Shown: positions 1-64,000, counted from the stretch's first letter. The stretch is 64,000 nucleotides of DNA from an uncultured Alphaproteobacteria bacterium (GCA_944390195.1 CALXOZ010000003.1:124001-188000); one strand, 5' to 3'. Notes: a model not told the origin generated them from the letters alone. Numbers and translations are program-made.

Positions 1-168
1 AATCAAGGCATTGTTTTCGTTTTCTATGACAGTCTGGTCGTCACTGACCAATTTCGCGCCTTGGTCGATCAAGCGAAGGCATAAATCGGATTTTCCGCAT
101 CCGCTCGATCCGCAAATTAAGATGCCACTTTGCATAAATTCAACGCATGATCCGTAATACAATGCCAT
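1..168 (-). CDS. hprK: HPr kinase/phosphorylase, partial (short alphaproteobacterial form)
   Basis: Only the first 56 residues lie in the window; the gene runs off the left edge. They contain a clear Walker A loop, GSSGCGKSD, at about residues 16-24, followed by a LVSDDQ segment typical of the HprK kinase domain. The start is ATG, overlapping the stop of the kinase gene upstream as TAATG. Because the P-loop begins so near the start, the protein lacks the N-terminal domain of Firmicute HprK, as is usual in alphaproteobacteria. The family phosphorylates HPr of the PTS at a serine. Its place directly after chvI-chvG supports the call and suggests co-transcription. Confidence 0.9.
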   Translation of the reverse strand, partial: MALYYGSCVEFMQSGILICGSSGCGKSDLCLRLIDQGAKLVSDDQTVIENENNALI

Positions 169-1925
169 TATTGTTCCTGTTTTAAAAACGGTAATAAAAT
201 GATAAAAGAGGCTCCTGTAACACGACCGGTTTCATCTGTTCTGTTTTTAGCGTAAATTTTGCCGTTAAATCCAGAGATGATTTTTTCGGATATGGACAGC
301 CCCAATCCTGAATGATGACCGAATTGTTCAGCTCTTGGACGTTCGCAATAAAAACGTTGGAACAGTTTTCCTTCTTGCCCTGCGGGAATGCCGGGGCCTT
401 CGTCATTGAAGTGCATTTCCACCATATTGGTATTTTTTGTTACAACAACTGATATTGTCGAATGATCCGGAGAAAAAGAAATGGCATTGTTGATTAAATT
501 GTAAAACACTTGAGCCAATCTGGTTTCCATGCCGGATATCATCGTGTCTTTTGGCAATTCGGAAGACCACGACAAAGTGAATTTGATATTTCTTTTTGTC
601 GCGGCGTCTCCCAAATTATAAACCTCGATAAGGGATGAGAGAAGTTGATAAATATTAATGGCTTCAAATGTTTCTCTGGACAATTCCGCATCCAGACGCG
701 ATAGATTTGAAATATCGGTGATCAAACGATCCAATCGTAGGACATCTTCATGAATAATATTGATAAGGCGTTGTTTTTTTTCAGGATTTGAAATCAAATT
801 GAAAGTTTCTATGGCGCTACGCATGGAAGAAAGCGGATTTTTAATCTCATGAGAAACATCGGCGGCGAAACGTTCCGTTGCATCCAAGCGTTCCCACAAA
901 GTATCCGTCATTTTGATCAACGCGCCAGATAAAACTCCGATTTCATCGTTTCTTTTTGTTTCATCCGGAATTTTTTGACGTCTGCCGCCGCTGACGCGGA
1001 TGTTTACGGCGGCAGTGGACAACCTGTTCAAAGGCATGACGATTGTTCTCATCATAAAATAAGACAAAAGGATTGTTACAGCCAATGCAAACAAAAACAG
1101 ACGGAACACGGCCAAACGAAAAGCGGTTAGATTTTTTAAAACATTTTCAATGCCTCCGGTTACCATAATGGCTCCAACGATTTGATCGTCAAAAACAACG
1201 GGTACGGCGACACTTAATATTTTACCGTAATTTTCCAGAAATCTGACGCCAAAAGAAAAAACACCGTCTCCTAAAGCGGATCCGACTTCTTGGTAATCGA
1301 ATGCTGTCTGGTTCTTTGGTTCGTCATAAACCGGAATAGTATCTTTTTTGAAAAATTTTTTTAAAAATGAAATTTTTTCATTGTTTTTGTTTTTTAAAAA
1401 TATATTTTCATCACCGATTTGGCTGTCGGCGGTCAAAACACCGTTATGGTCGAATAACCGGACGCGAACTTTATCTAATGAGGGTAAACGTAACAAAATA
1501 CGTCTGGCGGCATCGGGCAACAAACGGAAAATCTCTTTCGGCATGCGGGTCAGCAGGTTAACCGATGAACCGAAATTAGAAAAGTAGGGATAGTTGATTT
1601 CTTGTTTTAAAAAATATCCCCGTTCCTGTCTGCGTTCCGGTTCGTCTGCCGACATGGACGAACTGAATTCCGAATGAACGGCGCCTTCACTGACGGCGAC
1701 GGCCATTAATTCCGCTTGGATCTTTAAAATTTTTATTTCGGCGTCTATCAACCCTTTTTGATAATGATCCATATATAACAGCCCTGCAACCAGCAAGGCG
1801 GGAGCCAACAGGTTTAAAAGCAACAACCGCCATGATAAAGGAGATCGCACAATCCAAAACGCTTTTAACTCTGATGATTTTTTTCTAAGACGGTCAAAAA
1901 TATTTTTATAATGATTTTGAAACAC
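168..1925 (-). CDS. chvG: ChvG-type sensor histidine kinase
   Basis: The 585-residue protein has a membrane segment at about residues 31-50, a periplasmic sensor region of some 215 residues, a second membrane segment around 268-293, a HAMP linker, a HisKA domain with the H-box motif VSHEIKNPLSS, and a HATPase_c domain with an N-box (FYNLINNA), DEGPGIP and GLGLSI motifs. It is expected to autophosphorylate and pass phosphate to the response regulator encoded 6 bases upstream. In alphaproteobacteria ChvG-ChvI controls envelope, acid and host-related responses; that role is inferred from family and gene order. The stop overlaps the hprK start by one base, pointing to one operon. Confidence 0.93.
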   Translation of the reverse strand: MFQNHYKNIFDRLRKKSSELKAFWIVRSPLSWRLLLLNLLAPALLVAGLLYMDHYQKGLIDAEIKILKIQAELMAVAVSEGAVHSEFSSSMSADEPERRQERGYFLKQEINYPYFSNFGSSVNLLTRMPKEIFRLLPDAARRILLRLPSLDKVRVRLFDHNGVLTADSQIGDENIFLKNKNNEKISFLKKFFKKDTIPVYDEPKNQTAFDYQEVGSALGDGVFSFGVRFLENYGKILSVAVPVVFDDQIVGAIMVTGGIENVLKNLTAFRLAVFRLFLFALAVTILLSYFMMRTIVMPLNRLSTAAVNIRVSGGRRQKIPDETKRNDEIGVLSGALIKMTDTLWERLDATERFAADVSHEIKNPLSSMRSAIETFNLISNPEKKQRLINIIHEDVLRLDRLITDISNLSRLDAELSRETFEAINIYQLLSSLIEVYNLGDAATKRNIKFTLSWSSELPKDTMISGMETRLAQVFYNLINNAISFSPDHSTISVVVTKNTNMVEMHFNDEGPGIPAGQEGKLFQRFYCERPRAEQFGHHSGLGLSISEKIISGFNGKIYAKNRTDETGRVTGASFIILLPFLKQEQ

Positions 1926-1931
1926 AAAAAA

Positions 1932-2636
1932 TCATCCTTCCCGATAGCGGTACCCAATACCGTAAAGTGTTTCTATACAGGAAAAGTCCTTGTCAACATC
2001 TTTGAATTTTTTGCGTAACCGCTTGATATGGCTGTCTACCGTTCGGTCGTCTATATACACGTTGGGACCATAAGCGCTGTTGATCAATTGGTCTCTGGTT
2101 TTGACGATCCCAGTTTTTTCAACTAAAGCGTATAACATTAAAAATTCTGTGATAGTTAAATCTATGGGATGTTTTTTCCACAAACACAGATGTCGCGTTT
2201 TATTCATTTCCAGTTCATTTCTTTTTATGACGACATCTTCTTGTTCATTATCAGCGCCTTTGTTTAAAACGGGTTCCGTTCTTCTGAGCAATGTTTTGAT
2301 GCGTGCGATAAGTAATTTTGGGGAAAAGGGTTTTTTTATATAATCATCCGCTCCCATGCGCAAACCGCACAGTTCATCTATTTCATCTTCTTTGCTGGTC
2401 AAAAAGATGACAGGGACATTTGATTTTTTGCGTAATTCCTGTAAAGTTTCCATGCCGTCCATGCGCGGCATTTTTATGTCCAAAACGACCAAAGACACTT
2501 GTTCTTTCAAGACGCCGTTGAGTCCGGACAAACCGTCCGTATAAGTGAAAACCTCATAGCCTTCTTCTTCCAGGATCATTGAAACGGAAGTCAGGATATT
2601 TTGATCGTCGTCAATCAAAGCAATTTTATTTCCCAC
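1932..2636 (-). CDS. chvI: ChvI-type response regulator
   Basis: This is a 234-residue OmpR/PhoB-type regulator. The receiver domain has the acidic pair at DDD near the start, the phospho-acceptor aspartate in VVLDIKMPRMDG, and a switch lysine in IKKPF. The C-terminal winged helix includes RTVDSHIKRLRKK, the recognition region. The start is GTG, chosen because AGGAG lies a few bases upstream and the product then begins MGNKIALIDDD. It is the first gene of chvI-chvG-hprK on the minus strand. Its targets cannot be read from this window. Confidence 0.93.
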   Translation of the reverse strand: MGNKIALIDDDQNILTSVSMILEEEGYEVFTYTDGLSGLNGVLKEQVSLVVLDIKMPRMDGMETLQELRKKSNVPVIFLTSKEDEIDELCGLRMGADDYIKKPFSPKLLIARIKTLLRRTEPVLNKGADNEQEDVVIKRNELEMNKTRHLCLWKKHPIDLTITEFLMLYALVEKTGIVKTRDQLINSAYGPNVYIDDRTVDSHIKRLRKKFKDVDKDFSCIETLYGIGYRYREG

Positions 2637-2705
2637 GTTAATCTCCTGTATCAGTCGTCTTTTTTTATTATTTTAACAGGGCGTTCCGTTGAAATAAAGT
2701 TTGAT

Positions 2706-3761
2706 TTAAGAGTTCTTGAAAATAGATTTCAACTGACCGCATGCCGCCATAATATCTTGACCGCGCGATTGGCGGACGGGAGCGGCATAATTATGTTCTT
2801 CAAGCAATTCGGAAAAACGTTTAATTCTTTTCTCGCTTGAACACTTTAAAGGACATCCCGTCCATTCATTGAAGGGGATTAAATTGAATTTGACAGCCAA
2901 TCCTTTGACCAACCGGATTAGCTCGCGGGCATCGGCGTCGGAATCGTTAATTCCATCCAGCATGACGTATTCCATCGTTATGTATTGACGTGTTCCGCCG
3001 ATTTCTTGAAATTTTTTACACGCATCGATCACTTCTTCCAACGGATATTTTTTATTGATAGGCATGATCTGATCGCGTATTTCGTTGTTCGGGGCATGCA
3101 GACTGATTGCCAGTTTGACACCAAGATCTTGGGCAATAAGCGGAATGACGGGAGCTATGCCGCAGGTTGACAAGGTTATACGGCGCTTTGATATGGCGAT
3201 ACCTTCTGGATCCATGATGATGCGTAGAGCTTTTTTAACGTTTTCATAATTTAACAAAGGTTCTCCCATGCCCATGACGACAATATTCGATAGATATCGG
3301 GGTTCTTGAGACGGGCTCGGCCATTCTTGATAGCTGTCCCGCGCCGCCATGAACTGAGCGACGATTTCCGATGCGCCAAGATTCCTTGTGAATTTTTGCG
3401 ATCCCGTATGGCAAAAAACACATCCGTTCGGGCACCCGATTTGCGTTGACAGACATACGGCGCCGCGATCTTCTTCTGGAATGTAGACTGTTTCGACACT
3501 TTGCCCGTCTTCAAATGAAAACAGCCACTTTCTTGTCCGGTCTGCAGAATTTTGTTCGCGCAAAACCGTCGGTCGCCGTACTGTATACCCGTTTGTTGCC
3601 AGCTTGTTACGCAAAGTTTTTCCCAAGCTGCTCATTTCCTGAAAATCGGTTTTTCCTTGCCAGTAAATCCAATGCCAAAGCTGTTTTGTCCGGAAGGGTT
3701 TTTCTCCCATTTTTTCCAATTCATTTTGCAATTCTTCGCGTGAAAGACCGATTAAATTCAT
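2706..3761 (-). CDS. rlmN: 23S rRNA (A2503-C2)/tRNA methyltransferase RlmN
   Basis: RlmN is a radical SAM enzyme that methylates C2 of A2503 in 23S rRNA and A37 of some tRNAs. The cluster-binding CxxxCxxC motif is present as CPNGCVFC, and further conserved blocks include VVMGMGEPLLNYENV and ITLSTCGI; the C-terminal segment holds the cysteine in MAACGQL. The open frame extends upstream to 3938, but the start at 3761 is chosen because AAGGAG sits 6 bases before it and the product then begins MNLIGLSREEL, giving 351 residues, close to the family norm. The longer reading would overlap the membrane-protein gene upstream. Confidence 0.93.
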   Translation of the reverse strand: MNLIGLSREELQNELEKMGEKPFRTKQLWHWIYWQGKTDFQEMSSLGKTLRNKLATNGYTVRRPTVLREQNSADRTRKWLFSFEDGQSVETVYIPEEDRGAVCLSTQIGCPNGCVFCHTGSQKFTRNLGASEIVAQFMAARDSYQEWPSPSQEPRYLSNIVVMGMGEPLLNYENVKKALRIIMDPEGIAISKRRITLSTCGIAPVIPLIAQDLGVKLAISLHAPNNEIRDQIMPINKKYPLEEVIDACKKFQEIGGTRQYITMEYVMLDGINDSDADARELIRLVKGLAVKFNLIPFNEWTGCPLKCSSEKRIKRFSELLEEHNYAAPVRQSRGQDIMAACGQLKSIFKNS

Positions 3762-3778
3762 TTTCATCTCCTTGAATA

Positions 3779-4189
3779 TTAAGGGCGGGGGAGTTTTTTT
3801 ATTAAACTTTTCGGATCCAAAACGGCTCGTGCGTGTTCCGAATAATCTGCTGTCCCTTCCGTATAAGAAAAAAGCATGAGAAACGGAACCGTGCAAAACA
3901 TTGCAGCGACGGCCCAAGCAAAATCTCCCAAAAAACAAATGAGCATAGCCTGAAAATCAATATCTCCGTCGGGTTTGGTCGGTGCTTTAAACAAAAGTCT
4001 GTAAAAGATTAAAAAAGAAGCCATAAATAAATACAAATCCGGCGTCAACATACGGTTGAAAGCACTTTCTTCCATGTCCGCTCCCAGGTAAACCCAAACG
4101 CCGCACAAAATACCGATTAAAGTGGATCTGTGCAATAAAATTCCCGAAGAAAATAAAATAAAAAAAGAATCAAGTGGCTTTTTTGACAT
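3779..4189 (-). CDS. Small membrane protein of unknown function
   Basis: The 136-residue product has about three hydrophobic segments: residues 18-36, 52-67 and 82-108. Its N-terminus is MSKKPLDSFF and its basic C-terminus ends KKLPRP. I do not recognise a family. It lies 17 bases upstream of rlmN on the same strand, so the two may be co-transcribed. The start has no strong ribosome binding site. It is divergent from the small gene at 4236. Confidence 0.65.
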   Translation of the reverse strand: MSKKPLDSFFILFSSGILLHRSTLIGILCGVWVYLGADMEESAFNRMLTPDLYLFMASFLIFYRLLFKAPTKPDGDIDFQAMLICFLGDFAWAVAAMFCTVPFLMLFSYTEGTADYSEHARAVLDPKSLIKKLPRP

Positions 4190-4235
4190 TTTATGTTAAA
4201 CCTCTGATCCGGATTATTTTACGGAGTTTGATTTT

Positions 4236-4424
4236 ATGAAAAAATCGGATCAAAAAAAAATAAAAGAAACTTTTTCCGGCTCACAAAATAACGTATTGCC
4301 GAAACTCGATCAAGAACAAGTTCCTTTTTTATATATCGCGATGAAAGAGCCTTCCGAGGAATATAAAAAAGCGCTTGCTTCGGAACGGAAGCTGTATCGC
4401 CTTATCAAAGTGAAAAAACAGTAG
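4236..4424 (+). CDS. Small hypothetical protein (62 aa)
   Basis: A short, highly charged, lysine-rich protein starting MKKSDQKKIKETF. A purine-rich ACGGAG lies about 11 bases before the ATG. No signal peptide, membrane segment or known motif is visible. It is squeezed between a divergent membrane-protein gene and a convergent lipoprotein gene, ending 2 bases before the latter's stop. The tight fit between neighbours and sensible start context favour a real gene, but no function can be given. Confidence 0.5.
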   Translation: MKKSDQKKIKETFSGSQNNVLPKLDQEQVPFLYIAMKEPSEEYKKALASERKLYRLIKVKKQ

Positions 4425-4426
4425 GG

Positions 4427-4840
4427 TTAGTCATATAACGTATCAAACATGTTTTCCGGATAAACCGGCTGATCATAAATGCCGATCAAACTGTCATAAG
4501 GGTAGGGGCTGGGGCGTGAATAACAGTTCGGAGCCGCCAAAGAGCGATAACAATAGACTTTGCGTGTGTGCCATGGCGGGCGGTTTTGTTTTTCGATTTC
4601 TGATCGTGTCATGCAATATTTGCCTTTACCGGTCAGTTTCCTTGCAACAGAGCAGTCTTTCCCCGTTATGACAGAGGCGATGTTGTCTTCCATGATTTTT
4701 CCCGTAGCCAAATAGGAAACGGTTTCTCCGGCTCCCCACACGGTTAAGGGGGCGGCACCGAAAGGCATCGAAGTGTTGGGGGTCGTCAGCCAGCATCCGC
4801 ATAAAAGAGCTATAAAAAAAAGTGTTACGATATATTTCAT
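4427..4840 (-). CDS. Conserved alphaproteobacterial lipoprotein, unknown function
   Basis: The 137-residue product begins with a lipoprotein signal (MKYIVTLFFIALLCGC, lipobox LLCGC). The mature part carries a block around residues 45-70 with TGKDCSVARKLTGKGKYC and a C-terminal block HTRKVYCYRSLAAPNCYSRP. I recall this two-block cysteine pattern (DCS...YC, then YCYR...CY.P) from small uncharacterised lipoproteins of Rhodospirillales and relatives; this is recollection rather than a search result. It probably sits in an envelope leaflet facing the periplasm. No function is known to me. Confidence 0.75.
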   Translation of the reverse strand: MKYIVTLFFIALLCGCWLTTPNTSMPFGAAPLTVWGAGETVSYLATGKIMEDNIASVITGKDCSVARKLTGKGKYCMTRSEIEKQNRPPWHTRKVYCYRSLAAPNCYSRPSPYPYDSLIGIYDQPVYPENMFDTLYD

Positions 4841-4968
4841 AAATCACCTTTTGTTTTTTTTTATTGTAACATAGCCGATCTTGTGAAAAAAAGAGATTAA
4901 AACGTCTTGTTCTTTAGGTCTTTTGAATGTAGCGTAAAACAAGTTTTTAATTAAAAGGAGTAAGTCCC

Positions 4969-5694
4969 GTGTCCGGTCAAAAAGATGAAAAAAACCCGTT
5001 GGAAGCCGAAATACTGCGCGAAGTTGCAGAGGAAATCAAAGAAGAACAGCTGAAACAGTTGTGGAAAAAGATCAGTCCGTATTTGTTCGCCGTTATCATA
5101 ACTGCTTTGATCATTACAGGGGGAATCGAATATTACAGGTATAATCAGAATCAAAGGGCATTACGAGAATCGGAACAGTTTCAAACCGCTTTGACGTTGA
5201 TCGAAACGGGTAAAGAAGAACAAGGAGCGGAAATATTAAAAACGATAAATCAAACGTCAACACTGGGATATCGTTATTTGGCGGCTTTTCATTATGCGGA
5301 TTATCTGGCTTCACAAGGCAAGGAAAAGTATCCGGAAGCCATAGACGTGTTGGATCGCGTCATCCAAGATAAAAAAGCGCCGGAACCTTTTAGAAATATG
5401 GCGTTATTTGATAAAATTTTGTTGCGTATTGAAAATGGTGACCAAGATTTTTCGCAAATGGAAGCTCAGTTGGATCATTTGGCGGCTAAAAGTGATGCGT
5501 GGTCTGCATTGGCTTTGGAAATTTCTGCGGAATTGGCATTGCGTCAAGGAAATGTTGAAAAAGCAAAAGCCCGTTGGCAACAAATTTTAAGTATGCCGAG
5601 CATATCAGAGGCTAAGAGATTGCAGGTATCAGAATATATTTCATTTGTGGATGAAAAAATTTTGCAAGAAAAAAAACAAGGGACTGATCAATGA
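4969..5694 (+). CDS. YfgM-like TPR membrane protein
   Basis: The 241-residue protein starts at GTG, 8 bases after AAAAGGAG. A cytoplasmic N-terminal arm (to about 40) is followed by one membrane helix (PYLFAVIITALIITGGI, residues 43-60) and a helical TPR-like region to the end. This is the architecture of YfgM, the ancillary SecYEG translocon subunit and periplasmic chaperone partner. Gene order yfgM-bamB-der matches that of many proteobacteria and is strong support. The stop overlaps the start of bamB by four bases (ATGA), indicating translational coupling. Confidence 0.85.
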   Translation: MSGQKDEKNPLEAEILREVAEEIKEEQLKQLWKKISPYLFAVIITALIITGGIEYYRYNQNQRALRESEQFQTALTLIETGKEEQGAEILKTINQTSTLGYRYLAAFHYADYLASQGKEKYPEAIDVLDRVIQDKKAPEPFRNMALFDKILLRIENGDQDFSQMEAQLDHLAAKSDAWSALALEISAELALRQGNVEKAKARWQQILSMPSISEAKRLQVSEYISFVDEKILQEKKQGTDQ

Positions 5695-7004
5695 AACGTT
5701 TCAAGTTTTTTCAGGTTTTTACTGCATTTACCCTTTTGGGGTTGACCGGTTGCGCTTCGGATGAACCGCCCTTGACCGGACGAAGGATTTCCGTTTTAGC
5801 CTATGGGCGAGAAATCACACCAGATGAAAATCTGAAAAAAAATTTTTTGTTGCCGAAACCGAAAACAGTCAAAGCGTGGACACAAGCTGGCGGTCTTTCT
5901 CATCATGTGATGCAAAATCCGGCTTTGGCAAAAAAGATAATGCAGGCATGGAAAACTTCAATCGGGCAGGGAGGCAGTAAAAAAAGCGTCCTGCTGGCAG
6001 AGCCGGTTGGACAAAACGGAATTGTTTATACCGTTGATTCCGCCGGCTATGTTCAAGCCGTTTCCGCTTTAAGCGGAAAAAAGATATGGGGGGTTCTTTT
6101 ACCGAAAAAAGGCGCTATCCGTAGAATTAGTTCGATCGGTTCCGGATTGGCTGTAGAAGATTCCCGTTTGTTTGTTTCTTTGGGAACGGGTGAAGTTGTC
6201 GCTTTGGATGCTCATAAGGGTTCGGAATTATGGCGGGTTAATTTGACTTCTCCGGTTCGTTCCGCTCCGACAGTTTATGGCGGACGTTTGTTCGTGATCA
6301 CGGCGGATAACCGTTTGACGGCTTTGGCTCAAGACGATGGACGGATGTTGTGGCAATATTATGCTTTCCTTGAAGATATTTCTTTGTTGGGAAGAGCCGC
6401 TCCGGCTATCAATAAAGGGATTGGTATTGCTGCTTTCGCTTCGGGGGATGTCGTTGCGTTTCGTCCTGAAAATGGCAGCATCTTATGGACAGAGGCTTTG
6501 GGTGCCGTTCGTATGAATGATGCCGGTTCCGATATCAATGATATTCGAGCCAGACCTGTCATTGATCAGGATCGTGTTTTTGTCGTATCAAGCGGAGGGC
6601 TGTTGTCTGCATTGGATTTGCGTTCCGGCGGTATCATTTGGGAACGCGAAATCGGAGGAATAAACCAACCTTGGGTCGCTGGTGATGTTTTATATGTGGT
6701 TTCCTCGTACGCCGAACTGGTCGCTTTAGAGGCTGTTTCCGGGAAAGTGTTGTGGGTTAATCAGTTGACCCAATGGAAAGATCCTGATAATAAAAAACAT
6801 CGTCTTACTTGGACGGGACCGGTTATGGCGGGAAACCGGTTGATATTGACTAATTCGGACGGGAAAGCCATCTCTGTTTCACCCAAAACGGGAACAATCA
6901 TCGGATGGGATGAAATTGATGAATCAGCAACATTACCTCCGATTGTGTTGAACGACACTTTGTATTTTGTTACTGAAAACGGAAATTTGATAGCGTATAG
7001 ATAA
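5691..7004 (+). CDS. bamB: Outer membrane assembly lipoprotein BamB (PQQ-like beta-propeller)
   Basis: A 437-residue lipoprotein with the signal MKRFKFFQVFTAFTLLGLTGC and lipobox LTGC. The mature part is a beta-propeller built from repeated blades of the PQQ type, seen as recurring patterns such as VQAVSALSGKKIWG, VVALDAHKGSELWR, LTALAQDDGRMLWQ, VVAFRPENGSILWT and LSALDLRSGGIIWE. BamB is a scaffold lipoprotein of the BAM complex that folds outer-membrane beta-barrels. It is coupled to the YfgM-like gene before it and abuts der after it with no gap. Confidence 0.92.
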   Translation: MKRFKFFQVFTAFTLLGLTGCASDEPPLTGRRISVLAYGREITPDENLKKNFLLPKPKTVKAWTQAGGLSHHVMQNPALAKKIMQAWKTSIGQGGSKKSVLLAEPVGQNGIVYTVDSAGYVQAVSALSGKKIWGVLLPKKGAIRRISSIGSGLAVEDSRLFVSLGTGEVVALDAHKGSELWRVNLTSPVRSAPTVYGGRLFVITADNRLTALAQDDGRMLWQYYAFLEDISLLGRAAPAINKGIGIAAFASGDVVAFRPENGSILWTEALGAVRMNDAGSDINDIRARPVIDQDRVFVVSSGGLLSALDLRSGGIIWEREIGGINQPWVAGDVLYVVSSYAELVALEAVSGKVLWVNQLTQWKDPDNKKHRLTWTGPVMAGNRLILTNSDGKAISVSPKTGTIIGWDEIDESATLPPIVLNDTLYFVTENGNLIAYR

Positions 7005-8441
7005 ATGACAGTGATTATTTCTTTGGTCGGCAGAACGAATGTCGGCAAATCAACTTTGTTCAACCGTTTAACCGGTCGAAAAAAAGCTTTAGTTCATGAT
7101 CGTCCCGGAGTAACTCGAGACAGGCGGGAAGGAAATGCCAATCTCTACGGTTGTCCCTTTACCGTTGTCGATACTGCCGGTTTGGAAAACGCCGGAGAAT
7201 TGGCGGATGCCATGTGGAAACAAACGCAAAAGGCTTTGTGTGTTTCGACGGCGGTTCTTTTTATGGTTGATGCACGCTCCGGATTGACACCTTTAGATAA
7301 AAAAACAGCACAGACTTTGCGAAAAACGGGAAAGCCCGTCATCTTGGTCGCAAATAAAGCGGAAGGTAAAATTCAATTCGAACATGATTTTTATTCTCTG
7401 GGATTCGGAGAACCTATATTGATTTCCGCTGAACACGGTTTGGGAATGGGAGATCTGTTCGAAGCTTTGGCTCCTTACATCCGGTCTGAAAATCCTGAAA
7501 ACAGTCAACAAGAACAAGCGGATATTACTGATAAAAGAAAACGCAACCGTAAAAATGAAAACGGAAATGAAGCTGAAGCGGATTGTCTTAATACGGAAAA
7601 TCTGAAAGAACGGATCATCGACCTTACCGTTGTCGGGCGACCGAATGTCGGAAAGTCCACTTTGGTTAATCGCTTGATCGGGGAAAACAGAATGCTGACC
7701 GGTCCGATGGCTGGGTTGACTAGAGATGCAATCTCCATTGACTGGACGTATGGAAACCGGAAGCTTCGCCTGACAGATACAGCGGGGTTACGCCGTCATG
7801 CAAAAGTTTGGGACGATATTGAAAAACTAAGTGTCGCCGATACGAAACGTGCCGCCTTCTTGGCTCAGGTTGTTATTTTGGTGCTTGATGCCGATGCTAT
7901 TTTGGATAAACAGGACTTGACCATCGCAAGGCAGGTGCTGGAGGAAGGACGGGCATTGGTCATTGCTGTTAACAAATGGGATACCGTTCAAAATAAAAAA
8001 CAAGCGTTGGAAATCTTGAATGACCGGATTTCCACATCTTTGACACAAGTAAAGGGAATTAAAACGATAACGGTTTCCGCTAAAACAGGAGAAGGGCTTG
8101 ATCGTTTGATGAAAGCCGTCTTTGATGTTTATGATATCTGGAATGCGCGTATTCCGACAGGGCGTTTAAATCGTTGGTTGATGAAAATGACGGAAATGAC
8201 ACCACCGCCTTTGTCCGCGACAAAAAGACCGATCCCGTTGAAATATATGACACAAGCGAAAACACGTCCGCCAACGTTCGCTTTATTTTCCAGCAATCCT
8301 GAAAAATTACCGGAATCATACTTGCGCTATTTGATTAAAGGATTGGCTCAAGATTTCAATATTGAAGGTGTTCCTGTCAGGATTTTGATGAGAAAAGCAA
8401 AGAATCCTTACGAAAACAAATCAAAGCCTCATAAAAAATGA
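7005..8441 (+). CDS. der: Ribosome-biogenesis GTPase Der (EngA)
   Basis: Der has two GTPase domains in tandem and a KH-like C-terminal domain; it acts in 50S subunit assembly. Here the first domain shows GRTNVGKSTLF, DTAGLE and NKAE; the second shows GRPNVGKSTLV, DTAGLR and NKWD. The linker between them (about residues 165-200) is highly charged. Length, 478 residues, fits the family. The ATG follows the bamB stop directly. The C-terminus is basic (NKSKPHKK). Confidence 0.96.
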   Translation: MTVIISLVGRTNVGKSTLFNRLTGRKKALVHDRPGVTRDRREGNANLYGCPFTVVDTAGLENAGELADAMWKQTQKALCVSTAVLFMVDARSGLTPLDKKTAQTLRKTGKPVILVANKAEGKIQFEHDFYSLGFGEPILISAEHGLGMGDLFEALAPYIRSENPENSQQEQADITDKRKRNRKNENGNEAEADCLNTENLKERIIDLTVVGRPNVGKSTLVNRLIGENRMLTGPMAGLTRDAISIDWTYGNRKLRLTDTAGLRRHAKVWDDIEKLSVADTKRAAFLAQVVILVLDADAILDKQDLTIARQVLEEGRALVIAVNKWDTVQNKKQALEILNDRISTSLTQVKGIKTITVSAKTGEGLDRLMKAVFDVYDIWNARIPTGRLNRWLMKMTEMTPPPLSATKRPIPLKYMTQAKTRPPTFALFSSNPEKLPESYLRYLIKGLAQDFNIEGVPVRILMRKAKNPYENKSKPHKK

Positions 8442-8443
8442 GC

Positions 8444-9289
8444 TTATTGCGCATGACTTGCCGGACGATTGCGTTCTAAAAAGTCCAAAAGGGTTTTTTT
8501 CGCTTTTTCATTGCTCAAAGCGCGAATATGTCCGCCTTCTTCCATGATTTCGATTTCTTTCGGGAATAAAGCTTTTTCATAAAGATCCAATGTATGATGC
8601 ACGGGAACGATTTCATCATCTTTAGTCGTTAAAAACAGCTTGGGGATTGTTATCGAAGAAACGTATTTCTCGGGGTTGTTTTCAGGGACTAAAAAAGACA
8701 GAGGATATTGAAAAGGCCATAACAACCATACCTGAGCGATTTTTTCCCGTGCGATTTTTCGTGCTTTTGAAAAGGCGCTGTCAATGACAATTCCTGAAAG
8801 TTTTTGTTGATTTTCATATTGTCCGACGGTCGATATTGTTAAAGCGGCTCCGATGCTTTGTCCGAAAACATATAAGGGTTGGTCGGGGTATTTTTTCAAT
8901 AAATAGTCGAGAGCTGTTTTTATATCGGTTTGCGATCCGGACAAACTGATTGATCCTTCCGATTTACCAAATCCTCTGTAATCCAAAGCCATCAAATTGT
9001 ATCCATGGAGGATAAGCCAAATGATACCGAATGTATGAGAGGAAATATTTTCCGCGTTACCGTGTAAATACAAGATGTTCGCTTTAGAAGGACAGGGGGC
9101 GACTTCTGCGCAATAGGCGGGAATGAACCAAGCGTGAAGACGTATGTTATCGGGGGTGTTTAAATAAACGTCTTCGTAAGGCAAACCGAGACGAGACGGA
9201 TCCGAAATGAATTTTTTTTGAGGATGCAATAAAAGACTGGAACATCCGGAAACAAAAAGAAACAAGAAAAAAATCAGCCGTTTACTCAT
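8444..9289 (-). CDS. Lipoprotein alpha/beta hydrolase (BEM46-like)
   Basis: A 281-residue protein with a lipoprotein signal (FLFLFVSGCSS). The hydrolase core shows LYLHGNAENI (oxyanion region), the nucleophile elbow GQSIG with the serine, an acidic residue in TTKDDEIVP, and a late histidine in EGGHIRA, giving a plausible Ser-Asp-His triad. The arrangement resembles the BEM46/YfhR group of serine hydrolases. The substrate is unknown. Its start overlaps the stop of the OmpA-like lipoprotein gene by four bases, so the two form one transcript; it ends 2 bases from the convergent der. Confidence 0.85.
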   Translation of the reverse strand: MSKRLIFFLFLFVSGCSSLLLHPQKKFISDPSRLGLPYEDVYLNTPDNIRLHAWFIPAYCAEVAPCPSKANILYLHGNAENISSHTFGIIWLILHGYNLMALDYRGFGKSEGSISLSGSQTDIKTALDYLLKKYPDQPLYVFGQSIGAALTISTVGQYENQQKLSGIVIDSAFSKARKIAREKIAQVWLLWPFQYPLSFLVPENNPEKYVSSITIPKLFLTTKDDEIVPVHHTLDLYEKALFPKEIEIMEEGGHIRALSNEKAKKTLLDFLERNRPASHAQ

Positions 9290-10032
9290 TTGATAAATGT
9301 CGGGGTTAAGATAATTTCAACTTGGTTGTTATTTGAGTTTTCCGTTTTATTGAAGGGGGATTTTTCTGTCGCCCTTCCTTCCGTCCAAAAACGGACAGCG
9401 GCAATTTTTCCTGAGGTTTTCAAGATATTTTCAACAGCTTGAGCTCTTTTTTCGCTGATGGATCGATTCTTTTTTGTTGATCCGAGATTGTTTGTATATC
9501 CGATGATACTGATATGTGTTTTATCATACATGGAAAGAACAGAAGCGATCTTGATTAAGGTGTCTTTGGCTTTTTGTCGCAACGTATAACCGTTTGAGCC
9601 GAAAATTTCATTACCGGAAAAGATAAGGATTAAAATGTTGTTATACCGTGTGATACGGAAAGAAGTGCCGTCTAATAATTGTTTCAATTCGTCTTCTTGA
9701 GTGTCCATATAAGCGGCTGTCGTTTGAGGAAGGGGAAGGGTTTTGTTTTTTTTAAGGTTACTTGGAGGATGGAGCTTTTGCAGGATTTCTGAAGAAGTCG
9801 GATCCATTTCATGTTTTTTTGAGACGTTGGATTGAACGTCTTTAGTTTCAGATGAAACTGGTGCCATTTCAGCCGGTCGGAATTGTTCTTCAGCGGCAGA
9901 ATTAATAGGCGGTGTTATCGACTGTTCGACGATTTTTTCAGTGTTGTTATTTGTTTCGTTTGTCGCAGTTGTTGATGTCGCGCAAGCCGACATAAAAGCA
10001 AGAGGAAAGACTATCGTGAAAAAATGCTTCAT
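9286..10032 (-). CDS. OmpA-family lipoprotein
   Basis: The 248-residue product has a lipoprotein signal (MKHFFTIVFPLAFMSAC) followed by a low-complexity, Thr/Asn/Glu-rich region to about residue 100. The C-terminal ~110 residues form an OmpA-like peptidoglycan-binding domain, shown by SIIGYTNNLGS and SISEKRAQAVENIL. It would tether the envelope to the cell wall. The canonical D of TDxxG is replaced by N (YTNNLG), a mild departure. Translationally coupled to the hydrolase gene downstream. Confidence 0.82.
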   Translation of the reverse strand: MKHFFTIVFPLAFMSACATSTTATNETNNNTEKIVEQSITPPINSAAEEQFRPAEMAPVSSETKDVQSNVSKKHEMDPTSSEILQKLHPPSNLKKNKTLPLPQTTAAYMDTQEDELKQLLDGTSFRITRYNNILILIFSGNEIFGSNGYTLRQKAKDTLIKIASVLSMYDKTHISIIGYTNNLGSTKKNRSISEKRAQAVENILKTSGKIAAVRFWTEGRATEKSPFNKTENSNNNQVEIILTPTFIK

Positions 10033-10121
10033 ATTCAGCTCCTTGGAAAAATTTTATTTATGATACCCGATTATAAAAAAAATCGTGATAAAAAAATGAG
10101 TTAAGCCGTTTTTTTGCAGTG

Positions 10122-11933
10122 TTAAAAAGCACTTACCCCGCAGTAAAACAAACGCATATCCGACGTCAACAAGGTATCCAACCATGTTTTAAAGGTGGGA
10201 ATGATTCCTTGAGACGAGATACTTTTTCTAATCTTTACAGCCATATCCGAATTTAAAAACCGGATCAGTAATTCAATTCGTGTCGGATTGATAGGAAATT
10301 CGACAATATCTGGAATTTTATCCAATTTAGCGGCATTTGCTGCATACTCGAACGCATCCGACAATCCTCCGGTTTGATCAATTAACCCGTTTTTTTGCGC
10401 TTGAATTCCCGTGAATACTCTGCCGCGTGCAACGGCATCTATTTGCTTGGGTGAAAAAATACGTCTGGCAGCAACTTTTTCAGTAAAGTCCTGATAGATA
10501 CGGTCTAAAGAATCATTGAAAAACTTTTTCTGTTCTTTATTGAAATCTTGCGTCATTGAAAGCAAACCGGCGTTTTTTCCAAATTCTAAGGTGTCAATGT
10601 TGATGTCAAGTTTGTCAAGCAAATCTTTAAAAATCAATTTCCCGCCGAAAACACCGATGGAACCTGTCAAAGTCGACGGGTTTGCAAAAACATGGTCACA
10701 TCCCAATGAAATGAAATACCCGCCGGAAGCCGCTGTCGATCCCATACTGCAAATGACGGGTTTAGCAGATGCCGATTTGATATATTCGATTTCGCGACGT
10801 ATGGCGTCCGAAGGAATGTATCCCCCTCCCGGAGAATCCAAGCGAATGACGATGGCTTTAACTTTTTCGTTGTCTGCGGCTTCGCGTAAAATCGAACTGA
10901 ATGAAGACGATCCCAATATGGAGCGATAAATATCTCCGCCGAAAATGGATTCACCCGATTGGATGATACCTACGGCGGGAATATAAGCTATGATAGCCTC
11001 CTTTTGGCGGACAGCCGTTTTTTTCGTTGAAATATAGTTAAATAAATCAATAACATCCGAAGTGTTTTCTTTTAACCTTTCCTCTAAGGCGTCGGCGTAT
11101 TCAATCCCGTCTATTAAATTCATTTTCAAAGCTTGATCGGCGAAATAAGGACCGTTTTTTAAAATTTGTTTGACTTGGTCTGCTTTAATGTTTCGATCTT
11201 TTGAAATATCCTCTGCCATGACGTCCAGAAAACTGTTTAAAACACTTGTGAGGTTTTCTTTTTCAGGTATGGACATTTTTTCGGAATTTAAAGAGGAAGC
11301 TCCTGTCTTATATTCATAACGGGCGTTAAAAGAAGGTTTTATACCCAGTTTCAACAAGGCGTTTTTAAAGTATAAGTTTTCGATGAAAAAGCCTGCCAAT
11401 CCGACTTCGGATCCGGGCTGGATATAGATTTCGTCAAAAGCGGAAGCTAAATAATACATTCCCAGACCACCACCCATTTCACCGATGCTTGGAGCATAAA
11501 AGACGGTTTTTTTACCGTTTTTTTTAAAATTTTGGACGGCGGCGCGAATTTCTTGTATTTGAGTGAGCGATAAAGGCGTTCTGGTCATGTATGTCAGCAA
11601 AACAGAAATATTGGGGTCTTTTGCGGCCTTATTTAGTCCAGAGATGATGTCGACTGTTGTCGGAGGATTCCCGAATGTGATTGACCCGATCAAGTCGGTC
11701 GGTCGCGTTTCATAGACGGGGGTGTCCAAGTTGAAACGCAATATTGTGTTCGGCGATAAAGAAGGAGGGGTATTTTGGCGTGTCAAGTCGTAAAAACGGA
11801 CGGCAAGCAGGCAACAGAATGCAATTCCGGCAATACAGAAAAACAGCATTAAGAAATGCATTGTTTTTTTTAAAAAAGAGCGCAGAAAATAAAATGAACA
11901 GGATTGTTTTTGGAAATCAGGAAATACGGGCAT
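10122..11933 (-). CDS. sppA: Signal peptide peptidase SppA, long (67 kDa) type
   Basis: This 603-residue protein has one membrane anchor near residues 25-48 and two tandem S49 peptidase domains. The catalytic lysine is in the first domain (RYEYKTGASS) and the nucleophilic serine in the second (GSTAASGGYFIS), the Ser-Lys dyad layout of E. coli SppA. It degrades cleaved signal peptides in the inner membrane. The ATG is preceded by AAGGA. It lies 15 bases downstream of aroC, same strand. Confidence 0.93.
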   Translation of the reverse strand: MPVFPDFQKQSCSFYFLRSFLKKTMHFLMLFFCIAGIAFCCLLAVRFYDLTRQNTPPSLSPNTILRFNLDTPVYETRPTDLIGSITFGNPPTTVDIISGLNKAAKDPNISVLLTYMTRTPLSLTQIQEIRAAVQNFKKNGKKTVFYAPSIGEMGGGLGMYYLASAFDEIYIQPGSEVGLAGFFIENLYFKNALLKLGIKPSFNARYEYKTGASSLNSEKMSIPEKENLTSVLNSFLDVMAEDISKDRNIKADQVKQILKNGPYFADQALKMNLIDGIEYADALEERLKENTSDVIDLFNYISTKKTAVRQKEAIIAYIPAVGIIQSGESIFGGDIYRSILGSSSFSSILREAADNEKVKAIVIRLDSPGGGYIPSDAIRREIEYIKSASAKPVICSMGSTAASGGYFISLGCDHVFANPSTLTGSIGVFGGKLIFKDLLDKLDINIDTLEFGKNAGLLSMTQDFNKEQKKFFNDSLDRIYQDFTEKVAARRIFSPKQIDAVARGRVFTGIQAQKNGLIDQTGGLSDAFEYAANAAKLDKIPDIVEFPINPTRIELLIRFLNSDMAVKIRKSISSQGIIPTFKTWLDTLLTSDMRLFYCGVSAF

Positions 11934-11948
11934 AAACAGTTCCTTAAT

Positions 11949-13037
11949 TTAAAAATCATATTGAGCGCGAAAACGCAAATAATGGTCGGCAAGAACACAC
12001 GCTGTCATGGCTTGAGCGACTGGAACGGCGCGTATTGCCACACACGGGTCATGACGTCCTGTTGTTTGGATGATTGTATTTTCTTTGGTTGTCGTAACGG
12101 TTTTTAAAGGATGGTAAATGGAAGGGGTGGGTTTTACAGCAATTCGGGCAATGATAGGCTGTCCTGTTGACAGTCCGCCTAAAATACCTCCGGCATGATT
12201 ACTGGAAAAACCAATTTCATTTGTTGATCGGGGATCGTAAAAAATTTCATCGGCATTTTCTTGTCCACTCATTTCGGCGACATTAAAACCGCTGCCGATT
12301 TCAACACCTTTTACGGCATTGATACTCATAAGCGCTTTTGCCAGATCGGCATCGAGCTTGTCATAAACAGGTTCGCCCAATCCGGCGGGGAAACCAGTCG
12401 CTCTGATTTCAACGATTCCTCCTATTGAATTATTGTTTTTTTTGATTTGTTCCATCAGGAGTTCAAATCGGGGAATGGCATCGGCATCTGGGCAGAAAAA
12501 AGGGTTATTGTCAATTTCGAGTTTATTCCAACATGAAATTTTTTCCCGTCCGATTTGAATTAAGCCCGCAGTGATATCAAAAGGGGTTTTTATAAAATGC
12601 TGCAAGACTTTGAAGGCTATTGCGCCGGCGGCGACCCGCAAAGCCGTTTCCCTTGCGGAAGCTCTTCCTCCGCCGCGGTAATCACGATTGGCATACTTTA
12701 AAAAGTAAGGTAAATCGGCATGGGAAGGACGAAATTTATTTGCGATTTCAGTATAATCTGATGAATGTTGGTCTTCGTTTTCGATCAATAAGCCGATAGG
12801 GGTTCCTGTCGTCATGCCGTTAAAAACGCCGGAAAGGATTTGAACGGTATCGGATTCACGACGTTGTGTTGTGAAACGGGATTGCCCCGGTTTGCGTTTA
12901 TTCAAAGCGGATTGAATATCTTCAAGAGCTAAAGGAATACAGGCGGGAACGCCTTCAACAACACAACCGATTGCTTTTCCGTGACTTTCTCCGAAAGTCG
13001 TGAAACGAAAGATGTTGCCAAAGCCGTTCCCCGTCAT
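11949..13037 (-). CDS. aroC: Chorismate synthase
   Basis: The last step of the shikimate pathway, converting EPSP to chorismate with reduced FMN. The 362-residue protein shows the family blocks [17 protein letters not shown] at the N-terminus, [12 protein letters not shown] in the middle, and [18 protein letters not shown], together with the RHDPC region near the end. Length is normal. It follows fabI by 7 bases and precedes sppA by 15, suggesting an operon fabI-aroC-sppA on the minus strand. Confidence 0.97.
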
Positions 13038-13044
13038 TTTTCAT

Positions 13045-13881
13045 TCAGCGTTTTTTTTTGGGAAAAGAATTTAACATTTCAGATATTTCATGGGCATATT
13101 CCGGATTCATCATACCGATGATATTATATCCGGAATCAACATGCATGACTTCTCCGGTTACGCCGCTTGCCAGATCGCTTAACAGGTAAACGGTGCTTTT
13201 ACCGACTTCGTCTTGGGTAACGTTTCTGTGCAAAGGCGAGCTGTATTCGTTCCAATTCAGGATCAAACGGAAATCTCCCACTCCGGAAGCCGCCAGAGTT
13301 TTGATCGGACCGGCGGAAACGGCGTTGACACGAATTCCCTGTGATCCCAAATCGCAGGCAAGATAGCGCACGGAAGCTTCCAAAGCGGCTTTGGCAACAC
13401 CCATGACATTATAATTCGGCAGAACTTTTTCAGCGCCGTAATAGGTCATTGTAACAAAGCTGCCTCCCGGATTTGTGATTTTTGCGGCGCGGCGACAAAT
13501 ATCCGTAAATGAATAACAGGAGATATGCATTGTATTTAAAAAGTTGTTCAGGGTTGTATCGCAATAACGTCCTTTTAATTCGTTTTTATCTGAAAAAGCG
13601 ACGGCATGAACGACAAAATCCAGAGAACCCCATTCTTTTTCCAAAGTTTCGAACAACGAATCAAGCGTTTCTTCTTTTGTTACATCACAAGGCAGGACAA
13701 GGTTTTCACCCAAAGATGCGGCTAGAGGGCGGACGCGTTTTTCCAAAGCTTCCCCTTGATAGGTGAAGGCAAGTTTCGCACCGTGTTTTTTCAGTTCGGA
13801 CGCAATCCCCCAAGCAATGGATCTGTCATTTGCCAAACCAAGGATCAATCCTTTTTTTCCTTCCATCAAACCAGTCATCAT
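13045..13881 (-). CDS. fabI: Enoyl-[acyl-carrier-protein] reductase (NADH)
   Basis: FabI reduces the enoyl-ACP double bond in type II fatty acid synthesis. The 278-residue protein starts with the family sequence MEGKKGLILGLANDRSIAWG for NAD binding. The catalytic pair is visible as Tyr-x6-Lys (YNVMGVAK), and VSAGPIKTLAASG forms the substrate loop. Two ATGs stand side by side at the start; GAGAGG lies upstream. plsX and fabH, from the same pathway, are at 55-57 kb. Confidence 0.96.
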   Translation of the reverse strand: MMTGLMEGKKGLILGLANDRSIAWGIASELKKHGAKLAFTYQGEALEKRVRPLAASLGENLVLPCDVTKEETLDSLFETLEKEWGSLDFVVHAVAFSDKNELKGRYCDTTLNNFLNTMHISCYSFTDICRRAAKITNPGGSFVTMTYYGAEKVLPNYNVMGVAKAALEASVRYLACDLGSQGIRVNAVSAGPIKTLAASGVGDFRLILNWNEYSSPLHRNVTQDEVGKSTVYLLSDLASGVTGEVMHVDSGYNIIGMMNPEYAHEISEMLNSFPKKKR

Positions 13882-13983
13882 GAAAACCTCTCAAAAAGTT
13901 TAATTAAGTTAAGATGAGGGATAACACAAAATAACGATATTTCAAAACACTTTTGCGTTTTAATCGATCGTTTGAATGATTTT

Positions 13984-14961
13984 TTAAATCAATCCGGCTT
14001 TTTCCCGCGGATTGAAATCGTCCGGCGTCCATTCTTGCATGAAACGTTCCAGTGCCTTATCCGGTTTTTCCGGCAAGGCGACCAACACCGTAACTAAAAG
14101 GTCTCCGGTTTTTTCTTTGGTCTTTATTCCTTTGCCTCGTAAACGCAGCACGGATCCTGTTGTTGAATTTGCGGGAACTTTTACGGATACTTTGCCTTCC
14201 AGTGTCGGAATGGTGATTTTTGCTCCGAGTACGGCTTCTTTAAGTGTAATGGGAACATCCATCAAAATATCGTTTCCAGAACGTGTAAAATACGGATGAG
14301 GTTGGATCAAGACGCGGATCAAGGCGTCTCCGTTGGCTCCTCCGCCGACGCCGGGCGCCCCTTGACCTTTTAAACGTAAAACGGTTTTATCTGCTGTTCC
14401 CGGCGGGATTTTCATATTTAAAATTTTCCCGTTGGGCATTTCAATTTCTTTGTCTTTGCCCAAAGCGGCTTCTAAAAAAGAAACAGGCAAATCGTATGTG
14501 AGGTTTTCTCCGGTGGTTTTACGGGTATATCGTTTGAAGTTGGAAAAAATGTCTTCGTTTCCGGATGAACCGCCGCCGAACATATCGCTGAAAAAATCAA
14601 AGCCGGATCGTTTTTTCCCGTCGGAACCGGCAGAATTGAAATCGAAATTGAAGCCTTCAAACCCGCCGTTTCGTTTTTGATAAGCGTTGTCGTAGCCTCC
14701 GAAACCGAACCCCGGACGTTCTTTGCCGTTTTCATCAATTTCACCGTTGTCGAAACGCTTTCTTTTTTCAGGATCCGAGAGAATATCGTAGGCGGCTGAA
14801 ATTTCTTTGAATTTTTCTTCCGCCTTAGGGTCGTTCGGGTTTAAATCGGGGTGCATTTTACGCGCAAGTTTTCTGTAAGCCTGTTTTATTTCATCTTGAG
14901 AGGCGTTTTTGGAAACGCCTAAAAGAGTATAAGGATTAGCCATCTTTTTCTGCCGTTTCAT
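13984..14961 (-). CDS. CbpA-type DnaJ co-chaperone (no zinc finger)
   Basis: The protein has an N-terminal J domain with the HPD motif (RKMHPDLNP), a Gly/Phe-rich stretch at about residues 78-125, and a C-terminal substrate-binding region with [16 protein letters not shown]. The CxxCxGxG zinc repeats of DnaJ are absent, placing it with CbpA/class II J proteins that stimulate DnaK. The start at 14961 gives 325 residues; the next ATG (14943) yields MANPYTLLG, which fits the family better, and neither has a strong ribosome binding site. An imperfect palindrome lies just upstream. Confidence 0.9.
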
Positions 14962-14963
14962 TA

Positions 14964-14992
14964 TTTATTCACTATCATATATAGTAAATAAA
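14964..14992. promoter_or_regulatory. Imperfect 29-bp palindrome, operator-like
   Basis: Two 12-base arms, TTTATTCACTAT and ATAGTAAATAAA, mirror each other with one mismatch around a 5-base centre. It lies between the dnaJ-like gene (minus) and the CDF exporter gene (plus), touching the dnaJ-like start. Such a site could bind a dimeric regulator, but AT-rich sequence makes chance palindromes common. Confidence 0.35.
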
Positions 14993-15119
14993 GTGACTGT
15001 CTGATTCAAGCAAGCTATTAAAAAGACTTTTTTTATTTTTTTCGGATTATTGTTTCCATAAAAGGAAGATGTTTGTTATAATAAACTGCTTTTTTCGTTT
15101 TTATAAGGACGTTTTTGCC

Positions 15120-16034
15120 GTGTCTGAAGGAAATTCTTCGGCATTTTTGATGAAAACCGCCGCCACCGCGTCCGTCGGGGTCGCTATTTCTTTAATCGGT
15201 GTAAAATTGTTCGCTTTGGCTGTGACAGGGTCTGTCGCTTTGTTGTCCAGCCTTGTCGATTCAAGCTTGGACGCCGTCGCGTCTTTTTTAAATTTATGGG
15301 CTGTAAAGCATTCTTTGGTGCCTGCCGACAGCGGACATCGTTTCGGACATGGAAAAGTCGAACCTCTGGCTTCTTTGGGGCAGGCGGCTTTTATCGCAGG
15401 ATCAGCCGTCTTGTTAATGTTTCAAAGCATTCAGTATTTTATGAATCCTAAGGCGATTACCAATATCGGCATTGGAACCGGAGCAATGATTGTGTCGATT
15501 GTTCTAACATTACTCTTGGTGTCGTTTCAGCGTTATGTCGTAAAAAAAACAAATTCTATCGCTATCAGCGCCGATTATGCCCACTACGCCGGTGACGTGT
15601 TTATGAATCTGAGTGTTATCGCATCGCTTTTGATCGGATCTTTTTTCAATTTCCCTTATGCAGATCCTATTTTCGCTTTTTTAATCGCTTTATATCTGAT
15701 TGTAAGTGCCAAAAATATTTTAAAACGTTCCTTAACCCAATTGGTTGACGCGGAATTACCTTTAAGTGAAAAACAAAAAATAGCCGGAATTGTTTTGAAT
15801 GTACCGGAAGTGTCAGGAATGCACGACTTGCGGACACGATCGTCGGGAACACAATGGTTTATCCAGTTGCATCTGGAACTGGATCCTTTGTTGACATTGC
15901 AAAAAGCCCATCAAATCGCAGACGATGTTGAAAAACGCTTGATCGCGGCTTTTCCGAATGCACAGATTATCATTCATCAAGACCCTGCCGGATTAAACGA
16001 ACATCACCCTCAATGGTGTTATGAAAAACTTTGA
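15120..16034 (+). CDS. Cation diffusion facilitator metal exporter
   Basis: A CDF-family antiporter that exports divalent metals (Zn, Fe, Mn or Co). Metal-site motifs appear as SLVDSSLDA in the second helix and [12 protein letters not shown] in the fifth; the histidine-rich HRFGHGKVE block follows the first helix pair. About six membrane helices are followed by a cytoplasmic ferredoxin-like domain with a conserved IHQDP end. The GTG at 15120, preceded by AAGGA 10 bases upstream, gives MSEGNSSAF; an ATG at 15069 in the same frame is possible but adds an odd hydrophobic leader. The metal cannot be settled here. Confidence 0.88.
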
Positions 16035-16063
16035 CTTTAATCAATTCGTTCGAGGAGAATAAA

Positions 16064-17155
16064 ATGAGAATTGAAGAAGATATGAAGCTGGATTTTAAAG
16101 ATGTACTGTTTCGTCCGAAAAGAAGTACATTGCGTTCACGCTCCGAAGTCGATCTGAATAGAACGTTTGTGTTCAGAAACTCCAAAAAGACGTGGACGGG
16201 CGTGCCCATTATGGCGGCAAATATGGATACGGTCGGGCGCTTTGAAGTCTTTAACGTTTTAAAACAGTTTCATATGTTTACTTGTATCCAAAAACATTAC
16301 ACAAAAGAAGAATGGCATAATTTCAATGCACAATGTCAACCGGAAGATTATGATTATCTTGCAATTACATCCGGTACTTCAAACAAAGATTATGAATCTC
16401 TGTCCAAAATCTGTAAAGAAAATCCTGCCATTCGTTTTATTTGTATAGATGTGGCGAACGGGTACTCTCAACATTTCGTAGAATATGTCCGTAAAGTTCG
16501 TGAAAACTTTCCGGATATGACAATTATTGCGGGGAATGTTGTTACCGGAGAAATGACGGAAGAATTGATTTTATCCGGAGCCGATATCGTTAAAGTCGGA
16601 ATCGGACCGGGGTCTGTATGTACGACGCGTATCCAAACGGGTGTCGGTTATCCGCAACTTTCCGCTATCATTGAATGCGCTGATGCCGCTCATGGCTTGG
16701 GCGGGCTGATTATCGGGGACGGCGGTTGCACTTGTCCTGGCGATGTTTCCAAGGCTTTCGGTGCCGGAGCCGATTTCGTCATGTTGGGTGGAATGTTCGC
16801 CGGACACGATGAATCCGGCGGCGATCTGATCGTTGATAAGGAAACAGGGAAAAAATATCGTCGCTTTTATGGCATGAGCTCCGATACGGCAATGGAAAAG
16901 TATGCCGGCGGGGTCGCGGATTATCGGGCAAGCGAAGGGCGTACTGTCTTAGTCGAATATAAAGGGGCTTTGGAAAATACGGTAAAAGAAATCTTGGGCG
17001 GGGTTCGTTCTACTTGCACTTATGTCGGAGCTGTTACCTTGAAAGAATTAAGTAAAAGAACGACGTTCGTCCGTGTTACTCAGCAGTTCAATTCCTCTTT
17101 GGCAAGCCAGCCTCAAAACCTGTGTAATGTAAATCCATCGCACAAGCCTGAATGA
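16064..17155 (+). CDS. guaC: GMP reductase
   Basis: GuaC reductively deaminates GMP to IMP with NADPH. The 363-residue TIM-barrel protein contains the catalytic cysteine loop [20 protein letters not shown], the phosphate-binding DGGCTCPGD, and [14 protein letters not shown]. The opening [14 protein letters not shown] is typical of GuaC, not IMP dehydrogenase, and no CBS domains are present. The start at 16064 follows GAGGAG; an upstream in-frame ATG at 16031 overlaps the CDF gene and is less likely. Length is slightly above the E. coli enzyme. Confidence 0.93.
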
Positions 17156-17176
17156 AAGTGTTAAGGAGAACGTAAT

Positions 17177-18742
17177 ATGCTTATTGACGACCAGTCCGCT
17201 TTGATCGCCGCTTTGTCTTTACCGGAAACCTACGGTTTGAAAGCGTCTCAAAAAATAATCGTCAAAGAAACAAATATTTGTGATGTTTTTTTGACAGGGG
17301 AAACGGCATATAAGCTGAAACGGGGGGTGAAATATCCTTATGTCGATTATTCGACACCGGAAAAACGTTTGCGGGCGTGTCAAAAAGAACTTGAAATCTG
17401 TCAACGTTTCGCACCGGGCTTGTGTTTCGGTGTTGAAGAAGTTGTATGCGATAAAAAAGGAAAAATGTTCTTACGCTCGGTTTGTCCGGACAAAAATGCA
17501 GAAGTCGTTGATTACTTGCTGTCAATGCATCAATTCGAAGAAAGCATGTTGTTTGAAAATATGATCGACCGTGGCGATTTGGATCGTTTCGAAATGATGG
17601 ATACGGCTGAAAAGATCTTTCATCTTCATCAAAGGGCTCCCATCATAACAACGAGGAATCCTGTCGATATCATTAAAGGGCGTATTTATGAAAACAATGC
17701 GATGATCCGTTGTTTCGTTCCGGATATCTTTGATGCCGAAGATGTCGATATGTTGGAAAACGAACAGCTGGAGGCGTTGAAGGAAAATACGGAATTATTG
17801 AAAAAACGTCAAACGGAAGGCAAAATCCGCTGGTGCCACGGGGATTTGACTTTGCGTAACCTTGCTATGTGGAAGGGAAAGGTCACTCCGTTCAATCCGA
17901 TCGAGTTCTATGACGATTTGACACAAATCGACACATTGTACGATTTCGCCTTTTTGCTGGTTGACATGGAAAGTAAAGGACAAAGGCGTCTGGCAAGTAT
18001 TTTATTTAATCACTATATGGCGTTGTCCGCCGATTGGGAGGGAATACCGGTTCTGCCGTTATTCCTGTCTTGTCGGGCTGCTGTTAACGCTTATGTTTTT
18101 GCTCAGCGTTCTTCGGAAATAAAAGACAGGCACGAAGCCGCTTTGATGGCAAACAGGGCTTATGAGCAATTGATTATCTCCAAACGTTTCTTGGATCGTC
18201 CGAAACCTGTTTTAATTGCTTGCGGCGGTTTGTCGGGTAGCGGAAAATCCCGTATCGCACGCGAGACGGCTCCCTTTATAGGCAATCCGCCCGGTGCGGT
18301 CATTCTACGGGACGACGTTTTGCGCAAAAACTTTTTAAAAGCGGGTTTGGATCAATATCTGGATCCTTCCAAGTATACGCCGGAATTGGAAAAGAAAGTC
18401 TTTGAGTTGTTGTGTGAAGAATGCGCAAAATTGCTCAAAGCCGGACAATCGGTTGTTGCCGATGCTTTGTTCCAGAATGAAGACCAACGTAAAACAATCG
18501 AAAATCTTGCGCAACAAATGAATGTCGATTTTCAAGGGTTGTGGGTTGATGCTCCGTTGGAAATCCGGATCAAGCGGGTGGCGTCCCGCAAACGCAATCC
18601 GTCCGATGTAAAAAAACCGGAAGAGTTGCGTCAACAACTGGATGTGGATGTGGGAAAAATTTCTTGGAGCAAAATTGATACGTCCGGAGACAGAATGGCG
18701 ACTTTGACAAAAGTGCGGACGCTTCTTGCCGATAAAGCTTAG
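17177..18742 (+). CDS. Fused APH-like kinase / P-loop kinase protein
   Basis: The 521-residue product has two parts. Residues 1-330 resemble an aminoglycoside-phosphotransferase-type kinase fold, with WCHGDLTLRNLA as the catalytic HGDxxxxN loop and IEFYDDLTQID as the metal-binding segment. Residues 345-521 form a small P-loop kinase with Walker [10 protein letters not shown]. This pairing matches the COG2187-COG0645 fusion found in proteobacteria, whose substrate is not established to my knowledge. It is 21 bases after guaC and 15 before the stress-protein gene, so the three may share a transcript. Confidence 0.85.
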   Translation: MLIDDQSALIAALSLPETYGLKASQKIIVKETNICDVFLTGETAYKLKRGVKYPYVDYSTPEKRLRACQKELEICQRFAPGLCFGVEEVVCDKKGKMFLRSVCPDKNAEVVDYLLSMHQFEESMLFENMIDRGDLDRFEMMDTAEKIFHLHQRAPIITTRNPVDIIKGRIYENNAMIRCFVPDIFDAEDVDMLENEQLEALKENTELLKKRQTEGKIRWCHGDLTLRNLAMWKGKVTPFNPIEFYDDLTQIDTLYDFAFLLVDMESKGQRRLASILFNHYMALSADWEGIPVLPLFLSCRAAVNAYVFAQRSSEIKDRHEAALMANRAYEQLIISKRFLDRPKPVLIACGGLSGSGKSRIARETAPFIGNPPGAVILRDDVLRKNFLKAGLDQYLDPSKYTPELEKKVFELLCEECAKLLKAGQSVVADALFQNEDQRKTIENLAQQMNVDFQGLWVDAPLEIRIKRVASRKRNPSDVKKPEELRQQLDVDVGKISWSKIDTSGDRMATLTKVRTLLADKA

Positions 18743-18757
18743 AAAAAGGAATGAAAC

Positions 18758-19645
18758 ATGAATGCGTTTAAAGATATTTTAGTCCAAATGGATTCTGAAC
18801 AAACGGCTCAATCCGTGTTGCAAACGGCTTTATTAATAGCAAAAAAATTCAACAGCCATTTAGACATTTTCCATGTTCACTTGGAACCGTCGTGTATTTT
18901 GCCCGTTCCAGTCGTCAGTGCGGATATGGCAGGCTTTGTTGTCAACGACGTTGTGCAGGCAGAAGAAAAAGCTTTTGCCCAAAATGCGGACGATATGCGT
19001 GTGATCTTTGAAAAGTTTGTTGAAGAACACGGTATTTTACCAAAAACGGAACCTCAAGCAGATCTAAAAGAAATTACGGCTCAATTCCGTGAAATCTTCG
19101 GGTGTGAAGATGAAGTGATCGCGTGGTGTTCCCGTGTTGCTGATCTGACTGTTCTGGCACGTCCGGAAACGTCTTCTCCGTTAGCCAGAGATAATTTCGC
19201 CGTATTGAACGCGGCATTGATGGAAAGCGGATCCGCCATTTTGATTGCGCCGCATGAAAAACCGGAAACCATCGGAACGCGTGTCATGATCGCTTGGGAC
19301 GCAACGGAAGAGGCGGCAAAAGCTGTTACTTTGGCTATGCCGTTTATTACCCGTGCTCAAGAGGTCGTCATTTTGGAAACGGATACCCCGAATGAAGAAT
19401 GGGCCGATGCAAAAGCTTTATCGGCGCGTTTGTCATGGCATGGTGTTAACGCGGAAGTTGTCAAAATCCCTGAAAGCTCTTCCGTCGCGGCTAAAGGAGC
19501 TGAAATTGTCAAACAAGCCTGTGGTCGGTTTGATTTGTTGGTTAGCGGAGCTTTTACGCAAAGCACTATGCGGCGTTGGATTTTGGGCAGTATGACAAAA
19601 TATTTGATTGATAATGCAGATATCCCTTTGTTTATGACGCATTAG
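18758..19645 (+). CDS. Tandem universal stress protein (UspA family)
   Basis: The 295-residue protein consists of two UspA-like domains, about residues 1-145 and 160-295. The second ends with the nucleotide-binding-type motif GAFTQSTMRRWILGSMT; the first lacks a clear one. Such proteins are cytoplasmic and help cells survive stress, often binding ATP. Its stop lies inside the end of the convergent aquaporin gene (14-base overlap). Confidence 0.86.
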   Translation: MNAFKDILVQMDSEQTAQSVLQTALLIAKKFNSHLDIFHVHLEPSCILPVPVVSADMAGFVVNDVVQAEEKAFAQNADDMRVIFEKFVEEHGILPKTEPQADLKEITAQFREIFGCEDEVIAWCSRVADLTVLARPETSSPLARDNFAVLNAALMESGSAILIAPHEKPETIGTRVMIAWDATEEAAKAVTLAMPFITRAQEVVILETDTPNEEWADAKALSARLSWHGVNAEVVKIPESSSVAAKGAEIVKQACGRFDLLVSGAFTQSTMRRWILGSMTKYLIDNADIPLFMTH

Positions 19646-20315
19646 CATCTTTTATTTTCCGGATTGCCGGATGGTACGCCACTCCGGCAATCAAAGCGGC
19701 GATCAAGGCAGCTCCCCAAAACAAAGGTAATTGGCTTAAAGCTTCTTCTTGTTTGCAAAACAGAGCGGAAGCGGTTGTTCGCGCCGGATTTAAAGCTCCC
19801 TTTGTAACGGGATAGGATAACAAAAAACTTGCGGCAAGAGTCAAACCGCTGGCAATGGCTTGATACCCTTTGTTGGCATTGCAGCCTAAGAATACGCATA
19901 TAAACAAAAAAGTTAAAACGGTTTCCAGATAAAAAGCTGAGGAAAGAGTGTAACGTTCCACTAAATTAACGTCAGCGGGACCTTGATAAACATAACCTGT
20001 TTTTCCGGAATAGATAAAATAGATCAAAGCAACAGCGGCATAAGCGGCGATTATTTGAATAAGGATGTAAGCAAGGGTTTTTGTCAGGGTCAACCATATG
20101 TTTTTTGCATAAAACTGTTGGGATACGGCACAGGCGATTGTTAAAGCCGGATTGAAATGATGTCCCGGAAAAGTCATGTTCATTGCGCTGTAAGCCAGAC
20201 CGAAGCTTAAAGAAATTCCCAGATAACCGATAAACGGGGTGGCAAAAACAATACAACCGCATCCGATAAAAACGAACCCGAACGTACCAATAAATTCAGA
20301 AATATAGCTTTTCAC
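19632..20315 (-). CDS. Aquaporin / MIP family channel
   Basis: A six-helix MIP-family channel of 227 residues. Both NPA boxes are present: HHFNPALTIA in the first half and GALNPARTTAS in the second, where Arg after NPA forms the selectivity filter. The overall length and absence of the insertions seen in glycerol facilitators suggest a water channel of AqpZ type, but substrate is an inference. The start is GTG at 20315 because AGGAG lies 5 bases upstream; the frame continues to an ATG at 20339 that would place this site inside the gene. Confidence 0.88.
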   Translation of the reverse strand: MKSYISEFIGTFGFVFIGCGCIVFATPFIGYLGISLSFGLAYSAMNMTFPGHHFNPALTIACAVSQQFYAKNIWLTLTKTLAYILIQIIAAYAAVALIYFIYSGKTGYVYQGPADVNLVERYTLSSAFYLETVLTFLFICVFLGCNANKGYQAIASGLTLAASFLLSYPVTKGALNPARTTASALFCKQEEALSQLPLFWGAALIAALIAGVAYHPAIRKIKDANAS

Positions 20316-20406
20316 TGTTTCTCCTATGAGATAAATCATTTATTAAGTGATTTTGAAGTCAAATTAAGAATATCATCTTTTTTTACAAAGAAACGGTTAA
20401 GAAGTC

Positions 20407-21201
20407 ATGTTGAAACGGTTGTTTTTTTTATTGATTTTCGGTTTAAGCATGAGCGGTTGCGCTTCTTTGCCGCAGCCGGAGGGATTTGTTTTTCAGGAAA
20501 TAAAGACAAAAGATTTTTCTTTGGCTTCATGGGCTCGCGTCAAACAAAAGGGAAAAGCATTAAGAATTTATATCGAAGGAGACGGATATGCTTGGATTAA
20601 TCCTTATACGCCTTCTTCAGATCCGACACCGTCTCAAGATACGGTTTTAAATTTGGTTCGCAAGGATGCGTTTGATAATGTGATTTATCTGGCAAGACCG
20701 TGCCAATATGTTTTTTCTTCGCAGTGTTCCCCTTATTTTTGGACAAGCGGGCGTTTTGATCCTGCGATTGTTCGTTCGATGGCGCAAGGAATCCGGCAAT
20801 TAATGCAACAATACCAAGCACGCTCTGTTGAATTGGTCGGGTATTCCGGAGGAGCGAGTGTCGCTTTGTTGATAGCATTGCAAAATAAAGCTGTGTCCAA
20901 AGTTTATACGATTGCCGGCGTACTGGATCATAGAGCATGGACGTCATTTCATCAGGATTCGCCTTTAAAGGGATCTTTGAATCCCGCGGATCATAAATCG
21001 GAATTGGCTCGAATCCCTCAAATACATTATATCGGTGCGCGTGATGAAACGGTTCCGTTTTTTTTGACGCAAGATTTTGTCAAGTCTCTGGGATCGAAAA
21101 GTAAAGCGGAGGTTGTTGTTATTCCTGACGCAACCCATGATAAAGGATGGAACGACATTTGGAACGGGCTGGTCAATCGGATTGATACAATCGACAAATG
21201 A
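20407..21201 (+). CDS. Lipoprotein alpha/beta hydrolase
   Basis: A 264-residue protein with the lipoprotein signal LLIFGLSMSGCAS. The nucleophile elbow is GYSGGA (serine within), a later GARDETVPF supplies the acid and ATHDKGWND the histidine. An early IYIEGDGYAW likely forms the oxyanion region. This resembles uncharacterised proteobacterial lipoprotein hydrolases; the substrate is unknown. Its last 29 bases overlap the convergent tcdA gene. Confidence 0.82.
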   Translation: MLKRLFFLLIFGLSMSGCASLPQPEGFVFQEIKTKDFSLASWARVKQKGKALRIYIEGDGYAWINPYTPSSDPTPSQDTVLNLVRKDAFDNVIYLARPCQYVFSSQCSPYFWTSGRFDPAIVRSMAQGIRQLMQQYQARSVELVGYSGGASVALLIALQNKAVSKVYTIAGVLDHRAWTSFHQDSPLKGSLNPADHKSELARIPQIHYIGARDETVPFFLTQDFVKSLGSKSKAEVVVIPDATHDKGWNDIWNGLVNRIDTIDK

Positions 21202-21919
21202 CGTAATTTGCCAGCATCAACCCGAAAATTCCTGTAATTGTGGGCAGACTGCCGATGACAGAGCGTCGCGGTTCGTTATTGTCAATATATTCGTTGTCGG
21301 GTGTATGATCGTATTGCGGTCTGGAGATGTTTTTGACCGGTTCGCAAGAATACACGCATGGAAAATCAAGGGGAATGTTTTTGTGCCGCAAACGTTTTCG
21401 TAGCGTGCACGCCAAGCGGCAATGAGTGACTTCGGACATTTTACCGATTCTGATAAATTCGGGAGCGGTTCTCAAAGCGGCACCCATTGAAGAGATGAAA
21501 GGAATTTTGTTTTCACGCAAATAGGCGATGAGATCCGTTTTCGAGCTTAATGAATCGATGGCGTCAACAACGAAATCGGCTTTTGTGGAAAACAGGTCGG
21601 GAATCGAATCTTGATTGATGAATATTTGTTTTTTTTCTACGATGCAGGAAGGGTTTATATCTTTGATACGTTGTTGGGCGACTTCTGTTTTAGCTAAACC
21701 GATTGTTGAATGAAGGGCGTATAATTGCCGATTCAAATTGGTTATGGTAACAATATCATGATCGATTAAACGTAATCGTCCTATGCCGGCGCGAGCCAAA
21801 GCTTCTGTAACGTAACCTCCGACAGCGCCTAATCCGGCGACGATTACAAAAGAGTTTTGTAATTTTTTCATACCGTCGTTTCCGATCAACAAGCGCAAGC
21901 GTGAAAATTGGTCATTCAT
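21173..21919 (-). CDS. tcdA: tRNA threonylcarbamoyladenosine dehydratase
   Basis: A ThiF/E1-like enzyme of 248 residues. TcdA uses ATP to cyclise t6A37 in tRNAs to ct6A. The nucleotide-binding glycine motif GLGAVGGYVTEALARAGIG is followed by LIDHDIVTITNLNRQ, both typical of the family, and DAIDSLSSKTDLI. A later PCVYSCEPV segment is also present. The gene starts 8 bases inside the end of tatD, so the two are likely co-transcribed. Confidence 0.88.
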   Translation of the reverse strand: MNDQFSRLRLLIGNDGMKKLQNSFVIVAGLGAVGGYVTEALARAGIGRLRLIDHDIVTITNLNRQLYALHSTIGLAKTEVAQQRIKDINPSCIVEKKQIFINQDSIPDLFSTKADFVVDAIDSLSSKTDLIAYLRENKIPFISSMGAALRTAPEFIRIGKMSEVTHCRLACTLRKRLRHKNIPLDFPCVYSCEPVKNISRPQYDHTPDNEYIDNNEPRRSVIGSLPTITGIFGLMLANYVICRLYQSD

Positions 21920-22682
21920 ATTTTAATCCTGATAAAAAGCGTTTGGCATTTTCGTTTATCACATTGATAAAAGAGGTGGTATCCATGTTTTTTATAGCGG
22001 CAAATGCCGAAGCGATCAAATAAAGATTTTCAGGTGTATTGCGTTTGTCGGAACTATTTGCGCAAAAACGATCCGGCGGACGCATATCCGGAGCGTCCGT
22101 TTCAATGAGGATTTTATCAATCGGCAAACGGGAAAGGAGTATGCGCGCTTTTTGTTTGTTTTCGAATAGGGCGGCTCCTGAAAAGGAAAAAAAAGCGTTA
22201 TAGCGTTTTAAGAACATCGCTTGTTCCACCGTTCCGGAAAATCCGTGAAACAGTAAAGCGGGGGGCAGCTCTTTTGTTGTTTTTAACAAAGCGGCGATAT
22301 GGTCAAAAGCTTTGACACAATGAATGACACAAGGGCGTTTGAATAAGGCGGCAACTTCAAATTGATCTTTGAAAACACTCATTTGGTTGTTTTTACCTTT
22401 TAACATGTCCAGTCCGATCTCTCCGATGCCGGCATTGATGAAACGTTTTAAATGTGAACGAAGCGAAACAGCGCAATATTCGTCGGCAAACCAAGGGTGT
22501 GTCCCGATAAAAGGAACGATATGAGAGTGTTTCTGAGACAATTCGAGAACTTTTTTTTCATCTTCGGGGCGGGTTGCGGCGCAAAAAAAGCCAATTACAC
22601 CGCGTTTTTGCGCCTGCCGGATCAAAATGTCTCTGTCGGTGTCAAAGCGTTCATCCTGTAAATGAATATGTGCGTCAATCAT
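21912..22682 (-). CDS. TatD-family metal-dependent hydrolase
   Basis: A TIM-barrel hydrolase of the TatD DNase family, starting MIDAHIHL, where HIH binds metal. Further ligands are in GEIGLDM, VIHCVKAFD, LFHGFSG and ETDAPDMRPP. At 256 residues it is typical. The frame extends upstream to 22748 but the added residues are hydrophobic and unlike the family, so the internal ATG is chosen. Members are Mg-dependent nucleases or deacylases; the exact activity is undetermined. Confidence 0.87.
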   Translation of the reverse strand: MIDAHIHLQDERFDTDRDILIRQAQKRGVIGFFCAATRPEDEKKVLELSQKHSHIVPFIGTHPWFADEYCAVSLRSHLKRFINAGIGEIGLDMLKGKNNQMSVFKDQFEVAALFKRPCVIHCVKAFDHIAALLKTTKELPPALLFHGFSGTVEQAMFLKRYNAFFSFSGAALFENKQKARILLSRLPIDKILIETDAPDMRPPDRFCANSSDKRNTPENLYLIASAFAAIKNMDTTSFINVINENAKRFLSGLKYE

Positions 22683-22766
22683 GATTAAGACTAACCTTTT
22701 AAATATCTGTTCAAAAATGAATAATATTTTAAGATTGAAAGAAAACAAAAGGGAAAAGGAAATATC

Positions 22767-23123
22767 ATGAAAAAAGTGCTTTCCGTTCTTTTTATATTTT
22801 TTGCGACCCCTTCAATGGCTCAGGATATGCCGCCCAGATGTTGGGAACCTTACGAGTTTGTTCAAGAATACGGACAATGGTCTTTGAATGACGGTGTTTG
22901 GAGCATGCCCTTTACTTGTTCCACCGGAGTGCAGGCGAGCGTTAATGTCAATCAGGAAAATGTCATGAATTTAGGGCTTGCGGAATATTATATTCAAGCG
23001 CCGGGAATTGAGAACGACAATACGTTTTTTTACACGGAACCTTGTGGTGCCATGGGGCAGTTTTGTTCTTACGTCGCATTACATGAGGAAAACATTCCAA
23101 CCGTTTATTCATTAGAAAACTGA
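22767..23123 (+). CDS. Small secreted protein of unknown function
   Basis: The 118-residue product has a signal peptide (MKKVLSVLFIFFATPSMAQ, cleavage after SMA). The mature part contains four cysteines (RCWEP, FTCST, EPCGA, QFCSY) that may form two disulfides in the periplasm. The start has GGAAAAGGA upstream. No family is recognised. It is divergent from tatD and convergent with the glycosylase gene. Confidence 0.7.
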   Translation: MKKVLSVLFIFFATPSMAQDMPPRCWEPYEFVQEYGQWSLNDGVWSMPFTCSTGVQASVNVNQENVMNLGLAEYYIQAPGIENDNTFFYTEPCGAMGQFCSYVALHEENIPTVYSLEN

Positions 23124-23168
23124 GGAATGTCCGCCTTTTTGCTTTCTTCGTGTGGAAATCTTAACTGT

Positions 23169-23684
23169 TCACTTTTGGAAAAACTGAGCCACAAAACGCC
23201 ATTGTCTGTCTTGTCCGGCTGAAATGCCGATACGCGATGTTGTTTTAAAAGGCAGGGACAAGCCTTTATCCGATACATAAAAATCTTTTGATGTGAGCAA
23301 ATCGATATTGTTGTGTTCTTTGGTAATTCCTAAAAAACGGCACAATTTCCCGGGGCCATTCAATTTTTTGTCATCAATGTCAGTCATATGAACAGAGCGG
23401 ATTAAAACAGCGGCGGGAAAGCCTTCCTCCTGAGTTACAAAGTTCAAGCAGTAATACATACCGTAAATTAAATAAACATAAGAAAATCCGGCGCGCCCAT
23501 ACATGACGGCGGTTCTTTTCGTTTTTCCCCTTGATGCGTGACAGGCGGGATCTTCTTCGCCGATGTAAGCTTCCGTTTCTGTAATGACGACTTTTTGATC
23601 TTTGAAAAAGATTTCCTTTCCTAACAATTCGCGGGCAACCAGAAGTGTCGGGCGGTTGAAAAAAGACAAAGGTAAACGTTGCAT
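23169..23684 (-). CDS. 3-methyladenine DNA glycosylase (AAG/Mpg family)
   Basis: A 171-residue glycosylase of the AAG family that removes alkylated purines. Typical blocks are [10 protein letters not shown] at the N-terminus, [24 protein letters not shown] containing the catalytic glutamate, and [33 protein letters not shown] follows. It is slightly short for the family, mostly at the C-terminus, but all conserved blocks are present. Confidence 0.92.
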
Positions 23685-23738
23685 TGCTTTTTAACTCAAA
23701 AGTCTTTACTGTAGAAAAAGTTTATAAGGATTTGTCAA

Positions 23739-24293
23739 ATGTTTCAATACATTGCTTTTTATAAGCCTTACGGAGTCCTTAGTCAATTCACGGATGAAGG
23801 AGGGCATCAGGGATTGAGCCGTTTCGGCTTTCCAAAAGATGTTTATGCCGCCGGACGGCTCGATCATGACAGTGAGGGGCTGTTGGTTTTGACAAACGAC
23901 GGGAAGTTTATCAAAAAACTATTGGATCCCGCTTTTGGTCATCCCCGTTCTTATCTTGCTCAAGTCGAGGGGAAAATGACGTTACAGGCTTTGAAGGTGC
24001 TATCTGCGGGGGTGACGATCAAAGGCTATAAAACAAAACCGTGTCTGGCGGAATGTTTATCTTCTCTTCCCGTTGTTCCGGAAAGAAACCCGCCGATCCG
24101 GTTTCGGAAAAATATTCCGACGTCATGGATCCGCTTGACTTTGACGGAAGGAAAAAACCGCCAAGTTCGACGTATGACAGCAGCCGCGGGCTTCCCGACG
24201 TTGCGTCTGATCAGGGTGTCGATCGGTAAACTGACATTAAACGGCTTGAAGCCCGGAGAGTGGAAACAAATATCGAAAAAAGATATCTTTTAA
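23739..24293 (+). CDS. RsuA/RluE-family pseudouridine synthase
   Basis: The 184-residue protein lacks an S4 domain, like RluE, which modifies U2457 of 23S rRNA. It begins with YIAFYKPYGVLSQF and has the catalytic aspartate motif GRLDHDSEGLLVLTNDG, followed by LTEGKNRQVRRMTAA. Short length and early start of the catalytic domain favour RluE over RsuA or RluB/F, though the target uridine cannot be proved here. Confidence 0.88.
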   Translation: MFQYIAFYKPYGVLSQFTDEGGHQGLSRFGFPKDVYAAGRLDHDSEGLLVLTNDGKFIKKLLDPAFGHPRSYLAQVEGKMTLQALKVLSAGVTIKGYKTKPCLAECLSSLPVVPERNPPIRFRKNIPTSWIRLTLTEGKNRQVRRMTAAAGFPTLRLIRVSIGKLTLNGLKPGEWKQISKKDIF

Positions 24294-24335
24294 TTGTCTT
24301 GTGTATAAGCGAAAATCTGTTCTTGGATAAAACGT

Positions 24336-26024
24336 ATGCAAAATAAAAAAGTGTTTTTCAGCCTGAATGTCAAAATTTTTTTATTTTTGTTTCTAAGTAT
24401 TGCCTGTATTTTTTCTCTGTTCCTTACGATATTCATGCTCAGTTATGTCCGTCAACTCGATCAAGAGGCCGCAATCAGCAGAAAAAAAACAGAGGCTTTA
24501 TATGAATTGTTTGACGAAAATATCCGATTGAGAAACATTATATCGGAATTGCGTAAACAAATGAATGCACAACAAATTGATTCCCTATCAAAGTTATGGA
24601 ACGAACAAAATGACGATTTCATTTTGAAACATCGGGACGATCGTTTTCTGGCAATTCGTCGGGAATTGTTTCAAGATATGAAAGGGGCCGATGAACGAAA
24701 TAAAAAAGTTAAAGTTTTAGGATATTTTATTTTATTCTCGCTTTTGTTTTTATTTTTCATCTTGGTGTTATTGTGGTTAATCGTTAGACGTTGGATCTTG
24801 AAACCGATTGAAAATTTATTGCTGGCGACTCATCATATTGCTTGCGGTGATTTAAGCTTTCGAGTGCCGATATCAAAAAATGTGTCTCAGCAAGACGAAT
24901 TGGATTTGTTGGCGCGTGCTTTTAATCAAATGGCGGAAAATATTGAAAAATCAATACAACATATCGAAACAAACAAAGAGTTTTTGAAAAATTTGATCAA
25001 CGCCATTCCAGACGGAATCAGGGTGATCGATGAAAATTATAATATTGTTTTAACTAATTCCGCTTATCAAAAAATGGCGGCTTCACATCAAAAGTGTTTT
25101 GAATTTTGTGGTTTTCGCGAACCGTGCGGAAAGCATCAGAATCCCTGTCCGTTATTATTGCTCAAAGAAAATCCGAAACAACCGGTTAATGTCATTCAAC
25201 ATTATATCGATCAACAGGGGCGTGAAAGTTATATGGAAGTGTCGGCTGCCGCTTCTTTTCTGCAAACCGGAGAAAGAACGACTTTACAAATTATTGAATC
25301 AGTCCGTCCGTTGGATAAGGCAATTTTGTTCTCTCATCAACAAAAGTTGTCTGCAATCGGTATGCTGGCCAGTTCTGTCGCTCATGAAATGCGTAACCCG
25401 CTCGGGTCAATTCGTCTGATTTTGGAAAATGTGTTGGATAATATGAAAACGATATCGCAAACAGAGTTGGAACGCTATTTGAATTTGATTAATGAACAGA
25501 TTGTTTTTTGTATTAATGTTACGGCGCGTTTGTTGAAATTATCGAAGAAATCCGATAAAAAATTTACTTTGATCGATTTAAATGAAGTTATTTCGGAAAC
25601 GTCTTGTTTGTTGGAATATGAGGCGAAAAAAGCAGGTGTTGATTTACAAATTAACAATTCGCCTCAACCGGCTGTTATTTACGCAATCGATGCGGAAATG
25701 AGAATGATGACGGTTAATTTAATGCAAAACGCTTTTCATGCGATGCCCGAAGGCGGCGTGATGAGTATCCGGATTTTCACATCATCGGATTTTGTTCATG
25801 TCGATTTTTCAGATACGGGACGGGGAATAGAACCGGAAGACTTATCCCGTATTTTTGAGCCGTTTTTTTCAAAAAGTTTTTCCAGGGATTCTACGGAGGG
25901 GACGGGGTTGGGGTTGTCCATAGTTAAAACGATTGTCGAAAATTGCGGTGGAAGTATTGTTGTGGAAAGTGTTCTCGGTAAAGGGTCTGTTTTCCATTTA
26001 AAGTTCAAATCTGCCGGAAAATAA
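24336..26024 (+). CDS. Orphan sensor histidine kinase with cysteine-bearing PAS domain
   Basis: A 562-residue membrane kinase: membrane helix at about 12-36, an extracytoplasmic stretch of some 90 residues, second helix at about 126-150, HAMP, PAS (about 215-330), HisKA with VAHEMRNPLGSIR, and HATPase_c with VNLMQNAFHAM, DTGRGI and GTGLGLSI. The PAS region carries cysteines at residues 254, 258, 264 and 271 in a pattern often seen in PAS domains thought to bind a metal or sense redox. No response regulator gene is adjacent, so the partner is unknown. Confidence 0.9.
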   Translation: MQNKKVFFSLNVKIFLFLFLSIACIFSLFLTIFMLSYVRQLDQEAAISRKKTEALYELFDENIRLRNIISELRKQMNAQQIDSLSKLWNEQNDDFILKHRDDRFLAIRRELFQDMKGADERNKKVKVLGYFILFSLLFLFFILVLLWLIVRRWILKPIENLLLATHHIACGDLSFRVPISKNVSQQDELDLLARAFNQMAENIEKSIQHIETNKEFLKNLINAIPDGIRVIDENYNIVLTNSAYQKMAASHQKCFEFCGFREPCGKHQNPCPLLLLKENPKQPVNVIQHYIDQQGRESYMEVSAAASFLQTGERTTLQIIESVRPLDKAILFSHQQKLSAIGMLASSVAHEMRNPLGSIRLILENVLDNMKTISQTELERYLNLINEQIVFCINVTARLLKLSKKSDKKFTLIDLNEVISETSCLLEYEAKKAGVDLQINNSPQPAVIYAIDAEMRMMTVNLMQNAFHAMPEGGVMSIRIFTSSDFVHVDFSDTGRGIEPEDLSRIFEPFFSKSFSRDSTEGTGLGLSIVKTIVENCGGSIVVESVLGKGSVFHLKFKSAGK

Positions 26025-26667
26025 GATGTCTGCATTGTAAATTATAAAAAAGTTGATAGTTTGAGCTTTATAAAAACAAGTTTTTTGGAAACTCTATTTT
26101 TTTATAATAAAGAAAACAGTTGCTCATTTTATCTATTCTTTTATAGGAAAGTCCGAATTCTTTTTAAAGTGTTTTTGTATGAATTATCAGTATTAAATAT
26201 CGTCAGGTAAAAAAATATGTTACTGAACCTTTGTGTGATTTTTACAATAATGTTTGAAACGGTTTGAAAAAAGCAGAGAAGTATCAATTTAAAAAAAATG
26301 AAAACAGCAGGTTTCAATAAAAATGAAGAGTGGAAAATAGGGAGGGACAGTTCTTAAGTCTGAAAAGATTGTCGAATTGCTCGGACGGGCGCTACGGAGC
26401 CCTTGAAAAGGAGTAGAAGCCGGATAACAAAAAAAGCTTTGAATACTCAAGGCTTTAATTTATGGTGCAGCAATGCCGTGAATTATCGGACTAATTTTAT
26501 GACGATTTTAAAGTTTTGAGTGGGAAAATAGACAATATTATGTGATGATTGGCTTGTCTTGAGGATAAGTATTTCTTTTTATCTCATTTGAATTTTTATA
26601 AATTATTTCTTGAAACAAAGTTCTGTCAGATCTGTATCATTGAATAATGTCATCTATTTCGCTTTTT
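26025..26667. other. Gene-poor AT-rich intergenic region
   Basis: No open frame here looks coding. A short imperfect inverted repeat lies at about 26436-26456 (GCTTTGA / TCAAGGC) without a clear T-tract. The stretch at 26370-26420 is richer in GC than its surroundings and may be a gene remnant or an RNA, but I could not match it to a known RNA. Confidence 0.4.
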
Positions 26668-26720
26668 TTATACTGAAAAAGCACTTCCCTCTGTCGGATA
26701 ATAGACATATATAAAACCAT

Positions 26721-26852
26721 TTATAGGTTCTTTATTAACATTATATGTACACCTTCAATTGGTTCTGTAATTTCTAAAATATATCTATCTTGAACTGTAT
26801 AAGTACAGCTCAAGATAGATATGAAAAAAAGAATTTTCAAAATATTATTCAT
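26721..26852 (-). CDS. Tiny lipoprotein (43 aa), possibly frameshifted
   Basis: Starting MNNILKILFFISILSC, this has a complete lipoprotein signal with lipobox SILSC, then 27 mature residues. Its ATG overlaps the end of the HTH gene (GATGAATAA), so it is placed as the second gene of a pair. Reading on after a single-base shift near codon 35 gives a protein-like continuation, about NVNKEPINGFIYVYYPTEG, to a stop at 26668-26670; the gene may therefore be frameshifted from a ~63-residue form. The size and signal resemble small lysis or entry-exclusion lipoproteins, but that is only an analogy. Confidence 0.5.
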   Translation of the reverse strand: MNNILKILFFISILSCTYTVQDRYILEITEPIEGVHIMLIKNL

Positions 26853-27777
26853 CTTTAACTAAATGTTTACATTTTTTCCATTCATTATGAATAACATCAT
26901 AAAAATACCAGTTTTCTTTAACATTTTCTGCATATCCTAAGATGTCAAAGCTGGCAGCATTAATGCTGGGATAGCTTTTGCCGTTTTTTAGATAAATGAT
27001 TTTATCTCCTACTTTTTTCAATTCATAGATCCCTTCTTTTTTACCTTTTTTAACAATTCTTCTAATAAGAGTATTTTCTGGGATTTGTTTGGTGTCAATT
27101 TGGCCTTTGTATGTTTTAGTTATTGGAGAAGTAAATTCGGAAAAAACATCTTTGTTATCAGTCTTAAGCTCAGAAGTATTTTCAAATTTTTTAGCATCGA
27201 AATTAAAATCTAGGGCGGTTTGCAATAAATTTTCATACTTTTCGGAAAATGTTACACCATCTTGAATATAATGCATTAAATCAATCAAATTATTTAGATC
27301 TGTTCTATATGGTATGCAAAGGTCTTCACATCCACAGGATTCTCTGGTTTCTAATTCTGTAGATATAAAATCCCTGCATATATTTAATATATTATAAACT
27401 TTTTGAATTTCTTTAATTGTTCTTGCGAGTTTTGGATTTGTTGTCGTTGCTAATAATTCGTACTCCCCATCTTCTGAAGCTGAATAAATCTCATAAGTAT
27501 CTTGTTTTTTGACAACGATATTAGATGGAGGAATACTATTATATGTGTGTACTAAATCAAGCATTAATTGGTAGGCTAAAGCTTTTTTTCCTAATTTTGA
27601 TATATCAGTTCTTCCTGATAGCCAATTATTAGCTGTAGATTCAGAAACATCTAATAAATTAGAAATTTCTTCAGCGTTACTGTGATTATTTAAGTCAAAA
27701 TTATCAACATCAATAGCTTTATTTTTTGCTATTTCTTTTAAAAATTTTTCAGCCTCATAATATGTGAAGTTTTTCAT
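26845..27777 (-). CDS. HTH-containing protein of unknown function, accessory region
   Basis: A 310-residue protein whose residues about 34-72 look like a helix-turn-helix (ISNLLDVSESTANNWLSGRT). The remainder is unfamiliar; it has a cysteine cluster CGCEDLC at about 149-155 and a C-terminal domain with ENTLIRRIVKKGKKEG and KNGKSYPSINAASFDILGYA. The last segment resembles short DNA-associated modules that recognise a pattern of position-specific residues, but I cannot name one. GGAG precedes the ATG. Codon use is much more AT-rich than in neighbouring genes, suggesting horizontal origin. A tRNA-Leu gene lies about 330 bases away. Confidence 0.7.
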   Translation of the reverse strand: MKNFTYYEAEKFLKEIAKNKAIDVDNFDLNNHSNAEEISNLLDVSESTANNWLSGRTDISKLGKKALAYQLMLDLVHTYNSIPPSNIVVKKQDTYEIYSASEDGEYELLATTTNPKLARTIKEIQKVYNILNICRDFISTELETRESCGCEDLCIPYRTDLNNLIDLMHYIQDGVTFSEKYENLLQTALDFNFDAKKFENTSELKTDNKDVFSEFTSPITKTYKGQIDTKQIPENTLIRRIVKKGKKEGIYELKKVGDKIIYLKNGKSYPSINAASFDILGYAENVKENWYFYDVIHNEWKKCKHLVKDE

Positions 27778-28070
27778 ATCTTTTCTCCAAAAAATATTGA
27801 ATATATAGGATGTATAAGTTATTTTTTTTACAAAATGTAAATAGATATTTATTATTTTTTGCTAAAATTGATTGTTTTTTCTGTAAAAAATAAAAAAAAT
27901 GCAACGGGAGGAGGCGGATTATACTTTTTTGTTTGAACTTGTAAAAAATATTACATCTTATCGGATTGGAATTGAAAAGATAAAAGGCTTGGATTTGTTG
28001 ACTTTTACCAGAAAGTCCGATAAATCATCAAATTAAAAATCTTTAAAGTCGAACTAAATAAAGGCTTGTT

Positions 28071-28095
28071 AAAAAAAATCCGCCATATAGGCGGA
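28071..28095 (-). terminator. Rho-independent terminator after tRNA-Leu
   Basis: On the minus strand a TCCGCC / GGCGGA hairpin with a short TATAT loop is followed by eight T residues. It lies 12 bases past the 3' end of tRNA-Leu. Confidence 0.85.
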
Positions 28096-28106
28096 AGTAT
28101 CACAAA

Positions 28107-28193
28107 TGGTGCCCCTGGCCGGAATCGAACCAGCACGATCGTAAGATCAACAGATTTTGAGTCTGCCGCGTCTACCAGTTCCGCCACAGGGGC
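28107..28193 (-). tRNA. tRNA-Leu (CAA)
   Basis: The 87-base gene folds as a class II tRNA. The acceptor stem is GCCCCTG / CAGGGGC followed by A and an encoded CCA. The D-arm region is TGGCGGAACTGGTAGACGC, the anticodon loop CTCAAAA gives anticodon CAA, reading UUG codons, and there is a variable arm and a GGTTCGATTCC T-arm. A strong promoter lies upstream and a hairpin terminator downstream. Confidence 0.96.
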
Positions 28194-28209
28194 TCTCAAA
28201 ACAAAAAGA

Positions 28210-28237
28210 AATATAACCGATTTTTTACATATGTCAA
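28210..28237 (-). promoter_or_regulatory. Sigma-70-type promoter of tRNA-Leu
   Basis: On the minus strand a perfect TTGACA box is followed after 16 bases by TATATT, whose end lies 16 bases before the tRNA 5' end. Spacing and sequence are near consensus. Confidence 0.65.
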
Positions 28238-29102
28238 TAGCTTTTTTTTGTTTTTTATAAAAAAATATGTTTTTTGAGTATTAGGAAGATTTCTTTTAAG
28301 AAAAATCAATTTTTAGTTTTTTTATTTTTTTTGGTTATTACTATAATTGAAATATGGAAGATTCTTGTCTTGATGTTTTTTCATGTGTGTGAATGGTAAA
28401 TAAAGTTAAATCAATTAAATTAAATGCTGTTAAACGTTCCGAGAACAAACGGGTAACAAAATTTAAAGTATCAAATGAATGTCTTTTTATCATAACAAAC
28501 AATGGATTTTCAAAATTAACGATTCGTCGAAAAGAGGAGGCGTTGTTTAAATGTCTAAAATTTTTTAAAGCTTTGTTAGCGCGGCATGCAATAAAAACGC
28601 TGAAATGAGCAAATTGTTCACTTCGTCGCATAAAATTAAAGATGTTTTGATTTTGAATCGTTTAACTAACCTTTTCTTTTAAACTGATATCCAATTTCAA
28701 AGATTATCTGAACGTTATCAATGGCGTATCTGATTTAATGGTGAAAGTTTTTGGAAAAGCCAGAAAATATTCTATTTACGTTTACAGTGTCGCGTCTTTG
28801 TTTTTGAGAGTGTATCTCAAGGTTTTAGATTACTTTAGATACCGTTATTTCCAAACAAATTGTTTTGTAAAAGTTTATAATTCAGGAATTTTATAAAGTT
28901 TTTTCACAATCATAATCATTGATCAGAATTCTTTAGCTCTATAATCCGAAGTGAAGAATTGGATTACCGTTTATCGGCTTTGAAGATATGTGCCATTCTT
29001 GAATTACAAAGCAACTATTCCCCACATTTAAAAGAAATAGGGGAGAGGAAAAAACATTTTTGGGTAAGGAAACAAAAAGAATATCATCTGTATAAAGTGT
29101 TG
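28238..29102. other. Gene-poor AT-rich intergenic region
   Basis: About 860 bases between the tRNA-Leu promoter and the end of parE. A plus-strand frame at 28393-28608 encodes 71 lysine-rich residues (starting MVNKVKSIKL) but lacks a good ribosome binding site; it overlaps a 96-residue minus-strand frame. Another plus frame from 28959 runs into parE. None is convincing, though the 71-residue one could be a small basic protein or a gene remnant. Confidence 0.4.
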
Positions 29103-31097
29103 TCAGATATCCAAATCGTCAACAAACTTTGCATGTTCCTGAATGTATTGAAAGCGTAATTCAGGCTTTGTTCCCATCAATTGTTCCACCAGATCTGCAG
29201 TGATTTGAGATTCATGCTGATCTTCCTCGCTACGTTGATCCGGTATCATAACACGCAACAGCAACCGTTTTTCAGGAGACATAGTCGTTTCTTTCAATTG
29301 TGACGGAGGCATTTCTCCCAACCCTTTGAAACGGCTGATTTCTATTTTTTGGGCGTTTTTAAATTCTTTTTTGATTATTTTGTCTTTGTCATTATCGTCG
29401 ATGGCATAAAAAACTTTTCCGCCGTAAGATAAACGGTACAGGGGAGGGACAGCTAAATAAAGGTGCCCTTTTTGTATGAGCCGCGGCATTTCTTTATAAA
29501 AAAACGTCATTAACAAAGAAGCAATGTGGGCGCCGTCGACATCGGCATCTGTCATAATGATGATTTTTTCATAACGAAGCGTGTTTTCGTCATAATGATC
29601 TCGGCGACCGCATCCAAGAGCTTCCGTAATGTTGTTGATTTCTTCGTTAGCCAAAATTTTTTCCGCCGAAGCACTGGCGACGTTTAAAATTTTCCCTCTT
29701 ATCGGTAGGATTGCTTGTGTTTCGCGATTTCTGGCTTGTTTTGCCGAACCTCCTGCGGAATCCCCTTCAACAATGAATATTTCCGTTCCATGGGAAGAAG
29801 TTCTGGAACAATCTGCCAACTTCCCCGGTAAACGCAAACGTTTCGTTGCCGAAGCACGTGCGGTTTCAATTTGTTTCTTTTTACGTTGACGTTCGGCGGA
29901 ACGTTCCAGCACATGATTGAGCAAAGCGGTAGCCGTTTTTATATCTCCGGACAACCAATGGTCGAATTGATCTTTTATTGCTGTGTCAACCAGACGGGAA
30001 GCTTCCGGAGATCCCAATTTTTCTTTGGTTTGTCCTTGGAATTGAGGATCTTTCATGAAAAGGGATAACATAATACCGGCGGAACCGATAACATCTTCAG
30101 TTGTTATCTCTGATCCCTTTTTATTGCCGACCATTTCTGCGTAATTGCGAAGGCTGCGGGTTAAAGCCGTCTTTAGACCGGTTTCATGGGTACCCCCTTG
30201 AGGTGTGTTGATGGTGTTGCAAAAAGAACTCATAAAACCAGCATCACCATCTTGCAACCATGTGATTGCCCATTCAATATGTCCACGTTCGGCAGCTAAC
30301 TCCGCGCGCCCGGAAAAAGGCTTTGGAGTAACGGTATTTTCATCTTTCAAACGATATTTTAAAAAATCCTCCAATCCGTTGGGGTATTTTAAGGTTTCCT
30401 GTACAGGGGTCTTGTCTTCTCCGGAAAGTAAGACGGGATCGCATTTCCAACGAACTTCCACCCCTTTAAACAAAAAGGCTTTCGATCGAGCCATACGGAA
30501 CAAGACGCTTGGTTTAAAACGTAAACGTTCTCCGAAAATCTCTGTGTCCGGCTTGAAAATGACCGTTGTTCCTCTGCGGTTTGAAACTGCGCCGATTTTT
30601 TGTAACTCTGTCGTTGGTTTTCCGCGTGAATATTCTTGCCTCCAAGCGCATTTATCTCTAGCGACCTCAACCGTCATCACAGACGACAAGGCATTGACTA
30701 CCGCCATGCCAACACCATGTAATCCACCTGAAACCGTATAGGCTTTCCCGCTGAACTTTCCGCCCGAATGCAAAGAAGTCATAATGACTTCCAGTGCCGA
30801 TTTTTCAGGATACTTCGGGTGGGGATCCACCGGAATTCCTCTGCCATTGTCTTTGATGCGCAAAGAACCGTCCGCCATCATTTCCATTTCTATGACGCTG
30901 GCATATCCGGCAACGGCTTCATCCATGGCGTTGTCCAATATTTCCGCCGCCAAATGATGGAATGATGTTTCGTCCGTTCCGCCTATATACATGCCGGGAC
31001 GGCGACGAACAGGTTCAAGCCCTTCCAAAATTTCAATATCTTTTGCGGAATACTCATTAACGGTTTTTACGACGGTTTTATTAAATAGGTCAGACAT
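29103..31097 (-). CDS. parE: DNA topoisomerase IV subunit B
   Basis: A GyrB/ParE ATPase subunit of 664 residues. The N-terminal ATPase domain has LEPVRRRPGMYIGG, EILDNAMDEAVAG and GGLHGVGMAVVNALS; the TOPRIM domain has FIVEGDSAGGSAKQARNRE and TDADVDGAHI. The sequence SAKDIEILEGLEPVRRRPGMY and the lack of the GyrB-specific insert fit alphaproteobacterial ParE. With ParC it unlinks daughter chromosomes. It follows the DUF2207 gene by 8 bases on the minus strand. Confidence 0.93.
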   Translation of the reverse strand: MSDLFNKTVVKTVNEYSAKDIEILEGLEPVRRRPGMYIGGTDETSFHHLAAEILDNAMDEAVAGYASVIEMEMMADGSLRIKDNGRGIPVDPHPKYPEKSALEVIMTSLHSGGKFSGKAYTVSGGLHGVGMAVVNALSSVMTVEVARDKCAWRQEYSRGKPTTELQKIGAVSNRRGTTVIFKPDTEIFGERLRFKPSVLFRMARSKAFLFKGVEVRWKCDPVLLSGEDKTPVQETLKYPNGLEDFLKYRLKDENTVTPKPFSGRAELAAERGHIEWAITWLQDGDAGFMSSFCNTINTPQGGTHETGLKTALTRSLRNYAEMVGNKKGSEITTEDVIGSAGIMLSLFMKDPQFQGQTKEKLGSPEASRLVDTAIKDQFDHWLSGDIKTATALLNHVLERSAERQRKKKQIETARASATKRLRLPGKLADCSRTSSHGTEIFIVEGDSAGGSAKQARNRETQAILPIRGKILNVASASAEKILANEEINNITEALGCGRRDHYDENTLRYEKIIIMTDADVDGAHIASLLMTFFYKEMPRLIQKGHLYLAVPPLYRLSYGGKVFYAIDDNDKDKIIKKEFKNAQKIEISRFKGLGEMPPSQLKETTMSPEKRLLLRVMIPDQRSEEDQHESQITADLVEQLMGTKPELRFQYIQEHAKFVDDLDI

Positions 31098-31105
31098 GTG
31101 TATTT

Positions 31106-33445
31106 TTATTCATTCCTGTTTTTTTGAGGAGCTGTTTTAAGGCGGGAAATGCGAGTATTGTTTTTTGATACATCTTCTTGAGGGAAAACATTGAAAAATC
31201 GAGTATACAATTCATCAATGAATGTATCGGTGAAATGCAGTTTACCTCTGTACCAATCCGGTTTCAACTGATTTTCTTTTCGGGAAAAAACAGCAAATCG
31301 ATGTGTCCACTGTTGTTGCACTTCTAAAGCAACGGCGAAGGGAAGATGTTTGTTATATAAATCTTTTATTTTTTGTTCGGCGTGGCGCATGACCTTTAAC
31401 AAGGTGTCGTCTTGTGAGCAAAGATAAAGGCGGTACCCGTCCAAGTTTTCGAGAATGGATTTGCCAAGAACGGACGGAGTCCTGAACAGCGTTTTAAATA
31501 CGCCGATGCAAATTAATAAAGCGAAAAAGAAAAATGCTGTGAAAAATGTCGTTTGCAAAGCATAATAAACAAACAAGGCGAGTAAAAGACAAAAACAGAA
31601 AAAAAACGGAACAAACAGCTTGATAAAGTTCTTTTTCTTTTCTTCAAAGGGGAGTGGGGTCTTTAACAGGGCGTGAATTTTTTCATAAATTGCTGTGCAA
31701 GGAATTAATAGAGCAATGCAACAGCAAGATGTAAAAAATGTCGTAAGAGGAAACAAGGACATTGAAGTAATAGCGGTGATGGCAACAACAGCCATTAAGA
31801 TGCCGAACAAAAAATAGCTTTGGGGAAAGACGGTGAACTTTTTGTGATACTCTTTTATTAATCCTTTTCGGACATCGTTCATTATTCGTGTTAATTTTAA
31901 AAAGTTTTTGCGGGTCAAGCTGAAAGAGGTTTCCTCTTTTGTAAATAATTTTTTTGCAATTTGTCTTTGCAGAGAAGTCAAACCTGTTTCTTTATCCGTA
32001 TTTTTAACCAGAATTAAACTGTCCGTATCGTCTTGTTCGAAAGAAATGAAATTTTTACATGCCATATCTAATAGGATGATGAAAAGCGTTTTCGGAGTTA
32101 TTTCTTTTTGCAAAGCGTAATTTAAAACAGCGGCGGTTAGGTTGTTTTTTTGTAATGGAGCCGGTTTTGTTAAGTTCTGTCCTTGATTTTTTTTCAGTCC
32201 GAAGAAAGTTCCCAGATAATAGGAAAGGACGAATAAAAAGGCAACGAAAGCGGCAAAAGCGGTGCCGTGTTCAATGATAAAGCGGTCGATTTTACCATTT
32301 TGAAAAAAGGGCGTACTGTTCTTTTCCGACCAATTTGTCAATATTGTCAGGCTTTCATGCGGTGCCAAAGGAAAGGTGAGGACGAAAGACAGATTGTTTT
32401 CTTTGTCTTTTGTAATTCTGTAATTATGCCCGTAACCGTTTGGACCGCTGGTTAACGCCGCTTGTGAATATAAAGTCGATTGCGGTGGAAAAATAACGAT
32501 GGCTCCGGCTCGTGTAACGGGAATATCCCAATGTGAACCGGTAACGTTCCAAATTAATTCTTTGAAATCGGGAACATCCGCTTCGCGGGAGTTGTTTTTG
32601 AATTCCGCAATTTTATTTGAAAACAAATAGGTGACACGAAACAAATGCACACCTGATGATAAAGGTTTTTCAGAATGCAAGTCGATCTTGATCCCGTCAA
32701 AAGTCGGTTTCAATTTCGGAGTTATTGTTTTGTTGTCGATCGAAGCTTCCAAAACGGTCAGGTTTGTTCTGTAATTTTTGCCCGTACGGTCGTTATGGTA
32801 TTTGGGAAAGTAACGTTCGATGCCGACAAAATCCGTTTCCGAAGGTTCAACGACGCGTTCAATCGTTTCCGTTACTTTGACGAAACCGTTGTTTAAAATT
32901 TCAATGCGGCTGAAAAAATACGGGATATGTTTTAAGAAAGGGACTTCTATAAAGGTGTTTGGCGGAATGAAAGCCGCTGTTTTTTCCCCCTTGTAGTCAA
33001 GTGAATAAAAACGGGGGGACTGTTGTATTGAAGATTGAGAAAACCAATCCGGTTCTCTTGTCCTGTCGGAAAAGACGGGAACGGCAGAAGAGGATTGTCG
33101 GGATTGCCCTAACAATCGTTTGCGCGCTTTTTCCAAAGTACGTTGAATAAAATTGGAGGATTTGTTTTTTACCGTACCGTTTATTTCCGGTTTTTTACCG
33201 CTTGAGTGGGTGTTGTCAAAAAAAACCAGAGTGCCTTTTGCTTCCAGAATGTCGGAAAGCTGAGGAACTTTATAAGGATCCTGACCGTCATCCTTGTCAA
33301 AGGAATCCAAAATTTTCACCAATTCCGCATTGATGGTCAAATCAGCTTCTTGGGCGGCGAGGCAAGATGAATTGTCTGAGAAAAAAGCCCCCCAAAAAGC
33401 TATCAGAAATAAAAAAAATTCATAAACGGACAGTTCCTTTGTCAT
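31106..33445 (-). CDS. DUF2207 membrane protein
   Basis: The 779-residue product has an N-terminal hydrophobic signal (residues 8-32). Its extracytoplasmic region contains the DUF2207 pattern: SRIEILNNGFVKVTETIERV, GIERYFPKYHNDR, and a later HLFRVTYLFSN. A membrane helix at about 395-415, two helix pairs near 545-590 and 605-650, and a cytoplasmic end follow. The family's function is unknown to me. It sits between ridA-like and parE genes with gaps of 12 and 8 bases, suggesting one operon. Confidence 0.85.
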   Translation of the reverse strand: MTKELSVYEFFLFLIAFWGAFFSDNSSCLAAQEADLTINAELVKILDSFDKDDGQDPYKVPQLSDILEAKGTLVFFDNTHSSGKKPEINGTVKNKSSNFIQRTLEKARKRLLGQSRQSSSAVPVFSDRTREPDWFSQSSIQQSPRFYSLDYKGEKTAAFIPPNTFIEVPFLKHIPYFFSRIEILNNGFVKVTETIERVVEPSETDFVGIERYFPKYHNDRTGKNYRTNLTVLEASIDNKTITPKLKPTFDGIKIDLHSEKPLSSGVHLFRVTYLFSNKIAEFKNNSREADVPDFKELIWNVTGSHWDIPVTRAGAIVIFPPQSTLYSQAALTSGPNGYGHNYRITKDKENNLSFVLTFPLAPHESLTILTNWSEKNSTPFFQNGKIDRFIIEHGTAFAAFVAFLFVLSYYLGTFFGLKKNQGQNLTKPAPLQKNNLTAAVLNYALQKEITPKTLFIILLDMACKNFISFEQDDTDSLILVKNTDKETGLTSLQRQIAKKLFTKEETSFSLTRKNFLKLTRIMNDVRKGLIKEYHKKFTVFPQSYFLFGILMAVVAITAITSMSLFPLTTFFTSCCCIALLIPCTAIYEKIHALLKTPLPFEEKKKNFIKLFVPFFFCFCLLLALFVYYALQTTFFTAFFFFALLICIGVFKTLFRTPSVLGKSILENLDGYRLYLCSQDDTLLKVMRHAEQKIKDLYNKHLPFAVALEVQQQWTHRFAVFSRKENQLKPDWYRGKLHFTDTFIDELYTRFFNVFPQEDVSKNNTRISRLKTAPQKNRNE

Positions 33446-33457
33446 GTTCTGTTTCGT

Positions 33458-33943
33458 TTAAAGGTCAAGTTCGAAAATACCGGAAACTTCGACGGCGGCT
33501 CCCAAAGGTAAAGAGGCGACACCGTAAGCCACTCTGGAATGCTTGCCGGCTTCTCCGAAGACCTCCACCATTAAATCAGAGGCGCCATTGATGACTTTCG
33601 GATGGTCTTTGAAATCGGATGTGGCACTGACCAACCCTTCGATTTTTAAGGTCTTTTTTATCAAACTCAGTCCTTTCCCCGGTGCCAAGGTATCACAAGC
33701 GTTTTTTAACTGGGCTAATATGTTGATAGCGCATTGACGTGCGGCAACGGCTCCTTGTTGTGTTGTAACGTCCAGTCCTAAATGTCCGCTGTGAACCAGT
33801 GTGCCGTTTTCTGTCGGCAGTTGACCGGAAACGTAAACGGTTTTACCGCAAACAGTCCAGCCGACATAATTGGCAACAGGAGCAGATACGGCGGGTAAGG
33901 TGATTTCCATCTGAGCCAATTTTTGTTCAGGGGTAACAGACAT
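33458..33943 (-). CDS. RidA-family protein (YjgF/YER057c/UK114)
   Basis: A 161-residue member of the RidA superfamily, longer than archetypal RidA, starting MSVTPEQKLAQMEI. Family blocks seen are VYVSGQLP, QCAINILAQLKNA and HSRVAYGVASLPLGAAVEV, in which the arginine used by RidA to bind the carboxylate is retained. RidA itself hydrolyses reactive enamine/imine intermediates; longer subfamilies may have other substrates, so the exact role is open. Confidence 0.88.
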   Translation of the reverse strand: MSVTPEQKLAQMEITLPAVSAPVANYVGWTVCGKTVYVSGQLPTENGTLVHSGHLGLDVTTQQGAVAARQCAINILAQLKNACDTLAPGKGLSLIKKTLKIEGLVSATSDFKDHPKVINGASDLMVEVFGEAGKHSRVAYGVASLPLGAAVEVSGIFELDL

Positions 33944-34098
33944 CGTTCAACTCTCCTTTCGCATAAGTTCGCATAAGAATGACAATTGTTTAGATTTTTA
34001 ACTGATTTATAAAACGGACGCAATATTTTAAAACTTTAAACACTTAAAAAGTTAGTGTATAGAAAAGGATCAATTGTTTTTTTTATAAGGAAACCGTT

Positions 34099-35340
34099 AT
34101 GACGACAATATCTCTGGATAAAGATAAAATTAAAATTTTGTTATTGGAAGATTTGCATGCAAATGCCGAAAACTATTTCAGAAGTCATGGCTATAACAAT
34201 TTGGTGATATTGAAAAACGCTTTGGATAACGAAGAGTTGAAGAAAAAAATAGCCGACGTTCATATGATCGGCATCCGTTCCAGGACGAAACTGACGGCGG
34301 ATGTTTTCGAGGCGGCCAAAAAGTTGATGGCGGTCGGTTGTTTTTGTATCGGAACGAACCAAGTTGATTTGAATGCGGCTAAAGCGCATGGAATTCCTGT
34401 TTTTAATGCGCCGTATTCCAATACGCGTTCCGTTGCGGAATTGGTGATCGGTGAAATCGTTATGTTAATGCGCGGTATTCCCCAACGCAATTTTGCGGCG
34501 CATGAAGGAATATGGCTGAAAAATGCAAAAGGTGCGATGGAAGTGCGTGGCAAAGTGTTGGGCATTGTCGGTTACGGTCATATCGGAACGCAAGTTTCGA
34601 TTTTGGCGGAAGCCATGGGAATGCAAGTGCGTTATTTCGATATTGTTGATAAGTTGGCATTAGGGAACGCCCAAGCATGTTCCTCTTTGTCGGAATTGTT
34701 AAGTGTTTCCGATGTTGTCAGCCTGCATGTTCCTCAAACGCCGCAAACGGATAACATGTTTTCTCATGCCGAATTCTTTGCCATGAAAAAAGGGGCTTTT
34801 TTCATTAATGCCGCGCGGGGCAGTGTCGTTGACATAGACGCATTGAAAATAGCGTTGGATCAAGAACAGCTCGCCGGTGCCGCTATTGACGTTTTTCCCA
34901 AAGAACCGGCGGATAAATCCGAAGAATTCATTTCTCCGTTAAGGGAAAAGGCTAATGTCATTTTAACACCGCATATCGGCGGGTCGACATTGGAAGCTCA
35001 AGCGAATATCGGTTTGGAAGTCGCTGAACGGTTGGTGAAATATTCTGACAACGGATCGACTTTGGGGGCGGTTAATTGCGTCGAAGTTTCTTTGCCAGTC
35101 CAAGAAAGCGGGAAAATAACACGTTTTATGCATATTCATAAAAACGTTCCCGGCGTTTTAAGCGCAATCAACGGTGTTTTTTCAAAGCATGGCTTGAACA
35201 TCAGCGGACAATATTTGCGTACGGACGGAGAATATGCTTATGTCGTCGTCGATGTCGACGGTCATTTGGAAAATGCTCCCGAGCTTCAAAAGGAATTGGA
35301 AGAAATTTCCGGTACGTTGAAAGTTCGTTATTTGTTCTAG
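34099..35340 (+). CDS. serA: D-3-phosphoglycerate dehydrogenase
   Basis: SerA starts serine synthesis by oxidising 3-phosphoglycerate with NAD. The 413-residue protein has a Rossmann motif GIVGYGHIGTQV, catalytic residues in NAARGSVVD (Arg), FPKEPADKS (Glu) and LTPHIGGST (His), and a C-terminal ACT domain beginning NVPGVLSAINGVFS, as in the E. coli short form that serine inhibits. AAGGAAAC precedes the start. Feedback inhibition is inferred from the ACT domain. Confidence 0.95.
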   Translation: MTTISLDKDKIKILLLEDLHANAENYFRSHGYNNLVILKNALDNEELKKKIADVHMIGIRSRTKLTADVFEAAKKLMAVGCFCIGTNQVDLNAAKAHGIPVFNAPYSNTRSVAELVIGEIVMLMRGIPQRNFAAHEGIWLKNAKGAMEVRGKVLGIVGYGHIGTQVSILAEAMGMQVRYFDIVDKLALGNAQACSSLSELLSVSDVVSLHVPQTPQTDNMFSHAEFFAMKKGAFFINAARGSVVDIDALKIALDQEQLAGAAIDVFPKEPADKSEEFISPLREKANVILTPHIGGSTLEAQANIGLEVAERLVKYSDNGSTLGAVNCVEVSLPVQESGKITRFMHIHKNVPGVLSAINGVFSKHGLNISGQYLRTDGEYAYVVVDVDGHLENAPELQKELEEISGTLKVRYLF

Positions 35341-35441
35341 GGTGTCGTTTTCTTCTTTGCTTTTCAAAAATAATATAGATAATATAAATAAAGCAAATCA
35401 GAATCAGGCAAATATAACGGTTGTAAAAGGGGGATTTCAGA

Positions 35442-36716
35442 ATGGACGAAGTGAATTTGATTGCAGCAAGAAAAGACACTCTTGCTTTGGTCTTGGCGGG
35501 CGGAAAAGGTTCGCGTCTGAAAAATTTAACGGAGTTGCAAGCTAAACCCGCCGTTCATTTCGGCGGAAAATTCAGGATTATAGATTTCCCTTTGTCAAAC
35601 TGTATCAATTCCGGCATACGCAGAATATGCGTTTTGACACAATATAAAGCGCACAGTTTGATTAAACACATCCAACAAGGGTGGAGCTTTTTACAGCCTG
35701 AATTGAACGAATTTGTTGAAATCTGGCCGGCGCAACAGCAAACTTCCGATGAAGTCTGGTATCAAGGAACCGCAGATGCCGTTTATCAAAATCTGGATAC
35801 GATCAGGGCTCATGCGCCAAAGTACATCCTGATCTTGGCAGGCGATCACATCTATAAACAGGATTATTCGAAAATGCTCAAACAGCATATCGAATCCGGT
35901 GCAAAAGCAACGGTTTCCTGTATCGAAGTCCCTGTCGAAAAAGCCCATGAATTCGGTATCTTGGATGCCGATGCCGAAGGAAACGTTATCCGTTTCGTCG
36001 AAAAACCGAAAAACCCTCCGGTCATTCCGGGAAAACCGGACAGGTCTTTTGCAAGTATGGGGATCTACATCTTTAACGCCGATTTCTTAATCGAATTGTT
36101 GGGAAAAGATGCTCAAGATAAAAATTCCTCTCATGATTTCGGAAAAGATATCCTGCCTTCCTTGGTCGGAAAAGTGAAAATGATTGCTCACCGGTTCCAA
36201 AACAGTTGTGTCTTCAATAAAACTGATGAAGCTTATTGGCGTGATGTCGGAACCTTGGATGCTTATTGGGAAGCCAATCTGGACTTGACAAATGTCGTTC
36301 CGGATCTCGATCTGTATGATTCCCGTTGGCCGATCTGGACGTTCCAAGAACAGCATCCCGCCGCAAAATTCGTCTTTGAAAGCGATTTGAGAACGGGTAT
36401 GGCTGTTAAATCCTTGGTTTCTGCAGGCTGTATCATCTCCGGAGGCATCGTGCGACATTCTTTGTTGTTCTCTGCCGTTCGCGTCCATTCTTTTACCTTG
36501 ATTGAAGATTCTGTCATCTTGCCGAATTGTGTCATCAATCGTCATGCACGGATTAAAAAAGCTGTCTTATCTCAAGGTTGTGTTATCCCGCGCGGCTTAG
36601 TCATCGGAGAAAATTTACAAGAAGATGCCAAATATTTCTATGTTTCTGAAAAAGGTGTCGTTTTGGTAACTCCGACTATGTTGAGCAAATTGCCGCCTGT
36701 TCCGGAATTGTCGTAA
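35442..36716 (+). CDS. glgC: Glucose-1-phosphate adenylyltransferase
   Basis: GlgC makes ADP-glucose, the committed step of bacterial glycogen synthesis. The 424-residue protein shows the nucleotide loop LVLAGGKGSRLKNLTE, PAVHFGGKFRIIDFPLSNC, the catalytic GDHIYKQDY, and YWRDVGTLDAYWEANLDL, then a left-handed beta-helix end. No other glycogen gene is in the window. A strong hairpin terminator follows. Confidence 0.96.
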   Translation: MDEVNLIAARKDTLALVLAGGKGSRLKNLTELQAKPAVHFGGKFRIIDFPLSNCINSGIRRICVLTQYKAHSLIKHIQQGWSFLQPELNEFVEIWPAQQQTSDEVWYQGTADAVYQNLDTIRAHAPKYILILAGDHIYKQDYSKMLKQHIESGAKATVSCIEVPVEKAHEFGILDADAEGNVIRFVEKPKNPPVIPGKPDRSFASMGIYIFNADFLIELLGKDAQDKNSSHDFGKDILPSLVGKVKMIAHRFQNSCVFNKTDEAYWRDVGTLDAYWEANLDLTNVVPDLDLYDSRWPIWTFQEQHPAAKFVFESDLRTGMAVKSLVSAGCIISGGIVRHSLLFSAVRVHSFTLIEDSVILPNCVINRHARIKKAVLSQGCVIPRGLVIGENLQEDAKYFYVSEKGVVLVTPTMLSKLPPVPELS

Positions 36717-36723
36717 AAAAAAC

Positions 36724-36753
36724 AAAGGCAGAATTTTATTTCTGCCTTTTCTC
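36724..36753 (+). terminator. Rho-independent terminator after glgC
   Basis: A perfect 10-base stem AAAGGCAGAA / TTCTGCCTTT with a 6-base loop and a T-rich tail, 8 bases after the glgC stop. Confidence 0.85.
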
Positions 36754-36772
36754 TTGTTTAAAAGGAAGCCGT

Positions 36773-37486
36773 ATGTTTTTTATTTCCGGACGTATCGCCT
36801 TGATAAGGCGTTACATTAATTTGTTTCTTTTTTTAATAAAATGGCCTGTAGCATTTGCAATGCTGTTGGTTGTTCCTGCCGCATTGCAAGCTTTCTATCA
36901 TTATTATGAAATCAGAAATCAATTGATTTGGCATAATCTGATTTATTTTTCCATCGGTTTGGCTTTTTTCGCCGCTGTGCGGACATTCTTTATCTTACGC
37001 CACGGGGTCGCCGAAACAATGGAACATGAAATGACCCATATTTTATTCGCTTTGGCAACACTGCATCCTGTCAGCAGAATGGATGTTCATGATTCAGGAG
37101 GCGGATCAATGACTTTTTCCGGAGACGGAAATTGGTTGATTGCCATTGCTCCTTATTTCTTCCCGTTGACGGCTTTTACAATGATGTTTTTCACCATAGC
37201 CATCAATCAGATTATTGGTTACACCCCGAATTGGGTCTTTGTCGCGTTAGGGGTTGCTGTATGCTATAATTTATTTGCTTTCGCTGAACAATTTCACCCT
37301 CGGCAAACCGATTTTAAGGCCGCCGGTTATTTGTTTACGCTTTGTTTCGTTCCAGGAGCAAATTGCCTTACATTTGGAACAATTGTTGCTTTCGTTGAAA
37401 GAGGGTATAGCGGTATTTTCTTTTTTTATCGTTTGATTTTATACTATGCCCGTCAAGACTTTAATGTGTTGTTAGAGTATATATGA
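36773..37486 (+). CDS. Membrane protein with HExxH motif, M50-like
   Basis: The 237-residue protein is mostly hydrophobic, with roughly five membrane segments. A HExxH zinc-type motif, HEMTH, is at residues 85-89, just before a hydrophobic stretch and SRMDVHDSGGGSMTFSGDG. This layout resembles M50 intramembrane peptidases, whose HExxH lies in a helix near the membrane, but I see no clear second M50 motif. Activity is therefore only a proposal. AAAGGAAG precedes the start. Confidence 0.6.
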   Translation: MFFISGRIALIRRYINLFLFLIKWPVAFAMLLVVPAALQAFYHYYEIRNQLIWHNLIYFSIGLAFFAAVRTFFILRHGVAETMEHEMTHILFALATLHPVSRMDVHDSGGGSMTFSGDGNWLIAIAPYFFPLTAFTMMFFTIAINQIIGYTPNWVFVALGVAVCYNLFAFAEQFHPRQTDFKAAGYLFTLCFVPGANCLTFGTIVAFVERGYSGIFFFYRLILYYARQDFNVLLEYI

Positions 37487-37487
37487 T

Positions 37488-38321
37488 TTAGACTGTTAAA
37501 GTCATATTGACTTTTGCAGCAAAAACCCTTTCGTCTTGTTTTTGCGCTTCAATCTCAATTTGTCGCATGATCGTGTCGGTATGGATGGGGGCATGGTGAA
37601 ACAGCGCCGTTCTTTTGACATGAGCCGCTTTTGTTAACAAAACGGCTTGTTGCCATGTGGAATGCCCCCATCCTTGAAAAAGGGTATATTCTTCTGGAGT
37701 ATACATTGCGTCGAATATCATCAAATCGCAATTGCTTACAAAGTCAACCAGCCCTTCGATCCCTGTATCCGGATGATGTTCGTAATCCGAAATGTAAGCG
37801 ATCGATTTTCCTTGGTAATTTAAGCGATAACCTGTCGCGCCGTTGGGGTGAAAAAGAGCATGCGTTTGAACGACGGCTTCACCGTTGAAAAGTTCGAAGC
37901 TGTCAGGAATGCAAAAATCATTGAAATGCAGGATTGATGGAATCATATGCATGGGGAGCGGAAAAAAAGGACCGGACATTAACAGGGTGAATATTTCCTT
38001 GACTTTTTGTCCGTTCGGCAATTCACAGGCGTGAATGTTTATATTGGATGTTTTTTTAAAAGCCGGATAAAAAAAAGGAAAACCGCAAATATGATCCCAA
38101 TGTGTGTGCGAAATCAATAATGTTATGTCTGTGATTTTCCGGTTGACGAGGCTGAGACCTAAAGACCGTAACCCAGAACCGGCATCCAAAATAACAATTT
38201 TCCCATCAAGATTAATTTCAACACAAGAAGTTTCTCCACCATAGATCGTATGTTCCGTCGAACAACACGGAATACTTCCTCGTACCCCCCAAAAAGTAAC
38301 GTTAACAGGCATGACCCGCAA
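37488..38321 (-). CDS. MBL-fold metallohydrolase (phosphodiesterase-like)
   Basis: A 277-residue metallo-beta-lactamase-fold protein beginning with VTFWGVRGSIPC, typical of a group of cyclic-nucleotide-phosphodiesterase-like members. Metal ligands are in SHTHWDHICG, ALFHPNGATG and YISDYEHHPD, with a late HHAPIHTDT. No signal peptide is evident, so it is likely cytoplasmic. The substrate is unknown. It starts with ATG; an upstream in-frame region is absent. Confidence 0.85.
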   Translation of the reverse strand: MRVMPVNVTFWGVRGSIPCCSTEHTIYGGETSCVEINLDGKIVILDAGSGLRSLGLSLVNRKITDITLLISHTHWDHICGFPFFYPAFKKTSNINIHACELPNGQKVKEIFTLLMSGPFFPLPMHMIPSILHFNDFCIPDSFELFNGEAVVQTHALFHPNGATGYRLNYQGKSIAYISDYEHHPDTGIEGLVDFVSNCDLMIFDAMYTPEEYTLFQGWGHSTWQQAVLLTKAAHVKRTALFHHAPIHTDTIMRQIEIEAQKQDERVFAAKVNMTLTV

Positions 38322-38537
38322 TCCTTTTTTCCACCCGTTTTTTTATAACACCCCCATAGTGTATTCATCTGTGAGGAATGGCATTAATGTTCTTGTAACC
38401 AAACGAGAAAAGTTTATATTATAATAATTGTAAAGTAAAAATAAAACGGTGAAAAATCTGAAAATTCTTTACATTGCTTTTTTTTTGCTTTTTATGTACT
38501 CTGATTGTGCGTTTTAATAAAATCTGAAGGGGATAAA

Positions 38538-39107
38538 ATGAAAAATAACTCTAAAATGGCATGTTTAATTGTTTTTGTGTTTTTTATTTTATCAACGAAT
38601 GCTTTTTCTCAACAAGCCTCACAAACGCCTGGACAGATTGCTGAAGAGGTTAGTGAAGAAGTCGCTGAACAGGTAACGGAACAACAGCCTGTAGAACAAG
38701 AAGAGGCTAGACAACAACGGGAAGTCAAGGCTTTGCCAACATGTTTGGATTTCTCTGACGTTTATTCGAGAACTGTTCTGGGAGTTGCTCCCGCAACGGA
38801 ATATGACGAACAGGAAATGCAGTCACTGGCGGCAATCATGATGGGATATGTCTCCGCTTTGCAAGATATCTACGGTAACCGTCTTGTGGGTATGTCACCT
38901 TCTGATAATGAATGGACTTTGTTGGAAAGAGTTAATAAGTTCTGTCTTCAGTATCCGCATTTGTCCTTTCAACGCGCCGTACGCGCCGTGCCCGCAATTT
39001 CCCAGACAATACAGGCTTTGCAGGATCAGGAATTCAAACGTTGTTCCAATTATATAGAACAAACAAGACCGACAATATGTTCTTCTTATAATACAAAACA
39101 ACAATAA
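38538..39107 (+). CDS. Periplasmic HdeA-like protein
   Basis: The product (189 residues from this start) has a signal peptide (MACLIVFVFFILSTNAFSQ) after a short basic leader, then a Glu/Gln-rich stretch with EEVSEEVAEQVTEQ, then a domain with CLDFSDVYS, MMGYVSALQ, LERVNKFCLQYPHLSFQRAV. That last pattern (Cys, helical Y, W, then FC..P...) resembles HdeA/HdeB acid-chaperone folds. The start at 38538 is chosen for GGGGATAAAATG. The call rests on resemblance alone. Confidence 0.55.
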   Translation: MKNNSKMACLIVFVFFILSTNAFSQQASQTPGQIAEEVSEEVAEQVTEQQPVEQEEARQQREVKALPTCLDFSDVYSRTVLGVAPATEYDEQEMQSLAAIMMGYVSALQDIYGNRLVGMSPSDNEWTLLERVNKFCLQYPHLSFQRAVRAVPAISQTIQALQDQEFKRCSNYIEQTRPTICSSYNTKQQ

Positions 39108-39166
39108 CTCTTTAATTTCATCCTGAACAGTCTTATATCTAAAGCGATTTTATGAAAGGGACTGTT

Positions 39167-41941
39167 ATGGATTATATTAAAATCCGCGGAGCGCGTGAAC
39201 ATAATTTAAAAAATATCGATCTGGATATTCCTAAAAACAAACTGGTCGTTGTTACGGGGTTGTCCGGATCAGGAAAGTCTTCTTTGGCTTTTGATACTTT
39301 GTACGCCGAAGGGCAACGGCGTTATGTCGAAAGCTTGTCCGTTTATGCCAGACAATTTGTCGATTTGATGAAAAAACCGGATGTCGACTTGATTGAAGGG
39401 TTGTCGCCGGCGATCTCAATCGAACAAAAAACCACTTCGCATAATCCGCGTTCCATCGTCGGAACTGTAACAGAAATCTATGACTATATGCGCTTATTGT
39501 GGGCGCGGGTCGGTATACCTTATTCTCCGGTGACAGGACTGCCTATTGAAAGCCAGACGGTTTCACAAATGGTCGATCGCATTATGGAGTTGCCTTCGGG
39601 AACGAAATTGCTGTTACTTTCTCCAGTTGTTCGCGGTCGTAAAGGCGAATATAAAAAAGTGATCAAGGAGCTGCAAAAAAAAGGGTTTCAGCGTTTGAAA
39701 ATCGATGGAACCGTGTATGATATCGAAGAAGTTCCCGAGTTGAATAAAAGTTTGAAACATGATATCAGCGTTGTTGTCGATCGCGTGGCGGTAAAAGAAG
39801 GGATTGAAAGTCGCTTGGCCGAATCTTTTGAGACAGCTTTGGGATTGTCGGACGGTTTGGCAGTAACACAAAATGTTGAAACACAAGAAGAAATTTCTTT
39901 TTCATCACGTTATTCCTGTCCTGTTTCCGGTTTCACAATCCAAGAAATCGAACCACGTTTGTTTTCTTTTAACAATCCTCACGGCTTTTGCCCCATGTGT
40001 GAAGGGCTGGGAGTTAAGTTATATGTCGATCCGGATTTGGTTGTTCCCGATAAGACTAAACGTTTGGATGAAGGGGCTATTGCGCCATGGTCTGGATCAA
40101 ACGGAGAAATATATCCGTGGCATCGAGAGGCTTTACAGGGACTAAGCAACCGATTCCATTTGGATTTATCCGCGCGGTGGTGCGATTTATCCTCTGAAAC
40201 GCAACAGGCAATTCTGTTCGGCAATTCGTCTTTTGAGGGTGTCATTCCGAACTTGAACCGACGCTTTTTAGAAACGGATTCCGAGTATATCCGTGAAGAA
40301 ATTCAAAAGTTCCAAAATAATATTGTTTGTCAACATTGTCATGGAAAACGTTTGAAACCGGAGGCTTTGGCTGTAAAAATCGACGGTAAGGATATCGCGG
40401 ATATTACAGAAATGTCGATAGCGCAGGCGCGGGAATGGTTCGCGGGAGTTGGTGAAAAGTTGAAGCCTCAAAATCGCGAGATTGCCCGAAGGATTTTGCG
40501 GGAAACAAATGAAAGACTGGATTTTTTAATTAATGTCGGATTGGGATATTTGTCTTTGGCTCGTCCTTCGGGAACGTTGTCGGGAGGTGAAAGTCAACGT
40601 ATCCGTTTGGCTTCTCAAATCGGTTCGGGATTGACAGGCGTTCTTTATGTTCTGGACGAACCTTCGATCGGTTTGCATCAAAGGGATAATGACCGATTGC
40701 TATCGACTCTGTTTCGTTTGCGCGATTTAGGAAATACCGTAATTGTTGTCGAACATGACGAAGACGCCATGCGAGCGGCTGATGTTTTGATCGATATGGG
40801 ACCGGCTGCCGGGGCTTTGGGAGGCAGTGTCGTCGCTGCCGGAACGCCTCGTGAAGTCATGGACGATTTAAACAGCCTGACCGGACGTTATCTGTCCGGA
40901 ACAAAAAAAATTCCGCTTCCCGCCGTACGCAGAAAAGGGAACGGAAAATGTTTGAAAGTCGTCGGAGCAAGTGTTCACAATTTGAAAAAAATCAATGTTG
41001 AATTTCCTTTGGGCGTTTTTACTTGTGTTACGGGCGTGTCAGGCGGCGGTAAATCGTCATTGGTGATTGAAACGTTGTATAAAGGTTTGGCAAAAGCTTT
41101 GAACGGGACACGATTGAATGTTGGAGCTCATGACAGAATTGAAGGCTTGGAGCATATTGACAAAGTCATTGGTATAGATCAATCGCCTATCGGGCGCACA
41201 CCAAGAAGCAATCCTGCGACATACACGGGTGTTTTTTCTTATATTCGCGATTGGTTTGCAGGTCTGCCAGAAGCTAAATTGCGCGGATATAAACCGGGAC
41301 GTTTCTCTTTTAATGTAAAGGGGGGACGCTGTGAAGCCTGTCAGGGAGAGGGTGTCTTGCGTATAGAGATGCACTTTTTACCCGATATGTATGTTCAGTG
41401 TGATGAATGTAAAGGGACGCGTTATAGCCGTGAAACGTTGGAGGTCAAGTATAAAGGTAAGTCGATTGCGGATGTTTTGGATATGACAGTTGATGAAGCT
41501 GTTGTTTTCTTTGACGCAGTTCCTTCGATAAAGAACCGTTTGACTTTATTACAACAAGTTGGATTGGGATATATTAAACTGGGGCAGTCGGCAACGACTT
41601 TGTCGGGCGGAGAAGCTCAGCGCATAAAATTGTCCAAGGAATTATCCAAAAAGGCGACGGGAAAGACGGTTTATATTTTGGACGAACCGACTACCGGATT
41701 ACATTTCGAAGACATTGCTAAACTTTTAGAGGTTTTGCATCAATTGGTCGAACAGGGAAATACTGTTATTGTGATTGAACATAATCTTGAAGTGATCAAG
41801 ACGGCGGACTGGATTATTGACTTAGGACCTGAAGGCGGTAATGACGGAGGACGTGTCGTTGCGCAAGGAACACCGGAAAAAATCGTTGAATGTCAAAACA
41901 GTTATACAGGGATGTATTTGAAAAAGTATTTGAAATCATAA
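39167..41941 (+). CDS. uvrA: Excinuclease ABC subunit A
   Basis: UvrA finds DNA damage in nucleotide excision repair. The protein (924 residues) holds two ABC ATPase modules: [12 protein letters not shown] and [12 protein letters not shown] Walker A loops, [12 protein letters not shown] and [12 protein letters not shown] signatures, and [10 protein letters not shown]. Zinc sites include CPVSGF...CPMC, where the second cysteine is a serine, and CEACQGEG...CDECKG. The start at 39167 follows AAAGGGA; an ATG at 39152 is in frame but lacks a site. Length is slightly short, as usual in this class. Confidence 0.96.
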
Positions 41942-42572
41942 AAAATTTCTCTTTTCAACTGTATTGCGACCTTTTATGAAATATCCTGTGTTGATTGCTT
42001 GCATTGAACCGGTAAATGTAAGGTGTTGATGACTGTAAATTGCTGGTATGCTGGAATTAATATGATCTTGTGTGAAACGGGATTCGGAAAAAATGGATTT
42101 TATCCAACCGAAAAAAGTTGAAGGGGCGGTATCAATCACTTGTCCGATACAGGCTTTGAAAACAAAAGCCGGATTATTGATTCCAGTTGGTAAATTGCAT
42201 TGCTTGTTTTTATAAATCAGAAAAAAGTGATAAAACGGATTACAATGTTTTTAAAAAGCGATTGTCAAAACGTACTGTAATACGCCTTTGTCTTTTATGA
42301 AAAGACCATCGACTTGATAAGTGAGGTACCTGATAAAGAAAGAAAATTGAAGCCGGTGGATTACCAAAAAAGTTTTATGTCTTTAATTTTCATAAGAGAA
42401 GATTTTTTATTTTTCATTTAAAATCAAAGAGTAATGTAGTTTATAGTAATCTATGATAGTTAAAGTAATTTCTTAGAATGAAAACATAAAAAATCCCGTT
42501 ATTTTGTGGATAGGGGTTTCGGATAAAATACTTTTTTATCGAGGTGAAGCTTTTTCTACTTTTCGGTAATCA
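41942..42572. other. Gene-poor region with one start-less open frame
   Basis: On the minus strand a frame stays open from about 42257 to 41936 (some 106 codons) and reads protein-like, including NNPAFVFKACIGQVIDTA and QDHINSSIPAIYSHQHL, but has no ATG and no ribosome binding site; the only plausible start is a GTG at 42139. It may be a decayed gene. Nothing else coding is seen. Confidence 0.4.
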
Positions 42573-42604
42573 AATTAAAAACCCCGCTTTTAGCGGGGTT
42601 GTTT
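42573..42604 (-). terminator. Rho-independent terminator after DUF6782-like gene
   Basis: A 9-base stem AACCCCGCT / AGCGGGGTT with a tight TTT loop, followed on the minus strand by TTTTTAATTT. It lies 7-10 bases beyond the stop of the minus-strand gene. Confidence 0.85.
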
Positions 42605-42610
42605 TATTAA

Positions 42611-43741
42611 TTATGAACGAAATTCGCCTTTGGAACGATTGCAAAGCAAAGAAAGTAAATTTTTTCCTTTCATGCTTGAATACATGATGTTTTTTTCTGT
42701 CTGTAATTTCTTTTCGGCTTCAAGATCTTTTTTTCCTGAAATTTCTGCGTCATTAATTTTTTTGACTTCGCGGACAGCCCGTTCAACAATCGTAAAGGCT
42801 TTTTTCTCAGCCGAATAACGTGCTTTTTCGGGGGAAAATTCTTTTAAAGTTTCTGTAATGTACTTGTCCGCATAGATTCGTGCTGTCGGATTGTTTTTTA
42901 AATCACGCAAGGGAAGGGAATCCAAAGACGGATCTTTCGGAGAACCTTTTGCCGTCGCCGCCGCGTCATACAATTCCACAGCCGTTTTCGTTAAACAGTG
43001 AATTTGACGGGCTTGCGTGCTGTTAAGGAACTCTTCGAATCCCTCGACGCGATCAGCATCACAAATTTTTGCAATGTCTTTAGGTGTTAAGGAAACGTAG
43101 GGAGCTCTGTCAGCCAGATTAGTCAAACTGGAAAGTGCCGGGCATATATCATAAGAATTTTCATAGGCGGCTGTTATGCGTTCATCGTCATACCACCCTT
43201 TGAAAGCTTCGGATAAAGAATTGGACTTATTAAAGCGGTCGACAATCGGTTTGTAATGCTTTTCAAAGCGTTCTAACGGAGCGGTATGTCCCAGAGCCTC
43301 CCATTCCTTGCATGCTTTGATGGCTTGTGTCTGAGCGTCAGCTTCAATGGCGCGGCTGAACATCAAACGAGAAGCGTAATCAAGTTTTTTTTCTTCAAGT
43401 TGATGTCCCCCGAGGTTGTCTTGTAATAAATGGCGAGCTTCGTGAACCACAGAAAATTCCATAAAATCCATACCAAGGGACTTTGCCATGACAATTCGGT
43501 TTTCTGACGGGGAAAAATAACCGCCGGCGGTCCCCAAAGCTGTTTCCAAATGGAAATCGACATGATATTTTTTCATATCTTCCAGCGCCTTGCGACCGGT
43601 TGGAATGGAAGCCAGAGAAGCAAACAAATCCTCAACAAACTTTTTTTCTTCGGGAACGACATTAACCTTTATCCCGTGAAGAATATATTGTTGAACTTTT
43701 TCCTTTTTTTGATTTGATGAAAATAAATCCTTTAAAGACAT
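42611..43741 (-). CDS. Putative zinc metallopeptidase (DUF6782-like)
   Basis: The 376-residue protein has a HExxH motif (VVHEARHLLQD, His100-Glu101-His104) and a downstream glutamate in RAIEADAQTQ (Glu133), a plausible third metal ligand; this arrangement matches the DUF6782 family as I remember it. It has no signal peptide or membrane helix. The C-terminal 120 residues are highly charged and helical. Members of this family are poorly characterised and a role as a secreted effector or housekeeping peptidase is not decidable here. It ends at its own terminator, as a single-gene unit. Confidence 0.7.
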   Translation of the reverse strand: MSLKDLFSSNQKKEKVQQYILHGIKVNVVPEEKKFVEDLFASLASIPTGRKALEDMKKYHVDFHLETALGTAGGYFSPSENRIVMAKSLGMDFMEFSVVHEARHLLQDNLGGHQLEEKKLDYASRLMFSRAIEADAQTQAIKACKEWEALGHTAPLERFEKHYKPIVDRFNKSNSLSEAFKGWYDDERITAAYENSYDICPALSSLTNLADRAPYVSLTPKDIAKICDADRVEGFEEFLNSTQARQIHCLTKTAVELYDAAATAKGSPKDPSLDSLPLRDLKNNPTARIYADKYITETLKEFSPEKARYSAEKKAFTIVERAVREVKKINDAEISGKKDLEAEKKLQTEKNIMYSSMKGKNLLSLLCNRSKGEFRS

Positions 43742-43826
43742 AACCGATTATCCTGATTTTTCTTTAGCGAAAACAGCAGAATAATAGAATCTTTTTGATT
43801 TTTTGTCAATATTTTTGACAAAAATA

Positions 43827-44303
43827 TCATCTGATTATTTTTTCAATATCTGCAACAATTTCTTCCGGTGTAACGGTCGGTGCATAACGCTTGACAATTT
43901 CTCCTTTTCTATCAATTAAAAATTTTGTGAAATTCCATTTGATTGCCCCTTTAAAATCAGATCCGGATTCTTTTGTCAGGTAGTTGTAAAGGGGGTTTTG
44001 AGTTTTACCGCGAACATCTATTTTTGCAAAAACAGGAAATGTTACGCCGAATGTTGTTTTACAAAAGTTTTGTATTTCTTCATTTGTGCCAGGGTCTTGT
44101 TTCAAAAACTGATTGCAAGGGAAAGCTAAAACAACAAAGCCTTCATCCTTGAATTTTTTATAGAGCGCTTCAAGTCCTGCAAATTGTTTTGTGAATCCGC
44201 ATTTGCTCGCCGTATTGACAATCAAGACAATTTTTCCGCTGTAATCTGATAATGGTTGATAAGTGCCATCAGCCCGTAACATTGAAAAATCGTAAATGTT
44301 CAT
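43827..44303 (-). CDS. Glutathione peroxidase family protein
   Basis: A 158-residue thiol peroxidase of the GPx family. The peroxidatic cysteine sits in NTASKCGFTKQ, and LAFPCNQFLKQDPG and IKWNFTKFLIDRKG supply the catalytic glutamine, tryptophan and asparagine. It reduces peroxides using thioredoxin or glutathione. Cytoplasmic, single gene, with no signal peptide. Confidence 0.93.
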   Translation of the reverse strand: MNIYDFSMLRADGTYQPLSDYSGKIVLIVNTASKCGFTKQFAGLEALYKKFKDEGFVVLAFPCNQFLKQDPGTNEEIQNFCKTTFGVTFPVFAKIDVRGKTQNPLYNYLTKESGSDFKGAIKWNFTKFLIDRKGEIVKRYAPTVTPEEIVADIEKIIR

Positions 44304-44443
44304 AATAGAAAACTCCGAATATTGTTTTTCAACATCATATTTCTTTTAAAATTCATAATAAACATCTTCTTTTTGGTAATGTTCGTAATACATTAAGGTT
44401 AATGATTTTTATGCTATGAAGTATGGTCGGAAGGTTGATCATA

Positions 44444-45805
44444 ATGATCAGTGTTCAAGAAATAAAAAATGAAGAAATAATATTATCAGATGTTATCAAG
44501 TGGCTTTTTTTGTCGATTTTCGCCGGTTCTTTGACGGGAGGGGTGATTGCCGCTTTTTTGTTGGTGTTGCAAAACAGCATTCAATGGGTCGATTCTTTGG
44601 CGCAATGGAAATATGTACTGTTACCTGTCGGATTTATCGGAAGCATTTACAGCATACAGTTAATTTCCCCTCAAGCGGAAGGGCACGGAACTGACAAGGT
44701 GATTTCGGCAATTCATTATCGTGCCGCAAGAATACCTTTTTCAGTTGTTCCCGCAAAAATTTTATCAACGATTTTTACTTTGGCTCCCGGCGGTGTCGTC
44801 GGAACAGAAGGACCGAGTGTTCAAATCGGTGCCGGTTTTACTTCCGCTTTGGCGATTTTGATGAAATTTCCCGAAAAAGAGCGAAAAAAGTTGGTCGTTT
44901 GTGGCGTTTCAGCGGCTTTGTCCGCTGTGTTGGGCGCTCCGATCGGAGGGGCTGTTTTCGGTGTTGAAGTCTTGTTTGTCGGAGAAATCTTTTATCCGGT
45001 CTTGTTGCCGGCTGTTATCAGTAGCATTTCTTCATATTTTGTCTGTACGTCTTTAGGTCTGCACTATGACTTGCCTTATGTGGTCATTCCTGCTTTGTCC
45101 GTGCAAACAATGGGGTGGTGTATCCTTGCCGCCGTTTTCTTCAGTCTGATCTGCATCTATCATATAGAAACAGTCCGTTTCATTTGCGAAAAAATACGGT
45201 CTATGAAAATACCTTTATTGGTAAAGGCTATGATTGCTTCGGGCATTTTGTTGACCGTTTCATCTTTGGGAATGGAAAATTTGCTTGGAACGGGAGAGGA
45301 AGGGGTGAAATCTTGTTTGTCGGGGCAAGTTCAACCATGGTATTCTTGTTTGCTGAAATCCGTTTTGTTGGCAATTACCTTGTCGGCAGGGGGATCCGGA
45401 GGTGTTTTAACGCCGACTTTTTATGTCGGTGCTGCCGGTGGTAGCCTTTTTGCGACAATATTGGGGTTGGATAACGGATTTTTTGCCGCTTTGGGATTTG
45501 TCGCATGCATAGCGGGAGCGGTTAACACGCCTTTAGCTGCCGTCTTGATTGCTGTGGAAATGTTCGGCTGTGATATGGCGCCATATGCCGGCGTTGTCTG
45601 TATTATTTGCTATATGTTGACAGGGTTGCGCAGTTTATATCCGACACAGATTTTAATTCAACCGAAATCAGATGCGCTTGTCTTGGCGGAACCGCAAAAC
45701 AAGCGCAGTTGGAAAGTTAAACAGAAAAAAGTACCCTATAAAAGGTTTCCTTTAAGTCGGAAAAGGGTTGCTTTTAAATCAAGCCGACGGCATTTAACAG
45801 AATAA
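44444..45805 (+). CDS. ClC-family chloride channel/antiporter
   Basis: A polytopic ClC protein. Typical segments are GVVGTEGPSVQIGAG, which retains the gating glutamate in GxEGP, APIGGAVFGVEVLF, and GGSGGVLTPTFYVGAAGGS. The N-terminal selectivity loop appears as EGHGTDK, replacing GSGIP, as in a divergent bacterial branch. The C-terminus is basic and has no CBS domain. The ATG at 44444 has GGAAGG upstream; an ATG at 44423 is in frame. Its last 32 bases overlap the convergent transporter gene. Confidence 0.9.
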   Translation: MISVQEIKNEEIILSDVIKWLFLSIFAGSLTGGVIAAFLLVLQNSIQWVDSLAQWKYVLLPVGFIGSIYSIQLISPQAEGHGTDKVISAIHYRAARIPFSVVPAKILSTIFTLAPGGVVGTEGPSVQIGAGFTSALAILMKFPEKERKKLVVCGVSAALSAVLGAPIGGAVFGVEVLFVGEIFYPVLLPAVISSISSYFVCTSLGLHYDLPYVVIPALSVQTMGWCILAAVFFSLICIYHIETVRFICEKIRSMKIPLLVKAMIASGILLTVSSLGMENLLGTGEEGVKSCLSGQVQPWYSCLLKSVLLAITLSAGGSGGVLTPTFYVGAAGGSLFATILGLDNGFFAALGFVACIAGAVNTPLAAVLIAVEMFGCDMAPYAGVVCIICYMLTGLRSLYPTQILIQPKSDALVLAEPQNKRSWKVKQKKVPYKRFPLSRKRVAFKSSRRHLTE

Positions 45806-47090
45806 AGAAAACGCAAATAGGGGCGATCCATTTTATGCAAAACTCAAACCCTTTTTGCAGGGCCTTATTTTTTGAAATAACGAGTTTTTCAGGTCCCAGT
45901 ACCCATCCGATTGCAATTGCGGTTAAAAATCCGCCAACGGGCAATAAAATATTGGATGCAAGATAATCGAATTGATCGAACAGAATCTTTCCGCCGATTT
46001 TAAAACCACTGAGCTTTCCGAATGAAAGGGAAACCAATGTTCCTGTAACCAGACAAACCAAAGTATAGTAGAAAATGGCCTTTTTCCTGCTTATTTTGAC
46101 TTGATCACATAAATATGTCGTTACGACTTCCATTAATGAAATTGAGGAAGTTATAGCCGCTCCGAGTAAAATGACAAAAAAGATAAATCCGAAAAACTGT
46201 CCGAAAGTAATGGCTGAAAAGACTTTCGGCAAAGTGATGAAAGTTAACGCAGGACCGGCGTTCATGGGTAAACCGAACGAGAAAACGGCGGGGAAAATCG
46301 TCAATCCGGTTAATAAAGACACCATAACATCAAGAATGACAACAGAATACATTGTTTTTGCGACAGGCGTATCATTGTTTTTCACATAAGAACCGTAAGT
46401 GATATATATTCCCATACCGGCGGAAATTGAAAAAAAGACTTGTCCCATGGCATTGAGAAACGTTTTTGCCGTTACTTTGGAAAAATCCGGCAGGAAAAAG
46501 AACTTGACGCCGTCTAAAGCGTTGTCCAGTGTCAAAACGCGAACCATTAACACGATCAGCAATAAAAAAAGCAAAGGCATCATAAGCTTGCAAAATTTTT
46601 CAATTCCGTTTTCTATGCCGAAGTAAACAACTGTTGCCGTCGAAAGCAAATAGATATAAAAAAACAACAAGGGTTGAACGGGCGATGAAATAAAATCGGT
46701 GAAATGTGTTTCAAAATTTTCAATGGATATTGTTGAAAAAGATTTTACAATATAAGCAACAATCCATCCGCCGACGACACTATAGTATGGAACAATGATG
46801 GCACTGGTTAATACGCCGATGATACCGATGATTTTCAAACGCGGGTTGATCCAACCGAAAGCGCCAGTCGGATCGGATTTGGTTTTGATCCCCAATGCCG
46901 ATTCCGCAAAAACAAGCGTAATGCCGATGCTGAATGTAAATAGTAAGTAGATCAGCAAAAATGAACCGCCTCCGTTTTGTGCCGCTATATACGGAAAACG
47001 CCATAAATTTCCCAAACCGACGGCGGAACCGGCGGATGCAAGGATTAAACCTATTTTGGAACCCCACGATGCACGGGAATCATCACTCAT
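45774..47090 (-). CDS. Sodium:neurotransmitter symporter-family transporter
   Basis: A 438-residue NSS-family protein with 11-12 membrane helices. The N-terminal signature SAGSAVGLGNLWRFPYIAAQNGGG forms the sodium and substrate site. Bacterial members such as LeuT and MhsT import amino acids with sodium. The ATG follows a strong AGGAGG site. The C-terminus runs 32 bases into the convergent ClC gene. Confidence 0.92.
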   Translation of the reverse strand: MSDDSRASWGSKIGLILASAGSAVGLGNLWRFPYIAAQNGGGSFLLIYLLFTFSIGITLVFAESALGIKTKSDPTGAFGWINPRLKIIGIIGVLTSAIIVPYYSVVGGWIVAYIVKSFSTISIENFETHFTDFISSPVQPLLFFYIYLLSTATVVYFGIENGIEKFCKLMMPLLFLLLIVLMVRVLTLDNALDGVKFFFLPDFSKVTAKTFLNAMGQVFFSISAGMGIYITYGSYVKNNDTPVAKTMYSVVILDVMVSLLTGLTIFPAVFSFGLPMNAGPALTFITLPKVFSAITFGQFFGFIFFVILLGAAITSSISLMEVVTTYLCDQVKISRKKAIFYYTLVCLVTGTLVSLSFGKLSGFKIGGKILFDQFDYLASNILLPVGGFLTAIAIGWVLGPEKLVISKNKALQKGFEFCIKWIAPICVFFILLNAVGLI

Positions 47091-47159
47091 GATTTCCTCC
47101 TGAGTTGAGTTAAGAATGTGTTTTTTTATATCAAAAAAAAGTTGAAATCCAGCTTAAAG

Positions 47160-47747
47160 TTATCTGGAAGTTGTTTCTTGTTTTAAACGGTTTGACAGGA
47201 ATAACATGTTTTTTAAACAGGAAACACTTTGCGCGCCGAAAATGACGGCTTTTTTTTCAAAAATCAAACAAGGGACAGCGTGTAATGTTTCTTGTTTAAA
47301 GCGAAACGGCAAATCCGGTAAAACCGCTTTATCGAAAAAATCAAAAGACGATCCGCATGTTTTTGCGATTTCTTTTAATACTTGCAAATCTGCAATGTTT
47401 TTTTTAAGAAGAAAATAGGATTGAAAAAGGTGATCAAGAATGCAATACTTTTTTTCTTTATAGAAAGCATGATAAACGAATTGATAAATTAAAGACAGAT
47501 CTTTTTGTAAAACGGGCAGGTTTTCGAGATTGATTTCAAGTTTCAACTCATTAAAAAACGGTTTAATGGATTTTTCCAGTAAATCCATTTTTTCTTTTAT
47601 AAAGAAATTTTTTTGTATGGAAGCCGGAGAGGAAACAAAAAAAGGGCTGATTTCAAAATGGGGAAAAGCCTTTAATACCGTTTGTAAATGATTCCAGCAC
47701 AGGTAAGACCATAAACATTGAATATCCAATATAAAATCAATATGCAT
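47160..47747 (-). CDS. DsbA-fold oxidoreductase-like protein (FrnE type)
   Basis: A 195-residue protein without a signal peptide, starting MHIDFILDIQCLWSYLCW, the position where FrnE/DsbA proteins have a CPWC-type active site; here it is CLWS, with only the first cysteine kept. A cis-proline loop, AVPCLIFEKKAVIFGAQS, closes the thioredoxin fold as in FrnE. It may act as a glutathione-dependent isomerase or transferase rather than a disulfide oxidase. Confidence 0.72.
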   Translation of the reverse strand: MHIDFILDIQCLWSYLCWNHLQTVLKAFPHFEISPFFVSSPASIQKNFFIKEKMDLLEKSIKPFFNELKLEINLENLPVLQKDLSLIYQFVYHAFYKEKKYCILDHLFQSYFLLKKNIADLQVLKEIAKTCGSSFDFFDKAVLPDLPFRFKQETLHAVPCLIFEKKAVIFGAQSVSCLKNMLFLSNRLKQETTSR

Positions 47748-47842
47748 TTTTTTTGCCTAATTTTGTTTAATTTATTGTAATTTTTCTTTATGTATAAAAT
47801 ACTAAGAAAAATCGTTTTGTTGAAAATTAAGATTGACTGAAA

Positions 47843-49378
47843 ATGGTTTCTACGAGTCAAAAAGACAGTTACTTAAAAAAATTTGAAGCCGATTCCGAAA
47901 TGGAACGGCAAAAAATCATTGATTTGGAACGTGCTCAGGCACGCTCGGTTTCCCGTCCGATAAAAAAGGATGGTCGTTTTGCAAAGATAGAGGGGCGTTA
48001 TATACGTCCCGAAGAACTTGAAAAAGAAGTTGAAAAATTAAATTTTGCAAAACAGGAGGCGGCAAAAAAAAGAAGGGGTTTTTTTGCGCGGTTGTTTGAT
48101 AAAGATGAAACGCAAGCAGAGGACGTTTCTGATAAAGAAGAGAATTTAAAAATAAAAAAAGCGCCGAAGAAAGAAATTTCCGATAAACTGAAAAATAAAG
48201 TGGCTAAAATCCAAAAATTGCGAGGGATTTCTGATGCGGATCAAATTCATACGGATATAGGGCAAAACGAGGCGAGTTTAACAGGGAACGATCTTTTTTG
48301 GGCAAAGCGTTTCTTTTCAAAAGCATCGGAGTCGGAAACAGATCCATCGCAAAAATTGAAATCGTTTGACCGGTTGATAGAAAAAACTTCGGAAACATTG
48401 CAAAGCGTTTATTCCCGATCCGGACGTGCGAGCCGACCCGATCAATCGGCTTCGGGGATTATGCAGGAAACTTACGACCAATCCGGATACACCGGTCAGC
48501 CTCGTCAATCCGCTTCAGGGATTATGCGGGAAACCTATGCCCAATCCGGACGTGCGAGCCGACCCGATCAATCGGCTTCGGGGATTATGCAGGAAACTTA
48601 CGACCAATCCGGACAGGATATTCCCGAAAATACAGAAAAACAATTTTCAGATTTATCTCGTGATCTTGAAGCTGCGAAAACTTTGTTCGCTCCTGTGCAG
48701 ACCGGAGAAAAGGAAGGGCTTATTGCGTCCGCCTTGTCCGTTGCGGTCGGTTTCATCTATTTTGAGGAAACAGGGGATATTGTTGACCGGATTATAACAA
48801 TACGCCGCCTTTTTTCCAAAGGTGGAGACATCTTGATCGACGCTTTTTGCCATGATATTTCCATGCCGCGTGTGATCGCTTTTTCCAAAGGAATCCGTCT
48901 GTACAACCTTAGAACAATGTCAGCATATGAAAATCCTCGCGATTTTTTATTATATCAATTAGCGGGAATATCGGGGACAAAGCAAAAAGACAGCTCCGGA
49001 TTTGCCGATGCCCTGTCCGTTGTCCGTTATGATTTGGCAGCTTTGGCCTTTGCCGCGGGATCCGATTTTAATAAAAGCCATCAAGAAAATGATCTGTTGT
49101 TAGCCTATGTGACACAACGTTGCCCGACTATATGTTTTGACGAAAAGGAAATGTTGAATTATATTACAATGCTGGTTCCTGATGAACAAAGCTTTTTCGA
49201 GGCAATAGAAATTATTGTAAAACAGCCGCAGGAGATCGTTTATTTGTTTGTACATACATTTTTGCAGCTGTTGCTTTCCGATGGTGTTTTACATCAAAAT
49301 GAACGTGAATTGTTGGCAGAATTGTTGTATCTGTTAAAAATAGAAGGTATAGATTTAGGTCGCCTTGGTCTGGAATAG
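47843..49378 (+). CDS. TerB-like protein with tandem 21-aa repeats
   Basis: The 511-residue product has no signal or membrane helix. Residues 1-190 are highly charged (SRPIKKDGRFAKIEGRYIRP; GFFARLFDKDE). Residues 193-255 are three 21-residue repeats (QSASGIM core). Residues 285-511 form a helical domain ending in LSDGVLHQNERELLAELLYLLKIEGIDL, which resembles TerB/DjlA-type modules. First gene of an operon with the secreted coiled-coil and MCP-like genes (gaps of 9 and 5 bases). Function unknown; the TerB assignment rests on the C-terminal pattern. Confidence 0.65.
   Translation: MVSTSQKDSYLKKFEADSEMERQKIIDLERAQARSVSRPIKKDGRFAKIEGRYIRPEELEKEVEKLNFAKQEAAKKRRGFFARLFDKDETQAEDVSDKEENLKIKKAPKKEISDKLKNKVAKIQKLRGISDADQIHTDIGQNEASLTGNDLFWAKRFFSKASESETDPSQKLKSFDRLIEKTSETLQSVYSRSGRASRPDQSASGIMQETYDQSGYTGQPRQSASGIMRETYAQSGRASRPDQSASGIMQETYDQSGQDIPENTEKQFSDLSRDLEAAKTLFAPVQTGEKEGLIASALSVAVGFIYFEETGDIVDRIITIRRLFSKGGDILIDAFCHDISMPRVIAFSKGIRLYNLRTMSAYENPRDFLLYQLAGISGTKQKDSSGFADALSVVRYDLAALAFAAGSDFNKSHQENDLLLAYVTQRCPTICFDEKEMLNYITMLVPDEQSFFEAIEIIVKQPQEIVYLFVHTFLQLLLSDGVLHQNERELLAELLYLLKIEGIDLGRLGLE
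48419..48607 (+). repeat. Three tandem 63-bp coding repeats
   Basis: Units at 48419-48481, 48482-48544 and 48545-48607 each encode 21 residues with the core QSASGIM.ETY. Units 1 and 3 are identical base for base; unit 2 differs at many positions. Two identical units separated by a diverged one suggest recent duplication or gene conversion. Confidence 0.95.
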
Positions 49379-49387
49379 GAGAATGTT

Positions 49388-49951
49388 ATGATTAAATTTT
49401 TTTCAATCGTTTTAACAACATGCTTGATTTCTGCTACGTCCGTTTGTGCGCAGGATGCTTTTTCGGAGCAAATGTTGCAAGACGAATTTTTACAAAATAA
49501 TGAAAAAATCAATGAAATATTTCAAGACAAAATCAAAAAAATATCCGCGCGAACCGCTTTGCCCGATGAAATAAAAAAATTGTTGATTTCTCAAGCTGAT
49601 GAAATCCGTCAGTTCGATTTGGAAATGCTTAAGAAAAAAATGGATATGAAGTTGCGTCATGCAAAAGAACGTGATGAAATGAAAGAAACATTACGCAAAG
49701 ACGCTCAAAATCGTGTTAAATGGATGATGGAAGATGAAGCGCGATTCCAAAACAACAAACAAAAACGTCAATCCGATGAAAAAAATATAATCAAAAAAGT
49801 GACTGAAAACAAAAATGCTGTTCAGCCGCAAAAAGCGCCTGTTCCTGTCGTATCGACACAACCTTTGTCTTCTTCCGTTAAAAATGATACTCCGGAAAAC
49901 TCTTTAAAGAAAAGTTCTGACGAACCGATTGAAAACAACGTTCACAATTAA
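49388..49951 (+). CDS. Secreted charged coiled-coil protein
   Basis: A 187-residue protein with a signal peptide (MIKFFSIVLTTCLISATSVCAQ, cleavage after VCA). The mature part is Lys/Glu/Asp/Gln-rich and helical (residues about 25-135), then a Ser/Pro/Val-rich tail. No family is recognised. AGGAGAATGTT precedes the ATG. It sits between the TerB-like and MCP-like genes and may act in the periplasm alongside the sensor of the MCP-like protein. Confidence 0.7.
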   Translation: MIKFFSIVLTTCLISATSVCAQDAFSEQMLQDEFLQNNEKINEIFQDKIKKISARTALPDEIKKLLISQADEIRQFDLEMLKKKMDMKLRHAKERDEMKETLRKDAQNRVKWMMEDEARFQNNKQKRQSDEKNIIKKVTENKNAVQPQKAPVPVVSTQPLSSSVKNDTPENSLKKSSDEPIENNVHN

Positions 49952-49956
49952 GATAA

Positions 49957-52128
49957 ATGGAAAGTAAGAATATGCTGCGTTTTTTGTCAAAATTCAACTT
50001 GGCAACACGTATTTATGCCGGTTTCCTTTTCTTGGGGCTTTATGTCGTCTTGATCTGTTTCGCCGCCATGTTCGCTGTCGGATATGTTCATAATGAATAC
50101 ATGAAAGCGAATAATGTCATTGAAAATACGCGTCAGATTTCAGCATTAGAAACATATTTGTTTTCATTGAACCGTTCTTTGTTTTTTTTCGCTTCAAAAG
50201 GAACTGAAGAAGAAAAAGCAGATGTGGAACGTTCGTTTCAAACATTTAAAGAAAAAAATACGGAAGTCGAAAATTCATTGGTCGTTCCTCAGGTCAAAGA
50301 ACAATTCAATCTTGTTTTATCGGACATTTTAAAAAAGTATGATGTCAATATAACGGAAATGTTTTCTTTGTATGAAAAAAGTGCGGAAGCTGAAAAAAAA
50401 GTTAATAACATTGCCGAAAAAGTTTCTGCTCAAATCAATGACTTGATTGAAGAAACAACTTTGCCGTCAGCTTCTTTCGCTTTGAACTCATTGAAAGAAC
50501 AATTGGAAAACGTCTTACATGCCATTGACAATGTAACACCGGAAAACGAAACAAGTCGAAAACAGCTTGATAATGACTTGAATGCTTTGAAAAAAGCGCA
50601 AAATACAACAAAGCAAGCGGAAATGATTAATGCCAAGCAATTAAAAGATGTTTTCGATTCTTTGAACAGTCTTGATGAAGAAATTAATCGTAAATTGAAA
50701 ATAGATGTCGCTTTGCGTGAAAAAATTCAAGCCGTTTCTTTGTTAAGAGAACAAAATTCAAAAGATTTTAAAGATTTGATTTCTTCCATGGCTCAATCTT
50801 GCACGAATTTGTTGTCACAAGCGGAAGCCGGAAAAATCTCTTTGCAAAAGGCTTTTGTCTTTGCTGCCGCTTTCGGTGGTTTCCTTTCTGTTCTTTTGTC
50901 ATTCTTGTCTTTGTTCGGAATACGATATCCGTTGGCGCGCTTGATTGAAAATGCTCAAGAAATAGCTCGTGGCGATCGTTCCGTTCTGATCCATTTCACA
51001 GAACGTGATGACGAAGTCGGAGCCTTGGCAAAATCTCTTGCTCTGTTGACTTTGCGTTTGAAAGATTTTCCCCTCTGGTCGGATGAAACACTTTTGGGGC
51101 ACAAAAGTTCGACTTATGGATCAACTTCTGCTTATGTACCATTGGGGACACCAAATGCTACAAATGCGGAAAATGAAGAATATAACTCTGATAAGGAAAA
51201 AGAGGGTATTTCAGTAAAAAATGCCGGTGTCGATACTGAAAAACAATTGTGCCAAATGCTTTCTTTTGTTCAAAATATCAGCATTTCAGCTGTAAGCATG
51301 ACCAACTCGATCAAAGAACGTTTTTATATATGTCGTGATCATTTGTTTAATCTGACGGAACAGTTGCAATTGATCGGTAAAAATACGGCAAATGTAAAAG
51401 AACATATTTCAAAAAATTCTTTAAACGACTTGGTGGAACAAATCCAAAAGGTCGTGGATTCTTTTTCAATTTGTTTCTCTTTGACCGATGAAATGCAGGA
51501 ATTGTTGAAAAATCAAATTTCTTCGTCAGATGAAACGGATCTGGAATTGGAAAAAATCAAAAATGCCATTACTGAATTGACACAGTGGGTTAAAGTCGGC
51601 GATGAATTAACAGATGTTATTTGTTCTTCTTCCGCTGAAACGAAAATCTTGGCGTTGAATGCCGCAATTGAAGCCGCAAAAGCCGGTGAAAATGCAAAAG
51701 CTTTCGGTAACGTTGCTTCAGATATGCGTCAAAGAACACAAAAAACGCTTGAAACTGCTCAAAATCTGACAAATCATTTGATGGAGATTCGACAACAAAT
51801 TACTCTTTTTTCTGAAACAACGTCAGCGATTGTTTCACAATTTGATCTCTTTAAGCAAAACATGAGCAGCTTGCTGACAATCAATGATACTCAAACGGAA
51901 CGTATCCGTTCGATTTTTGATTCGGCTCAGGGAGCAAAAGCGGATATGGAAAAAGCCGTTGTTGAAAATGATAGCATTCAACAAGAGTTGGAAAACATTT
52001 CCGGTGTGGTTGTTGCTTCTGAGGAAAGACCGCCTTTATTAGAGACTCAAATTATACAGGTGGAAGAATTGTTAGATGATTTTAAGGCTTCTTTGCCAAG
52101 CTATGAACAGGATGAAGAAGAAGAATGA
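49957..52128 (+). CDS. MCP-like membrane protein with HAMP and signalling domain
   Basis: The 723-residue protein has membrane helices at about 19-45 and 297-320, a large helical extracytoplasmic region between them (about 250 residues), a HAMP-like segment (ARLIENAQEIARGDRS) and a C-terminal signalling coiled coil with a recognisable but divergent hairpin: ILALNAAIEAAKAGENAKAF. The usual follow-on VVA.EVR.LA is replaced by GNVASDMRQRTQK. It ends in an acidic EQDEEEE tail without a CheR-binding pentapeptide. No che genes are nearby, so it may feed another pathway. The internal ATG at 49972 is an alternative start. Confidence 0.82.
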   Translation: MESKNMLRFLSKFNLATRIYAGFLFLGLYVVLICFAAMFAVGYVHNEYMKANNVIENTRQISALETYLFSLNRSLFFFASKGTEEEKADVERSFQTFKEKNTEVENSLVVPQVKEQFNLVLSDILKKYDVNITEMFSLYEKSAEAEKKVNNIAEKVSAQINDLIEETTLPSASFALNSLKEQLENVLHAIDNVTPENETSRKQLDNDLNALKKAQNTTKQAEMINAKQLKDVFDSLNSLDEEINRKLKIDVALREKIQAVSLLREQNSKDFKDLISSMAQSCTNLLSQAEAGKISLQKAFVFAAAFGGFLSVLLSFLSLFGIRYPLARLIENAQEIARGDRSVLIHFTERDDEVGALAKSLALLTLRLKDFPLWSDETLLGHKSSTYGSTSAYVPLGTPNATNAENEEYNSDKEKEGISVKNAGVDTEKQLCQMLSFVQNISISAVSMTNSIKERFYICRDHLFNLTEQLQLIGKNTANVKEHISKNSLNDLVEQIQKVVDSFSICFSLTDEMQELLKNQISSSDETDLELEKIKNAITELTQWVKVGDELTDVICSSSAETKILALNAAIEAAKAGENAKAFGNVASDMRQRTQKTLETAQNLTNHLMEIRQQITLFSETTSAIVSQFDLFKQNMSSLLTINDTQTERIRSIFDSAQGAKADMEKAVVENDSIQQELENISGVVVASEERPPLLETQIIQVEELLDDFKASLPSYEQDEEEE

Positions 52129-52137
52129 AAAAATCAT

Positions 52138-52172
52138 TCAAAGACCGTATCTTTCTGGGTACGGTCTTTTTA
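52138..52172 (+). terminator. Rho-independent terminator of the MCP-like operon
   Basis: A stem AAAGACCGTA / TACGGTCTTT around a TCTTTCTGGG loop with a T-rich tail, about 10 bases after the MCP-like stop. Confidence 0.85.
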
Positions 52173-52220
52173 TATAAAGATCGCCGTACCGGTCTGGAAT
52201 TTGAAAAAGTTTACATCCGT

Positions 52221-52850
52221 GTATAAAAAACTCCTTTGCTGCATTCGTTGATCATGACTAAAGTAATTGTAGCTTTACAGTTAACTCTTTAATACAGTGA
52301 AATCCGGTTTTGCGGACGGATAAACATCGAAACCAAGGAAAATTATATGAATGATTTAAATAAGCTGTTACATACGGTATGCAACAGCAAATACCGCGGT
52401 CGTTTTATACTGTTGTAACGTCAGAAAGTATTTTATGCCACCGTATGATATTTGGAAAATATTGCAAGAACTATTTAAATAGAAGAAAATGAATATCTCA
52501 AAAGAGCTGGTTTGTCAGGAGTTTATCCGTAATTTAACCAAAGATGAGTATGTTCAGGTTTATGAGGTTCTTGGAAGGTAAAGGAAGTCGAAGACCTGTG
52601 AATACTGGAGGCATATGAAATTCAAATGCTGTGTATAAAGGGATTTTGTATGAAGGGCGTTATGTCGTATAACAGGAAGGAATGCGAGAATAAACGCTGG
52701 ATACATTACAAATCGGTGGAAGATGATGCTTTTTGATCAACAGAAGTTGAATTTATCTGCTATGTTATGTCTGGCAAGTAATGGAAGGAAAGTGCCAAAG
52801 CCACCTTAATACTGTTTAGCTGATGGTTACAAGCGCGTATAAAAAACTCC
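52221..52850 (+). mobile_element. Remnant of an IS200/IS605-type element bounded by 14-bp direct repeats
   Basis: The 14-base sequence GTATAAAAAACTCC occurs at 52221-52234 and again at 52837-52850, bracketing a decayed tnpA. The interval, about 630 bases, is near the size of IS200. A short hairpin (TCCG / CGGA) lies 40 bases before the tnpA start. A 10-base partial copy of the repeat is at 53080-53089. IS200 elements do not usually make target duplications, so the repeats may be element ends or target motifs. Confidence 0.5.
52347..52760 (+). pseudogene. Decayed IS200/IS605 TnpA transposase
   Basis: An ATG with AAGGAAAA upstream opens the frame MNDLNKLLHTVCNSKY, close to the N-terminus of IS200-type TnpA, but it stops after 23 codons. 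Past shifts and stops, recognisable pieces continue: RQKVFYA, DIWKILQELFK, FLEGKGSRR (for FMGYLKGKSS), YEGRYVV (for CRGYYVD), then NARINAGYITN at 52650-52710, matching the KN..I..YI.NQ end. TnpA of this family is a Y1 single-strand transposase. The copy has many stops and cannot be active. Confidence 0.7.
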
Positions 52851-53613
52851 ACATTTTACTAAAAAGGCTCTTTTGTAAAAAGATATCTGGTGTTGATAGT
52901 CCGGAAAATCAGAAAAGCCAAATGCCATAAAAAGCAGGAAAAAATATTTGGCAATAAAATCCGTTAAACCTGTATTTTAAAAATAGGATGTTAAAGATCT
53001 CCAAAAATGTTTTAATAATGCTTCATATTTTTATACGGTTTTTAACATTTATAAAGGGAAAATTCAGGTTTTAATCAACGTATAAAAAAGACATCTAAAA
53101 AGCATTTCTGAAAGATTCGCGTGTCAGGAAGAATCGGAATTGACAGTTTTTTAAAATCTGCTTGCCGATTTATGGATTATCCAGACGATGTAAAAAATGA
53201 AAATTTTAAATAAAAATATGGAATGCTGAAGAATAAAAATTTGTATTGACGAAACAGGAAAAATTAAAAAAAGAAGAGGCGGTAAGAAATAAATAAAAAA
53301 ACAGATAATGTTTTTATCAGAATTTTCGGATTTAATAGTTTTTATATCTTTTCCATGTGTATTTATTTTAAAAGCCTTTTGTGCTTTTTCAAAAAATTTT
53401 GATGATAATAAACAGCAGCTGGTGTTATAAGCTGTTTTTTGAAAAATAATCTTTTTGATGTTTTACAAACATTCCCGCAATTGTTTTGTTTTGAAGAAGT
53501 CTGATCTATATTGTTGACATTGAAATAATACATCTTGACAATGGATTTCTTTATTGTCGCTGAAAGATGTCTAAAAAGATTTTTTTTATATGTGGATAGT
53601 CTTTAAGAAATAA
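52851..53613. other. Gene-poor AT-rich intergenic region
   Basis: About 760 bases with stops in all frames and no convincing gene, RNA or terminator. Together with the IS remnant before it, this is a plain decay zone between the MCP-like operon and bamE. Confidence 0.5.
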
Positions 53614-54057
53614 TTAATAGACAGGTGCGTCTGTTCCCATACGCCCGACGTTACCGATCATTTGATCCAAAATCGTTAATGAATTTTCCCGTATGGTTGT
53701 TGTTTGAGGATCAATCATGATGTGTCGTCCATCAGCCAAAGTTTTTGTTTCGATGTCTTGTAAGATACCATCTCTGTCGAATTTAAAAAGAACAAGTGTT
53801 CTTTTTGTTTCTTTTGGCTTGAAAAAGGCGACCCTTTCTTGTTGTGAATGGATATAAATCCAATTTTCAGCATCCAAGACGGTTTTTGCAGAAGGGGAAC
53901 CGAAGATTTTTTTTACTTCTAGATAAGATGTTTTTCCTATTTCTAAAGAAGCGAGATTATCCGCATCCAAAGAATCTCCGTGAGTGTCAATCATCGGAGC
54001 GCAAGCGGACAAGATAATTGCGATTAGTGTCAAAGCAATCAGGCGAGAAAAAAACAT
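53614..54057 (-). CDS. bamE: Outer membrane assembly lipoprotein BamE (SmpA/OmlA)
   Basis: A 147-residue lipoprotein (signal MFFSRLIALTLIAIILSAC). The SmpA/OmlA domain shows LEIGKTSYLEVKKIFGSPS, the helix-turn typical of BamE, then NWIYIHSQQERVAFFKPKET and VLFKFDRDGIL. BamE stabilises the BAM complex at the outer membrane. It is divergent from the yceD-rpmF-plsX-fabH-ihfA block, an order common in alphaproteobacteria. Confidence 0.92.
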   Translation of the reverse strand: MFFSRLIALTLIAIILSACAPMIDTHGDSLDADNLASLEIGKTSYLEVKKIFGSPSAKTVLDAENWIYIHSQQERVAFFKPKETKRTLVLFKFDRDGILQDIETKTLADGRHIMIDPQTTTIRENSLTILDQMIGNVGRMGTDAPVY

Positions 54058-54131
54058 TATCCGTAAAACCGTATTATATTAACCGAAAAGATGTTATACA
54101 GTATTTTAAAAACAGTTTGAAAGAAAGTCCA

Positions 54132-54650
54132 ATGAAAAAGATAATACCAGAATTTTCGTATATAGTGGATCTTAACCGTATCGGATCGGATCCGGTGCAA
54201 TTGAACATGACCGCTGATGCGCAACAATGTCGTGCATTGGCAGACAGATTCGGAATTGTCGGGATCAACGCATTATCCGCCCATGCGGTGTTAAAGAGGA
54301 TTAATAAGGAACGTGTTCATTTGTACGCGGATTTTGATGCAAAAGTTGTTCAACAATGCGTCATAACTCTGGAACCTTTTGAACAACATATAAAAGAGTG
54401 TTTCAGTCTTGTGTTTTCCCAATCAAAAGAGTGTTCGACAAGGCTAAACGAGATTGATTTGGATATGGAGGAAGAGGAAATAGAATATATAACCGATAAT
54501 AAAATCGATATCGGAGAGCTGGTATCTGAATACCTTTCGTTGGCATTGGATCCTTTTCCGCATTCGCCCGGAGCCGAATTTAAACCTGAAATATCTTCAG
54601 AGAAACAAGAAAATGCCTTTTCTGTTCTTGAAAAGCTCAAGTTTAAGTAA
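54132..54650 (+). CDS. YceD (DUF177) family protein
   Basis: A 172-residue cytoplasmic protein starting MKKIIPEFSYIVDLNRIG. Family features are the acidic middle region (DLDMEEEEIEYITDNKIDIG) and the late EYLSLALDPFPHSPG. YceD homologues act in 23S rRNA processing or maturation and are nearly always next to rpmF, as here. The frame runs upstream to 54018, but that part overlaps bamE antisense and lacks family resemblance. Confidence 0.9.
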   Translation: MKKIIPEFSYIVDLNRIGSDPVQLNMTADAQQCRALADRFGIVGINALSAHAVLKRINKERVHLYADFDAKVVQQCVITLEPFEQHIKECFSLVFSQSKECSTRLNEIDLDMEEEEIEYITDNKIDIGELVSEYLSLALDPFPHSPGAEFKPEISSEKQENAFSVLEKLKFK

Positions 54651-54750
54651 AATTGCCTTGCAGTTTGCTAAAATTTTTTATATGACAGATGTCAGAGTTT
54701 CAATTTTTGAATCTGAAACGAAAGAATAACAGTTGTAAGAGAGAAAGAAA

Positions 54751-54948
54751 ATGGCAACACCTCGTAGTAAGAAATCAAAATCCGCACGCGATATGCGTCG
54801 TTCTCATTTGGCATTGAAGTCAAACGCCGTAATGGAATGTCCGAATTGCGGAGAAATAAAACGCCCGCATAATGTATGCCCCAGCTGCGGCAGCTATAAT
54901 GGCAAAGAAATCGTTATTCAAAAAGCTGACAATCAATCCGAAGAATAA
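54751..54948 (+). CDS. rpmF: 50S ribosomal protein L32
   Basis: A 65-residue basic protein starting MATPRSKKSKSARDMRRSH. The zinc-binding form is kept, with CPNCGEIKRPHNVCPSC holding four cysteines. GAGAGAAAGAAA precedes the ATG. Position between yceD and plsX is classic. Confidence 0.98.
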   Translation: MATPRSKKSKSARDMRRSHLALKSNAVMECPNCGEIKRPHNVCPSCGSYNGKEIVIQKADNQSEE

Positions 54949-54968
54949 CTTATCGCTGGGGACGTCAC

Positions 54969-56009
54969 GTGGAAAGCTCATCCCTGATCATAGCTATAGA
55001 TGCTATGGGCGGCGATAATGCTCCAGATAGTGTTATCGCCGGTGTTAAATTGGTACGACAAAAAAATGCCAATGTCCGGTTTTTAATCTTTGGCGATGAA
55101 TTAAAAGTACGTCCGTTTTTAGAAAAATACAAGCTGGATGCGGAATGTTATGAGTTAATTCATACCCCTGATTATGTCGCATCAGACGAAAAGCCTTCCT
55201 CGGCAGTGCGCTCTGGACGTAATTCGAGCTTATGGCTGTCAATAGAGGCGGTGAAAAAAGGAAAAGCCTCTGCTGTGGTCAGTTCGGGTAATACAGGGGC
55301 GCTGATGGCATTTTCAAAGTTGATCTTAGGAACGATGCCGGGGATCCATCGTCCGGCAATCGTAACTATCCTGCCGACTCGTAAAGGTGAATGTGTCGTG
55401 CTGGATTTGGGGGCGAATGCTGAATGCAGCGCTCGCAATCTGGTGGAATTTGCCATTATGGGAGAAGCTTACTGCCGTGCCGTTTTAAAGCGCGAACATC
55501 CGTCAATCGGATTGTTGAATATCGGTTCGGAAGAAATAAAAGGGCGGGATGAAATCCGTTTGGCGGCTCAGATATTGCGCTCTTCTCCTTTATCCGAAGC
55601 GTTTAAAGGCTTTGTGGAATCCGATGATATTGCCTTGGGGACAGTTGATGTTTTTGTAACAGATGGTTTTACCGGCAATATTGCTTTAAAAGCAATTGAA
55701 GGAACCGCCCGTTTAATGGTAAATTTGTTAAAAGATGTCGCAGCCGGCAGCTTTCTGTCAAAATTCGGTTTTTTGCTGGCTCTGCCCTCTTTGAAACGAC
55801 TGAAAAAGAAAATGGATCCGGGACGTTACAACGGGGCAATGTTGGTCGGATTAAAGGGAATCTCGATTAAAAGTCATGGCGGAGCGGATGCTTTCGGTTT
55901 CGCTAATGCAATCAATGTCGCAATTGATACTGTCTGCCATGATCTGGTCGGTAATATTGCCCGTCAGTTGACATCCGTTGAATTTTTAGATGAGGAAAAT
56001 GAAAAATGA
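54969..56009 (+). CDS. plsX: Phosphate acyltransferase PlsX
   Basis: PlsX converts acyl-ACP to acyl-phosphate for phospholipid synthesis. The 346-residue protein has the N-terminal IIAIDAMGGDNAPDSV, SSGNTGALMAF, and DVFVTDGFTGNIALK motifs. The start is GTG at 54969, 20 bases after rpmF; no better start lies nearby. Its end overlaps fabH by four bases (ATGA). Confidence 0.96.
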   Translation: MESSSLIIAIDAMGGDNAPDSVIAGVKLVRQKNANVRFLIFGDELKVRPFLEKYKLDAECYELIHTPDYVASDEKPSSAVRSGRNSSLWLSIEAVKKGKASAVVSSGNTGALMAFSKLILGTMPGIHRPAIVTILPTRKGECVVLDLGANAECSARNLVEFAIMGEAYCRAVLKREHPSIGLLNIGSEEIKGRDEIRLAAQILRSSPLSEAFKGFVESDDIALGTVDVFVTDGFTGNIALKAIEGTARLMVNLLKDVAAGSFLSKFGFLLALPSLKRLKKKMDPGRYNGAMLVGLKGISIKSHGGADAFGFANAINVAIDTVCHDLVGNIARQLTSVEFLDEENEK

Positions 56010-56980
56010 CATTACGTTCCCGTATAATAGGTATAGGGTCTTATCTGCCGTCTCATATCAGTACGAATGACGATATGGCTAAAATCGTGGATACAAGTGA
56101 TGAATGGATCGTCGAAAGAACAGGAATAAAAGTCCGGCATTTCGCCGATGAACAGATGTCTTCTTCCGTGATGGCAACCTATGCCGCTCAAGAGGCTTTA
56201 AAGGCGGCCGGTATATCGGGAAATGATCTGGATTTGATCGTTCTGGGAACCGTTACTCCAGATAAAACTTTTCCGGCAACGGCTGTTTATGTCCAATCCG
56301 CCTTGGGAATGAAACACGGATGCGCCTTTGATGTCGTTGCGGCTTGTTCAGGGTTTCTCTATGCCCTTAAAACCGCTGACAATATGATCCGTCTGGGACA
56401 AGTGAAAACAGCTTTGGTTGTTGGCGTGGAAACTTTATCCAAAATAACGGATTTTAAAGATCGCAACACTTGCGTCTTGTTCGGAGACGGAGCCGGATGC
56501 GTTGTCTTGCAAGCTCAAGAAGTTCAAGGCACAACAGCAGACAGAGGCATTATTGATACATTAATTTATTCCGACGGTTCTTATGCTCCAGAGCTGTGTT
56601 CCACCGGAGGTCCTTCAACAAATCATGATGTCGGCTATATTACAATGAACGGCAGGGAGGTTTTCCGTCATGCCGCTGTGAATATGGCTCAAGTTTCCGC
56701 AGAAATCTTGCAAAAAAACGGTGTCGATTTGTCCGAAGTCGATTGGTTGGTTCCTCATCAGGCAAACATCCGTATTCTGGAAGCGACTGCAAAACGTCTT
56801 GGTATCCCGATGGAAAAAGTTATTTCAACTGTTGATCTGCATGCAAATACTTCCGCCGCCTCTATACCTTTGGCTTTGGCTCAAGGAATTAAAGAAGGTA
56901 AAATAAAAGAAGGGCAACTTTTATTATTACCAGGGATGGGGGCTGGTTTTACATGGGGAGCAAGTTTGATCCGTCTTTAA
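56006..56980 (+). CDS. fabH: 3-oxoacyl-ACP synthase III
   Basis: FabH starts fatty acid synthesis by condensing acetyl-CoA and malonyl-ACP. The 324-residue thiolase-fold enzyme shows the catalytic cysteine in VVAACSGFLYAL, the histidine in WLVPHQANIRI and the asparagine in HANTSAAS. The opening IGIGSYLPS and SDEWIVERTGI is typical. Translationally coupled to plsX. Confidence 0.97.
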   Translation: MTLRSRIIGIGSYLPSHISTNDDMAKIVDTSDEWIVERTGIKVRHFADEQMSSSVMATYAAQEALKAAGISGNDLDLIVLGTVTPDKTFPATAVYVQSALGMKHGCAFDVVAACSGFLYALKTADNMIRLGQVKTALVVGVETLSKITDFKDRNTCVLFGDGAGCVVLQAQEVQGTTADRGIIDTLIYSDGSYAPELCSTGGPSTNHDVGYITMNGREVFRHAAVNMAQVSAEILQKNGVDLSEVDWLVPHQANIRILEATAKRLGIPMEKVISTVDLHANTSAASIPLALAQGIKEGKIKEGQLLLLPGMGAGFTWGASLIRL

Positions 56981-57068
56981 TTTTTTTCTGAAAAGTCAAT
57001 AATACCTTGAAAAATTGCAAAAAATTTCTTACCCTGATATTGTGCAATGCTAAGGGAGACTTTATTTT

Positions 57069-57374
57069 ATGTCAGAAGAAGGTAAAAATATTACGCGCGC
57101 GGAATTGGCAGAAGCCGTTTATCATGAAGTCGGATTGTCCTTGAATGAATCCGCAAAGTTGTTGGATCAAGTCTTGGAAGAAGTTTCCAAAGCCTTGGAA
57201 AAAGGTGAAACTGTAAAATTATCTTCTTTCGGTTCCTTTTCCGTCCGAAATAAAAAAATGCGTATGGGGAGAAACCCAAAAACAGGAGTCGATGTGCCAA
57301 TATCTCCGCGCCGGATCTTATCTTTTCATCCTTCCCATATCTTAAAAAAACAGGTTAATGAGAAACATAAATAA
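57069..57374 (+). CDS. ihfA: Integration host factor subunit alpha
   Basis: A 101-residue HU/IHF-family DNA-bending protein. It begins [17 protein letters not shown] and ends the DNA-binding arm with [16 protein letters not shown], the IHF-alpha form. With the beta subunit it bends DNA for transcription, recombination and phage processes. AAGGGAG precedes the ATG. The stop overlaps the MerR-like start by one base. Confidence 0.93.
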
Positions 57375-57802
57375 TGTCGGCGGATTTTATTTCTCATCCT
57401 CTGGGTAAAAAAGCGGCAAAGGCTTTCAGAACAATTACGGAAGTCGCTGCAGAGTTGAATGTACCGGCTCACGTCCTACGGTTTTGGGAAAAAAAATTTT
57501 CACAAGTGGCTCCTGTCCAAAAAGCTGGAGGACGGCGTTATTACCGTCCCGAAGATATTGATCTGTTAAAAAAAATTGAATTCCTGTTACATAATGAAGG
57601 GTATACGATAAAAGGGGTTCAAAAATTACTTAAAGACGGGATGATTAATGCCGCTGTAAAAAAAAAGTTGCCGTATTCTGAAAACAAACAAGCATTCTGC
57701 AAACAAGAAGAAAAACAAAACATTTCAGGGTCTGACAGAAATCTGGATCATATCATTTTTCAATTGGAAGAAATCTCTGCTTTGTTGAAAAAAATTGTTT
57801 GA
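57374..57802 (+). CDS. MerR-family transcriptional regulator
   Basis: A 142-residue protein with an N-terminal MerR winged helix: [52 protein letters not shown]. The C-terminal part is short and charged and lacks cysteines for metal binding. This gene follows ihfA in most alphaproteobacteria, a position-conserved regulator of unknown targets. Confidence 0.92.
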
Positions 57803-57816
57803 ATTGAAAAATTTAC

Positions 57817-57845
57817 TTGCTTTTCCGTTTATGACGTACTATATT
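57817..57845 (+). promoter_or_regulatory. Sigma-70-type promoter of tRNA-Pro
   Basis: A TTGCTT box and a TATATT box are separated by 17 bases; the second ends 15 bases before the tRNA 5' end. Each box has one or two departures from consensus. Confidence 0.55.
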
Positions 57846-57860
57846 CCCTTTCGATGTCGG

Positions 57861-57937
57861 CGGAGCGTGGCGCAGTCTGGTAGCGCACTTGTATGGGGTG
57901 CAAGGGGTCGAGAGTTCAAATCTCTCCGCTCCGACCA
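57861..57937 (+). tRNA. tRNA-Pro (GGG)
   Basis: A 77-base gene with acceptor stem CGGAGCG / CGCTCCG, A, and encoded CCA. The anticodon loop ATGGGGT gives GGG, and the T-arm is GAGAGTTCAAATCTCTC. This tRNA follows the ihfA-merR pair in many alphaproteobacteria. Confidence 0.97.
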
Positions 57938-57944
57938 ATAAAAA

Positions 57945-57976
57945 ACAGTCCATCATATATGATGGGCTGTTTTTTT
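57945..57976 (+). terminator. Rho-independent terminator after tRNA-Pro
   Basis: A 12-base stem ACAGTCCATCAT / ATGATGGGCTGT with one G-T pair, followed by seven T residues. Confidence 0.88.
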
Positions 57977-58447
57977 GAAAGAAGAAGTCCTAATAATAGG
58001 GTGTAAAACACTCTTCTGTAGATTCGACTGATCTGATGCGTAAAAATTTTATTGTTAAAGACGTTATCATGATCACAACATTATCATCATGATGCGCTTG
58101 CTTCGCAGTAAATCCGATCTGAAAAAAATACTCTTTATTTTTTTTAAAAACACAAATATGACAAGTTGAAAAGCTAAAATACAAAATATGAGGTAATTTT
58201 TTTGTCCGTTGATTTCAGATTGTTAAAACAGATGAGCGTAGAAGAAAAGAATATCTCTTTGTAATAAAACGGGTAAAGGCATAGGAAGAGGTATAATACT
58301 CTGTCATGCCTTCCGGTCGCCATTTTTTTAGCGGCTTTTTAGAATAGATAATCAATAAAAGGGAAAATGAAAAAATTCAGCAATACAATAGCCCTCTTTA
58401 AAGTCAAGAGGGCTTTGTTCATATTTATTTCCTTGTGGTGCAAGAAG
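57977..58447. other. Intergenic region with one inverted repeat
   Basis: No convincing gene. An AGCCCTCTT / AAGAGGGCT hairpin at 58390-58414 lies 34 bases past the stop of the minus-strand MBL gene and may end its transcript, though its T-tract is weak on both strands. Confidence 0.5.
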
Positions 58448-59347
58448 TTATTTTTTTAATAATGTGTAATTAAATCTTTCTTGATTGTTAAGAATGCTTT
58501 TATTGATTTTTATTTTTCCGGGAAACGGAAAGTGTGCTCCGAATAAAGCTCCTTGACAATTTTTTAAAACATCTACACGGGCAAGAAAAGCTTTTTGCGG
58601 ATCCATATCATATCTGGCACAAAATTCAGGATTCGCAATCTGTAAATCGACCGCATGAAGAATGTCTCCGACAAAATAAATTTTTTCATCGGGCGAAACA
58701 CTCATTTCATAAATTGTATGACCGGGGGTGTGCCCTTCTTTTATATGAGCCGTAACAGATCCGAATGAACCGTTTAAAATGTCTTTGTCTTTAAAAAGGT
58801 GAAGCTGTTTGGCTTTATAAGGGGCTAAAAAGCTCAAAGAAGAAGATGGTTTGTCTTTACTGTGGGCATCGTATTCTTTTTTTGACAAATAGATCGTTGC
58901 GTTTGGAAAATAAGGGGTGGTTAAAGATGATTGAGAATCTTTGGAGCCTGTTTTTGAATTGATTAATCCTCCGATATGATCCTGGTGCAAGTGGGTGATA
59001 AAAATCGCTTTGATCTCAGTCGGGGCAATATTAAGCCTTTGGAGCGTCTTTATCAGAACATTTCCGTTCACTTCCCCGAATCCGGTATCAACAAGTGCGT
59101 AAGTGTTGTTTACTTTGTTCTTGATTAAAAAGACATTGACAGAGCCTTCATAATCACTGGCTAAGGTCTTTGACGTTTCGTTCATTACCGGATCGAAAAG
59201 ACTTGCCGGAAAGCGTTGAGACTTTTCTTGGATTGGTATGATCGTTATTTCATCATAGTCGTATTGAATATTTTCATTTGCCTTGAGCGACTTGAAACAA
59301 AAAGACAAAACAAGTAAAATAAAAGAAAAAATAAAAAATGTTCTCAT
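58448..59347 (-). CDS. Exported MBL-fold metallohydrolase
   Basis: A 299-residue protein with an N-terminal signal (MRTFFIFSFILLVLSFC). The metallo-beta-lactamase fold has HLHQDHIGG as the HxHxDH metal motif, EGHTPGHT with the third histidine and VGDILHA with the bridging aspartate. The close resemblance is to the lactonase-like branch of the family (YALVDTGFGEVNGNVL). A quorum-signal or other lactone substrate is possible but unproved. It overlaps the frame of the DUF1810 gene only at its 5' end. Confidence 0.85.
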   Translation of the reverse strand: MRTFFIFSFILLVLSFCFKSLKANENIQYDYDEITIIPIQEKSQRFPASLFDPVMNETSKTLASDYEGSVNVFLIKNKVNNTYALVDTGFGEVNGNVLIKTLQRLNIAPTEIKAIFITHLHQDHIGGLINSKTGSKDSQSSLTTPYFPNATIYLSKKEYDAHSKDKPSSSLSFLAPYKAKQLHLFKDKDILNGSFGSVTAHIKEGHTPGHTIYEMSVSPDEKIYFVGDILHAVDLQIANPEFCARYDMDPQKAFLARVDVLKNCQGALFGAHFPFPGKIKINKSILNNQERFNYTLLKK

Positions 59348-59424
59348 CTGAATGCTTCTCCCTGAAAAAGTCTTTTTTCAGTTTACAGAAAAAAGATATT
59401 CTTGAACATCATTATCAGAGGCTT

Positions 59425-59868
59425 ATGTCTTTAAATCGATTTTTATCAGCACAGGAACGAAATTATGATAATGCCTTGTCCGAAATCCGGAGCGGATGCA
59501 AAAAAACGCATTGGATGTGGTATGTTTTTCCACAAGTTAAAGGATTGGGTAAGAGTTCTATCTCTGAATTCTATGCCATCAAAGATCTTCAAGAAGCCCG
59601 AGATTATATTAATCATCCTGTACTTGGATCGCGATTGCTGGAAATTTCCAAGGCGTTATTAAAACTGGAAACAAATGATCCTCTTTCGGTTTTCGGGGAT
59701 CCCGATCATTTAAAATTAAGATCCTGTATGACTTTATTTTCGGTTGTAGCTCCAAACTTTTCTGTTTTTCATTTGGTTCTGGAAAAATTTTTTAATGCTT
59801 TGCCGGATCCTGACACATTAAGAATTTTAAAAAAACAAGACGAAATCCGAAAGCACAGAGTGCTTTGA
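59425..59868 (+). CDS. DUF1810 family protein
   Basis: A 147-residue cytoplasmic protein starting MSLNRFLSAQERNYDNALSE. DUF1810 hallmarks are GCKKTHWMWYVFPQVKGLG, EFYAIKDLQEARDYI and HPVLGSRLLEI. AGAGG lies just before the ATG; an in-frame upstream ATG at 59338 gives an unlikely leader. Family function is unknown to me. Confidence 0.88.
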   Translation: MSLNRFLSAQERNYDNALSEIRSGCKKTHWMWYVFPQVKGLGKSSISEFYAIKDLQEARDYINHPVLGSRLLEISKALLKLETNDPLSVFGDPDHLKLRSCMTLFSVVAPNFSVFHLVLEKFFNALPDPDTLRILKKQDEIRKHRVL

Positions 59869-59980
59869 ACTTATAAGTTTCATTCTTATAAAAAACAAGT
59901 TACACTTTTCAGATATATGAACCGGAGAAAAACAATCTGATCTCTCTATTATTTGACGGGAAAAAGGTCGGGAGGTAACA

Positions 59981-61387
59981 ATGTCTGAGGTCCTGAAGGA
60001 AAATAAAGATGACGAATTGGTGTGGAAAGAAGTTCCTCATTTAATCGAACCAATCTATAAAGTGGACGAGCGTCCCGAAAATATATGGGAATCATTGTTA
60101 TATGGTTGGCAACATACGTTGATAGATATGGGAACCCCTTTGGTTTTGCCCTTGGCTGTCGCCAAAGCGTTACATTTGACGCCGGATCAAAGTATTGCCA
60201 TGATCAGCGCCACATTGTTTGTTATGGGGATCAGCACGTTGTTGCAGACGACTTTCGGCAACCGCCTGCCTGTGATACAAGGACCGTGCAGTACAACCGG
60301 AGCAACAATCATTTCCATGGCGACGTTATTTCCGTCTTCGGCAATTTGGGGAGCAATTTTCTTTTGCGGGGTAGTGGAATTTGTTATCGGGTCTTTGGGG
60401 CTGTTAAGGTATCTTCGTGTTTTGTTCCCGATCACCATCGCCGGTTTGGTTATTACATGTATCGGTCTGAATTTGGGGATAATGGGAGTAAGCTGGGTTG
60501 TCGCCGAAGCTGACGGGACAAATGTGTTTTTAGGGGCTATGGTCATTTTGATCACTTGTTTCTTCAGATTTTTATTCCCAGATGCCTTAAAGGGCGTTCT
60601 TTCACGCGGAGCCATCTTATTTTCCGTCTTGCTTGTCGGATTGGGAATTGCACCTTTTGTTAAAGAAATGGATTGGAATAAAGTCGCTGCTTGTCCATGG
60701 TTCGCTTTCCCCGACTTCGTGCCGTTCGGGTATCCGTTCCATGGTTGGACATTTGTTCAAAGCGCCGTGTTGGGATTGCTTGTCGCCGTATTGGGATCCG
60801 TTGTCGAAATGTTGGGGGATTTCGCCGCGACATCAGCCGTTTGCGGTATTCCTTATCGTGTTTCTCACATGAATAAAGGTGTTCGTACAATAGGAATTTG
60901 TAATATGATCGCTCCTTTGTTGGGGTCCGTCAATGTAACCAGTTACAGCCAAAATTCGGGCTTGATTGCAAATACGCGTATTGCCAGTCGATTCGTGATA
61001 CAAATCGGAGCCTGCTTTGTTATTTTGTACGGGCTCTGCCCAAAGTTCGCAGCTTTGTTGGCGATCATCCCTCATGCCGTTCAAGGCGGCGTCTTTGTTC
61101 TGGTATGCGCTTCCATTACAACTGCCGGACTTGAAATGTTGCACTCTGTTCCCCAAACGGATGCAAATAAAATGTTGATCGGTTTGACATTGCTGTTCGC
61201 TTTTGGCATACCTCTTTACTTTAACAATCCTCAACATGCTCACTTTATTGAAAATTCATCGATATTCATTCGTTTGTTGCTTTCAAACAGCATCGTTCTT
61301 GCCGTCGTGATCGGAACCGGACTGAATGTTTTGATCAATCATATCTTATTACGTCAAAAGCCTGAAAAAAATAAACTGCATCCGTAA
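59981..61387 (+). CDS. Nucleobase:cation symporter 2 (UraA/xanthine permease type)
   Basis: A 468-residue NCS2-family permease with about 12-14 membrane helices. It shows GWQHTLIDMGTPLVLPLAVA and LPVIQGPCSTTGATI in the first half and SVVEMLGDFAATSAVCG with the substrate-site glutamate, then SQNSGLIANTRIASR. The family imports uracil, xanthine or urate with protons or sodium; the exact base is unknown. GGGAGGTAAC precedes the ATG, strong. Confidence 0.9.
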   Translation: MSEVLKENKDDELVWKEVPHLIEPIYKVDERPENIWESLLYGWQHTLIDMGTPLVLPLAVAKALHLTPDQSIAMISATLFVMGISTLLQTTFGNRLPVIQGPCSTTGATIISMATLFPSSAIWGAIFFCGVVEFVIGSLGLLRYLRVLFPITIAGLVITCIGLNLGIMGVSWVVAEADGTNVFLGAMVILITCFFRFLFPDALKGVLSRGAILFSVLLVGLGIAPFVKEMDWNKVAACPWFAFPDFVPFGYPFHGWTFVQSAVLGLLVAVLGSVVEMLGDFAATSAVCGIPYRVSHMNKGVRTIGICNMIAPLLGSVNVTSYSQNSGLIANTRIASRFVIQIGACFVILYGLCPKFAALLAIIPHAVQGGVFVLVCASITTAGLEMLHSVPQTDANKMLIGLTLLFAFGIPLYFNNPQHAHFIENSSIFIRLLLSNSIVLAVVIGTGLNVLINHILLRQKPEKNKLHP

Positions 61388-61459
61388 CGGGATTTAATTA
61401 TTCTTTCCGTATCCTTTTTTAAACTGATGGGGCGGCATACAAATATTTTTTAACTCGCA

Positions 61460-61485
61460 CTTACCGGATTTCATTTTCCGGTAAG
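61460..61485. repeat. Inverted repeat after the permease gene
   Basis: A perfect 9-base stem CTTACCGGA / TCCGGTAAG with an 8-base loop. No T-tract follows on either strand, so it may be a protein-binding or RNA stem. Confidence 0.4.
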
Positions 61486-61640
61486 GTTGTAATAACGGCT
61501 TTATAAATCACAAAATGCAAGTGTTTTTCATTTGAGCTTTGATATCAAAAGTCGTCATACTCTTAATGAAGCAAAAAAAATAATGCAAAAAAAATTCCGT
61601 GGACAATGTTTTACAGACACCTTGAAAAACATGAAAACAA

Positions 61641-61847
61641 TTAGGCGATAATATCCGGTAAAAGCATGCTTTCCAATTGTGCAATCTCATCCTTTAACGC
61701 CTGTTTGCGCTTTTTTAAACGTTGAATCCGGATCTGATCGATTCCTGATGGATCCGTATCATTTTCAATTAAAAAATCAAGATCCCGATCTTCGTTTTTT
61801 AAAGTTTCGAGCAATTGTCTAATTTGATCTTGCGAAAGAGATTCCAT
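61641..61847 (-). CDS. DUF465 (YdcH-like) small protein
   Basis: A 68-residue helical protein starting MESLSQDQIRQLLETLKNED. The DUF465 pattern is present: LDFLIEN, IRIQRLKKRKQALKDEIAQLE. It probably forms a short two-helix coiled coil; its role is unknown. The frame extends to 61889 but the internal ATG fits the family. A second DUF465 gene lies on the other side of the phosphofructokinase gene. Confidence 0.8.
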   Translation of the reverse strand: MESLSQDQIRQLLETLKNEDRDLDFLIENDTDPSGIDQIRIQRLKKRKQALKDEIAQLESMLLPDIIA

Positions 61848-61972
61848 AGTGTTAAACAACCTGTAGAAAAAAATAATCGAGAATGTCATTTTAGACTAGC
61901 AGAAAAGTAAGAAAAAAGGTATTGATTTTAGGGAAAAAGGAATCACAGTGTTCATTTTTAGGAGTTTTAAAG

Positions 61973-63061
61973 ATGCCGCAAATTAAAAGAATTGGTGTTT
62001 TAACCAGCGGTGGCGATTGTGCCGGCTTGAATGCCGTCATTCGTGCTGTTGTCCATCGTGCCATCTGGACGTATGGTTGGGAAGTTTATGGAATTTTAGA
62101 CGGGACTGACGGGTTGACATTCCGCCCGTTGCGTTACCGCAAAATGTCCATTGCGGATTTCCATGCCCCGTATGCCCGTTTGGGGGGGACAATGCTCGGG
62201 ACAATTAATAAGGGAAGTCCTTTCGCTCATCCCATGCCGGACGGAACAACAAAAGATTTGACAGAAGATTTCGGGGCAGGGTGCCGTGAATTGGGGTTGG
62301 ACGCTTTGGCTGTCATCGGTGGCGACGGGTCTATGGCTATTGTTTCCAGATTGTGCCGCGGTGCAGGTGTAACTATGGTCGGTATCCCTAAAACGATTGA
62401 TAATGACACCCCGATTACAGAACATTCTGTCGGTTTTTCAACGGCAAGAGATGTTTGTGTCGAAGCTCTAGACCGTTTGGATTCAACTGCTTCATCACAT
62501 CACCGCGTGATGATATGCGAAGTCATGGGGCGTGATGCCGGACATGTGGCTTTGCATTCGGCTATCGCCGGCGGTGCTGATGTCTGCTTGATCCCAGAAG
62601 TCCCCTATACATTGGAAGGTGTGGTGCGTAAATTGCATCTGGTACGCGAACAAGGACGGGATCATGCTTTGGTCGTCGTTGCAGAAGGGGTTAAAACTCC
62701 TGACGGTCAAAATATCTCTATCGCGCAGGTCGATGGAGTGCGTTACGGCGGAATAGGGCAATATTTAAGTGCCCGTCTTAATGAAATTGATCCGCGTTTC
62801 TCAACTCGTGTTACAGTGTTGGGACATGTTCAACGCGGCGGGGTGCCAGCCGCTCACGACCGTTTGGCGGCGTCTTGCTTCGGTGTCCATGCGGTTGATG
62901 TCTTGGCTCAAGGAAAAACAGATCGTATGGTCGTCTGGAAAAGCGGTACGGTTACAGATGTCGGTTTGGACGAAGTCGCTGCCATCGGAACGGCTAAAGT
63001 CGATCCGAACGGAATGATTGCCAGAACGGCTCGCGGTTTGGGAATGTATATCGGAGAATAA
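61973..63061 (+). CDS. 6-phosphofructokinase
   Basis: A 362-residue phosphofructokinase with IGVLTSGGDCAGLNAVIR, the GGDGS loop (VIGGDGSMAI), GIPKTIDNDT and the MGRDAGH segment. PKTIDND with lysine marks the group containing PPi-dependent enzymes, but the GGDGS glycine, where PPi enzymes carry aspartate, favours ATP as donor. The start at 61973 follows TAGGAG; an ATG at 61922 is in frame but unlikely. A hairpin terminator follows. Symbol withheld because the donor is uncertain. Confidence 0.9.
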   Translation: MPQIKRIGVLTSGGDCAGLNAVIRAVVHRAIWTYGWEVYGILDGTDGLTFRPLRYRKMSIADFHAPYARLGGTMLGTINKGSPFAHPMPDGTTKDLTEDFGAGCRELGLDALAVIGGDGSMAIVSRLCRGAGVTMVGIPKTIDNDTPITEHSVGFSTARDVCVEALDRLDSTASSHHRVMICEVMGRDAGHVALHSAIAGGADVCLIPEVPYTLEGVVRKLHLVREQGRDHALVVVAEGVKTPDGQNISIAQVDGVRYGGIGQYLSARLNEIDPRFSTRVTVLGHVQRGGVPAAHDRLAASCFGVHAVDVLAQGKTDRMVVWKSGTVTDVGLDEVAAIGTAKVDPNGMIARTARGLGMYIGE

Positions 63062-63079
63062 TTCAATTTTCCTCCCTTT

Positions 63080-63119
63080 CAGAGAAGAAGATATGCTTCT
63101 TCTCTGATTTTTTATTTTT
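63080..63119 (+). terminator. Rho-independent terminator after phosphofructokinase
   Basis: A perfect 11-base stem CAGAGAAGAAG / CTTCTTCTCTG with a 5-base loop and a long T-rich tail. Confidence 0.9.
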
Positions 63120-63189
63120 CTTTCAAATGCTTTTGAAAAGAGATATACTATATTACAGTAATTTACATTTTATCCTGTGGAGGTATTGC

Positions 63190-63360
63190 ATGAAGGAAGA
63201 AACAGCTCACTTGCAAGCATTAAAAGCAAAACATGCTGCTTTAGACGAAGAAATTGCAAAAGAAATGGCACGTCCTTTGCCCGATGAAACAGTTATCACA
63301 AGCTTGAAACGTCAAAAATTGAAAATTAAAGAAGAGATAGCTTCCGAATCTGATTCTTAA
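63190..63360 (+). CDS. DUF465 (YdcH-like) small protein
   Basis: A 56-residue helical protein starting MKEETAHLQALKAKHAALDE. The DUF465 signature is clear: HLQALKAKHAALDEEI, ITSLKRQKLKIKEEI. GGAGG precedes the ATG. It sits after the terminator of the phosphofructokinase gene and so likely has its own promoter. Function unknown. Confidence 0.85.
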   Translation: MKEETAHLQALKAKHAALDEEIAKEMARPLPDETVITSLKRQKLKIKEEIASESDS

Positions 63361-63400
63361 TATATAGCTTTACGAATATTGTTATAAAAAGTATTTTTAC

Positions 63401-63427
63401 GCCATCCAAGCTTGAGATGGCGTTTTT
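63401..63427 (+). terminator. Rho-independent terminator
   Basis: A CGCCATC / GATGGCG stem with a CAAGCTTGA loop and a run of six T residues, about 40 bases after the DUF465 gene. Confidence 0.85.
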
Positions 63428-63679
63428 TACGGCAGGAAAATCCAGTGTCGGTCGGGTTGTTCCAGCAAGCTTGTAACCATGCGTACAAAAAATTCTTTGT
63501 TCTGATGCGCAGAAGTTTGGTGAACCGAGCTCAAAAGAGCAATTGTAATGAAATAATATGAAGACATTTTATTATGATCTGAAACGATAAAGATCAGGTT
63601 ATTCTTGTGCCGGAATACTGTTGTAAAGTGTTTTGGGTCAAAAACGGTATGAAACAGGCTAAATGCCGGAGAAATCATC

Positions 63680-63960
63680 TTAAATGGAAAGAGGTATTCA
63701 TTAGCTCAGATGTCGCCAGAGATGAGACTGGATTGGGGAATTTCTGAAAGGTGAATATAGTCTGATGTTTTTTAAACAATAAAGTAACATCAAATATGAT
63801 TACCGAAGCGAATAATTCCGGTGCAAAAAGGATTATATAGATACAAAATGCGCGAATAAACGACAATACATTACAAAAACCTAATATATTACAAGTCTGT
63901 TGGAAAAAGAGCTTGCGTCAAATGTTCAGGAGTTGTTTGGGGGGATTGGTAAAAAATCGG
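63680..63960 (+). pseudogene. Decayed IS200/IS605 TnpA transposase (second copy)
   Basis: In one frame, interrupted by three stops, the plus strand reads DWIGEFLKGEYSLMFFKQ, SNIKYDYRSE, FRCKKDYIDTK and YITSLLEKELASN. These align in order with the IS200-type TnpA segments FMGYLKGKSSLMIF, ANLKYKYGNR, FWCRGYYVDTV and YIQNQLQED. An upstream piece, LAQMSPEMRL, fits the region just before, in another frame. The copy is degenerate and its 3' end may lie beyond the window. Two minus-strand frames here are antisense shadows. Confidence 0.72.
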
Positions 63961-64000
63961 TTGCACAAATCACGACCGTTTGGATGCGTTTTGTCTTTGT

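Follow-up and report, generated by a model that had tools for sequence, protein, structure and literature searches.

A three-gene operon that probably encodes the sole chemoreceptor of a reduced chemosensory system in a flagellated alphaproteobacterial family

The operon described here lies in a 64,000-nucleotide stretch of DNA from an uncultured Alphaproteobacteria bacterium (the window) and appears, with moderate confidence, to encode the sole chemoreceptor of a reduced and rewired chemosensory system, which would probably adjust motility rather than carry out classical adaptive chemotaxis. A sequence-only reading had proposed an envelope-sensing device working without the Che system. That proposal finds little support, given that all 12 genomes of the family have a CheA-like protein bearing both HATPase and CheW domains, and given the residues kept at the receptor tip. 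The operon is better read as the receptor component of a pared-down system derived from Che, in a lineage with flagella, than as an envelope sensor free of Che. Its features are the following.

47843..49378, + strand: gene 1, WYL-like and TerB protein, 511 aa (ORF, Pfam, AlphaFold2, Foldseek)
48410..48613, + strand: repeat, three in-frame copies in the disordered part of gene 1
49388..49951, + strand: gene 2, signal-peptide helical/coiled-coil protein, 187 aa (ORF, orthologues)
49957..52128, + strand: gene 3, MCP-like receptor, 723 aa (Pfam, alignment, model, Foldseek)
51067..51237, + strand: disordered linker of gene 3, from HAMP to hairpin, aa 371-427 (model)
51630..51731, + strand: receptor tip of gene 3, SSAETKILALNAAIEAAKAGENAKAFGNVASDMR (alignment)
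52140..52169, + strand: intrinsic terminator (folding energy against shuffles)

The three genes lie on the same strand, and their coordinates agree with the gaps of 9 and 5 bases described earlier. All relatives begin gene 3 at Met6 in the alignment, and the true start is therefore probably at 49972, leaving a gap to gene 2 of about 20 bases. The clear terminator claimed for the operon also stands, with the hairpin at 52140-52169 folding at -18.1 kcal/mol (z -4.5) and none of 200 shuffles being equally stable; a consensus terminator scan gave no match for it. No CtrA box, sought as exact TTAA-N7-TTAA, was found upstream of the three-gene operon or of the chpT-cheA operon considered below.

Conservation was assessed in a set of 12 family genomes, comprising the window's genome and 11 relatives from three genera. 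These genomes are small (~2 Mb) and gut-associated, belonging to uncultured gut and rumen bacteria. The search for the operon covered 60 other genomes, 11 of them from the same family, and recovered it in 10 of the 11 family relatives, the sole one without a match being G004 (88% complete). Gene order is kept throughout, with short spacing in all relatives but one, whose gaps are 190 and 102 bases. Because the order of the three genes is kept across all three genera, chance is excluded as its cause. Wherever a relative's contig covers the whole trio, the genes are linked; in G002 a contig end inside the repetitive tail of gene 2 cuts it, so the linkage there is partial. This conservation bears out the earlier description of a linked unit that reaches from the cytoplasm through the membrane into the periplasm, and no homologues standing singly and unlinked were seen within the family. 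Of the three genes, only gene 1 has homologues that also occur alone and unlinked in other orders, with no MCP alongside in the stretches read. Two of these homologues lie at L052 6962-7711 and L051 2403-3203, the former adjoining genes that by eye resemble a MoxR/DUF58 cluster. When about 85,000 species genomes were scanned for the gene 1 domain, only 9 loci came back, their records describing MAGs from rumen or faeces (sheep, roe deer, water buffalo, horse) or leaving the host unstated. The operon proteins at these loci match those of the family genomes exactly, and the loci therefore add no new independent cases.

Gene 3 consists, in order, of a transmembrane segment, a helical HBM-like periplasmic domain, a second transmembrane segment, HAMP, a disordered linker, a conserved motif (AYFGQGVGVDTESQL in the family consensus) and an MCP hairpin. 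Both MCPsignal (E 1.2e-12) and HAMP (E 2.4e-6) score above the Pfam cut-off, and the two domains recur in 11/11 family receptors. It is the only MCP in the window's genome, and each relative with the receptor likewise has one MCP match. The predicted structure (pLDDT 77, built from 9 sequences) contains a long hairpin like that of known chemoreceptors, a HAMP region of low confidence, and a linker (aa 371-427) with pLDDT mostly below 50. In ordinary receptors HAMP continues straight into the hairpin; the linker, as modelled, would be an unusual departure from this connection. Foldseek, run on the model, relates the periplasmic fold to McpS, TorS and PilJ, with a target-normalised TM of 0.83 over 236 columns at 14% identity for McpS (2yfb), and the predicted sensor is of the bimodular helical HBM type. 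Pfam gave no HBM match for this domain.

The family alignment of the hairpin reveals a conserved tip, with the motif ETKILALNASIEAAKAGE..K.F, in an otherwise highly divergent domain. A change from Asn to Lys at K563, the position of Tsr N376, is lineage-wide. Residues E572, K575 and F583 are invariant in the family and are the equivalents of Tsr E385, R388 (Arg to Lys) and F396, which form trimer-of-dimers contacts (PMC8144572). Since the tip retains these trimer-contact residues, docking onto the CheA-like protein is probably preserved. The C-terminus reads ..EQDEEEE (LPTYEE in the family consensus) and carries no NWETF-like pentapeptide, so that the original picture of an MCP-like protein with a divergent hairpin and no pentapeptide is upheld.

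Gene 2, predicted to be periplasmic, comprises a signal peptide, a helical/coiled-coil domain conserved over roughly aa 30-130, and a variable tail. Its orthologues in 10 relatives share 37-62% identity, and a signal peptide is recognisable by eye at the N-terminus in these as well as in the window, consistent with the helical, signal-peptide protein first described. No significant Pfam match was obtained; Spore_III_AB/DUF1104 was rejected, the matches being weak and absent from the relatives scanned.

Gene 1 lacks a signal peptide, which places it in the cytoplasm, and consists of a disordered, charged N-terminus, a WYL-like beta barrel (~aa 290-360) and a TerB helical domain (aa 399-507). 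The TerB match reaches 25.4 bits (E 1.8e-5) against a Pfam cut-off of 24.4, and falls below the cut-off in both relatives scanned. The AlphaFold2 model (pLDDT 82) displays six strands followed by seven helices, and Foldseek matches the barrel to the WYL proteins BrxR, PafBC, CapW and DriD with a probability of about 1.00, although the best E is only 3e-3. Pfam detects WYL in one relative only (E 0.05, below cut-off); gene 1 is assigned a WYL/SH3-like barrel on the predicted fold. No DNA-binding domain was found in gene 1. Fusions of WYL and TerB are on record, and WYL has been proposed to bind nucleotide-like ligands (PMC4012209). The description of gene 1 as a repeat-bearing TerB-like protein holds for the window, where TerB exceeds its cut-off and the three copies at 63-base (21-aa) spacing are real, but not for the relatives, which have no repeat. 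The repeat, being private to the window's genome, is therefore a local expansion, and was discarded as a functional hallmark.

The single CheW match in the window's genome falls inside a large CheA-like protein with a long coiled coil, HATPase and tandem CheW-like domains, and total absence of chemotaxis was ruled out when the CheW search turned up this protein. The statement that there are no chemotaxis genes is thus correct within the window but not for the genome, which has the CheA-like gene elsewhere. The suggestion that genomes with the operon might lack cheA and cheW fared similarly: the CheW search revealed no separate CheW in the window's genome, but the CheA-like gene is present in 12/12 family genomes, its reading frame open in all. 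In the window's genome it is split over two contigs, C23 carrying the N-terminus and C26 the remainder, and in all 12 genomes it lies directly 3' of a single-copy chpT, within a few bases. Profile-profile comparison with the CheAs of other orders aligned P1 (probability 98.2, E 4e-14, 119 columns) as well as P3-P4-CheW-CheW (probability 99.8, E 9e-30, 437 columns); judged by these profiles, the CheA-like protein is a descendant of an ordinary CheA.

At the P1 phospho-His site, 8/8 canonical outgroup CheAs read HTIKG, and the family copies carry K, D, C, D, H, D, D, G, E, S and E. The His is replaced in 10 of the 11 P1-bearing copies (by Lys in the window's genome) and survives only in G004, while the G007 protein has no P1. 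In P4, the N-box Asn and the G1 Asp are kept in 12/12 and the G2 GRGVGMD (GxGxG) and F-box PGFST motifs are lost. Nucleotide binding may persist and, since the Asn and Asp of the ATP pocket are retained, kinase activity is possible; normal autophosphorylation seems unlikely from these motifs. Values of dN/dS of about 0.1-0.26 where computable, with dS near saturation, show purifying selection.

In several genomes of other orders a chpT-like gene lies near or adjoins cheA, and one of them, G042, has the order chpT-cheA-cheY-cheB-cheR (L102 1404-7781) with an ordinary CheA. A chpT beside a che operon therefore looks like the ancestral arrangement, of which the family would have kept chpT-cheA and lost the remainder. 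The chpT-cheA linkage was accordingly dismissed as a novelty, and is not by itself a sign of a new link. Literature searches turned up nothing relevant on a CheA lacking P1 or on a chemoreceptor with TerB.

Three proteins of the system have repeat expansions within regions that are disordered or coiled-coil, namely the CheA-like protein, gene 2 of G002 and gene 1 of the window (L043 1-3203, L045 1-647 and window 48410-48613). Two of the three sit at contig ends, breaking the assemblies. The protein encoded at the end of C26 carries YVEAPAEGEAAQYE in tandem (L043 15734-17101).

CheR is absent from 12/12 genomes in a search whose positive control worked, and no CheB-like protein occurs among the receivers read in four genomes. 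The window's genome gave no Hpt match, with positive controls; ChpT belongs to a different family (PF10090) and keeps its His. CtrA and CckA are present among the receivers read. FlhA is found in 12/12 family genomes, and the flagellar cluster of the window's genome contains, by eye, fliF, fliG, fliN, flbD and flhF/flhG-type genes, ruling out a non-flagellated lineage with a leftover MCP. A CheY-like protein occurs in 11/12 genomes; where read it belongs to the flagellar cluster, and the three proteins read have an intact DD/D/K site. None was found in the genome of the window (98.6% complete). Such receivers include G002 L128 1477-1863, G005 L134 and G011 L127, among others, and adjoin DUF6468-like and MotE-like genes where read.

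In the proposed mechanism, the HBM-like periplasmic domain, probably partnered by gene 2, would sense an envelope or external cue, and the hairpin tip would bind the CheW domains of the CheA-like protein. The receptor and CheA-like genes are unlinked, and we therefore infer the complex from their one-to-one co-occurrence and from domain logic. Genes 1 and 2 would supply further subunits, roles suggested by their linkage and predicted fold. Gene 1 would act in the cytoplasm, serving the receptor specifically as an adaptor or as a modulator that senses a ligand, and might do so at the linker found in place of an unbroken helix from HAMP to the hairpin. Since the CheA-like protein would be unable to autophosphorylate normally, the complex would have to signal in trans or by conformation and localisation. 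Output in trans would run through a separate histidine protein, for which the co-encoded ChpT is the obvious candidate, to CtrA or to a flagellar CheY-like regulator; alternatively, conformation and localisation alone would carry it. The likeliest effect would be on flagellar motility or on cell-cycle-linked motility development. It is further conceivable, though doubtful, that a receptor array signals through the histidine-less CheA by conformation or via a phosphorylated or regulated ChpT, the chemoreceptor thereby directly controlling the CckA-ChpT-CtrA relay and the WYL-TerB and periplasmic helical proteins serving as new core subunits.

Several other explanations were weighed against this reduced chemosensory system. 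We consider it rather unlikely that the CheA-like protein is half of a split kinase, its P4 active and phosphorylating the His of another protein in trans, most likely ChpT, so that the receptor controls CckA-ChpT-CtrA or a CheY-like regulator. Such a kinase is consistent with the unchanged N-box Asn and G1 Asp of all 12 copies and with the loss of the P1 His beside a single-copy, co-encoded ChpT that keeps its own; split CheAs are documented (PMC3591291, PMC6829392), and possible targets exist in CtrA, CckA and the CheY-like protein of 11/12 genomes, with its intact site in the three read. However, the G2 GxGxG and ATP-lid motifs are eroded, ChpT in known species is fed by CckA and needs no second donor, the chpT-cheA order is ancestral, and the CheY-like gene was not found in the window's genome itself.

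That the three proteins alone form an envelope-sensing device independent of any CheA is improbable, since the conserved tip in the divergent hairpin is the part that packs receptors and binds CheA/CheW, and every family genome retains a partner with CheW domains. This must be set against the tight linkage and conservation of a trio whose CheA-like gene lies elsewhere, the high divergence of the hairpin outside the tip, and the disordered linker that interrupts the connection from HAMP. Losses of CheR, the P1 His and kinase motifs in small, gut-associated genomes of ~2 Mb might also suggest a relic, a decaying chemotaxis system without present function, but this is very improbable given a CheA-like frame open in 12/12, an operon found in 11 genomes, low dN/dS, a tip conserved across three genera, and retained flagella.

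Phosphotransfer from the P1 His is considered the core of chemotaxis signalling. In this motile-looking family, receptor and CheA are under selection while the P1 His is nearly always lost and CheR is lost in all. As a reduced, rewired chemosensory system, it would provide a natural test of the receptor-CheA complex without its usual chemistry. With chpT as a neighbour, a connection from chemoreception to the CtrA relay can be tested directly, and the WYL-TerB partner hints at a possible ligand input.

Compared with the canonical alphaproteobacterial Che system (CheA of the form P1-P3-P4-CheW-CheW-REC), the family shares the homologous P1 and kinase/CheW core, the chpT-cheA order (G042), the MCP hairpin tip and flagella. 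It differs in mostly lacking a usable phospho-His, in having lost REC as well as cheY, cheB and cheR from the operon, in the long coiled coil inserted in its CheA-like protein, and in having one receptor only, encoded with WYL-TerB and periplasmic helical proteins. In the split CheA of Rhodobacter sphaeroides, CheA4 phosphorylates CheA3 (PMC3591291, PMC6829392). The likeness is of a CheA with kinase and receptor-binding domains and no phosphorylatable P1; whereas CheA3 provides the P1 there, no Hpt-domain protein was seen in the window's genome, and ChpT is the one His protein nearby. The ancestor of DivL is a PAS histidine kinase rather than a CheA, and DivL has no CheW domains. It is described as a repurposed histidine kinase of Caulobacter (PMC4211667), and to that extent resembles the CheA-like protein as a histidine-kinase descendant reused in alphaproteobacterial signalling. 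HBM receptors (McpS), TorS and PilJ match gene 3 in predicted periplasmic fold; gene 3 has little sequence identity to McpS (14%) and, unlike McpS-type receptors, is accompanied by a dedicated secreted helical protein. Finally, gene 1 has the same domain pair as the known WYL-TerB fusions, whose account (PMC4012209) treats WYL in CRISPR-Cas and other defence contexts, whereas gene 1 is linked to a chemoreceptor.
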